Of a DNA stretch of 64,000 nucleotides, positions 1-64,000 are shown piece after piece. The DNA is from Tubiluchus corallicola. Taxonomy: Eukaryota > Priapulida > Priapulimorpha > Priapulimorphida > Tubiluchidae. Each line of letters opens with the position of its first letter. The stretch's first letter is position 1. The stretch covers positions 124,001-188,000 of the forward strand of contig JAQGDQ010000331.1 in NCBI GenBank assembly GCA_030141605.1. Reading direction: 5' to 3'. A model generated the notes under the pieces. That model had not been told where the DNA came from and searched no databases. It saw only the letters and a list, made by a program, of their open reading frames with translations. The position numbers were made by a program, and so were the translations under genes.

Positions 1-2279
1 CACGAAATAAATTTAATAGCTACAACAGGAAACTCAAAAATAAATATTATATTAATAAATGCAATGATGCAACTACACCTAAGCAAAAATGGCGTTTAAT
101 TAATGACGTACTTAACAGGTACAGAAACGATCAATTACAAATAAATAGTTTACGAGAAAATGACAGTATAATATCTGATCCAGTTGACATTGCTAACAAA
201 TTAAATTCCACATTTATCAATCTCGGAAAATTTGACAACTTGCCACACCAACATACTGCAAATATACACAATATATACAAAAACAAATCAGTAATACAAT
301 CCACTTTCTCATTTACTAGCGTCACAGAATACGACATCTTTAGAATATTAAACAGTTTAAATATAAATAAAGGAAGTGGACCCTCAGACATGCCAATAAA
401 AATCTTAAAAGACTGTGCCAGCATCATTACTCCTCATCTAACATATATCACAAACCAAGTCTTAATGCGCTCAGAATTTCCAGCAGTGTGTAAACAAGCA
501 AACATAACTCCAATACACAAGAAAGATGCTAAAGATGACGCTAAAAGCTACAGACCAATCTCAGTAGTGCACGTACTAGCCAACGTATTTGAAAGAGTTA
601 TCTACAACCAAATAAACCATTACATTGAAAATAATAAGTTACTGTCAAATCATCAATTTGGTTTTAGAAAACTACATTCTACAATAGACGCGATAATTGA
701 TGCCACTAAAAAGTGGCGTTACAACTTAAATAAAAATAAATATATAACAGCAGCATTTTTAGATCTAAGTAAAGCTTTTGACAGCCTCGATCACAATTTA
801 CTACTAGACAACTTACGCCAACTAGGATTCGATTATACTTCTCTCAAACTAATTAATAATTACCTACACAATAGAAAACAAAGAGTCAAGCTGAACAAAC
901 ACACTTTTTCAACATGGGACACACCACAGAGAGGCATCCCACAAGGTACGATATTAGGTCCATTACTCTTTTGTTTATACGTAAATAAAATTCATTTAGT
1001 TTTACATAATTCAGACTTAACACAATATGCCGATGATACAACACTCTATACAGCACAAGCAGACTTTCTAACATCAAAAAATAATCTAGAAAAAGACATA
1101 ACAAATATAAATGCAGCATTTAACTATTTTGGTTTAAAAATGAATGATGATAAGACAGAATTTATGGTAATATCACCCAAATCAAATGACATTACTTCTT
1201 CTAATGCAACACTAAAAGTAGGTGACTGTTCCATAGAACAAGCAAAAACTGTAAAATTTTTAGGCATTACAGTCGACAATAAACTCACTTGGGATGAACA
1301 GTTTCATCAAATACACAACAAGATGGCATTAAGCACGACATGCTTACGCCAAACCAGAGGCCATCTAACCAAGAAAACAAAAATTCTCATCTACAAAAGT
1401 CTAATATTACCACATTATCTATATGGTTGCACTTTACTTCAAAACGTTAAATATGAAAACTTTAGAAAACTAAATACAATGCAAAACTACGCACTTAGAT
1501 TAATTCATGGTTACTCTAACAAAACTGCTAAACAACATGCTGCTTCTTCAACAAGCTTAAGAACGTCTACAAAAATACCAATATTAGAAGCCTATCGAGA
1601 TTACAAAACACTGATATTTCTTTATAAATATATAAATAAACTGAGCATTCCATTTATAAACAATCCCTTGGCATTTATTCCTGATACCACTTTAAACACT
1701 AGAACATACAATTTAAAGCAAATTACAGTAAACAATAAATTTGGAAATAACTCTATATCAAAACAGGCCATACATTTATGGAACTTACTACACAGTGAAA
1801 TAAAACAAATAGAATCTCTCCACCACTTTAAAAAGAAATAAAAAGAATATCAATATAACAGGTTTCAACTTCCACATTGTGCATCTGATACTAATTACAC
1901 ACACTCCACTTTCATCTACCCCCGCCCCTGACTCCATATAACGATTAAAAATGAAAATTTAAAAAAAAATTATGTAATGTAATACGTGTTATGTTAGTTT
2001 CGTGTTTCGTAATGTTAAATGTATAAATAGTGTACACTATGTCATGTAAAATTTAATGTACTTTCGCGTAATTGTTTTGTAAAAATATTTTAATATGGTG
2101 TTTGTAAATATGTTCATTTATTGTATATAGTTTTGCACTTTAGTTTTTTTTAGTATGCACTGGACGCATTTGTCTTGAACAGTGTGGTTGTTTTAACATT
2201 GCACTGAGGCTAGCTCAATTTTATTGTAATGAGTGAGCCGTTTTTTATGACAAATAAAGAATTAATATATATATATATT
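1..2279 (+). mobile_element. CR1/L2/Jockey-group LINE, 3' part
   Basis: The ORF2 fragment is followed by about 440 bases of AT-rich 3' UTR. The apparent 3' end is a short run of AATAAAG plus TA-type simple repeat at about 2250-2279, as CR1/L2-like LINEs often end in a short repeat rather than a long poly(A). The exact 3' boundary is inferred from the loss of composition and the terminal repeat. The 5' end is not in the window. Confidence 0.8.
3..1841 (+). CDS. LINE ORF2 reverse transcriptase, 5' end outside window
   Basis: The frame is open from base 3 without a stop to TAA at 1839-1841 (612 codons), so it enters from the left; no ATG within the window can be called its start. It is the reverse transcriptase half of a non-LTR retrotransposon ORF2, which copies its own RNA into DNA at a nicked target site. 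Visible RT motifs, in order: the fingers block around KSYRPISVV, QFGFRK, palm motif A (AAFLDLSKAFD), motif B (RGIPQGTILGPLLF) and the catalytic YADDT. After the thumb come FLGITVDNKLTW and the C-terminal region typical of the CR1/L2/Jockey superfamily; no RNase H domain follows. The endonuclease would lie upstream of the window. No frameshift or stop is seen, so the copy is either young or under selection. The clade assignment is by recall of motif style; membership of the RT family is certain. Confidence 0.93.
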   Translation, partial: RNKFNSYNRKLKNKYYINKCNDATTPKQKWRLINDVLNRYRNDQLQINSLRENDSIISDPVDIANKLNSTFINLGKFDNLPHQHTANIHNIYKNKSVIQSTFSFTSVTEYDIFRILNSLNINKGSGPSDMPIKILKDCASIITPHLTYITNQVLMRSEFPAVCKQANITPIHKKDAKDDAKSYRPISVVHVLANVFERVIYNQINHYIENNKLLSNHQFGFRKLHSTIDAIIDATKKWRYNLNKNKYITAAFLDLSKAFDSLDHNLLLDNLRQLGFDYTSLKLINNYLHNRKQRVKLNKHTFSTWDTPQRGIPQGTILGPLLFCLYVNKIHLVLHNSDLTQYADDTTLYTAQADFLTSKNNLEKDITNINAAFNYFGLKMNDDKTEFMVISPKSNDITSSNATLKVGDCSIEQAKTVKFLGITVDNKLTWDEQFHQIHNKMALSTTCLRQTRGHLTKKTKILIYKSLILPHYLYGCTLLQNVKYENFRKLNTMQNYALRLIHGYSNKTAKQHAASSTSLRTSTKIPILEAYRDYKTLIFLYKYINKLSIPFINNPLAFIPDTTLNTRTYNLKQITVNNKFGNNSISKQAIHLWNLLHSEIKQIESLHHFKKK

Positions 2280-3204
2280 AAAGCAAAATGACTTGTCATT
2301 TTGTCAGATTAAAAAATTTCAAAAGTGACAGGTTTCAAAACTGTCAAAGAGAGGAACTTGTCATTTTTGTTTTTCTAGGCGGCCTAAATATAAATTCCTT
2401 TTTAATCATTTGCATTCCGTTAACCGATGTTTACTTTATACTCTTAGATAGAAAGACACCTTCTACAAAATAGAATAGCCATTTTTTATTGATTATCATA
2501 ATATCATCGAGCTTTATAATTTTTCTTATGAAACCCGTTAGTGATTCAAGTTCTGATAAGTTTCAAAATTCGTTTATTAAACTCTGAATAAACTATATGA
2601 ATAAACTTCACCAGTGTATCTTACCTGCAAAAACTCGTACAAGTAGACAGCTTGTTATTATTGCACTGATTAATAAAAATTTCACACGTGGACCCATTAT
2701 CTCTAATAATTTAATACCTGCGTAGGATCTGACAGGTAGCCCTGCTGTTTTTCTGCAAGCTCTCCAAGCTTCTACGTGTACAACGCCCGAAGCTATCTAC
2801 TTGAATTCACAGTGGAATTTCAAGAGCAGTTCAGTTTTACACGAAAAACCTACTCTTATTATCCTCACAATAGGGATACAATTGCTTGGGGCATTTTTCC
2901 TTCGCTCTGGATTTAAACCGGAATGCCATCTGACGACGTTTTGTTGTTGTTAACTTGTTCCACTGTCCGCACGTTAAGGACTGCTGGGTTAACTTCAAGT
3001 TCCGATAATATTTGCCAATTTTGTGATTATATGTACACCCATTTACTTTGCTCCACGCTACTTTAAAGACAAACTTTCTTGCTATAATTCGTATATTTTG
3101 CAAATAACTTTGAATTTCTTAAAATGACTCACGTTTCTTTTTAAAAAATTAAATGCTTCATAGATTGCACCAGTTAATGGTTTTTTTGACAGACGAGATG
3201 ATGC

Positions 3205-3542
3205 CACGTACTTATAGGCGAGCGGGCCGATTTTTCCAAGATGGTTGAGCCACTTTTGCCCGACTGAATGTGCAGCGCCAACCCCCTCCAGCCAAAAAAA
3301 GAACTGGCAAAACATTGCCCCACCCCACCCATGATAAAAAAATCCCGGACTTCGGGCACTTCATTTGGCGGCATTGAGGAATTTTGACATTTCCTTTTAT
3401 AAAAATTAGTAATTTATTTTTTTCATCATTTGGCTGGTAACCGAAAAATTTGGTAATTGCCCGAAAAAAATGTGTTTGCTCGAATCCGAGAGGCTGCAAC
3501 ACCCTTTCCCAGCCCCCCCCGGCTCGTACGCTTATACACGTG
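3205..3542. mobile_element. MITE-like repeat with imperfect terminal inverted repeats
   Basis: This 338-bp block is much richer in G and C runs than its surroundings. It is bounded by imperfect inverted ends: CACGTACTTATAGGCGAGCG on the left, and on the right the reverse complement CACGTGTATAAGCGTACGAG. There is no coding potential inside. I did not find a convincing target-site duplication, and the family is unknown to me. Confidence 0.4.
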
Positions 3543-5230
3543 CTTGGCATAATATCAGAACAAAATATTTCAAATCTTTATGTTACAAATAAACAGAGAA
3601 AATGGCTTTTAAATTGCCCAAGTTTATGTATCAAGATGAAATGTTGTTAGAAAAATAATCTATGAAAAGAAAAAAAGCTTTATAGAATTCACTTTTAATT
3701 AAATTTATAATTACTGTACGCTTAGCAGTTTTATTATGATACAGTTGATACTGCAATGGTACCTTTAACTCTTAAAACTTCCAATTTCCTGTTACTGACT
3801 TAACGTTGCTAATACTATCCAGAGAATATGTATTTGGAAAGTGAATAATCCCTTTTCAGTTTTCATAGTAAGCGCATTTTACAGAAATTTTCGAGATCGA
3901 CCACGCATTTCAGCGAACACGCATATCAGTACGGGCAGTCTAGAAAGCAAAACAAAAAAATGTTTTACACAAGAGTATTATGCTCAAAATTATTAATAAA
4001 CCTTTCAAGGCATGCCTGAACATTTATGTGCTGCATAGTTCAATTATTCGTAGCATCGGTATAAGCTTAATCGAAGTAGTACTATTTGTTGTATGAAGTG
4101 TTTCCCTCACCCCCACCCATATTATGTTTTCGCTCTCGTCTTATCTTGTTGGAGTCTGAAGGCATGAGGCGATATTATTTGATTGCAGTGATATAGGCTC
4201 ACTAATAATTCCCATATAATTTTCATTTCAAGGTACAAGGCGGTACATACGCAGAGTTTTAATGGCAGCTAAATCTCTGCCAGAAAGTAACGTTATCATC
4301 TCTTATGCTTCTACTTTTACATTATACTAGCAAAGAAAATTTACGGTGTTGTTATCCTGCAGATGCACATAATCTCTTAGCATTTACATACACACCATTT
4401 GCTAATCTTACGACGATTAGCAAATCGAGCAGTCGAGCCATTCCCCTGCAAACATCCTGTGCCCGGAAATTCAGCACTGCAAATGCGATGGTTAATCGAC
4501 TGTAATAAACCATATGTTTTGAAAAGGCGTGAGTTTTTTAAACCGTATGTGCGGAAAACTGCTGGTGACATTCTGACGTTCCTGGTCAGAGATTAAATTC
4601 AGAGATTAAATTATGACTAAATTACAAATCAAACGATTTGCACAGGGCTTAAAAAAGAACCCACATCTACCCCTATACCTGTTAGCTAATAATTGCATTG
4701 ATACTACATACCGGTTGAGCATAACTAGACATAGTCTGGATAACTTAAATAACTTACATTTGTATGATAGTTCATTATGTTACTAACGTATATATCCTTG
4801 TGTATGAAATTTGAACCATTCGTAGTGTTCTAATAAGCTTCATCAGCATAACATAGAGGTACTAAAAGATCTATATTTATATGAGTTATTTATAATACAA
4901 ATAATTTCATTTTAATAGAAAATACAAGCAAACTGTACTTAAAAAATGCGAAAAACTTAATACAGTGCATATATATAGTACAACGCACTTTTTTGAACAA
5001 AATGCAGGTTTACTAGTTCTGAGCTCTTTTGCCTTGTAAATTAAGATGTAATCAAGTATTTTCAGCTGTTACACAAAATCACTTAACAGTGTGAGTCATG
5101 TATATTGAAATTCTATCTCTTTAGAGAGAAATATTTAACATGAAACCCATTGAAGGTTTATTAGCGTTTATTTGTGAACACTCAACGTATGGTCTTGTTA
5201 TGAATGTCTTAGTTTATTTTGGCAGTTGAA

Positions 5231-5384
5231 AACATGTGGTCCATGTTACACGTGTGATACCGCATCCGCACACAAGAACACTAGAGCAAGAGTGTTCTTC
5301 AGCACGACATACCAAGATTTTTCTATTTCGCTGACGGTGTTTAAGCTGATTATAGAAGGATTTGTGTGTTCAGTGAAAAACATG
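5231..5384 (+). promoter_or_regulatory. Candidate first exon ending in ATG plus donor
   Basis: A locally GC-richer stretch ends in gaaaaacATG directly followed by GTGAGT, a strong donor. If used, the exon would supply only the initiator Met in phase 0. That is compatible with the phase-0 second exon of the downstream CRMP gene at 23347, and the protein would then begin M-SAQNR. A CACGTG-like E-box lies near 5249. An ATG followed by a donor can arise by chance, so this is only a candidate. Confidence 0.2.
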
Positions 5385-6585
5385 GTGAGTATTTTTTGAC
5401 CATTTATTTATTACATGTGTGTTATGCCAACTTCTAAGTGAAGCTTTGTGCAGTTTTGCCCATGAAGCTTTTCCGTTGACGCCATGCTGTGCAAAGCTAT
5501 TTATTTTCAGGGTGTTGCTCACATGCAGTTCATGTATTTTAGTATGAGATTTTTGAATTGTTAATTAAATCAGTTTGCTCCAGATATAGCAGTATAGGGA
5601 CCATAACATACAGCTGAAAGTTTAATAGACATGCTTTACTTTTTTGAAAAGTCTTCTAATTACATATTTCGACCTATTAGAATAATTGCACTGCGATCTA
5701 CTATAGCTTTGGATGTACGTTACCATTTTTCAAGTTTTATCATGTGCATATACTTTTAACGTGTACAAATACTTCACAGCATCATGTCAGCTTCAAGTAA
5801 AGGTATGTTATGAAACTTGGTAAAGTACAGTGAGCAGCTCTGTAATTGCTATGTCCTTGTAATAGTTATGATGCTCGGGTCACGCTGTTCACTTTCAGTT
5901 TAAATTTCTTTCACTATGTGGCAGCACATGCTTAGCATCACAGAAGTCGAGGAATTCTTTTCAACTGTGTAAAATGAAATTACTAAAATCATTTAATGGT
6001 CTCCAACTTCCTCAGACATTTAGACAGAGCCTGCAAACGTTTGTATCAACAGTTTTTGGTTATTACTGTTATTTTTATGTACATAGATTAGTAATTTAAA
6101 AAGGCAGTGGTGTTAAGTACGACTAACAATTAAACAGCTCTGTTTATTACATATTTATTCCTGTTTACACATCAAAGGCAAAGACCTAATGAAACTTTTA
6201 TGAATTTTTAATTTTTGGATGCTTGGAGCAAATCACAATATTTTGTGCTTTTCGTTTTTGTTTTTTTTATGCTTCGTGTTTAGCTCAGATAATACTTGGA
6301 GAAATTGTCTATTTCTTGTTTGGATCATCACTTTGGCTTCGAGTTTCGTGCCTCGTGCTACATTTCTGTACATTGATATTCTATATATTTTATATATGCA
6401 ATACAAGTAAAATCGTTTAAAATGAATCAGATTAGGAAGCCGACTGCGTATGCATGACTCATCTGTCTCTTCAAACATAACCCGATGAATCACAGCCTAA
6501 TGTTTTCACAAGGCAATTTGTTTGATTTACTGCACCCATCAAATGTGAATGAATAGAACAATAGAAAATACAAGAGAACTCGTCC

Positions 6586-6608
6586 ATATATATATATATA
6601 TATATATA
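6586..6608. repeat. (TA)n microsatellite
   Basis: A pure alternating TA tract of about 23 bases. Confidence 0.9.
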
Positions 6609-7633
6609 AAATTATTGTTCTAATACAAGGTAGGGCTGATCGCATTTTCGTATTTCTAACAAATTTGCTTTCAGTTATTAAGAATTTGAGTTCGATCTAG
6701 TACTAAGGCAGTTGTTGTCATTAATTATAAATATCTTAATATATTTATGCAATATTGCCAATTAAAAATCTTAACTGTTCTCAACGTTTTTCCGTAATAC
6801 TTGTATAAATTCATCATTATAGATTTATTAACAGTTATGCTTTTAAGCACAATCCACTGGTGTTTTTCTTTTGTCACCGATTAATCAATATTTTTGTGGA
6901 GCTCTCATATCTATGTTATGTCGTGTCACCCGCAGGCTCAGCTTATATTGGATGACGCATAAAACGAGCAAATGTTGCGGTAGCTAAATGAAAGAAAGCT
7001 TCCGGTGACAGCTGCGTCCAAATTTCCAAGACACGCGTATGCTGGTCATAAAATTGTTCCTAATCACGACAGATTGCTGGATCAGTCCCGTTCAGGAGCC
7101 CCGGGAAGGCATAAACAATAATTCATGAAGCCTTGTGCATTATTGATGCACATTTGGGAGGGTGAAGTGGAAAGTCAGACCGGCGGCGCGCAGTTTTGTA
7201 TGGTCTCATTCTTGGTTACATTAGGTTTTAAGTTGTATGCTAGTTCAGCATTTCAAAAAAGTCTGTTTTTCTGACTGCATTTCGGTTTCAGAAGCATTTG
7301 CTAAGCTGTATGAAGCCTGTTGGCTATTGAAGGTTTACAGTTGAGTGCAGGAGATTTTTATGTATACGTCGCTGCTTCGAAAGTGAGGCACCAGGGACAT
7401 ATTTTATATTGAGGGTTTCTTAATTAATTTTTAACTAGAGCCGTTAATTATTCAAGTACTCAGAACTGTCGCTAGTTTTAAATGTTTACGTGTGCGTACC
7501 ATAATTTTATTTCTAACGATTCGGATTGAGCATATGGACTAAAATTTGCAAACGGTTACAAGATCTAGGTTTTACATTAAACGCTATATTTTAAAGCTGA
7601 GAATTGTTGCCGAGAGCTACAGAAGGCAGAAAA

Positions 7634-8080
7634 ATGGAAGGCGATGTGGTAGCTGATACCTCTGATCTCATTCAGAAAGGAGAGTCGCCAGATTCAGCTG
7701 TATTTACCAAGGTGGAGTATTCTCCAAGCAGCACACCACCACGCACCAAGCCGAAAATGTCGACCATGTTTGGATTTGTTGCTGATGCTCATGAAAACAA
7801 AAGTATCCTGAGTGGTCCGGAAGTTGAAAGTCCTTATGAACGACGTCTGCGAGAAAAAGCTGAGCGTGAAGCCATCACTGCACAGCGGGAACAGGACTTC
7901 CAGAGCCCCAGCAAATATGGAACGCAGTCGATTGATACAAATGTAGGATCTACTGGCGAAGACGCAAATGTCAAAGAAAGTGTAAATGAGAATATGGCAG
8001 GTCGTAGGCTACCAGTAACCGAAGTGATTGAAGCCAAAACGGCTAAGGAAGTTGTTGCTGAACCTTGGAGAGATAACAAG
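7634..8080 (+). CDS. CRMP/DHPase long-isoform first exon
   Basis: This exon encodes 149 residues from ATG 7634 (context gaaaaATGG) and ends in phase 0 at AACAAG followed by GTAAGA. The frame is open a little further upstream, but 7634 is its first ATG. The product is charged and probably disordered, with a helical acidic/basic stretch (residues 75-92, around YERRLREKAER). Its layout recalls the long (A-type) N-terminus of vertebrate DPYSL3 as I remember it: an early MF..V...E.K block (here MFGFVADAHENK) and a KEV block just before the splice (here TAKEVVAEPW). The phase fits exon 23347-23441, giving a protein of about 718 residues. The 15-kb intron this implies holds the two AChBP-like genes on the other strand. 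It could instead be the first exon of an unknown gene, since no transcript is available here. Confidence 0.62.
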
Positions 8081-8311
8081 GTAAGAAATTCTTACAACTA
8101 ATGCTAAAATGTTTATTATCTTTGACCAACTGCCGAGCCCATTGTATTGCTGCATGTACTTTTCATGCAGCTTTGACATTTATACATGTATTTATAATAC
8201 CTTAGGGTTTAAATCCTCGTTATACAAGTTGCATTCGATTTTTTGATAGATGGAGAACTAAATAACATAATGTGCAAAGAGCGATTTTACTTAACTTTAC
8301 TTAAATGTGCT

Positions 8312-8326
8312 ATACACACCCACACC

Positions 8327-8377
<51 letters not shown>

Positions 8378-8391
8378 GTGTGGGTGTGTAT
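8312..8391. repeat. (TA)n tract flanked by perfect 19-bp inverted arms
   Basis: The left arm ATACACACCCACACCCATA (8312-8330) is the exact reverse complement of the right arm at 8373-8391. A TA tract of about 44 bases lies between them. The whole block can fold into a near-perfect hairpin or cruciform. Confidence 0.92.
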
Positions 8392-8741
8392 GTATATATG
8401 TATGTAAATTATATTATAATAGTTTGCACACAATATAATTTTATTGGCTTTGCTAGTGCTGTAATGCTGAATTTGTTCCTGTACAAAACATTATAATGAC
8501 GACTGTTATAATATTTGTTTCTCATATAATCGTATTATACGTATTATGTCAGAGAATTATTGTATGTCATTGTATGTCAAAAATCATTTGCAGCATATTA
8601 TTTTGGGTTATAATGGCTCACCTGTGGAAAAGCTGCGTCGGCTGGAAGCTGGAAGCGACTTCGTTTGAGCTTACAGGCTTGCGCCCATGTTAGAGGCTCG
8701 CGAGCAGGGGAGCTGGCGACCAGTGCATTTTGAAGAGCTAG

Positions 8742-8855
<114 letters not shown>

Positions 8856-10353
8856 CCCAGTTTTCGGTGAAATCCCTTTTTTGTTCTTTATTCAGTTATC
8901 AAATAACCTTTGTCAACTACTCGTTTGGCAGCTTTTGGTCAGAATTTCGCATATTTTAACTTTTCTAGGCCAATTTTTCAATGTTTTTGTGCTTTTTGTT
9001 GATCGTCGCTAATGATCGCAAATCGACTAAAATATTTTACTCTGTGGCCGATTCGTCTGTTATTCTCTATCGAGTGGTGGTTATGCCACTCAAGCCATCC
9101 AAGATACAGAAATTGATTTGTTGTCGATCTCTGAATGATTACTGATCGTATTCCACATGAGAGAGTTTGGTTCTTTGGACAGAGCTTGTGTAAGTTTTCC
9201 ATTTGACATTAATACTGCAAAAGCGTTTCTAACAGCAGGCGAGCCCAACTATTAATGACATCCCAAACTAACATAATTTTCAACAGCAAAAATATTCCAC
9301 GAGGGTGTTGCACGTGTTTGCGAAAGCTAAAATTGAAGTACAGCACTACCGTAAGATATTCAGTGTGCTCTACTAAAACTAGGCATGTTTTAAGATAAAA
9401 ATTCAAATTTACCGGTGTGCTCACGCATGAACTGTCCAACGTGTGTAGTTTGTCAGAAACTAACACATCAGTACTGAAAGGTACAGCACATATTTTTTGT
9501 GCAATACGATGAATGCGTTTCCAAAATGCAGGCGCTATTGCCCGTCTAACTAGCGAATGGCGATCGCGAACGCGAAATTGTGTTTGTGTGGTAATCATTC
9601 TTTCATGTAAGTAATTTCTAAAAAAATAGTATGTTTACTTTCAATATTTTAAAGAGTAGATTGTTTTGACCTACAGTTTAAGATTGGGTCCGGTTTTGCT
9701 TTTGCTGTGCCGCTTCATCCAAAACCGTACTTTAATTCTCGAGACGTAGAAATTCAACTCCTTTTCTTTTTGATCATTTAGTGACCGCTAATTAACTATG
9801 TGAAAAAAGAGGCTACATGTATTTTGGCCCTGAGGCTGGGCGCTGTCGGGATGAGGGGTTGGGGATATTGAAACGCCAGAAACCACTACACACTACATTT
9901 CATTTTCTTCCAAGTTAGGTGGAGTGTTTTGGGTACTTTAGACCTTGTTTAGGGCAAAAGTTGGTTATATTCAAGCAAATAATTCTGCTTTAAAATTTCC
10001 AAACTTAAGATTTTAATATTCAAAAATTACTTACGTACTTTTAAAGTGTTTCTTGCACAGCGATGTGTTTTTAACTTTTAATAATAATAATAGTACCTGC
10101 TATCAAATTTAGTTCACTAAACTACGTAAATCATTCATACACTGTTTAAGTACTGCTTTTCAATGTACTTAATGTACATTAACTTTTCAATGTAAAGGTT
10201 ATAAACATGTTTGTAAAGTTTGTAAAAGAAAAATATAGACCGTCATAATTTGTTTGAATTTCTGAAACAAATGTTAGAAAAAGTATATCAGAAAATATTT
10301 GTATCTTTGTTTAGTGAAAACACGAAACTTTGACTTGTGACTTTTTAGACTTT

Positions 10354-10538
10354 AGTATAAATACTTTGTTTTTTAAACACATTTGTCAGTCTTTATTATA
10401 TGTAATTATGAGCTCCCCATTGGATACAAATAGATATAAATATAAATACATATAATGATATAGCCCTATAAGTATAAATACTTTGTTTTTAAACACATTT
10501 CTTAGTCCTTATCATATGTAATTTTGGGCTCCCCATTG
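10354..10538. repeat. Direct repeat, two ~68-bp copies with 117-bp period
   Basis: Copies lie at 10354-10422 and 10471-10538. Both begin agTATAAATACTTTG and end GGCTCCCCATTG or AGCTCCCCATTG, with a few substitutions between them. It lies just downstream of the stop of the first AChBP-like gene. The first copy holds the minus-strand AATAAA (TTTATT at 10392-10397) that could be its poly(A) signal. Confidence 0.75.
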
Positions 10539-10651
10539 TTTGCACTGGTTAGGGTAACCTAGAAAATTTTCTGGGCAAATTCCTTTTGCCCCCTTACTAA
10601 TTTCCTCTCGCACGCCAGTGTAATCGACTGTGTCCTATCTACCCATTAAGA

Positions 10652-12079
10652 TTAAACCTGCTTTAAATTTGCACATGTGTAAGATAATGTAAGTTCATAT
10701 AAGAGAACATTTCCAAGTTTCTCTGTCTGACTTTCGTCAATCTTCCAGCATTTGTTGCCCGTGAACTCGTCAAGGGACAACGCTGTGGTCTCATTGTTGA
10801 AATGCAGTTGCAGTTCTTTTTCAGAATAACTCCAGGATCCTAGTTCCAATATAAAATTCGTAGGTTCTGTTCTACCAAGGTCTGGGTTGTACACTTCAAA
10901 TTTTACAGGTGCTTTCCAAACAACAGTTCCATTGTGATTTGCTATAACATCAACTTCTTCGTGTGGAAATCGCTTTATAGTATAACTGTTGAAAGAAGTT
11001 AGTTGAAAGAAGTTGAAACATCAAGTCAGTTTACTAAATTAAATTCAGTTGACTGTTAATTAATTCGCTACATACTCAGATACCGTTGGCGCTATATTAA
11101 TTTTATAAACTCGATTTGTAAGTGTTTGGTAGAACTGCTATAAAGGTGTTTTCACATGTGCAAAATATATTACCTGTTTTATATACTATTACTATAGTAT
11201 ATAGTTTACCTGTTGAGTAATGATACATCCGGTTTCCAGATGTTATTTTCGTCTATATGTATAAATTCAGTATCAGATTTCTCCACGTCCCATCTAAGTC
11301 TGTCATCTTTCCATTTCTAAATTTGAATAGAAAAGGTAAATTAGATTCGATATCGAGATGAAATTTTCAATTCTTTCATTCGCTAGTTTCTTCATTCATT
11401 CATTCATTCATTCTAAAGACGATAATTTTAATTATACGTGCTTACAGTTGTCATGACTCCCACGAGAATCAGAACATTGGCTTCCTCATCTACACTGAGA
11501 TGTCTAAGAGACAGAGTAAGTTCGACATTTAGTGGTCTCTCATCGTGCTGCTCTGGGATTTGTACGAACCCTATGTATTCAAGGCGCTTGGCGAGGACTT
11601 GCTCTGGTCTTCTTCTGTCGCGACCAATTCCTAATCGATCAAATAAACTGGCTTCACGACTCTTACTTTCTGATTGGGGAATTCTATCAAAATCCGGATC
11701 AATTCCCGGGCGAAACAGATTCGGGAAATTGTCGCTTCCAGATTCGGAATCGCTGTCTTCAGTGAATCGATCAAAGAAATCTCCATCTCTACCTCCACGA
11801 AATCGTTTAAAAAAACTTGGCCTGCCATTTCTCAAGCCTGTAAATTATTCGTATAAGCATTTACAACGTGTACGTAGCGTACATGTATCTACACAAAGGA
11901 TAAGTGAAAAAATTAAAAACTTTAATTAGATGATGTCGTCTTGAAAATATTGCATCGTGTAAATTTTACTTGTTTTGAACGTGTTTTGAAGAATTTTTCT
12001 CACCTGCGCGATGCCCTTCTGCTTGAGCAGCAAAGTTAAGACCATAAATAATCAAACACGCCAAGCCCAATTTCATCAT
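10652..12079 (-). CDS. Secreted AChBP-like protein (Cys-less ligand-binding domain), paralogue 1
   Basis: Four exons (12004-12079, 11446-11837, 11210-11316, 10652-10985) join in frame to 302 residues. A signal peptide is plain (MMKLGLACLIIYGLNFAAQA). Next comes a charged Arg/Asp/Ser-rich stretch (about residues 26-95) that has no place in the family. A pentameric ligand-gated channel extracellular domain follows: PLNVELTLSLRHLSVDEEAN, WKDDRLRW, the loop A region NIWKPDVSLLNSY, and ELGSWSY. The chain stops after the last beta strand with no membrane helix, as in molluscan acetylcholine-binding proteins. The loop between VWKAPVKFEVY and LELGSW has neither Cys-loop cysteine and is about three residues short. 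The vicinal Cys pair of loop C is absent and the loop D Trp is not present, so acetylcholine binding is doubtful. C271 and C296 might pair. N-glycosylation sequons (NGT, NET) fit secretion. It lies 1.0 kb downstream of its paralogue on the same strand. Exon 2 fuses what are two exons in that paralogue. Confidence 0.9.
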
Positions 12080-12353
12080 GCCATACACGTTCTAAGATAC
12101 GTGAAATATCACAACAGCTTATTTCTTTCTTTAGCTAACCAGTGTTACTAAGTGCCCAGAACTTAGAATGCTGAAATAAACTCTTATTTTGTGATTTGGC
12201 AAGCTGGTAATGGCAACAGCTGGCTACTATTTAGTAAGAATTAATTAAAAACTGTAGAGAGTGATTCATGCGTAACATCTGTCATTTACTTCCTTCCCCA
12301 TCCATCAGACAAAAAATAGCTTCAAATACTTATTTTTTTACATGTACATATGG

Positions 12354-12357
<4 letters not shown>

Positions 12358-12437
<80 letters not shown>
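12358..12437. repeat. (CA)n followed by (CACG)n microsatellite
   Basis: About 22 CA units run into nine CACG units, in the spacer between the two AChBP-like genes and just upstream of the start of paralogue 1. Confidence 0.95.
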
Positions 12438-12439
<2 letters not shown>

Positions 12440-13122
12440 ACGCACACGTACACATACACGTATACACATATATACTAGTTAGATAACGAAAAACAGTGTT
12501 TAAATCTTTTTCCCCTGTTCTCGACTGGTGTCTCGTGTCTCTTTTCCACGTGATTGGTGTCCAAAGTTTAGATTTTTGAACTACTGTCTTTTTATTAATA
12601 AAAAGCCCACTTAACTATTACGAACTTGCTAACAGCATATACAGTCCACTGCTTAACTCATGTAATTTTATGTAGTAGGCCCTACAGTCGGACTACTTAT
12701 CCGTGTGAATTGTTATAGTAAGGTTGTTTATTAATAAAAATAGTGTATTACTTGCTATTATTTAGTATAGCTAAACTTATATTATCTGACTGTTTAGTTA
12801 AAAAAAACAGTAATATTTTAAGTATTAAATATTAACATATCTTTTTATTGACAACTACTGTTACACCAGCTAAGGTCTTTACTCATCTGCACTGTGCCAC
12901 GTCAACTTCGTAGCAATAAACAACATTTTATTTCTAACTTAACGCTTGCTACTTTACTGTAGCTCCGGACGAAACTTTATTTCTTAAAATTCTCACCTAC
13001 TTTATGAATTTAGCGGTTATAACACGAAAACTATTGAGAACATTTAGTAAAGTAAATTCTATTGTTTTTTACATTTTGCGTCAGTTAATTTTTTTATTTA
13101 CTGTAATCTGGTTCACACGTGC

Positions 13123-15203
13123 TTACAATTTTGCAACAGTTAGATCATAATTGAACTGTATAAATGGATCAGGGCAGCATGGATGATAGTTTTCCTCACG
13201 CACAGCGGTATTGTTCAGTAAATTCCAGTCATGATTTCCTTCATAGTCAGTGACATCCATCGATTCCAGATCATCAAAGAACGTAAAGTCCAACTCGCTA
13301 GAGATGTAAGACCAGGAACCAAATTTCAAAGTAAACCTAGATGGTGTGTGCTGAATGAAATCTTTCAAGTACACCTGGAATCGACATGGAGTGACCCAGA
13401 TTATCGTTCCAGATGATTGTAGCACTAGATTAACGGGATGGTGCGTAAAGAAGTTTGTGGTGTAGCTGAAATAAAATACAACAGCGAATTGACTATTGAG
13501 TAGCACAATCTGAGTGGCAACATCAAACTAATACGTGAGTAACTTCAAATTAGCGAAAATAATCACAAAGAGTGTGACTGAGTCACGTCAGATAATTTAA
13601 CATTTTAAAGCGAACCGTTAATTATTACGGACTTTTCATATGTCAGTTATTACGGCCTGTACTTTCCTTTAATCGTAAGCAATTAGTCGCTAAAAAGTTA
13701 CCTGCTAAGAAAAATGACAATACCTATTGAAAAGAGCTACATCTGGTAACCAGATGTCATCTTCTGTGACAACAATTGATTTAATATCGTCGTAGTCCTC
13801 TGGATCCCAGGTTAGGCGATAGTCTGTCCAACTCTGAAAAGATTTTGAATTTTCAGTTATGGCACTTTTAATTTGTACCGTTTTACAAGCATGTGTGAAA
13901 GTGAATTAGTGAGGTATGTATTACTTGGGAAAAGCGGATAGAGCTTCGAAAAGAGAAATTGCATTGATTTTGGTACTTGTAAAACTAACGTTGCATGTTT
14001 ATCGTTCGACTCATACAAATGTTTAGTACTTGCAGGCCAAGACTAAGACCCTAAATATAAAATCATAATATGGGTACTTTAGCGCATTTACCTGTTTACT
14101 ATAAGTGTTCACTGTCAGCAAATGAGATCCCGTGTCCTGAAATTGTACGAACATAATAAGCGATTGAACAAATGCTTTAAACGCTCCTACAGCCTTAGAT
14201 CAGACCTACCCTGGATAACTCGTTTCTCCAAAACATGGAGCTAGTTGCCAATTGTTAAGCTTTAGTGCCTAAGTGCCAATTAAGTTCAGGTAGGCAAACT
14301 AACACGCCAAGCTTTACTGAATTATTTACAACATTTAGAAAAATCACTTTAAGGAAACTTTATAAATACATAAGCCAGGTTATTTTGATACATACCACGT
14401 CAAGATGCAGCAGAGAAAGTCCAAACGCCACTTTCAGGGGTGTACCAAGCTCCACTATAGGTATGACGACATGGTTGTAATTGTGAAATAGTTTCTTGTA
14501 AAGCTTTTCTCTGACACTACCTGTTGCCAACCACGCGTTGTGTTCAGTCATTGTCGGGCACGACGTTTTGTCTGTTAAGCAATATTATGTTCATTTTTTA
14601 CATTGTAGTAAAATACACTATCGTGACACTGCTCAATGTAGTATTTTTTTCTATAATTAAACCGTCATATTGAGCTTATAATAAATCATACTACATAATC
14701 TAACATGTTGCAAATAGTAAGACAGCTTAGCTAAATGTTTTTATGATAACAACGTGAAATTTATATATAGATGCGTTTGAAAAAATATGTAACTTCATTT
14801 TTCGAAGCAGTGCCAAGCTGGATATAAAAACTTGTGGCAACCATCTTCAACTACAATATGGCGCCACGTATTACACGTGTCTACGAAAATCTCCACAACC
14901 AAGCATCTTTGTAAACAATTTGCAGTAATGTTACATTAACAGCTTGGTAGAAAATGCAAAATTCTATACTTTGTAGATGGCACACTTACAGATTAGTGGA
15001 AAGTCTCTGATAAAAAGAGAAAATATTATTTCACTGTTTTAGTAAATCTAAGTTGCTATATAAATTCCAATTTTGTGCAATATAACGGATTCTCATTTAC
15101 CTGAACATGTTTTTGCGCCGTCTTCGTCACTTTGATCTTTTCTCTTAGCAAAAACTACGAAGAGAAAAATCAGCACACAGAAAAGTAAGGTAGCCGAGCG
15201 CAT
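13123..15203 (-). CDS. Secreted AChBP-like protein with vicinal Cys pair, paralogue 2
   Basis: Five exons (15101-15203, 14396-14571, 14092-14136, 13724-13833, 13123-13465) join in frame to 258 residues. The 45- and 110-nt exons are the classical sizes of nicotinic receptor exons 3 and 4. A signal peptide (MRSATLLFCVLIFLFVVFA) precedes an extracellular ligand-binding domain: helix 1 (REKLYKKLFHNYN), PLKVAFGLSL, SWTDYRLTWDP, DDIWLPDVALFNSY, KFGSWSY. Loop C is YHPCCPDPF with the vicinal cysteines C241-C242 typical of acetylcholine-binding alpha-type subunits. The chain ends 16 residues later with no transmembrane segment. The Cys-loop lacks both canonical cysteines and is about three residues shorter; an unpaired Cys (C172) sits just before it. 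The loop A Tyr is Phe and the loop D Trp is Tyr; the loop B Trp is kept. The product is probably a soluble pentamer. Whether it binds acetylcholine is inference. Confidence 0.93.
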
Positions 15204-17280
15204 TTTCGTCTAGCTTTTCACTTACGCAAAACCTTTTTAATATTTGTTCAACTTATTTTCAAACACCCAGTCTTCATTCTCCAAGGACATCATACGAAGG
15301 TGGATCTAAGTAACATATACATATTCTTTAATGTACTTTCAACTGTCATTTCTAAATTTGTTTTGCAAATTTCTTTAACAGGCTCCTTATGTTCACGTTT
15401 GATAGGCATTTACTGGCCCTTCTTCTACTAGATTTATAATAATTATTTGTGTTAATAAAATATATCCGGTGACGCCTCCTACATCCATTCGTAACTGCTT
15501 GACAGAATTCAAGAAAACCACCAATAATATTAGCCGAAAATTTTAATTCGCAAGTTCTATAGTGTAATCCTAGTACAGTTTTAATATTGGGCAACAATTC
15601 TGCAAAGCTACGTTTCTCCTGCTTTTCCAGTCCTCCCTTTCCAGAGCGCAAAGATTCAATTAAGATTTGAACTTACAACTAGAGAATGTAATATGTGCTA
15701 CGCTCTTACAACTGATAAAGCTTTTTATCTATTTGTCTACCATTTGAGTAAACGGCCATGCCAACCAGTACAAATTATAAATTCGATCAAAAGCTGATAT
15801 GCCAAAAATGTGATGAACTCTTTAGAAAAAGCATGTCGCTGTATAATCAGTCGTGTGAAACATGAACCTAGGCTAGTCCAGAACTTGGTGAACTTAATCC
15901 CATTTAATTCTGGGTATTGGAAGAAGTTAGCCCTACTTACATATAGATGTTTGATTAAACTTCCTAATTAAATCCGAATTTCTGAAAGTAAAATTGTGTG
16001 AAACACGAGTCGGTCGAAAAACTGATAAGTTACAAATCGAACATATACAAGTGGAAACAGACCTCACGCGATCATATGTAGGCCTGTGTAAGCGACGCTA
16101 AGCCTACTGGTTAACCGGAATCGTACCAGTACTATTGCAAAGCCTATCGAGGACTAACTTCGTTTTCGTTTTCTGAAGTCATTTTGCTTTCCTTTGTATA
16201 TAAATAAAATACATGTATTTCATATCAAAAATAAAATATTGCTGCTATTTTTTGTTCTGGGCATTTTTTATATTACATTCTATTTATCGTCGTATTACGT
16301 GTAACCGTTAGATTAGCTGGATTAACTATAGGGCTGTTAAAACAGGAGTCTGGAGCTGTTGCAACTGGTGTTTTGTGTTCGCGCAAGGCCGACTGGAAAA
16401 TTTGTAAAGGTTCTTAGTCAACTACATAGGTTTATTGCTTGTTAAACTGGGCTTATTCAGTATTTTCCTTAGTAATCCAACCATGTCTAACGCAGCTAAC
16501 CATAATGGTTGAGGTGTGTCATACTGTTAAACTTAGAATGTTCATTATTGTTCGAAGCTCAAACTAAAAGTCCTGGAACGCCTAGTCGCTCTGCGCTGAC
16601 CTATGTGTGTGCGTGTGCTCTGCAACAAATGATTACGATTTGCGTGCACGTGTTTAAAATTAATCAAGTTATTATAAATTAGATACATGTTAACCAGATG
16701 TATATTTTATATGTGGAATTTGATGTTAACTGGTTAACTTCTAAAGCAGGACTTTGTAAATATATGTGGACGATAGATGTCGTAGACCGAGCTTAATTTT
16801 AATCAGTTTATCATACAAACAGGTTTGGGCGACCCCAAGGCGCTTGAGTAGAGTTTAGAGAACTTAAAACAATATCACGTGAAAGCCTGCTTGACAAGGG
16901 AGCGTGGTGATTTGTACTCACAAACTGGTATTTTGCTATTTTTTGACTAGTTTAGCTTTCAACGCAGTCTTGGCAACTTTCTGAGATATTCCAATTTCTA
17001 TGTGTATACAACGTGTGCAAGAATTAGTTTACCCACATACTTACCTATGTTTGTTGTAGTACTGGCGGAATGTTTGTTGTAGTACTGTGTTTGGAATAGC
17101 GTAAATTTAAACATATTTGTGCTGATTTGAAAAGATAACTGTTATACGTCGAAAAAAGCTATAGGTTTATACGTGATGTGAGTGGGTGAATGGTTAATGG
17201 ACATTATAGGAAATTGCTTCCTTTTTAACGGGTTTCTGGTAAGTCGTGAATTATTTCAATTACCGTAACGCGGCTTGACA
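15204..17280. other. Stretch without recognised genes
   Basis: This lies upstream of AChBP paralogue 2 and before the second CRMP-type first exon. The only long frame (15352-15651, minus) shows no family features and starts in what should be the promoter of paralogue 2, so I do not call it. I see nothing else in this stretch. Confidence 0.4.
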
Positions 17281-17709
17281 ATGTCTCATGAACGTCCGCA
17301 GAATCCAGAGAAGTCACTTCAACAAAGTGAACCGCCACATCATCGTCAGTTTCAGATGCCCCATTATTATCCATACAGTGCTCTTTATGGTCCATCACCG
17401 GCTCCTACAGGACCACCTATTATTTATCCTAGCTATGCAGGTACGCGGCCTTTGGCATACCAGATGACTAGCTCATTAAACAGTCCATCAAATGAGCCTG
17501 TGAGTAATGCATCACACCAAGACCAAAATGTCTATAAGAGGACTCCAACGTCACCTGTTTATTATGGTCACGACTTGGATAACAGTCCGTCTGCAATCTC
17601 GCGTCAGCGAGGGTACATGAAGAACGTGTCAGCGATGGACAATTGGTACACAACGCCCCTGCCGGTACATGCTTCACCTCCACCACAACCTGCGTCTATA
17701 TCGGAAAAG
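17281..17709 (+). CDS. Alternative first exon, Pro/Tyr-rich, phase 0
   Basis: The exon encodes 143 residues from ATG 17281 (MSHERPQNPEKS...) to TCGGAAAAG followed by GTAACT. The product is rich in Pro, Tyr, Ser and His (patches such as HYYPYSALYGPSPAP) and is surely disordered. There is no known domain. It ends in phase 0, like the other three first-exon candidates and like the acceptor of CRMP exon 2 at 23347. It is therefore compatible with a further CRMP isoform of about 712 residues. Coding status is supported by one open frame bounded by a sensible ATG and a GT donor. Membership in the CRMP gene is inferred from strand, order and phase only; it could belong to a separate gene. Confidence 0.5.
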
Positions 17710-18699
17710 GTAACTACTTACATAATTTAATTGTAAAAACAATACAAGTGTTTATAATCCCATAAAATTTTACTTTCAATACGCCGACTCAAGCATTATT
17801 GGCGTACTGAGCAGAAGTTGTAAATTTGTCTTGTCGAGTCAGTCTGGTCCTGACAGCCGCGTGACAGGTCTGGTCAGTCATCGTATACAGATTACATATC
17901 ATAGTCAAGTTAACCAGCTAATTTCCTTGAACCCAAGCAAGAACTTGCATCATTCATTTCTACATGTATCTCAGTTGTATGTTTTCAGATATAGCCAAGT
18001 ATTAGCAGCCAAGCATTAAGTAACAACTCTACGGGTACTACTAGTATTATGTACTACTACTACGGGTGCTAATTTACCTTAAGTCTTTAATCCAAAATTA
18101 CTTTTATTTGACAGTTGCCAAGTTTCATTTCTATAATTCATGGACAGTCGTTAGCTAGACACTTGCGGTTTCGTTTGGCAGTTGGCATTTTAACTCATAA
18201 TACCAAAAACAATAATAAACAAATAATTATGTTAGTCATCACACAAGAGAAAAACTAATTCGCTGTTATTCACAAGAATCTCTGAATTAAGGTAAGCGGC
18301 CATTAGCAGTTATCATGCTTCAGTGGTTTTGGGGCTTAACTGGATCTCCACACGGCACCATCAGTATCAGAGATGATAGCTGCGTGTTCCGCAGCAGATA
18401 CTCCTGCCAAGATGACTAGAATGACCTTACTAGTAATGAACACAGCAAGTGTGAATTGAAACAACCAAGAAGGCAATCATATAATAAAACAAAGATACGA
18501 GTTATAACCTAGTTACAAAGCAAACCCTACAAGCGCACCGTATTAAGGTGTCGACATCACTCCAGTCAGCCAAGGAATTGCAGATGACTACTTACCTTAA
18601 CGTAATTACTGTAATCGTAATGTCAAAATTATTATTGATGATGTTACAATTAATTAAATTTTGATACGACAGTTGAAATATAGGAAATGTGGAAAAATT

Positions 18700-18775
18700 G
18701 GAATGAAGCCTGGATTTGAGCCAGAGAATTTTTTCTTACAGTGCAGACGCTTAGATCACTAGGGCACCGCATTGG
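18700..18775 (-). repeat. tRNA-derived SINE fragment
   Basis: On the minus strand an A-box-like stretch (TGCCCTAGTGATCTAAGCG, 18748-18766) is followed by a B-box-like stretch (GGCTCAAATCCAGGC, 18708-18722) at tRNA spacing. The flanks do not form a proper acceptor stem, so this is a SINE head or tRNA pseudogene rather than a tRNA gene. Confidence 0.5.
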
Positions 18776-19184
18776 CTAGTAGTCAAGGCAGCCCAAAGTT
18801 TAACTTATTTCTTATAGCTGGCTTAATTCAGCATTTCCCAAATCGCTCACATTAGAGTAACTATTGTTGTAGCGATGGCATCGTTTGTTGGACATAGGCC
18901 TAGTTCTGCATTTGTATTTTTATAAACCAAGCAAAAAATTGAACTTTATACACTGCAGCTAGTAAGGTATATAATCATGTTTATTACATGTATTCCAAAA
19001 CGAATTTATTCAGCTTTGGTAGTCTACGCTGCATTTTCTTCTGATTGAAATAATACACGATCTGAAGTCTGACGACTGAAGTCTGTCTGTCTGAGTCACG
19101 CTATTGTACAGCCAATGAAATTCTTGAAATGCAGCAAAATAAAACGGAAACTTTATTGTGCGTGTTGGTGAATGTTGTGCGAAA

Positions 19185-19331
19185 ATGTGTAACGCTCCTG
19201 TTCGTCACTGTCTCCCTCCTCGATTAAGCCCTTGGTTTAGCGGAGGATGGAAGTCAGAGTCAAATACGCAGTCTAATGCATCAGATTCTGATGAAGACGG
19301 GCAAAGCAGTTTCACCGACCAGGATAAGACG
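19185..19331 (+). CDS. Alternative first exon, Ser/Asp-rich, phase 0
   Basis: The exon encodes 49 residues from ATG 19185 (MCNAPVRHCLPPRLSPWF...) through an acidic Ser-rich patch (NASDSDEDGQSSFTDQDK) to ACG followed by GTAAGA. The phase is 0, matching the acceptor of CRMP exon 2, and it lies 1.2 kb upstream of the conserved short first exon. The frame is also open for a few codons upstream, but no earlier ATG is available. No domain is recognised. The SDSDED patch would be a good CK2-type target. The assignment to the CRMP gene is inferred from position, strand and phase. Confidence 0.45.
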
Positions 19332-20557
19332 GTAAGACATCCGGGAGACAGGATACTTAGCCTGTGTAAGTCATACAGAAAGCATTGCTCTGATTTGCCG
19401 TAGTTGTTCGAACGGTCACAGTAACTGAAATAGGGCAGTTTATTTTGCCGCAAGAAGATGGCGGCACGTGCTTTAGCCAACTATGCAATTTTGCTAAACA
19501 AACATGAGAATTTAAGTAGGCCCTATAGTATATTATAGCCCAAGCGTTAATGTAATTAACTAACATTGCAGTAAGTCTGCTGCTAGGATTATGGTTTGTT
19601 TATTTATTTATATTGCGATTATTATTTTTTTACTTTTGCAGTTGGATCTTAACTTTTAGCAGCCAACTTAATAGCTGGCTATTACATTCGTCTGCATCTT
19701 GTCTTTGAAATTTATATTATGAAAGATACCATGCTTATTTGTAGGCCGAAGCGAATGCGTGTGCTAAAATCAATAAAATGTTGCAAACTTGTATTTAAGT
19801 GTGAACATTTTCTACAGAAAGCGAATTCTAATCGAATCGAATTTATGACTTTCATGCTCCAATCAAACCGATGTTCATTATTTTCGAATCCGAATCGAAT
19901 TGGAATTCAGTTTTAAAGATTTTCGAATAACTAATAAAAAGCGAACAAAGATCATGCCAGATTTCCGTTCATTGCCTTTCTATTAGAGCTAATTTAGGTT
20001 TATATCTATCACAGGTTTTTTTTTGGTAGAAAACAAGTTGTGCATGTAAATTGGACTATTATTTGCTCTTCATGAATAGCAAATGGGGGTTGGCTGTCCG
20101 GCGTACCAATGAGTCACTGTCAGTTAAATTATTAATGAACTGTGGTACTTGTGCGTATCTATAAAGTTACATTATGCGTTATCGGGGCCTCTAGCGTCTG
20201 GAGCAGCTTGCAAGTGGTTTTGATCAATAGTTTTCCTGGTGCGCGGCTGCTCCGTTGCTCTACTGCATGCTGGTTCCAGTTTATACAACTTCCTCTTCTA
20301 TACATGAATTTAGCCAGCTAGCGAAGATTGTGCGTGTGACAGCCATGAAAAATCGTTTACCCTTCTGTGTGAAAATAAACATTTTAAATCGTACGTATAT
20401 AACTGTTGTTGGATATCACATGGTGTGAAGTCCCGAACGATAGCTTGAGTGAGGTAGCTATAGGCCTAGTAGGCTTAGATTGCTAGCCAATAAGCTATGC
20501 TAGTTGAATACTATTATGTGATTATATAATTTAAGTTGGTTTATAAAAACTGAAAAG

Positions 20558-28706
<8,149 letters not shown>

Positions 28707-28936
28707 TTAATAAAGGACCATTCACAAATTGATAGCCAAAATCACAAATGTCTTGCTTTATGTTTTTTACTTAATTGGTTGATGGGAAGATTTATTTTGC
28801 ACGTTTTGATTAGTTTCTATCTGGACTGATGATGTAAAGAATTTATTTGCTTGAGAATATTGCCTTGTTGGACTATGTAGTAATGAGAATCACTGGAATA
28901 GTTTGTGTTGTATTTATTTTATTATTTGTCATTTAG

Positions 28937-29022
28937 GCGAGCAGTTTGACGACAACAAACGTCGACATCCTCACAATCGTCCACTGCAACCACCAGGTGG
29001 TGCATCTACTTCACTATGGTAA
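28937..29022 (+). CDS. CRMP: CRMP terminal exon b (tail EQFDDNK...PPGGASTSLW)
   Basis: The acceptor TTTAG at 28932-28936 is followed in phase 1 by GEQFDDNKRR, a short basic stretch, LQPPGGASTSLW and stop TAA at 29020-29022. The tail aligns throughout with terminal exon a (DDNK, PPGG, final W), so the two are tandem duplicates. Splicing from exon 12 (donor at 28495) to this exon gives a 580-residue short isoform. The residues differ at likely phosphorylation and charge positions. Conserved frame, acceptor and stop argue that it is functional rather than a relic. Confidence 0.85.
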
Positions 29023-30406
29023 CTGCCCACTTTTAAACGGAGGTGGTGCACCAACTTTGCTGAGGCAGATTCAACATAATTCTTTGCATGTCTCTTCTTT
29101 TTTCAACTGGTATGTTGTTAGATGAATGTAACAAGTTTTATTTATGAATTATGCACCAAAAGGAAATTTTCTATAGTTATAAACTTGTGATTGGTAATGT
29201 GAATGTACCAATTTTTCAGCGACCATTTTGTAGTTGTAAGTTTAGATCATTGAGCATTACAGGTAATTTTATATACCTTTGTTGCAGAAAATAGAAAATG
29301 AATTATACATTTTAATTTTCCACTGTTTCTACTTAAGTTGATATCTGCAGTTACAAAACCAAGATATTTTTATACGTAAAGCTAGTCTTGCATTTTGTTA
29401 GTGTGAAGTATAATAGTACAAGTGTAATAACTTAAATTTAATATCCCTGTTGTATATTTTGCAAATTCACTTTTTGTAATGTGCTATTGTTTGGTAGAAA
29501 ATGGGTTCTTTTATAGTATCTTTGTAAAGTGTTTTGTAATTTCATAATTTTATTTAAAAAGAAATTTAATGTAATGCTTTAGAGAAATAGTTTTTTTTCA
29601 CAAACATAGTTATTAGATGAAAAAATATCATGTTTAGTTGCTACTGTTATTGTTCTTAGTGAGGTACCATATATTGCTGGCTTAATAGGGTAACAAATAA
29701 CATAGTGGTCATGTTGTGCGCTTAAGTGTCCGAAGTTAAAGGAACACTATGCTGATTCAGTATCTTATCTTAGAGGATGAATGACTAAATTCCAGTCCTA
29801 CCACAACCATCTACATTAAGTACGTACTTTCACTGTACTGAGTGCTGAATCATAGAAAAAATAAAAATTAGTGGATGTAGATGTTTCCATATTAGGTAGC
29901 TTAGTTTAGTTTACCTACTACTGCATGGCCTATATCTTGTAATTAGACATTCATAGCTTTTCTTGTTTATTATGAATGAGATTTTTTCTTTGTAGAAAGT
30001 AGGTAAGGAAAGGCCAATGCTATAGCTTACAAAATGTTGAATTTGTTTGTATTTACTTTGTATAGTTGTCATAAATATTATATTCCAGAAAATAATCAGC
30101 TTTAATAATTAATGTGATCCATCTTTGAATTGCCCGTTAAATTATGCACACTATTGATGACTACTATAATACTTTTATTAGAAGATAGATTGTATGAAGT
30201 TTGTCACAACCGAAATTTAAGACAGCACAACCATTACAAATGTACTATTTTTATTAGGCAGTTATAAACAGGTTTCTCTACTTAATCACTTGTACCTCAA
30301 ACATGTATCTGGTAAAATGTCATTCGTTCACAAGAGGATCATCAAAGAATTGGGTAGACCTTCATAGTGTGTCATAGTAGCTTGTGACTTGCTCATGTAT
30401 TGGTGT

Positions 30407-30412
30407 AATAAA
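30407..30412 (+). terminator. Candidate poly(A) signal of CRMP gene
   Basis: An AATAAA hexamer about 1.4 kb downstream of the stop of terminal exon b. It is the clearest + strand signal before the convergent USP gene; the use of this site is inferred. Confidence 0.35.
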
Positions 30413-31887
30413 ATAATTTTAAGAAACACAAGTTATGCATGTATGGCCTGTTTGTAATTGTAGCAGTTGCTTATTGCTAATGATCTTAACAATTTTAAAG
30501 AAAGCACTGACAATCGATAGTCATCCAGAAACAAAAATTTGCCATTGCACAAAATTGCAAAATAAACTTTAAAATGTGCATTAAGTAAAAGCAAATGCAG
30601 GATAGAAACCGTTGTATCTTATTCTACAAGTTAATGCTGACACATTAACAACAGAGGCTTCCAGGACTTTCAAGTCTGGCTGTAAGACTTGACATTGTCT
30701 CTGGCAAGGCCGGTTCATTAACGATAATTATTAGCGATTATTGTGGAATGCCCACAGGTATAATTAGAAGAGTGTAAATTGTCCCACCATAAACAAAACT
30801 GGAGCTTTGTAGTTTATAGTTCTTGTTTTCATGCCGATTAGCGGAGTAGTCTTAATAATAGTATTGCCAATTAAGCTAGGATTCTCAAGAGAGTAGAAAG
30901 GAAGTTTTACAGCGGTAAGTGGGAAAATAGTTGGCCACACAACAACAAAAATGCCAGCAGAAAAATTTTCCATCTCACAAAATGTTCTGCAGCCACAAGA
31001 GTAAGATTTCTTAATCTCTGACACTGCAACCAGTAGTTTGATGGTTTTTAATGGTTTTCCTTGATTTTCATTTATTCAACAACTGTTCCACAACTTGGAC
31101 TGTTAAACAAGACCCATGCTTTAAAAATCCAACACTGGTTGTGTTTTAAGCATTACATCCGTGTTAATAGTGTCCTTTTAAGAATTCAATACTGGCAACT
31201 CAAGCTCCACTGGAGGAGTTTCTGAAAAGTGATGGTAGTTATTTGTGAGCAATCACAAGTCAGCATTGAAAATCACAGGTACCTTGCTCTGCATTTTTAC
31301 ATGCTCAGTAATCAGAATTCAGAAGTGCTATATTTATTTTTGCCTAATAATGATTAGAGAGTATGTGAGCTAGTGTTTCATTATTATAAGATTGAGAATT
31401 TCATCTATGACTATGAGTTTTTCTGCTGAAAGGATGCAATGCATTTATGAAGTATAAGCTTTAATATGTATTTCATGTGCACAGAGAATATTCATCCACA
31501 TGTGACTGCATTCTTGGAGTTTGCTTTGAAAATGAAATAACAATACCCAACTTATTTTACAGGCATTATTACTGTTATTTGTTACAAAAATACATGCTGT
31601 ACAGTTTACGACCAAGCTAGCAATCAACTTTTTACTTACAAGTGGTTTATATACAGTCATTAGTCTATTTCTTAGTCTTACAGCAAGAAGTTTTACAAAT
31701 TATATATACAGTACAAGCATTAAACTATTCTATACCTGTTGTTATATATATATGCAAATGACATAGTGTTTTGGAACAAACAAGATGGATTTTGATTTAT
31801 GCAAATGAGTTCTGAATCAATGTGCAAAATGTAATGAAAATGGAAAAATGATGCTAACTGATGGTACACTGATGGAATTCACCACAC

Positions 31888-31893
31888 TTTATT
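31888..31893 (-). terminator. Candidate poly(A) signal of USP44/49 gene
   Basis: TTTATT on the plus strand reads AATAAA on the minus strand, 219 bases after the USP stop codon. It is the first such hexamer downstream. Confidence 0.45.
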
Positions 31894-32111
31894 CACGTCA
31901 TGATTTGCAAAGATGTAAAACATCAAAAAAGATAAAATGCAATAAAAAAATTTGTTATGGATAATGAAAGCAGCTTGATGAAAAGGATTTGATAAAGTTA
32001 CTCAAAACTAGAAGTTTTAAGATGAATCGAATCTATATACAAGAATAAAAGCAAAAATCTAATTGTTACAATATACAAGCTAGCAATCTAGTAATATCAC
32101 TTACTATGAAT

Positions 32112-35100
32112 TTAGATGGACATTCGTTGTTTTTTCACCTCGTTACAGAAGCCATCATCATTCCTAGTTATATCTAAATCATCAGAAGAGTATAGCTGCC
32201 GCTTCAAAGGAGTCTTGAATGTCACCTCCTCATCTTCTTCGGAACTTGGGTCATCTCTGGAGGTCATGTTTGTGTCAGAATTTGACAGTGTTTCCTGAGG
32301 CTGTGTCATCATGTGCAGGCTTTGCTTATATGCTGGTCTTGCTCGGGAATAGAACAGAATATATGCTTGGCAACTGAGAATGTCTACCTCCGAGTACGGC
32401 TCTAGTCTTCCGTCGTTGCACTGTATCCAAGAATCTAAATCAAAAATCCATAAAAACAAATCAGATTTTAAAAAAGGACAGATAAATGGATTTTCCACAT
32501 AAATAGATGATCAAAATGGTCAGCAGATGGCACCTGTCATACTGTGGAAAACATGAAATAACCATGAGTTACTGAAAAGTTTTTTCCTGTTTTTTCTGAT
32601 TACTTCATTATCCCATTGTGTTCTAAGTTAGATGTTGACTCATTTGACTGCAGGTCAAATTTGTCATATTGATTCTTTTGAATGTTTTAGCTCGGTCAAT
32701 CAAAACATACCGGCATTGCTATTCCAGCAGTAGCAAGTATAATGGCCAGAACCAAAACCACGACCGTGATGTATAATCGCTCCACTGAGCTCATAAGCAA
32801 AACTCTGCTCTGGTGAGGCAGGGTTACAGTATGACTGAACATTCAACTTGTGCTTGAAATTTACATGAACTTTGATCTTCTCCCGATGAAGTCTTCCCGC
32901 CCACCTGCAATCACGAAAATGTATCACAAAAGGTTGGTAAAGTTCTTAAGGCCTAAAATACTGCAGCAAAATGTAACAAAAAGTAAGACAGCTATATTCA
33001 GTGAAATGTCTTTCATGGTGATCTCAAATAAAACATACTATTGACACAAAGTCACTACTATACTATTTAATAAACCATTGAAATGTTATCCATGAACAAT
33101 CACCATCTATAATGGAAAAGGATTATTCTCAGTATTATAATCAATGTTTGCTTAACGAAACGCATGGTTATTTTACTCTTCACTGCAAGAAAGGTAACAG
33201 TTTGTTACAATAGCAGCACAAGTTTTTACCTAAAACGTTTCAAATGAAGACGTAAAACATTTGGCAGCCGGTGCACCATGAGACTTTTATAAGCTGAGGT
33301 GTAAGTCAGAGGCTTTTTGGAAGTCGAACGTCTTCGACCTGAAAAACAAGGAATAACAATAATGAAGTCCAAAGAGAGGGGCATGCAGCTGGTACATTGG
33401 GTCATGGGGCCCAAGCCGCGGAGCCCATAAATATTAAATTTTGTACGTTGGCATGACCAGTATTCGTGTCAATTCGAATTAGATGCCCTACTTACAAATG
33501 TATATTCTTCTTGCAATACCTGCTGCTACTGTTACCTCTGCAGAGTGCTCATTCAAACAGGTTCAAAATTTCCTTAGATCCACAATGACACAGGGACGGC
33601 TAGTAGACCTGGCAAGATTGAGTCCTGACACTGAATTTGTTAAGAAGGTCAATCTTGATGAGGTTGTTCATTGTTTTGTAAGGAAAAAAGCCGAAATAGC
33701 AACTTCATTTAGCAGAAAATGAACTGGCACATATTATATGGTTCAGTGTGAATAAACATATTTCAGATATAATAAAGACTATTGAACATAAATTATTGCA
33801 TTATATTTCATAGTCTTCATGCCCTGGTATAGGTGAGGGAGGGGGCCAAAATTTGTCTTGCTCTGGCAGGTAAAAATTCTTTCGGTGGCCCTGATGAAGT
33901 CAATAAAGCCCCATTCAGTTTTTTCTCAAACATATTTAAAATGATATTTGAAATTTGACCACTCATTACATGGTAAAATATTTTCTTGGTAGAATTTCCC
34001 AGTTTTTTTATGGGATACGAAAGATTGCAATATTACACAGGCATGACTCAAAAAATTTCAGAAATATATTTTATATAAGTACAAAAAACAAAACAGTGGG
34101 AACAAGAGAACCAAAGATATGCTTAGTCACAGTACATAGAGAAAGACCCATGATTAGACACTACAAAAAGTAACAAAAATAAATGATGGCACTATAAATT
34201 TTGTTTCACACAAAAACAGCAAAAAAATCAGACTTCTATTCAATGTAACGGACTTACTGTTACATTGATCACAGGCATAGACGTTTCCTTCTAACGATTC
34301 CTTCTCTGTAAACTTTGCCAACATTTCTAGATAAACAAAACATTTACTGTTATAAAGGTTAACTTTAGGCAACTGGTATGTGAAATGAAGTTTTGATTTT
34401 TAAATTTTAATTATTAAAATAGTTTAATAAAATTTTCTTGAGAATATTAAGCACAATCATAAAAAAGCAATTGTACAACCAATTTTGGATTGTTACAAAA
34501 TTTAAGTTTTGCTGCAATCAATAAAAAGCTAATTCTGAGATACTGAAAATATTAAGTATTAAAAAACTTAAGTGTTTTTTGCCAATTCAATGAAAAATAA
34601 AGAAATCACAATCTGGCTCCTACTTGCTTTAAAGCTATAACATGAAATGCATAGAAATCAAAACTCGAGGCACAAAAATATCAATAACATATTGATAATA
34701 AAAGCAACATGCATAAACTTTTAACTGAATATAAAAATAAGCAAAAACAAATAGAATTCTAACCTATTGTAAAAGTGTTGAATAATAACAGCCGAGTAAG
34801 CCAAAAATCGGTGCCCAAATGCATAATCCAAATAAGTTTACACACACCGCACTGCTCACATAGCTGCTAGATATTAGCAGGTCTAGTACATTCAACAATA
34901 CTGTGTAAAGTTACCATGCATAATATATTTTGTGGTTCACGTGAACTTGGCAAATAACCAAGCTTGGGCGCAGTGATTACCTAGTGAAGCACATTTTTCT
35001 TGCCAGCAATCCATTCTGTGTTATGAAAATAAGTTTCTGAATCTTGGCACTTTGGGAGTTTACATGATTTTACTTTTAAATTAATAGTTTACAACTTAAA

Positions 35101-38100
35101 TTGTTTTACGTCTGAATGTCAGCTGAGACGAAGTGAAGCATCAAGACTACGGTAAAATATTATGTAACTAAATGGTGAAATGCAAAATTGGAGTGTTGTT
35201 TACAATGTATTATGATTGAAAAATCAGCAATAAAAAATCAGCCTTAACGAAAATCTAAAAAATACATGAGCAATAAAAGTTGAATTTGAAAAAGTTTCTT
35301 CGTGGTTTTACTTTCAGCACTGCAGACATTTTTTTAGTGGTGGGGTGTGGTAAATACTCTTTGCATTAAAATTTTATCTGAAGCACTGCCAAGAGTTACT
35401 GAAAGGTTTCATCAAATTTCAGAAGTCAATTAAGATTGCAATAATGATTTATTAATAAACCTGTTAAATCACAACTTTCTTCTGAGAAGGTACCGTCAGG
35501 TGAATTTAAAATATTGTAGCGATCTGGAAACTCCAATGATAAATCCCAGAATGGTTCGTATGTGTGTGATTTGTGACCGCAAGCTATACAAGACACCTAG
35601 GAAGTTAAATACGAGAAAATAAAAAAGAAGAAACAATTCTTTAGCATTTGCAGTGTCCATACAGGCAGTCACATGAGGAGACACGTACATGTGCTAATTT
35701 TGAAACGATTCTACCTATTAAAATATTTGACTGTATAAATACCCCCTGCCACTAGGGCCAGCTTATGGTCCTTTGGTGCCTTTAGGTTAAAGAAGTTGTG
35801 GGTCTCTTACAGAAAAAGCCACCCTTTAACTTGCTTGCACCTGTTTTTCAATATTTTTAGTCATAATGTATTTTAGCGACATTTACATAGCTTGAAATAA
35901 ACTTATTGCAAATTCTTTAAATAATCAAGAATAGCAATCTTTTGTTTGTCAATAAAAATACTCTTTAAGAAGATTCCACTATTTTACTATTTATTGCAAA
36001 CCAAATGAAAAAAAACAGACTTTCTACCAAATGTTTTCAAAGCTTGAGGGCCCTAGGCTGCAGCCTATACTAGCTTATAGGATAATCCGGCCCTGCCTGT
36101 CACAATTTATTCTTAAAAGCGATTGATTTTTAACAAATAAATGCATAAAATTCATCAGTATTGATAATCAGTACACATTACTTCAATAACATTTACTCTA
36201 TATAATAAATGCGTAAGGAAATATCCAAGTTGGTTTTTCTATTTATTGTTACCGGAGATAATGAAAAAAGCAATTCCAAATATATTTAAATGCTGTAGTT
36301 TATCTATAGATAATATCTACAGCATTAGTTAATAGTCAGTCTCACCTCACTGACTAGCTCTCCTTGAAATATTTCTGTCACAATTGTATGGTGAGCACAT
36401 TTCTGATTAGCTGTTGTTATAGGGACATACACCCATCCACGTGGACAATTACGATTAAGATTCTCTGTGAAACGTCGCTGAGATAATGAGCTGGTTAATT
36501 CTGTATGCACTCTTTCTATCAACTCACTGTAGAAACAAATTATAAGAATTACTCACTCTGTCACTTAACTGTACATCAGGCATTTAGTTATAGATCTTTC
36601 ATTTAAGGCAAAATATAAATTAGTACCAACAATAGTGTTTAAATGTTATCATTTATACCTTAAACTCCACTCACATTTTGACTACTATAACCACCCTATA
36701 ATAAGATATAATAAATTTCTAAGCTGTTATGCTTAATTGCAAACCAAAACCCTCCATAAGTCGGCACAGTTGAAACTACGTAAAAAAGACGCTTCAAATT
36801 AAAATGTATCAAATGTGGTCAAATGTCAATTTTTCGTTTTTTTATAAAAACACATGTTAAATATATTTGACTTTTATATTCTAACATCAAATAATCAAGA
36901 AAGTGTTCAGAAATACTAAAAATTTAATTTTACAACCCCGAACTCACTTTTTATCTAGAAACTGGTACTACAATTGTATAAAAAATTGTATTTTCAAACT
37001 TCGATAGCAGCTCGTAGAAGAGTCGTTTTGCTTCGTTTTTTTCTGTTGCCAAGGCCAGAACTTCGTCAGGAAGAGCTATCTACTGGATTTAGTCATAACT
37101 TTAACGTGTTCTTGCAAAATCCATAACAACCAACTTTTGTGCGGTTGCTAAGATTTCGTAGAACTGCGACAAAAACAATGGCTAACTTTAAGAGCAATTT
37201 TCTCAAGGTTACAGTTTTCAGTGTATAGCCTGCACCTCAACTTCAATGTGGATTATCTCAGTTCAGAAATAACATAGAACGATGATTTTGGTATTAAAGT
37301 GACCCTTATGAAATAGAGATTCAGGATGCGTGAATAACTAGAAAAGCTTAATTGCCGACTTATGGAAGTTTCTACCATGCAAACACACATATAATGAAAT
37401 TTTCTAACAATATAAATACTCAGTTATAAAAACCACCACAGCTGGCCAATATTGTCAAAATGAAGGGACGGACATTTAATTTTTTTTTGCAATCTAAGCT
37501 ATAGATTATTTAAAAAAAAGAAAATTAAGATAAATACGTTACCATAAAAATTCTTGCGCATCTTGTTGTGCAAAACCTTTAAAAGAGGGAATGGCTTTCC
37601 AGACGGCATGTAACATGGAATGTGGGCTAACGATCGCCCACTTGCCTGACCATAACACACGAAATAAATCATGCAACTCATGACATAAGGACCTGAAATG
37701 ACAAAAATATAATGGAAAAGAATTATGCTGTCATAAGAAAGTTATGAAATGCAATAACTATAATTAATAGAATATTTTTATGTATGGTTGGTAATAACCT
37801 GTTACTGATAACTTTTAACTGAATAACAAAACATTTTATCCTTTTATTCATAGCCTATAATTTAGATACTGCTCAAGCCGCTTGATATTTTTTATCTTTG
37901 ATAAGACAGAAATGTACGAATGAGCCATAAATGATTCATTTGTGAGATGGTTTTTGGTTAGGTTTAGAAAGATCTTTGATTCATTACTTCTTCTAGATCT
38001 ACAAAAGTGGTTTCTTTACTTTCATCTGTACAAGTATTAATACACCAGTGCATCATAAGCAACACCTAAGTGGCTGACCATATGCACACAACTTTCTTAA

Positions 38101-41100
38101 ATTACATCACTACATAAATATAGCATCAATCCTTGTTCTTCATTTTGCAATTTCATTTTCACTTCCGTAATACTTTTTCATCTTTAAAACTTTATTAGCT
38201 ATGTGCATTATAGAGTTACATATGACAAATGTATTTCATGCAATAAAAACATGTACATACACAGTTTCTGCATCCTTTTCTTCAACTTGCATTTTCTGTA
38301 TACCCGTGTTGATACTTGGAGAGCTTCCACCATTTAATCCGCCTTGTTTACGACGGTGCTGTTTAGCATTGTTGTTCTCAGGTTTGTTTTTGTTAGACTC
38401 ATTGTCCTTGTGCTCAACATGCTATGAAAAGGAAAAAAAAGCGGTTCAATGATCTATGCATAAAACACACATTTTCAAGTTGTAACTCTAAAAATACGCT
38501 ATACATGCAACTAATTATTAAAATACTTGCTGTAAAGTATAAAACCATTTTGATTTTCTGGCACTTTTTTTCTACTAACAAGCCTAAAAGTTATATCTAC
38601 TACCTATTTTCTAACAAATCATAAGAATAATTTGTTTTGTGTTGCTACATCCATTCCATTTGTAGTAGTTTAAAATAAATAAAACAATCTAAATACCCAC
38701 TTGTGGTAACATGATATTGCAAATGAGGTCAACGGAAACTAATAATTTTGCAGTAATTTCAGGAATTCTTAAAACAAAAATCCCTAAATTCAGCCTAACT
38801 ATTGACTTTTGTATCTTTAGTTCTCTATTTGGCTAATCAGAGGAATAAGTATTTAATGTCTTGCAATACTCCATTAGCATATAACAAGTCAACCATGCCT
38901 TTAAACTTTCATATTGTTTTTGCGGATTGTGCAAGGCCAAACAAATAAGAATACGTCCTTAGAGAAAAACAGACAAATACTATATTTTGTTAAAAAAACA
39001 TTTTTCCATGTAATAAATGGGTTTATTGCATATGAAATAAATATGATCCAATTTCCTTAAATTTTCCAAAAAAACAACGCTAAAAACTTGGCAACCTTTT
39101 ACCAAGATGGCAGTATGGCAAGCAATATAATAATGCATGCAGATAAGATACTACAACCACATAAGGTACTTGAGTTTTGATGAGTGATAAAAATGGCAAA
39201 TTACGCACATACAGTATGACAATTCACCTTAAATGAGCACAGTTTTTTACTTTTCCAAATATGTCACACATAATTTAACACATAAAGCAGAATTACATGA
39301 GTGCTTATTTGTCATAAGGTTACTGAGTATTACATGACTGCTTATTTGTCATGTGCTTACTGAATATGACAAAATTACCTGCTTTGCTTCCATAGTTGTT
39401 TGTCTGGCATATGTGCGTTCATAAACATTGTTCTCAGGTAAAGAGTTCTTCTTAATCTTGTTCTGCTTGTTTGGCTTTCTAGTGTAGACGTTGCAATGAC
39501 TAACCTCCATGTTAACAAAAAATTCTCGAAACTGTGGTATGTGCCTGAGAAAAACACAAAGTAGAGTTGAATGTAAATAACAGAATTTTTTGCAAATGAA
39601 AATCTTAAACAAGTTTTACTTTATTTGCCAAATGGGAAACTTCATTTGGTATATATGTTGTATTCATAATTATGTTATTTTTTTACTTATATCAATTTTG
39701 TGTTATTTTAAGGTTCTAGAATATAGTTAGGCAGCAAATGAATTCTAACATGTTGAGTAACTGAGTTCATATTATAGCTTCACCATTTGCCCATGACAAA
39801 ATTTCTTTGAAATATAGATGAAAAAAGTGTAAACTACCATTAGTAAGAAGTCTCAAAGGATTGATACTTGATATCAATCAAATTAGCTGGGCGTTACTTT
39901 ACAACAGATTTGATGATTAAGGTAATCCGCATCATTTCTTTTAATTCTGCAAATCTTTGCAATTATTCACTAGCCGTTACTCTTTAAATAATGTACCACA
40001 AAACTTCACTTATTTTATTCTCAGGAATGTTACAACTTACCCAAGAACTTGTATAATAGAGTTCATGTAGCAGGTGTTACCAAGATTTCGTAGTCCTGTG
40101 ACACCTGGTGTAAACACTTGTTTTCTCTTTGGTGAAATGGGTGCTGTCACCTCCTTTGGTGGCGTTAAAGTGGTGGACAAGTCTTTCATGTAGCGAGCAT
40201 ATGCACGCCAAGCTAAAAATGTTTTTTGAAGGAGCGTTAAACGTCGATGTCGGAAAGCTGTAAATGTCTTATCCGCATCTCTTAATACAGACTCTGCAGA
40301 TCTGCAATAAACACGAAAGCAGTGTTAAACGGTAATTCAAATCAGTTAAAAACATAGATGAACCTTAGCATTTTTACCGATAGTGAAAAACAATAACAAT
40401 TCTTATCTTCATATAGGATTGTCATTGCTGTTTTGTCAATAGATAGAATTTAAGTTTTATTGCAATGGCAGTGTAAGCAAAAATATCAACGGAAAATGTA
40501 GCCATAGCATAATGTTGTGAATGTTTGTTTGATTAGGATGGCTAGCCAAAGAAATGGAAAAACAGTAGTCACAGATTGGTATAATTTTCACAGAGACAGA
40601 AGATTAATGTTTGAGACAAAGTTTTGACAACCAAAAAATTGAGACAAAAATTAGGACAATTTTTTTTGGCTAAGTATAGCCTTCTACAGATACGCAATAT
40701 ACATTTAATGGCTTTGAAAACACAGTAACAAACTGAGAAAATTATTTTCTTGTCTCAATATTAAATCAACTTTCTCAAAAGTGAATCTAATAACCAAGAA
40801 ACCGCTAATCCAATAATGCACATTATTTCAGCTTGTTTAGTTATAAACAACTATTGACCAACAAAATCAGCCCTGGAAAATGCCTTTGCAGCTGAGCTCA
40901 TTTCTGATTGGCCTAAAGTAAAGCTTTTCATATAAATAAAGTAGCGAAATTAACTTACTCAGAATCGCTAGAAGAACTGAAAGCTGATCGCATAAACCTA
41001 CTGCTTCTACCTTCGAGATTCTCAAAACTTTGAGAAGCAATGGCACTAAGCATAGTTCTAAGCAGCTTGATTTCACCAGCAGCATTATCATTCAACACAT

Positions 41101-44100
41101 AGTCATCACACATATAGCTAAATACAGAAAACAATGATATAATTAAAGTCACACACACCAAGCTGATCACTGTAGAGCATTTTTAAGTTTGATTTGCTCA
41201 AGAAATGGAAGTTGTTTCTGCTAATTTGGTTGCAAAAGGAAAAACCTATATCAATCGTTTTTTGCAATCATATTGTATTCTATAACTTGTACTGCTTTTT
41301 ATATTTTTGTGCAGGCATTCTTGTTTAAAAGTTAAAATTAAAACAAGGATAGAGAATGCTGTTTGTTATGGTTTTAAATAGAGATGGGCAGAATCCAGAA
41401 AATAATTACTAAATCGAATCAGAATTTTTTCAGTTTTTTAAACCGAACTGAACTGAACAAGCCGAAACCACATAGGCCCAACAAAAATTTACGCGAAACT
41501 GCAGCAGGCATAACTGAAACAAAACTGAAACTGAAGTAGGTCTACAAGTACAACCAAATCAGAGCAGAAATCGTAAAAACTTAATAAGAATGTATTGAAA
41601 AGATGGCAATATTTCAACATATCAAGCTATTGAAGTTGTGCACAAGTTTCATGGACAAAATTTTCCTACCTTGCAGCACAGGCCTCGAAATTACAAAAAT
41701 TTATATCATTGTTCTCGTGGTATTTGGCTTATAACTTGTCATTCAGTTGCTTAGAATGATTATACAAATGTGGTAATATAATATTGTGTGTAAAAATTAT
41801 AATTAACAACTTTACTTGCATTAGAAAAGTAAATGTTGCATGTCATGCATGATGTACATAAACTGCCTAATCCATTATCAAAAATACAAGTAATTGTTCA
41901 AATTTTTCTGCAAAAAAAAGGAACTAGTTCAGGTTCTAAGTTCCAAGTCTGGAATATTATTTACACTAATTACAGCAAAATTTAAAAAGTAGTTAAAGGG
42001 ATATGACTAAAAATAATCATTCTCCAAAGTACCTCATCCACCAAAGCACTTTTTTGGCCAGTGTTGCTTAACCATTGAAGGTAGAATGAGTGGCTATAAT
42101 TCTAGTAATAAAACTTTTCCAAAAACCAAATAATTAGCACCTGTACTGGTAGGTGATTAAACAGCCAAACTGGCATTAATGGTATTACATACTACATAAT
42201 CGTTAGAATTACGATAGTAAGCTGTTTGGGCCAGTTGCCAAAACGTGCTCTGCAAAATGCAGGTTATCAGGTCTTCACTGAGCAGTAAAATCGAGATACA
42301 AAATCAATAAAATGTTCTCTTCCTATAATTGGAATGGGTGGGCATAAATACAGTAACATTATGCACGATGCATTCAAGGTCATTTACCTTGGCTGTGAGC
42401 CTGTGGCTATGTATAAATAGCAAGCGGTAGGCAGTATAGTATTGTACATATTGGCACAGATTGTACATTTTCATCAACCAAACCGAAGCCAATTTCTTTA
42501 TGCTTGGATGCTACCAAACCAATGTTTAACCGAATGATTGGCCGTGCTGCAGAACCAATTTTTGAATAAAATATCAAGTTAAATTGCAATACCGAACCGA
42601 AGCCGAACCAATTTTCTTTGTAATTTTCTTGTAATTCCAAGTGAAAAGAATTATATATTCTATAATGCTTTATCATTTTAAGTTAGTAGAAATTGGTTAG
42701 CAGTATAAAACTGTTGATTACTAAATGTACGTTTGTATTTAATGTTATGTAGAACAGCGTTAAGTATTTTAAAAGCAGCCACAATTCTTTCAAAAGCCCT
42801 ATAACTATTTTGTATAATCAATAAAAGCAGTATTTAAGCAATAAGAACAGTATATAATTGTTTACTAGCTTGAGCTCTCATTGATTTATTCCATCGCATA
42901 TAAGCAAATACAGCACTGCCACGCTATTGCGCATGACATGACTTGTGTACCGACGGTGTTTCGCATTCTTCAAGTTATCATACAGAAACAGAAAGCAAAA
43001 TGTCAGCTGTTGCGCTGTGTTCACTGTTTACTATCAATCTATCTTCGGATAACTTTTTATAAGCATTACAGAAATTCAGTTTGTTTAACATAATCTTCAG
43101 CAAATGTGACAATTATTAAAAAAGTAGGTTCTGTACACCGAGGAGTGAGTAACATGCATATATAGATCTTAATAAGAGATGAAGCGGGTGTTTGAATTTG
43201 TTCAGATCATAATTTTTCATGTAGGCCTATTTACTGAACCGAAACTTTGCTCTATCCCAGATTCCCAGACGAATCGAATCGAAACAAATCATAGATTCAT
43301 CTCCCGAATCCGAGACAGATTACACTCGAACCCAATCCTAGCTATAAGGGACTGAAACCCTATCCAGTTTACGTCTATATCCACTTTAATCCTAGTTTAG
43401 ACAGAGGCAGATCAAACTTTTCATGTACCTTACTGAGTCAGTGCATTGTTGGTACAGCTCGGTAAAAAAAGTCGCAAAGAAATGGTCATAATTTGTCTTA
43501 AATTTCATAAACAACTCAAGTAAAAAACCTTTACTTGTAACTTTTATTAAGTAATTTTTTATGGTTGTTCATGGCCTGCAAGATGGAACTTGTCTAACTG
43601 CTTTAAACATGGCTATAATTTGACTAATTATTAGGTGAGGCATTTAGATAATAACAGAATTTAATAATCTATCACTGTATAGAGGTGACAAATACATCTC
43701 AATAACGCTGTCATACTTTCAGAAGAATAAGAAGGATAACTAGGAAATGCCAAGTTAGGACAAAGTTACTAGCTAGCAATTTCTATACAATATCATTAAA
43801 ATAAAAAAGTTACTTACCAATATACATATTTCTCATTCACTTCAATAGCTATTGGATGCTAAAAAATTATAAAGAATAATAAGAGCTATGTACACATGTG
43901 CTCTTTATTAATCAATTCAAAAAACATTTTTTACAAATACCTAAGCAACATAAATTCTTATTACACGAAGAAAAATACACAAACTATTGTTATTATTATT
44001 ATTTTCAATACATAATGTCCCACATTAAGTATGCTTATATAGCAAACTCATCTAGTTAATAATGTCAATATTTCTAAGCAGACTGTAGAAAACAAAAAAA

Positions 44101-44547
44101 ATTGATTTTAATTTATCACTGACAAACTACACAGAAAATATCTTACAGTAGATTCCTTAAAGTGGTTGACAGCATGTTCTTGATTAAAACGTCCACACCC
44201 AACATGAAAACAATTCAGGCAAGCCTAAAATACAAAAAATGTGTAAAAGCAGTAACACAATTTTGTGCTAAAGCCAATGGACTGGTAACATCCACTTACA
44301 ATAACAATTAATTCAAAAACTAAAGATAATATGCAGGTAACAATTTTAATGCCTTCGTCAGTTGCTAAACGAACTGCAATTCGGTTTTCTATGTACATGC
44401 ATGCTAATATTGAATTCACAAGTAATGTTTTCATACCCAAACACTTTCAGTAGATTCACAGTCTGCACAAATCCACTTCTGAGGGTTTAAAATGGAATGG
44501 TTATCTCCTAAATTGAAGCGAGAAACGTGCTTACACTTATCTGTCAT
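32112..44547 (-). CDS. USP44: Ubiquitin carboxyl-terminal hydrolase 44/49, 701 aa
   Basis: Fourteen exons join in frame: 44437-44547, 44147-44224, 43818-43858, 40959-41117, 40041-40301, 39379-39544, 38261-38421, 37543-37692, 36346-36526, 35494-35596, 34258-34326, 33230-33338, 32711-32904 and 32112-32434. The product is a nuclear deubiquitinase; vertebrate USP44 and USP49 act on histone H2B and on the anaphase checkpoint. The N-terminal zinc-finger UBP domain (residues 1-110) shows [22 protein letters not shown] and EHA.NHF. The USP catalytic domain begins at [13 protein letters not shown] with Cys207, carries the zinc ribbon pairs (C.AC and C.QC), and ends with GSGHY (His584) and CND (Asp602). 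Length and exon layout fit USP44 (712) and USP49 (688), and the gene looks like the unsplit ancestor of both. A linker rich in Asn, Lys and Gln (exon 38261-38421) interrupts the catalytic domain. The acidic Ser-rich tail ends with a basic KKQR motif. Confidence 0.96.
33483..33722 (+). mobile_element. hAT transposase C-terminal fragment
   Basis: About 75 codons, lying antisense in the USP intron 33339-34257. They read like the dimerisation end of a hAT transposase ([36 protein letters not shown]). The usual conserved pattern is S..CER.FS followed by R..M...RL..L. Here the ER of that pattern is lost, and nothing of the catalytic core or zinc finger is present, so it is a dead fragment. Confidence 0.75.
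35750..36095. mobile_element. Short non-autonomous hAT-like element (MITE)
   Basis: About 346 bases inside the USP intron 35597-36345. The left end CACTAGGGCCAGCTTATGG and the reverse complement of the right end, CAGGGCCGGATTATCC, form related inverted termini of the hAT type (CA.GGCC). I found no convincing 8-bp target-site duplication, so the bounds are approximate. Confidence 0.4.
41379..43330. repeat. Decayed repeat region rich in GAATCG and ACCGAA words
   Basis: It lies within the 2.7-kb USP intron 41118-43817. The block opens with TAGAGATGGGCAGAATCC. It contains clusters of AACCGAAC/GAATCGAATC simple motifs near 41400-41540, 42475-42610 and 43240-43330. This looks like remains of one or more DNA transposons with simple internal motifs. 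A similar GAATCGAATC patch occurs at 19820-19920. Confidence 0.4.
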
Positions 44548-46262
44548 TTTTATGCAGCTACCTGATACCTGCAAAACATCAGTAAAAATATTAGGATTGA
44601 AAATGTGCTTAAAGATATCGATTAATCACGTCAAAATCAGAGGTTATAATATTTCGCAGTAGAAAAAAGACAACCAAAGCTATTCAGAACTAGAGTAATC
44701 TCATAGGTCCAATGGTTGTTTCCGGGTAACTACAAATGATTGATTAAAAAAATTGCCAGCCCAACATAGAAGGCATGTATTAACCAGATGAGGATGTATT
44801 AAGGAGAATGGCAATTGGCAGGAGAAAGAGAGAGACAGAGAGAGCATAATGGACACCAGTAAAGCACTCAACTGATCACTCTTAAATATAAAGAAAATTA
44901 ACAAAAATACAATCACCAGACATTCAGATAAATGACATCGATGGTGGACGTAAGAAAACCCGGGTCTGACATTTGAATTTTGTTGAAATAACTAAGTCTA
45001 CAAAATCGCTTACTCATAATTTTATAGAAACTGTGAAACTACCTGCAACATCATGGAACATACTTAGTAATTGCATAAATGTGTACACATAAACTCATAA
45101 TACGTTTGAAGTATCTACACGAGCATAGCATTATTTTGTGATTCAACTATTTTATAAGCTTGAGTACATAAATTTTAGATCAATATGCTCTTACGTCATG
45201 TCTCGTGAGAGATACAGTTTTATTTACGATGATGTGTTTTACGTCTCTTTTTATTTGAACACATTAACATCATTAAGCAAGGACACAAAAAATCATTGCA
45301 TTTCCAATATATTAGAGTGAAATTGGACTTTCCTTTAGTAGTAATACTAGTACCATAGCACAAAATAGTCATACTATATCACATTGCGTAGGATTCCAGG
45401 AAGATTAAAACTGTTATCACCCAGAACACCACAAGTAATTTACAATTTTAAATAATATTTTACTTCTAAAGTTATATGCATTTTTTTATCTGAGGTTTTT
45501 TATGAGTTGGTATACTGCAAGCTTATCAGAGTGGTTTTCCAAAAAGTGACAAATACACATTTGGTTACACAAACATTTTTTTGCCAATAGATGGCACAGC
45601 TCAATAATGTATCTACAGGGTACAATTAAAATTTAAAGTTTTCCTGTTAGCCTGTAAAGTTACTTTTTCTGCTTACCATAACAGCTGTCTGATCATGACA
45701 ATGATGACTACATTTCAAGTACTAAAATTAGTAATAATATGACAATGATGTAGGTCATTAGCTAATTACTTAGTACGTAACAAACTTTGCAGTAAATAAC
45801 TATAAATCTCCAGTGGAAATGAGTATTTCTGTCTTTTTCTCTTTTTTGTACACGTGTGTCTTTTTGCACTAATGTTTTTCTTTTACTAATAGGTATCTTT
45901 ACGACTTTTGTTACTTTATTAATAAAAGGTATAAATCAATTAAAATGAAATTATTCATTCATCGCAGCCTATATCTGTATCTGTTTCCACTTGGAAAATG
46001 CTCTTAGCTTATAACCAGCAAATACCAGTGATACAAAAAATTTTGAATGTATTATTGTAACATTAATTTTGCGAATGAATCACTAATATTCTTATAATTT
46101 GCCCCCCTCCCTCAACATAGCCCATCTTTAATAGTTATGATGGCTACATTACTACCATCAATTATATTTAAATGCTCTATACAATTATAGTTATTACTAC
46201 AAGTATAATGTATAATTTAATCTCTTCTCCCCCACTTAAATTTGAGTATATACATGTATATG

Positions 46263-46299
<37 letters not shown>

Positions 46300-46930
46300 C
46301 ATTGTATATACAAGTAAGCAATATGGTGCATTGTAATACAAGTGGTACATTGACAGATAATCACATATTCGTAACTATTTAAAAAAAATACCTCGCACTA
46401 CTCAAATCATTTTATTTAAAGTTTATTAATGTGTATGATATTGTATGTTGATGTGTGAAAACAAATTGTTCATAGTATACCTGCAGAAAATAGTACTGAC
46501 GATTTAGGTTTTCTTATGCAAAAATGTACACCTTTACATGTTTGCGTTAGCCACAAGTAATTAAATTGTCAGAATAAAACGACCCGAATTTAGCTCATAG
46601 TTGAACTGTCAAAAATTATCATTGCTGTAGTGTGTGATAAAGAAGTGATAAGACCACATGAACGATTTGAATACAACTGGCAAAACTAAACTTCTTTACT
46701 TAGAGCTCCTTCCAAGACTTCTATCCTTTGTGCTGAGAACCATAATTATAATGGCATGAAAAAAGGTGAGGTTTAAATTTGTTAAATCAAACCAATATTT
46801 AAAATACTTGCTTGACTACAAAGCAGACTCTGCACTATACCAGCAAACCCAAAATTCTTGCGTGCAAGTTAAAAAATACTTGGACTGTTGAAAATCTTTT
46901 GTTGCAAAATTTAATGAGGTTATCGTACGA
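44548..46930. other. Presumed 5' UTR intron of USP gene
   Basis: No coding exon is recognised. An acceptor-like TTTTGCAG on the minus strand lies about 25 bases before the USP start codon, so an upstream non-coding exon is likely. The only notable repeat is a TA-rich tract at 46246-46299. Confidence 0.35.
46246..46299. repeat. (TA)n-rich microsatellite
   Basis: An interrupted alternating TA tract with ACATGTATATG-like imperfections. Confidence 0.85.
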
Positions 46931-46934
46931 ATAC

Positions 46935-46975
46935 GGAGGCCGCCATTACATAAGAAGCGCCTTTTGATTGGTTAC
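46935..46975 (-). promoter_or_regulatory. Candidate bidirectional promoter (CCAAT and YY1-like sites)
   Basis: In a locally GC-richer stretch the minus strand has a CCAAT box (46967-46971). This is followed by AATGGCGGC (46939-46947), which resembles the YY1-type core of housekeeping promoters. It lies upstream of the USP gene (minus) and about 340 bases before the plus-strand first exon at 47306, so it may serve both. This is inferred from the motifs alone. Confidence 0.35.
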
Positions 46976-47305
46976 CGCGATTACGATGAGTTCTGGGAAA
47001 AGGAGTGTGCAATTTTTTATATAACATTGATTTTCGTATTTTTACAGCAAATGCTTTGAGTTTTGAAAATAAATTTGAGGAATTTATTTTAATGAGAAGT
47101 AAATTGTAAAAAAAAACAATGTTGACAAATTATTAATGAAATCAAACTTAAGTTACTGAAAGGTGCTGCTACCTTGTAGTATGGTCTCACAATTTCACAA
47201 ACATCCGTCACATCAGAATACGTGATTTCGTACTGTATCCAGTGTCTAAAGAAGTTTGTAAAGAGCCTTTGTAAAATAAACGATTAATGTTTGATTACAC
47301 AGACC

Positions 47306-47353
47306 ATGGCTAAAGCAAGCTTACCGTTTTATGCTTTCTTTGAAAAGGGACGG
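47306..47353 (+). CDS. Short first exon of unidentified gene (MAKASLPFYAFFEKGR)
   Basis: ATG 47306 sits in a near-ideal context (gaccATGG). It opens 16 codons ending CGG followed directly by GTAAGT, in phase 0. The site lies downstream of the CCAAT/YY1-like cluster shared with the USP gene. I do not recognise the peptide and cannot find a convincing second exon. Two good acceptors, at 49065 and 49715, open only short frames that end at once. A short aromatic N-terminus like this could lead a small membrane or mitochondrial protein, but that is a guess. It may also be a chance ATG plus donor. Confidence 0.35.
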
Positions 47354-47630
47354 GTAAGTTTGATCAGGGTTACTTTGTTTTTTGCATCACGAAAAGTGTG
47401 TTATGTACAACTACAACTTAGTACAAGTTAATAATTAATTTAGTTCAGCTAAAACTGGGATGCCTCGATTGATTATTATTTATGGTTATCTTGATTGTTT
47501 TTGTGAGTTGTAACATTTTACCGTTTTGTGATTTCGCAAATATATTTTTTTTCAACAAATTCTTAGTAATAAGTACCCATCGTAACCGTCGTTCTTCTAA
47601 AAATATTATTATTACTTACAAGTTACAGTT

Positions 47631-47840
47631 ACCGTATATACTTACATACAAGTCGAATTTTTGGGTGGCGATTTTAATGTGAAATTTTTGGGGTCGACTT
47701 ATACTTGACGATATTTTTTTGGGAGATGTCGCTAAAGAGTCGTCTACAATACGAATGTGTAAAGAAATTCTTCATTATACGCTAGACTGAAGGGCCAGTC
47801 TGCATTATCATGGATTGCATTGAGGGCCCTCAACATGAAT

Positions 47841-47873
<33 letters not shown>

Positions 47874-48102
47874 CATCGGGTAGGTGTAATATACTCGGCC
47901 CAGGCACTAGCACATATCTTACACACTAACACAGTAGGCTATTGATTTATTACTTGGCCATTGTTGACATCATTTACTCTGGAAGATCTTAATATGTTAT
48001 GGTCGGCTTGTACACAGGTAATATATAAAATGATGCAATTTTTGGTCTTAAAATGCACATCGACTTGTGCATAAGGTTGACTTGTACACACGTATATATG
48101 GT
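47631..48102. mobile_element. MITE with ~26-bp terminal inverted repeats
   Basis: The left end begins ACCGTATATACTTACATAC and continues AAGTCGA. The reverse complement of the right end begins ACCATATATACGTGTGTAC and continues AAGTCAA. These are clear inverted termini of a 472-bp element with no coding capacity. Internal AAGTCGA and GTCGACTT words recur near both ends. It carries a CA/TA microsatellite at 47840-47873. Elements with ACCGTAT...AAGTCGA ends are widespread in animal genomes as I recall. Confidence 0.65.
47840..47873. repeat. (CA)n(TA)n microsatellite inside MITE
   Basis: About 12 CA units followed by a short TA tract, interior to the 47631-48102 element. Confidence 0.85.
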
Positions 48103-50649
48103 ACGTATAATTCAACGTTCTTTCCAGGACAGTATGTCTTATTATTTTTTTAAAGATTATCTTTAATTCTTTAAGCCTGTAGAGCTTACATTGTTTATAT
48201 GCGTCAAACTAGATTTATAAAAATGCTCATTGATTTTACGTCTCTAACCGTAGTCATAAAGTGTAGTTATAATTTGCTTTACTCATATATTTAGGCCTGA
48301 AATATTTTTCTCTGCACTATTGTTTTACTTTATATTTATAAATAACAAATTGGTTACAGTGGCAGTAATAGCCTTGCAGCACAATTGAATATGAGAAATT
48401 AATAAGTAACTAAGTGAGATCATCAGTACTACTTTATTTAATAAACTAACTAGCTTTTAGGTATTAATGTTTCATTCACAGACTGTTAAAGTTCCTGTAC
48501 ACATGGCTTTCAGTGAATCAGCAAATTATTTTATATTGTGAACTTAGATTAAAAAGTGTCTGCCAAATTTTAATTTCGCAATAAAAAGTGTAAAACTGCT
48601 GTTCACTTTTAGATATGACTGGTAGTTGGCATTCAGTACTAGTTTGTACTCAACGCCTTAAGCATGCTTAGATAGGTTCTAATGAGATCCCCATTAAATT
48701 AGTGACTTAGGTCGGAGTTGTCTTAATGCATGAAATTAATATACCAGTTCTTACTTTTCGTTAAGTACTAATTAAAATTTAGCGAAGTGTAACAAGAAGC
48801 AGTACAACTGGTTTTACCTGCCTAGTAGATGGCAGATTAGATCATGATTTATTGTCAGTGTGCTTGTGGTTGACATTGTCGTATTATGGTAATTAACACT
48901 GCCGCCTGTTATGATAATGATTATAAGATATTGGTCTTACTGACAGCAAATAATATTGTAATGACAAGAAAATAATAATTACTTAATACTCAAGTGTTAA
49001 TATGCATGTATGTAATAATTTTGCTCATAGACAAAAAAAAGAATTTAATTTCCTTTTTCCTTTAGGCTAGCAGGGCCTTTTTCCTTGTTTTTTGTTTTGT
49101 GCTGACTGCTTAAATAAGGCTTGGGTTTTGACACAAATGTAGTACTTATGGGTATGAGCCATGTAGGAAGTCATGTTATCTTTTCCTGTAAAGTGTACAG
49201 TATGTAGGTTCATCATAGCCACCTACTGCGCCTGTAATAGTAAGCTTTTAGTTTGCCTATCATTCAAGTAGATTTATTTGTCCTTTTTATGGGAAACCAG
49301 CAAACTACCTTACAACGCTTACACTATGATAGGATTCACAAAATTTTGTTGGTAACTAAATGAGTCGGGGTTTTGATAACTGTAATTCCATTTACGAGGT
49401 ATCAGTTGTTTATGTTGATATGTGTTAATCAAGTTATTTATTTTAGGAAAGTAGTTGTTTCTTACAGCTACATTCTAGCCAGTATTACAGGCTTTATTAA
49501 TATGAAAATAGGCTATCTGTTGTAATTTATGAATCACTATTTCACAATTTACAGTTCTGCCAGTCTTTACACATCCCTTGTTCACCTGACTGTTTCTACT
49601 TTTAAGTTGAAATTTAATATTTTAGCAATATATGTACAGCCGTTGTGGTTCCTTTTTCTAGTTCATATTTTTATGAATTTTGCTTATGTATAGTTACACA
49701 CATCCTGTCTTGTAGTTCCTACTCGAGAAGGAAAACAGATTGAAAAGGCAGTCATTTGGATTGTTGCAGACTGGCTGATTTAAATTTAATTAATGGACAT
49801 TTTTGTCTGTGTCAAAAACTGTAGTAATATTCTGCTTCTGTGATACTTTATGTGACAGCTTTTGTTTTTCAAATAAAAAATGTTTTCCAGTGTATAGTTA
49901 ACATAATGTATGTAACTGCTGTTGTGCTTGACATTAAAAGCTTTGGTGAAACCGGAGCTCGTCATTTTTTCACCAATGGCTCGTAACTCAAGGCTCTGAA
50001 GGACACAGTAGTGCCCTCTGTTGAAGGTGTTTGTTTGTGACGTACTGCATACATTCGATAGCTCATGCCTGAGCACAGCGGTAAATTTGAAATTTGAGTT
50101 TTTATCTTGAAACTTGCCCAGTTTTAGTACGACACATTGAATCTCTTACAGTAGTGCTGTACTTCAGTTTTGCTTTTGCAAATAGGGGCAACGCAACGTT
50201 CTTGCGGTTGAAAATTATTTTCGTTTGTGATGTCATCAATAGTTGGGCTGCCCACTGTTAATTAAGATGTAAATCTATTATTTACTTATCAGAAACTTGT
50301 TTGCACTATTATTGGTATTAAAATGTATACTTTTTACTGTACTTGAAAATGGGGTTAGTATATGAAAAATCTTCCTGCCTTCTTTTAAGTTAGTTCCGTG
50401 TTGCTTTTCTTAGCAACCAAACACACAGCATAACTACACAAGAATTTTCTTTCCCAGTTATCAGCAAACTTCAGAAAGTTGCAAAATAATTAATTTTACT
50501 AGCATTTTAACTGTAGCACATCCAAACCAATTTTAAGGAAAATTCAGTCTAATATTATTTTTAGGAACTAACAAAACCTGACGTAAGCATTTTGCATAAT
50601 GTCCAAACAGTGTGAACTGGAAAAGAACATAAAAATGTGTGAGGCAAAA

Positions 50650-50735
50650 ACTGAATGGGGATTCGAATTCCTGGCTTTTAGATGCTCTTGAGCAGAATTC
50701 AATGTACTAGCCAGTTGCGCCACCGGTACACCGAG
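50650..50735 (-). repeat. tRNA-derived SINE fragment
   Basis: On the minus strand an A-box (TGGCGCAACTGGCTAGTA, 50705-50722) is followed by a B-box (GGAATTCGAATCCCC, 50657-50671), with tRNA-like spacing and a small variable hairpin between them. No acceptor stem closes it, so it is read as a SINE head or tRNA relic. Confidence 0.55.
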
Positions 50736-52221
50736 TAATTATATTGGGTTAAACACGACATATAGTGTGGCACGCTGTGACTTTCAGATTGAAATTTCCG
50801 TTATTTAGCCGAGAATTTGTTGATCGATGTTCGCGCTCATTTGGGTGTTTTCAAAATGGACTTCTATCATCTTGTTGGCCAGCTCTTTCTCTTTCCAAAG
50901 AGCTATAAAACTCCCTTAAACACTCCGAAAACAAGCCTGACAAACGCATTTTCTTGACGATATTCCGCGAACATTTTAACACTGAGTTCGGACCTTTTCA
51001 TCTTTAACCTGTGGGCTTGAGGTCCAGCGTTCATCAAAATCGGCAAAACTCACATCATTCGATTCATCTCATCGAGAGCTTCCATTTGATATATTACACG
51101 ATACTGTTACTCGACATTGGACAGCCTGGACCCCGCCTAGCCACACACCAAAAACTGTGGCTCTAGCCCAAAAACTGTAGTTTGAAATCCAACCTAACGA
51201 AAAAATATTCCCTGCCCACTCCGTGACATTTGACCCAGGGGTAACGGGCCACATAAATTAATATTATGCGCCCTGTGAGTTCGTGGCCCTAGCCCTGTGC
51301 TTGTGCGAGATATTAAAGAAACAAAAAGGGAGAAGAATAAAACTAGTAAATTGCAGACAGAATCTTAACTGCATGATTCAATGAATCCACCCATTCAATC
51401 TCAGCTCCCTAATTCATCATTTTTACAAATGTGACGCAGATGTTGAATTTATGTGTTGCTGCAGGTCGGAAATTGACAGGTGCTGCCGCATGTCGGAAAT
51501 TGTAGGAATATGCTTAGATAATTGCTTAGAAGTTAGAATGTTTTAATGCGCGTGTCAGTAGAAAAGTTCAATGAGGTTAACTATGATAGACTTCATTTTT
51601 GAAAACTTGCATCCTATTCTCATGTTTTTGGTTAATTACAGTTATTTAGTTAAGAGTATTGCTAAGCGGGCGTTATCATCACATTATCATTGATTTTTCA
51701 GCAGTTTATGTTGTCATACTTGTGGTTTTTAATTGCACCTACTGACTTACTTTTCTTTGAAACAAATATAAATGGGACGTGGCTGTCGTGCCACAAATAC
51801 TTTTGCTTTTAAAACTCTTTAAATTTATTGTGTAAAGCTATAAGCAAGCAAACATAAATACAAATTGGATGCTAGACCAAGCTTATTGAAATTTTACTGT
51901 GGGTCAATCCATACATGAAATTTGAATGTGAATTAGAAACAGTAAGTTGATCAATGGAAACACTTGTCAAAAAATAAATAGCAGTTTCTGAAGGCCAGTG
52001 AATGTTACTTTTTCAAGTTTTAGAAAACAGTTTTTTTTAAGTCCAAATGAGAAAATAGTTTTTTTAAAGTACAGATCGTGATACATGTACGGTTATTTCG
52101 ATTTTTTACTTGTTATATTGTAATATATATATACTTTTGGCATAACTTTGCTATCCATATGGTTACCAGTAACGTTTTCAGCACACAGTTGTTTCAAACT
52201 TTTAGTTTTGTTTTGTATCTA

Positions 52222-52314
52222 CGTTATCGCATAATTATCGAATATCGTATAGTCTCTTCTTCATATGGTATGAAGCCTCAAATTATCGTATGTTCCGATA
52301 ATTATTGTATAACG
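52222..52314. repeat. Short foldback (hairpin) element
   Basis: CGTTATCGCATAATTATCG at 52222-52240 pairs with the end of the block (52296-52314) over 16 of 19 positions. The centre CTTCATA/TATGAAG forms a second perfect stem with a three-base loop. It ends at ACGGCAACCCTGG, a word like the CAGGGTTGCC ends of some DNA transposons. It is therefore probably a tiny foldback transposon. Confidence 0.55.
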
Positions 52315-55300
52315 GCAACCCTGGCACGGCGCCCAATTGTCTCTCACCCAAGTGTCTGGCGCCCATACGCCCAGTTTACCCGCAGATGCTTCACATACAA
52401 CCAAAAATAGATTTTTTTATTCCAGTTTGTCAGTTTGATATGTTTTGAAGTAAACAAATTACGTTTATGGTGGAATACAATATTTGCAGAATGAAAGTGC
52501 ATTTTTTGCTTGTTAGTCTAAATATTATAGTATATATAACATAATGTAATAACGTGTAGCATGTATACATTTATATGTCATACATATATAAATATGTATT
52601 ATATGTGCAAAGTAAATTTCTCCAAAAGATAATTTTAAATTCAGTAAGGTCCTGCCGAATATTTTCTGCAACTTCAGATACAAGAATAATCATTTGAAGA
52701 CAGTAAATCTTTTGAAAATTACTTGAAGACAGTAATTTTTGAAAATTCTAGGTTTTGTTTGCCCTGTCTCATGTTTTCAAAATCAGTAACCCAATTGAAA
52801 GTAACATTAATATGATTTCAGGTATTTTTATTTTTGCTTTTACAAATTCTGACAGCTGTCGTAATTCACGTTTTTCATTACTGTAATAGACTGTATTATC
52901 TTTTTTCTCTTTCTACCTGGCCTTGACCTAATGTGTGCAAATTATTAAATACATAATGACAATTTCTGTGCTACAATAACTGTCAGCCAGTTATCACTCA
53001 CACCGTTCCATTGTTAGCTAGGCAATCGATGAATGAATGCTGTTTTTACCTGTATTATAAATGTGAAAGCCGCATAATCCTTCCTATTATGGTATTACCT
53101 GAAGCTGTTTGTAGAAAATATGTGTCAGAGTGGACTTCTAGTGTGAGTTTTAACACTTACCAATGGCCAATTGGGTTATTTATAGTTTATATAGCTAGTT
53201 AAGAACTGTTTATAAACAACTTAGAAATTATTAATTTGTAATTAATTTGAGTTTTTGCTCCATTGACTTAGTTATAATATTCTTAAGGTTAAGGTGCGTG
53301 CGCGTAGTTTGTTGCTGGCATGTCTTTAAAAACTCATGGTAACTAGAAATGAAGTTTGTAGCGTTGTAGATAAAAAAGAATAGGTCTACAGTTTTGGTCA
53401 TAATGTTTAATTTTGTCTTACTCGCTAGCCAATAACTCCATAGAGCTGTTCAACCTGCCGTATTGTTCTCCTAGTTCATGTAATGCAAAACCTTGACATT
53501 TACTCATTGTGAGGTAAATAATGCGTACAAAACCTTCTCAAACTTGGATTCGTAACAACTGTAATTTTTTAGATGTAAAACAGAGCAAACTGTTAGCAGC
53601 TAGCTTATTATCATCATTTCAGCCGAGTTCTTATATCGTCTTAATCGTTATGCTCTGGTCCCTAAGCATTCATTTTTCGAAAAATTTATTTCCTTCTGGA
53701 ATGTTACCGATTCTTCGACGCTTAACTATTGTAAGACGAAAGAAATCTTTGAGCAAATGATGTCAGTATTTTTAATAGTTTAATAATGAATTTCGCAATG
53801 CAAAGCTAAATAGGCAATGACTAGAAAGAGGGGGAAGGAGTGAAAAAGAGCAGAAGAATTAGAGAGCATTAAAAAAGTTAACAGTAATAATAATAATAAT
53901 AAATCTATTATATACTGTTATGTACAGTAATAATATTACCCCTCTATTTGCAGAGAAAATGACTCTACTAATATAACAGTTACATATTTAGATATCACCA
54001 CTACATAGTCAACACCTGATCTTAAATAATGTACTTTAAATAATATAATTATAATTTAAATAGGAAAACAAAACATAATTAATTATCATCTAAATTTACA
54101 ACGATATCAGAAGGATAATAAGGAATAATGTAGAAAAACAATACATATGCAGTCTGAGTTGCATGTAAAACTTTGTACACTATATACAAATTGCTATATT
54201 TTTCACTAATGAGCTACATAGTGAAAATTGTATTTTCTGCGTGATTCATAGCGTCTTTAGCAACATATTAAATCTTTAACAACATTTACAAGTGCAAAAA
54301 AAGAATTTTTGTCTCCATAGCAGCATATATCTTTCAGATAAAAACTTTGCATAACTATTCTTATTTGTTGTTGTAAGGTTTGTTTTTAGTAATGGAAGAT
54401 TGAATGCGTTGGCGTTTGTATGTCTGTCCTACAAACGCACATATTAGTGTCAGTTAGGCCTACTAAATTATAATCATTGTTGCAATCACGTCCTAGTAGC
54501 AAATTTGCTGCAGTTAATTCTATTCGGCGCCTATACCATTCTGTGGAGAGAGTCCAAGTGAATTGAGAAATAACGTAAATCGTGATGTACATGTAAATGT
54601 CTGGCGCACTAGTTCATAATCTATAATACTGCTCTCGCTTTCACTCATGCACTAAATATCTGTAAAACAAGTACGGTATGTGGAGTGCCCAAGTGCCGCA
54701 CTGCGTTTCATTACACTTAAAATTATAAGCATTAATCAAAGTTACGCAGTTTTTTTAGTGTTGTAGCTTTTCAACAAGTTGCATTTAACACCTATGTACA
54801 TTGTAGAATTTTGTGGTCTAATCATCTAAGAGCTTGAATTTTTTTCTTATCTGAGACTGAGTTCTATATTAGTCTTACGGATCTAGGAATTATAATCCGT
54901 ATCGTGCTCAATTCATGAATTCAAAAGTCAAAACACTGAGATATAAGTAAATCACCAGCTTGTAAACTATAACCAGTAGGTTTTTACACTTGAAAAATGC
55001 AATTAAAGACACTACAAGTAACCCGTACATTATTGTATAGATACTATATAGAACATAATTAAGGGTTTAGAGCTTAGCAGCACTAGCTAAGCAGTAGAAC
55101 TTACATTACAAAACACTGATTAGGAGGCAAGCAGTTCACAGTCGGTAGAGAAAAAGTGTTTGATGAGGTAAGCATCTCACCTGCTTGTACCTAAAATGCG
55201 TTGTAATTCAAATGACATGCTAAGCAAAACGATATTTATTATTACAATATAATTTGGCCAGAACAACGGGCCTTTTTAAGCTTACGAAGTATGTAATATT

Positions 55301-55318
55301 TAAAAATATCTGGAAACT

Positions 55319-55408
55319 GTGTGTGTGTGTGTGTGTGTGTGGGTGTGGGTGTGTGTGTGTGTGTGTGTGTCTGTGTGTGTGCGCGTGCTTGCGCGTGCGT
55401 GCGTGTGT
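55319..55408. repeat. (GT)n / (GCGT)n microsatellite
   Basis: A GT tract with GGGTGT and CT interruptions, ending in GCGTGC-type units. Confidence 0.92.
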
Positions 55409-58400
55409 ATTTGTTATTATTCAATAAAAAGGAAAACGTCGAGTAAGCTCAACACGTTTTAAAATCTATAATGCAGCTCAGTTTTTCTTGTTTGACAGCC
55501 CATGTAAACACAGGTTCGTGACAATGGCACATAGTGTTTTAAACGACAGTTCCCTGCAGTTTGGCAGAAAAAAACAAATAGGCGAGCAACCAAAAATGCT
55601 TCGCATTCTGGACTAGTTTTTTGTAGTTGCAAATTTTTTCCAACATTTTTTCATTTGTCTGTGAACGAATTTCTAAGCATTGCGAAATGAGATATTTTGA
55701 CTAGGATAAGAGTAGTATCAAATTAAAGCCTTACACTCTTGTTGATACTCGTTCCTAGTAAGAAAATGCCGCATTTATCCGCTTTTGCACATCTTAGGGC
55801 AGACTGTAAGGACGATTATGTTGTGGTGTCGAAAAAATTCAATTTTAAATTGTCAATTAATTAATGAATATAGGTTTAGTAATAATGTTCGTTATTTTGT
55901 TACAGTGTTACAGTATATGTTTTTACAAGTTTATTTTATTGCGTTTAATAGAAAGCCATCTATAGACGTGCTTACGTCCTTTGTACGTGTGCATTTGTAC
56001 TGGTTGTAATTTTATTTGTTTTAAAAGAATTTGGCTTTACCGACTCTAATTCTCTAAAGAAAGGTTTGTGTTGTGTGTAAGGTTCTCGGGCCTAACTGCT
56101 TAGAAATAATAATTGATCTAGTTGTTTAAGATACATTATGTATACTTTAGTAAAATTAATATCGAGCACCATCTGTCAAAAAATTCAGTCAGTTCCTTTA
56201 AGAATGTTTGTTGGTGTACCCACGTATTTGATTTTAAGCAAGTAATGCTATTTGGACTGTTCGTAAGCTTTTATTTTCGACTGAAGATATTTCCTGTAAA
56301 ATAAGCACGTGGAAAGACTTAAAATAATATTCAGTTCTGCCCTTTTGCGCAGCTTCTTTTATCGCAAGTTATCAATCGCTGTACTGTAAGTTAATGGCTT
56401 TGGTGAACTTGTAACAGACCTTTACTTTTAATTAAACTTGCTAGATATTCTAGGCATATGTTGATAAATGACTTTATAATAACGAAGTTTGTTGGACATT
56501 GAACGCTTCTTTTGTCTTGTTCGTTATTCATTTGTAGAAATTCTCTGTCAACCAAATTCCAAGTTACTTGTTTGTCCTTGTTACAAGTATTTGTACTTAA
56601 AATAACTAATGATTGTGCATGTAGGTAAAATCTTACTAACACAGTTCCGGGTTCATTGGTTTATATAATATTTTTATTTTCACGTTATTGTTTCTTATTC
56701 AAGGACTTGTCGTTGACGTATTACAGAAATCTTCCTATTAAGCTGGTAAACGATCTAAACAACATGCACATTTTACCGCTCTGTATTAGTTGTTTTGTGT
56801 TTTGAAGGAAAGAAAAATAAGCAGGATTAGCGAGTTTAATACTTAGCTTTGTGGTTTGGTTCTAGCTAATCAGATTTAACCTAGAATAAAGCCTTTCAGT
56901 TATTATCTATATCTGTGGAATTTAGTTCACTGTTCCAATAAAATGTTCAGAGTTTGATACTTTGTAATAACCAAGTTCTTCAAAAATTAAACATTTTAAG
57001 AATGGTGAAGTATTGTTTTTAATACATCCGATAGCTTTTAATCGTTGAAAGTGGTCTTGCACGATTTTATCAATATTTTGGTTGTATGCACAAAATTTTC
57101 ATTGTATTTTAGTCAGCGCAAAGCCATTACAGCAGTAAATATAAAAATTGTGATTTCGTTTAAACCAGAGAATCAGGATCTTACATAGTAGCGCGTGCTT
57201 GTTAGTGAAAGAGGAATGGCTATAACACTGTATAAACAAGCTATAGTGGACAAATTATCCGAGAATAAATTTCGTGTAAATACGCATTATAGAATGACGG
57301 TTCCAAAGGTATTCCAAAATACCTTGTGTCCAAATTACTTGTGCTTCGTGGCGAAGCATCATGTGTCCACCGAAATGTCTTTAGCCTTTACCCCGGATTT
57401 ATTAATTGAGGCAATTTCATAATATAAGCATTTGTACTTGATTCACTGACATGTCACAACTGAAATGTGACTAAATTAAGTAATTACAAAAAAATCCGGA
57501 TTTGCTGCTGAGCGGAGCCATTTCATACATCTACCTATAGAAATGGGCTTAGCCTTTTTGTCTGGGTAACCTAGAAGTAAAAACTGGGGGCTTCAGCGGC
57601 AGCATTTGTTTGGATTTTACAGAAAAGCCAGTTTGTCTGTTATGAGCCCTAAGCCCCTGTTTAGGTGAGGGTAACCGAACGGCTCACCAAAACATACCAG
57701 TCACCTAAACAGTAGGGTGGTTCGAAAAAAAACTTCTTTTCGCCAATCAACTGTAATCATATAGGGATTTATGAGACTTGACCTAACTAAGAAAATGCCC
57801 AATTTTAATTTTGCTTGAGTAATGGAACACCTTTTTTCAGGTCAAACTTTGGTGAAAGCGTGAATAATAACAGATAATACCGATCAGTATAAAATAAAAT
57901 AAAAATCAACAATTAACTGGAATCACTCGGCGATTTAAGAGACTTAACTGGATTAAAAAAGAAACTGTTTTATTTTTATTTAATATGGCTATTAGTAATA
58001 CATTCTACAATTTTGCGAAAATGCTAATAATAGACGTTTTTACATTCTTTATTAAAAGTCATTGCAATAATAGAATTCAAGTAATACTGGTGAAATTATT
58101 TTCGTGATAGGTAGACCTACTGTAGATGTTTTTCAGTCTTTTTTCTAACTGATCTCTATGTTAACTTAATTCACACTGGAAAAGACACAAGAGTAAAAGA
58201 TGCTCACTAGATCAGTAGTTGCTGCAAAATCAAGGAATAGAAAATAAAAAGTACAACAAACAAATGGCAATTACACAGGTATTTAACAAATGTGTTTGGA
58301 ATAAGAAGTTGCTAAATTTTTATGTGATTTGATTATTAGAAACACTTTTACTTCCTGATCAAAATTTGACAAAACTGACGACTGTGGTGTTATTTAATTG

Positions 58401-58800
58401 ATACATTTTTTTTGTTTAAGACAGCATTTTATTCGCAATGAATTTTGTAGTTTTTCTTTGAACTAAATTCGGGCATTCCAAAGATAATTAAAGTAAACAT
58501 ATCGACATAAGTTGAACATTGAAAGTTTACTGTATTAAATAATAAATAAAAATGATGGATTTTATTGAAAGTCACAGCATTGCAGCAATAACAGAATACA
58601 AGATTGGAATACTATAAAAATAGATAAAGACGACTAAAGCAAAACTATATAAGCAATAAAACATGAAGTTTTGTACGATACATTGCTTACAAGAAAACAT
58701 CGAGAGAAATGACATCTCACGAAAGGTATCTTTTTAGTATTGTTTACTAAACAGTAATGGCTCTAGGTCACTTTGGCAGCTGACTTGTATATCCCTAGCT

Positions 58801-59157
58801 GTTTACCAATCTGCCAATCTACCTAACTTCCTACTTGCTTGCCCTCCTGCCTACCTACCAAAACCGTTCAGACATGTGGCATATTGACACAAGGCACGTA
58901 GGTTTGAAAAACACTGTCCTGTTCCATTCCATTACATTCAGCTCCATTATATTATGTTCCTGACCGATTTATTCCACTCTGTTCTGTTCTGTTCTCCTCG
59001 GCTGTGTTCTTCACAACAAGAAAGTTAATCAGTCTGTTACTGACCAAGTAAGTAATGAAGTAAGTAGGTAGTCAGGCAGGCAAGCAGGCTAGTTGATTGG
59101 TTTGTTGGGAGGTAGGTAGATACTGGATAGGTAGGCAGGTAAGCATGAAGGTAGGTA
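58801..59157. repeat. Satellite-like block of CTAC/CTGC units in opposite orientations
   Basis: The left part (58801-58860) is a loose array of CTACC/CTGCC units. The right part (59047-59157) is the complementary GGTAG/GGCAG array, so the two halves form a diffuse inverted pair. Between them lie TTCCATTACATTC and GTTCTGTTCT simple motifs (about 58918-59000). Confidence 0.6.
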
Positions 59158-59207
59158 AAAGCTGACAACCTCCCTTGCAAAAAAAGTTTTGGCACTGCTT
59201 GAATCGT

Positions 59208-59408
59208 CCACTGCCCAGGAGCCACTGTCCAAGCACCACAGCCCAAGTGTTCGTTGCCCAAGTGTCCTACTTCCCAATTGTCTAGTGCCCAAATGTCCAC
59301 TGCCTAAGTGTCCGCTGCGTAAGGGTCCACTGCCCAAATGTCTACTCCCCAAGTGTCCAAGGGTCCACTACAGAAGCGTCCACAATGCCAAAATGTCCGC
59401 TAATGTGA
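59208..59408. repeat. 15-bp minisatellite, about 13 degenerate units
   Basis: The consensus unit is CCACTGCCCAAGTGT, with variants such as CCACTGCCTAAGTGT and CTACTCCCCAAGTGT and a few length changes. As 15 is a multiple of three, both strands stay open and give pentapeptide repeats (plus strand LPKCP-like, minus strand G-L-G-rich). These are by-products of the repeat and are not called as genes. Confidence 0.85.
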
Positions 59409-60780
59409 TAGTGATTACATTGTAAAACACAATGACTGAGATTCAACCACCTTGAAAATTTAAGATGTGCGTAGAATTTTTTTTATAATGCATGTCATTG
59501 AAACTTTCCGAGTGGCGGTTAAAATTTCCTGGAAAACCTAAAGCAGATAATCTTCACTAATTATAATTTTATTGGTGCGATAATGATCTAAATTTAGTTA
59601 CCCGCTGTTAGACTTTGTGGTTTTTGTGGAATGGTTGGCTTGCATATTTTTGATAAAGTTGATATATCGTAATTTATTATGGAAGTTTTGGCCAAAGTTT
59701 ACAATTACCCACACACAAGAAATTAGTTCGAGAAGCGGATTAGGTTAGGGTATTTAAATTGTTCGGGAAATTGTAAACTTCTTCCAAAGTTTTCAAGTTT
59801 GGGCACTAGATAAAACAACGTGTATTATGACAGTATTGTAGATGTTTGCGAATGCGATGCTACTACAATGTTATCTTACAACCAAGGTTTGTTTTTAACT
59901 CTAATGTAAAAACTAACAAGCTAATTGGAGAAAAAAAATATTGACGCTCGGGCGAATCATGTAGTTTTTTTGCCATTACTTTATTTCTTAATAGAAAAGA
60001 CAAATAAATGTGAACGTGTGATTTCTGATGCAGTTTTGCTACGCAGTGCGTCCAGTTTCGTGAGGACTGAAACTCGTCACTCCGAGACAGCTGTCTATAG
60101 TGGGATGAAGATATTCGTATGCCCGCTCTTGTGCGTAAACTTTGGTGAAAACCTGAAGGCACCCCACTGGTAAATAGTTCATTATTATTTCCACTCAACG
60201 AGTGATACCCAACTGCTGGCACGCGCCACTCGTAATGAGTTGGCAACGGACGGGGTTATGTCGAATCACTCCAATGTGCTTCATGTGTTGCGGAGATCTT
60301 ACAATCATAACTGCTAGACTGCGGATCAGGCGTGCAGTAGTAGTGAGCTCTAACATCTTGCTAAAGGAGTGAGGAATTTATCACAGTCGGTATGAGTGGG
60401 TCATCTTAGTGAAGTGTGCAGAGGCGGAAAATATGACCTAGTGTTCAGTGTGCATGTTTTGTTGAGAAATTCTGCTGTTTGTGAAGTGTACTCAAGTGTA
60501 TTACTGCGTTTTATGTGCATTTCTTAGTCAAGGTAGCCAAATACACAGCGACTTGCGTGGAAAGCAGTTAAAACAAACTTTTGTGACAGTTTCTGTTTAA
60601 TTGCCTGAATCACAAATCTAATGCATGTTCCTCGCTTTTGATTTAAAATTTTTGTGTTCGGTTTATTAAAAACGCATAGTAAGGAACGGTGTAATTTACA
60701 GTGCTTTGAAATTGTCTGCTAAATTTGGATTAAGAAATCGCATTAGGCGCTTGGTTTCCAGAGCAACTAATCATTTAGTC

Positions 60781-60845
60781 ATTGGCCGAGTCACGTGACG
60801 AATGCAAATCAATAGTGCATCTTGCTCCAATGAGTGATTGGTCAG
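60781..60845 (+). promoter_or_regulatory. Promoter-like cluster: CCAAT boxes, CACGTG E-box, octamer
   Basis: Within 65 bases there are ATTGG (60781-60785), the palindromic E-box GTCACGTGAC (60790-60799), the octamer ATGCAAAT (60802-60809), CCAAT (60827-60831) and ATTGG (60837-60841). The cluster lies about 330-390 bases before the ATG of the exon at 61173, in a GC-richer stretch. The dense cluster supports a promoter for that gene; factor binding is inferred. Confidence 0.5.
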
Positions 60846-61172
60846 TAATTGTTAATTATCCAGTCGCTTCGTTCAGGCCAAATTGACGAGTTCCTGTGCA
60901 AAGGAAGCTTGGAGAGACTCAATATTGAACTGAGGCGATAGTATAACTGTATTTTGAAATTACAGTCTGTATGTAGTACTAGAAACTGGTGATTTTATAC
61001 AAAGGCGTTTATATATATGAAACACTATATATGAAACACATATAGAATATTGTGTTGTCACAATGTGATACGTCAAGCAGTTACTAGATTGTTCATTTGA
61101 GCATAACAATTATCGTGACATTTCTGTATCTTGAAAAATTCAGTGTTGAAGCGTTTGTCATTCTTAGGGATC

Positions 61173-61379
61173 ATGGGGCTCACATCTTCAAGATCTCACA
61201 GTGAGAGTAAACAAACTATGAGCAATATTTTACATGACAATAACAGCAGTTTAGATCGTTCTGAGAGTTTAATACGTAAACAAGATCGTGTGAATATGGT
61301 ATTCGCTCCAACTAAAGCTATCACGGCTCATATACTGGACCAAATTGTTGATTGCAGAAAAGCAGACAAAATATATAAG
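61173..61379 (+). CDS. First coding exon of unidentified gene, N-myristoylation-like start
   Basis: The exon encodes 69 residues from ATG 61173 to TATAAG followed by GTAACG, in phase 0. The rest of the gene lies beyond the window or in exons I cannot recognise. The start MGLTSSRS fits the N-myristoylation pattern (Gly2, Ser6), with a basic residue at position 7, suggesting membrane attachment. A Ser/Asn-rich linker follows, then a more ordered segment (FAPTKAITAHILDQIVDCRK) that looks like the beginning of a folded domain. The frame is open 14 codons upstream without another ATG, so 61173 is the best start. The promoter-like cluster at 60781 supports it. I do not recognise the family. Confidence 0.55.
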
Positions 61380-64000
61380 GTAACGATATCATTTCTAGTT
61401 TGCATTAAATGAATTCAGATCTAGTGATTCGTTGACTTACTAGTGAACATTTAATTGACGCCTTTCTCCTTCAAGGAAACTCAAATCACTAAATCTGGAT
61501 TGCGTTTAAAAAGAACAATCAGCTTACATTGATTTTGACTTTCCTTGCTCATTAAAATGTAAATGTTTTTGAAATATAAAACATAGTTGAAATTTTGACG
61601 AAGAAAATAAGCCAATGATCAGATGGTTTTGGTGCATCGAAAGCTTTTAACCTTCATTTTATAAGTTGTACTTTTGTGATTTTTCGTTGTGTTAAAAGAT
61701 TTTATGAGCGCTCAGAGTAGATATCAACTACGTCTGTATCATGTAATTCACGTAATGTTTATGTTTACGTCTGCATGTCTGCGGTAGGTATTGCAAAACA
61801 TCATGCAGTTTCCGCTAAAATACTGAATGAGGCTCTGTACTCAGGTGGTTTGAGTTTGAACTACACATAGAATGCAGAAATATAGCAAAAATTGTTTGCA
61901 AATCGTGAATAGTGCGCATATCAGGCAAACTGTACTCTAATTGCTAAACTGTAAGGTATCCTAGGAAAAAACGTCGTTAGTTACGTTTGTGAAACGTAAA
62001 TATTACATTGTCATAATTCACAGCATATATAACAAAGTAATTAACAACAAAAAGAGACATCCAAAGTGGTTATGATAATAAAAAACAGTGCAAATGCTTT
62101 TTATTTTATGACACATTTTCAAGAACACAATGAATAATGTTTGCTTTACCACCATGAGCTGAGTGCGTGTTTAAAACAAATACTGTTTTCTAATCACATC
62201 AACTTTTTCACTTGTGATTTCAATTTAATAAATTATGTTGAATCTACAGGCTTTTCAGCTTGCTGTATACCATTGTATCTACTTAATAAAAATAAATACT
62301 TATCGTTTATGTAGGCGATGCAGTAATTTCGTTCATATTAATTTTAAGTTAGTTATTCTAATTCCTGGCTGAATAATGGCAGATGTTTAGCTGCTGTTGC
62401 TGTTACCAGCTGTATGCTTTGTCTAATTTGAAGACGCTAACCAGTCGGGTCGGTGGACATTAATTGATTCTATTGTCGTATAGTTCAGGTCAAAGGTTTG
62501 CAATTAATACTCTGCGCATAGAATAGTAGTTCTTCTTTTCCAATGTTGAATGAAACACCATTGTCATCAAATCTAGGTTTATCTGTTTTCATAGACGATT
62601 TGTACAGTTTATACGTGAGAAACTGCGACAATCATAGATTAAGCGAAAATTTTAAGTGTAAGACCTATTTACTACTAATTGACTTTTTCAGTGTAGTAAA
62701 GTGATTGAGAACTGGTGAGCGATTAGAGCGCTTACAGATTAAAGCGATTTATATATCGTATTATTTGGTTTAAATTATTTTAATTGATGAACCAGCATGT
62801 GGACCAATGTAGCATATCATTTTTTATACAAACAAGTTTTTAGAACGCAAAAAGAATAATAGCTTATAAAGCTATAGGTCGTTGAGCGCGTTAGTGCCCC
62901 GTAATCTTCCGTTTGGCCATCATGTTGTTAAAAGACCAAACTTAAACAGACTCATGTCATGAGACTGGAGGTCAGAATTTCTTTGTTGGTGGTTTGTTTT
63001 TGTGCTAAGTTTCGCGACGGTCAAACTGTGCAAATGTTGATTGTACAAGGTTGTTTGTGTAAAGCACGCTAATGTCGCTGACTTAACGCAAATCGAAATC
63101 ATATACCTTGCAGTAAGATATGTTAGGTAAATATAGAACAGTGTTTTGACAGTAAGTACTTAAGCAGAATTTATAAAGCCAAGTTCCGCAACAATATCTA
63201 GAGTACTCGAAATCTGTAACAGATTTCGCCAAATTTGGTCCGAAATCACTAACTGAAATAGATCAGCTTCTTATTAAAAATTCGAAAAGTTAAAACCACG
63301 TTTTTGGAACAGACGCCATGGACAAAAATGTTTATTAGTTTATTGCTTTGTTGTATAATGCACTTTGTTCAAATTTCTATATTTATCTAGATCGGCATGC
63401 AATATTATGTAATATGATTGTACGCCTTTAAATTTTGACGCTAACATTTTTCTTGTTACACAACATTTTCTTAATTCTACCGTTGTAAACATTCTCCTTT
63501 AATATTGGAGGTATGACAGTATTTTGTTGATGTGTCTGCTTTTGACTAATTGATCAGTCAGCGTGCCAAAGTATGTTGACAACAAATATTGCAGTTTTAA
63601 GCCAGTCTTTTTGAGAAGGCCAATAAATATATAATAAGCAAAGTGACGAAACATTTTATAGCAGCTTTTAAAAATAAATTGTAAATAACAGTACATGTAT
63701 CCTCAGGATTCTGTAATTATTGTATCAAATTATTTAAGAAAATAAACACTTAATCAATGATACATTTTATCAGTCTCGTTTTTGTTAAGAAATGTATGCC
63801 CCTTAACTTACACGAAAATAGATTTGTGGTATCGCCAGCCTTCCGTGATAGTATAACCAGTTATGCAGTAATGACTTTTGATCAACAGATCCTTCGTAGT
63901 TTGTAAGACACTTACGTAAAGTAGATCTGTTAAGGTCTGGACCTGCTAATGTGCCACGAGTCAAGTGGGTTTTAAAGATCCTTACTATGTAATGTGCACA
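61380..64000. other. Presumed first intron, nothing recognised
   Basis: AT-rich sequence downstream of the donor at 61380. There are no convincing exons, repeats or RNA genes that I can see up to the window edge. Confidence 0.4.

Follow-up and report, generated by a model that had tools for sequence, protein, structure and literature searches.

A predicted family of secreted nicotinic-type ligand-binding domains without a Cys-loop in Tubiluchus corallicola

The nicotinic receptor family is named after the Cys-loop disulphide and, to our knowledge, this bond is kept in almost all animal members of the fold. Soluble members such as the acetylcholine-binding proteins (AChBPs) of Lymnaea, Aplysia, Biomphalaria and Capitella consist of a leader and a ligand-binding domain (LBD, PF02931) alone and end after strand beta10. 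The Cys-loop disulphide is called strictly conserved in the superfamily (PMC3423370), it is kept in seven of seven Alvinella receptors (PMC4801368), and the length of AChBP Cys-loops varies (PMC4569296). A first-pass annotation of the present locus held that known AChBPs keep the disulphide, which fits PMC3423370 and PMC4569296 and needs qualification for molluscs, in which the Cys-loop is missing from 8 of 141 oyster LBDs and intronless nicotinic receptor (nAChR) genes occur (PMC6896357). The mollusc protein ACCBP (Pinctada, Haliotis) is an extracellular AChBP variant involved in shell control that is secreted and found in extrapallial fluid, and an action on mineral is ascribed to its N-terminal region (PMC3423370, PMC5379566). 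Accessions given in PMC3423370 are ABF13208 for the Pinctada protein and ABU51880 and ABU62818 for those of Haliotis. A further class, the Cys-less Pro-loop receptors of protists, flatworms and other invertebrates, including some lophotrochozoans, comprises channels that lack the Cys-loop cysteines and keep the loop Pro or the motif [FY]PxD (PMC4795631, PMC9874803); the loop Pro is considered defining, and such receptors are said to require some other means of folding and of keeping the fold stable (PMC4795631). Among the literature matches listed, mostly non-subscription papers represented by titles and abstract openings, none describes soluble LBDs that as a family lack the Cys-loop.

The window analysed here is a 64-kb stretch (G000:C816:124001-188000) of a 343.5-Mb assembly with 2344 contigs, and the two genes of interest lie on its minus strand, as do all of their features given below. 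In the rebuilt splice models, paralogue 2 runs from 15203 to 13123 (5 exons, 258 aa) and paralogue 1 from 12079 to 10652 (4 exons, 302 aa); the nine exons are separated by seven introns, all seven with GT-AG borders and in phase. Exon 1 of paralogue 2 (15101..15203) holds the start codon, a hydrophobic leader and an acidic N-terminus, and is followed by exon 2 with the N-terminal helix and first LBD strands (14396..14571, placed with Pfam), a 45-nt exon 3 with the loop D region, where Tyr replaces Trp55 in the alignment (14092..14136), a 110-nt exon 4 with the loop A region (13724..13833) and exon 5 with the remaining LBD and the stop codon (13123..13465). A putative micro-exon between exons 1 and 2 was excluded as it would introduce a stop. 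Exon 1 of paralogue 1 (12004..12079) again holds the start codon and a hydrophobic leader, exon 2 (11446..11837) an Arg/Asp/Phe/Ser-rich N-terminal insert peculiar to paralogue 1 and then the LBD start, exon 3 (11210..11316) the loop A region and exon 4 (10652..10985) the remaining LBD and the stop codon. The loop A exon of paralogue 1 is 107 nt long; the 110-nt exon of paralogue 2 resembles other LBD genes of this genome, being possible too in all seven other intron-bearing ones of a set found by pattern. AATAAA occurs 25 nt 3' of the paralogue 2 stop and 255 nt 3' of the paralogue 1 stop. Since this hexamer is present 108 times on the minus strand of the window (~1 per 590 nt), only the paralogue 2 site is nearer than chance suggests.

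Both proteins begin with the leader, judged by eye, and PF02931 is their sole Pfam match at E<=1 (7.6e-36 and 5e-23 for the two genes). PF02932 is absent from both at that threshold, and no significant membrane match was obtained across the window. For tblastn against the 64-kb window, 24 membrane-domain ORFs of this genome served as queries (several come from overlapping loci, so that they represent fewer genes), and no match was found at E<=1. As a control, the same queries matched 17 of the 28 loci of a local set at 1e-5; some of these are the loci from which the queries came, and the C127 and C1309 loci described below are not among them. With a local HMM of the membrane region, the window gave only matches with E-values above the inclusion line. 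The best (E 0.18, at 19564) is on the strand opposite to the genes; another (E 0.26) falls on the genes' strand in ORF 9212-9634, about 1 kb past paralogue 1, and this ORF has no nicotinic Pfam match and one weak sub-cut-off match to an unrelated family (Pfam, E<=0.1). The structure first proposed for both genes, a leader and an LBD with a stop before the first membrane helix, is supported. The solved structures nearest to paralogue 2 are the nicotinic alpha2, beta3 and alpha7 subunits. The two proteins are most likely secreted binding proteins related to AChBP, and possibly related to the mineral protein ACCBP.

Searching the genome with paralogue 2 gave four strong matches outside contig C816, each with an E-value of 3.9e-32 or better: two tandem genes on C127 (C127a and C127b), one gene on C1784 and one on C1986. 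Match counts from this search are to be read as lower bounds, and the next matches were far weaker (1.5e-8). Each of the four relatives is one single open frame of 252-272 aa with PF02931 alone at Pfam E<=0.01. Within the LBD, either paralogue shares 28-35% identity with the other members, the four single-frame members share 36-56% with one another, and the family shares 20-33% with human alpha7 and alpha2.

Loss of the Cys-loop was assessed by aligning 28 rows over the second LBD half, namely the six family members, 19 receptors from the same genome, the LBD-only gene C1309, and human alpha7 and alpha2. Two of the 19 receptor rows are identical (C864a and C864b); C864b is counted among the 28 rows and was dropped from the half-domain trees. 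Neither Cys-loop cysteine is present in any of the six family rows and both are present in all 22 others, a figure that does not stand for every LBD gene of the genome because several lie outside the alignment (C1732, C2, two C2233 genes, presumed anion-type genes, C293 and C2001). By eye, both cysteines are present in the ORFs of C1732 and C2; in the two C2233 genes the second was seen and the first sits in another exon. The replacement segment lies at 13333..13368 in paralogue 2 (12 residues including the former cysteine positions) and at 10853..10888 in paralogue 1. The former cysteine positions enclose 10 residues in both and are occupied by L and F in paralogue 2 and by N and F in paralogue 1. 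Family members have loops of 10 or 11 residues, as against 13 in the 19 receptor rows and the two human subunits and 14 in C1309, and [FY]PxD is found in none of the six family rows versus 21 of the other 22, the exception being C1309. The first-pass annotation had reported for the two paralogues a segment without both cysteines and about three residues shorter, and had taken the loss as shared and old. The alignment agrees on the segment, and the nearest relatives in the genome likewise lack both cysteines. Since the loss extends to no fewer than four further genes of this genome, it looks real, old and shared. On sequence grounds the two genes belong to a predicted soluble LBD family that lacks the Cys-loop and counts six genes or more, and this is a stronger outcome than the earlier two-gene observation.

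A Cys-loop-bearing LBD-only gene is also present in this genome. C1309 has introns of the usual type, among which a 110-nt exon is possible, and a basic tail (exons by eye); it is closest to alpha7, and snail AChBP type 1 (4aod) is among its matches. Because C1309 exists in the same genome, the Cys-less family does not fill the place of an absent Cys-loop-bearing protein of AChBP type.

The six members form one clade with support of 99/93 when loop columns were kept (the bootstrap had not settled), 92/86 when they were removed (under the tree tool's star mark) and 95/94 on full-length LBDs (9 rows), in line with the distinct soluble family suggested at the outset. As the six form one clade, a single loss of the Cys-loop is the simplest reading. 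The idea of the two paralogues as a pair fared less well. Paralogue 1 groups towards the single-frame genes in three trees (89/66, 82/85 and 88/97) and paralogue 2 branches first within the family, although a tree with the two as sisters was not rejected, either on the 28-row alignment (p-AU 0.51, the constrained tree being slightly better) or on the 9-row full LBDs (p-AU 0.35). Paralogue 1 is a long branch in all three trees and could be a decaying gene. The four single-frame genes form one clade (88/82) in one tree and elsewhere this grouping was merely not rejected (p-AU 0.48 and 0.66); thus, one retroposition event is not demonstrated.

Five of the six members share two cysteines, one in strand beta9 and one where beta10 ends, a pair that sets the family apart from AChBP and is a candidate replacement disulphide; paralogue 2 has neither. 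In paralogue 1 the two halves align at 10748..10750 (beta9) and 10673..10675 (end of beta10). The beta9-beta10 hairpin is shorter in this protein with both cysteines still there, which fits a disulphide bond. Because paralogue 2 may branch first, the cysteine pair may postdate its split from the others. An AlphaFold model based on the aligned last exons of paralogues 2 and 1 had a mean pLDDT of 37 for the paralogue 2 exon and was discarded.

The ligand site varies among the members. We take the positions of the aromatic box (Trp55, Tyr93, Trp149, Tyr188, Cys190-191 and Tyr195) to be in alpha7 numbering. In the alignment C127a has the full box, as in nicotinic subunits, and three members have one change each: Phe for Tyr93 in C127b, Phe for Tyr188 in C1784 and Leu for Tyr188 in C1986. 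The loop C Cys-Cys pair of AChBPs is present in these four relatives and in paralogue 2, where it lies at 13174..13179. Paralogue 2 had been credited with this pair and several aromatic ligand residues; the pair is indeed retained, as are Trp and Tyr of loop B, and four positions are altered (Trp55 is replaced by Tyr, Tyr93 by Phe, Tyr188 by His and Tyr195 by Phe). The loss of the box claimed for paralogue 1, a difference from AChBP, holds except for the loop B Trp-Tyr, its sole remnant. Val and Leu stand in the places of Trp55 and Tyr93, with the placement of loop D being alignment-dependent, Trp149 is kept, and the loop C tip is gone.

We consider it slightly better than even (about 0.55) that, as a whole, these genes are best explained as a functional family of at least six secreted, membrane-free nicotinic LBDs with one loss of the Cys-loop. 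Several other explanations have to be weighed against this. The absence of the Cys-loop cysteines would also suit Cys-less Pro-loop receptor channels, a class reported in some lophotrochozoans (PMC4795631, PMC9874803). We rejected this identity, which we regard as extremely improbable, as the defining motif [FY]PxD is absent from all six members, no membrane domain was found, and the best solved-structure matches of paralogue 2 are nicotinic subunits. The family differs from those subunits in turn by lacking both the membrane domain and the Cys-loop. A reading of the genes as truncated pseudogenes, or as pieces of channel genes, could account for the long branch of paralogue 1, and we think this improbable given the open frames across 5 and 4 exons with canonical sites, the similar end point in six genes, the lack of a significant membrane-domain match in the 64-kb window and the AATAAA soon after the paralogue 2 stop.

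The two remaining explanations are harder to set aside, and we hold both to be doubtful to the same degree. Under one, the proteins are ordinary acetylcholine-buffering AChBPs, and the absence of the Cys-loop is a neutral peculiarity that comes with being soluble. The LBD-only structure with a leader, the full box of C127a and the variable length of AChBP Cys-loops (PMC4569296) are consistent with this; the lost box of paralogue 1, the four altered positions of paralogue 2 and the separate Cys-loop-bearing LBD-only gene C1309 speak against it. Under the other, the six-gene family is akin to mollusc ACCBP. ACCBP is likewise a secreted AChBP relative, with a mineral-active N-terminal region (PMC3423370, PMC5379566), and most N-termini of the family are acidic, with Asp runs in one of them; intronless genes of nAChR type are known from molluscs (PMC6896357). 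However, the Cys-loop disulphide is strictly conserved according to the available part of PMC3423370, which names no exception for ACCBP.

If the genes are indeed a functional family of secreted LBDs, the ancestor would have been a nicotinic-type gene that had introns and stopped coding after strand beta10. A single loss, as the one clade suggests, would then have taken away the disulphide of the Cys-loop together with some three residues of the loop, and the four single-frame members would be retrocopies and their duplicates. In receptors this loop touches the pore; in a protein that drives no channel it would be free to shorten, and the new Cys pair, to judge by its place at either end of the beta9-beta10 hairpin, may steady this end of the domain in five members. 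In body fluid the proteins would be expected to form five-membered rings. Any member whose aromatic box is intact (C127a) would bind acetylcholine or a similar cation, paralogue 2 would do so weakly or bind something else, and paralogue 1 would not bind at the aromatic-box site. The acidic, partly His/Asp-rich N-termini may hint, faintly, at a role towards calcium or mineral like that of mollusc ACCBP. We put forward only tentatively the fuller account in which the family is a separate soluble branch of the nicotinic fold that lost the Cys-loop and Pro-loop tip once, acquired a beta9-beta10 disulphide that braces the same end of the domain, multiplied by retroposition, diverged into members that bind ligand and members that are blind to it, and took on an extracellular, possibly mineral, task. 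The family seems to have lost the Cys-loop disulphide once, and five members have a possible substitute bond that paralogue 2 lacks; it is therefore a natural test set for fold stabilisation without a membrane domain, and it may connect AChBP with the mollusc mineral proteins.

Some smaller features complete the description of the family. The calculated pI of the proteins, with the first 20 residues removed, is 4.8-6.0; D/E content of the N-terminal extension is clearest in C1784 (16 of 33 residues), and the extension of C1986 is hardly acidic (2 of 12). Relative to the two human rows, the family has a one-residue gap between beta1 and beta2, and by eye F-[PT]-H-[HE] is found downstream of loop A in all six members.

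The leader of paralogue 1 is separated from its nicotinic ligand-binding domain (LBD) by an N-terminal insert of ~60 residues or more that is rich in Arg, Phe, Asp and Ser (window 11446-11837, minus strand). In the six-member comparison of the LBD-only family without Cys-loop cysteines, this insert was seen in paralogue 1 only and is absent from the other five members. The intergenic stretch between paralogues 1 and 2, 5′ of the paralogue 1 start codon, contains an AC-rich tandem array with a 4-base unit (window 12358-12459).

Contig C1309 of the same assembly carries an LBD-only gene (about 2085-5650, minus strand) with a Cys-loop of 14 residues and a C-terminal tail rich in Arg and Gly, and its product is perhaps a classical AChBP-type protein of Tubiluchus corallicola. 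Among the own-genome receptors aligned with the family, the two copies on contig C864 (953-1336 and 14852-15235) have identical alignment rows; this pair would be either an assembly duplicate or a very recent tandem copy.

At window 27971-28279, on the plus strand, lies an exon from a gene for dihydropyrimidinase or a dihydropyrimidinase-related protein (top PDB match, E 2.5e-19). This feature perhaps starts from 24770; the ORF at 24770-25153, with a single weak Pfam match under the cut-off, resembles a further exon of the same gene.
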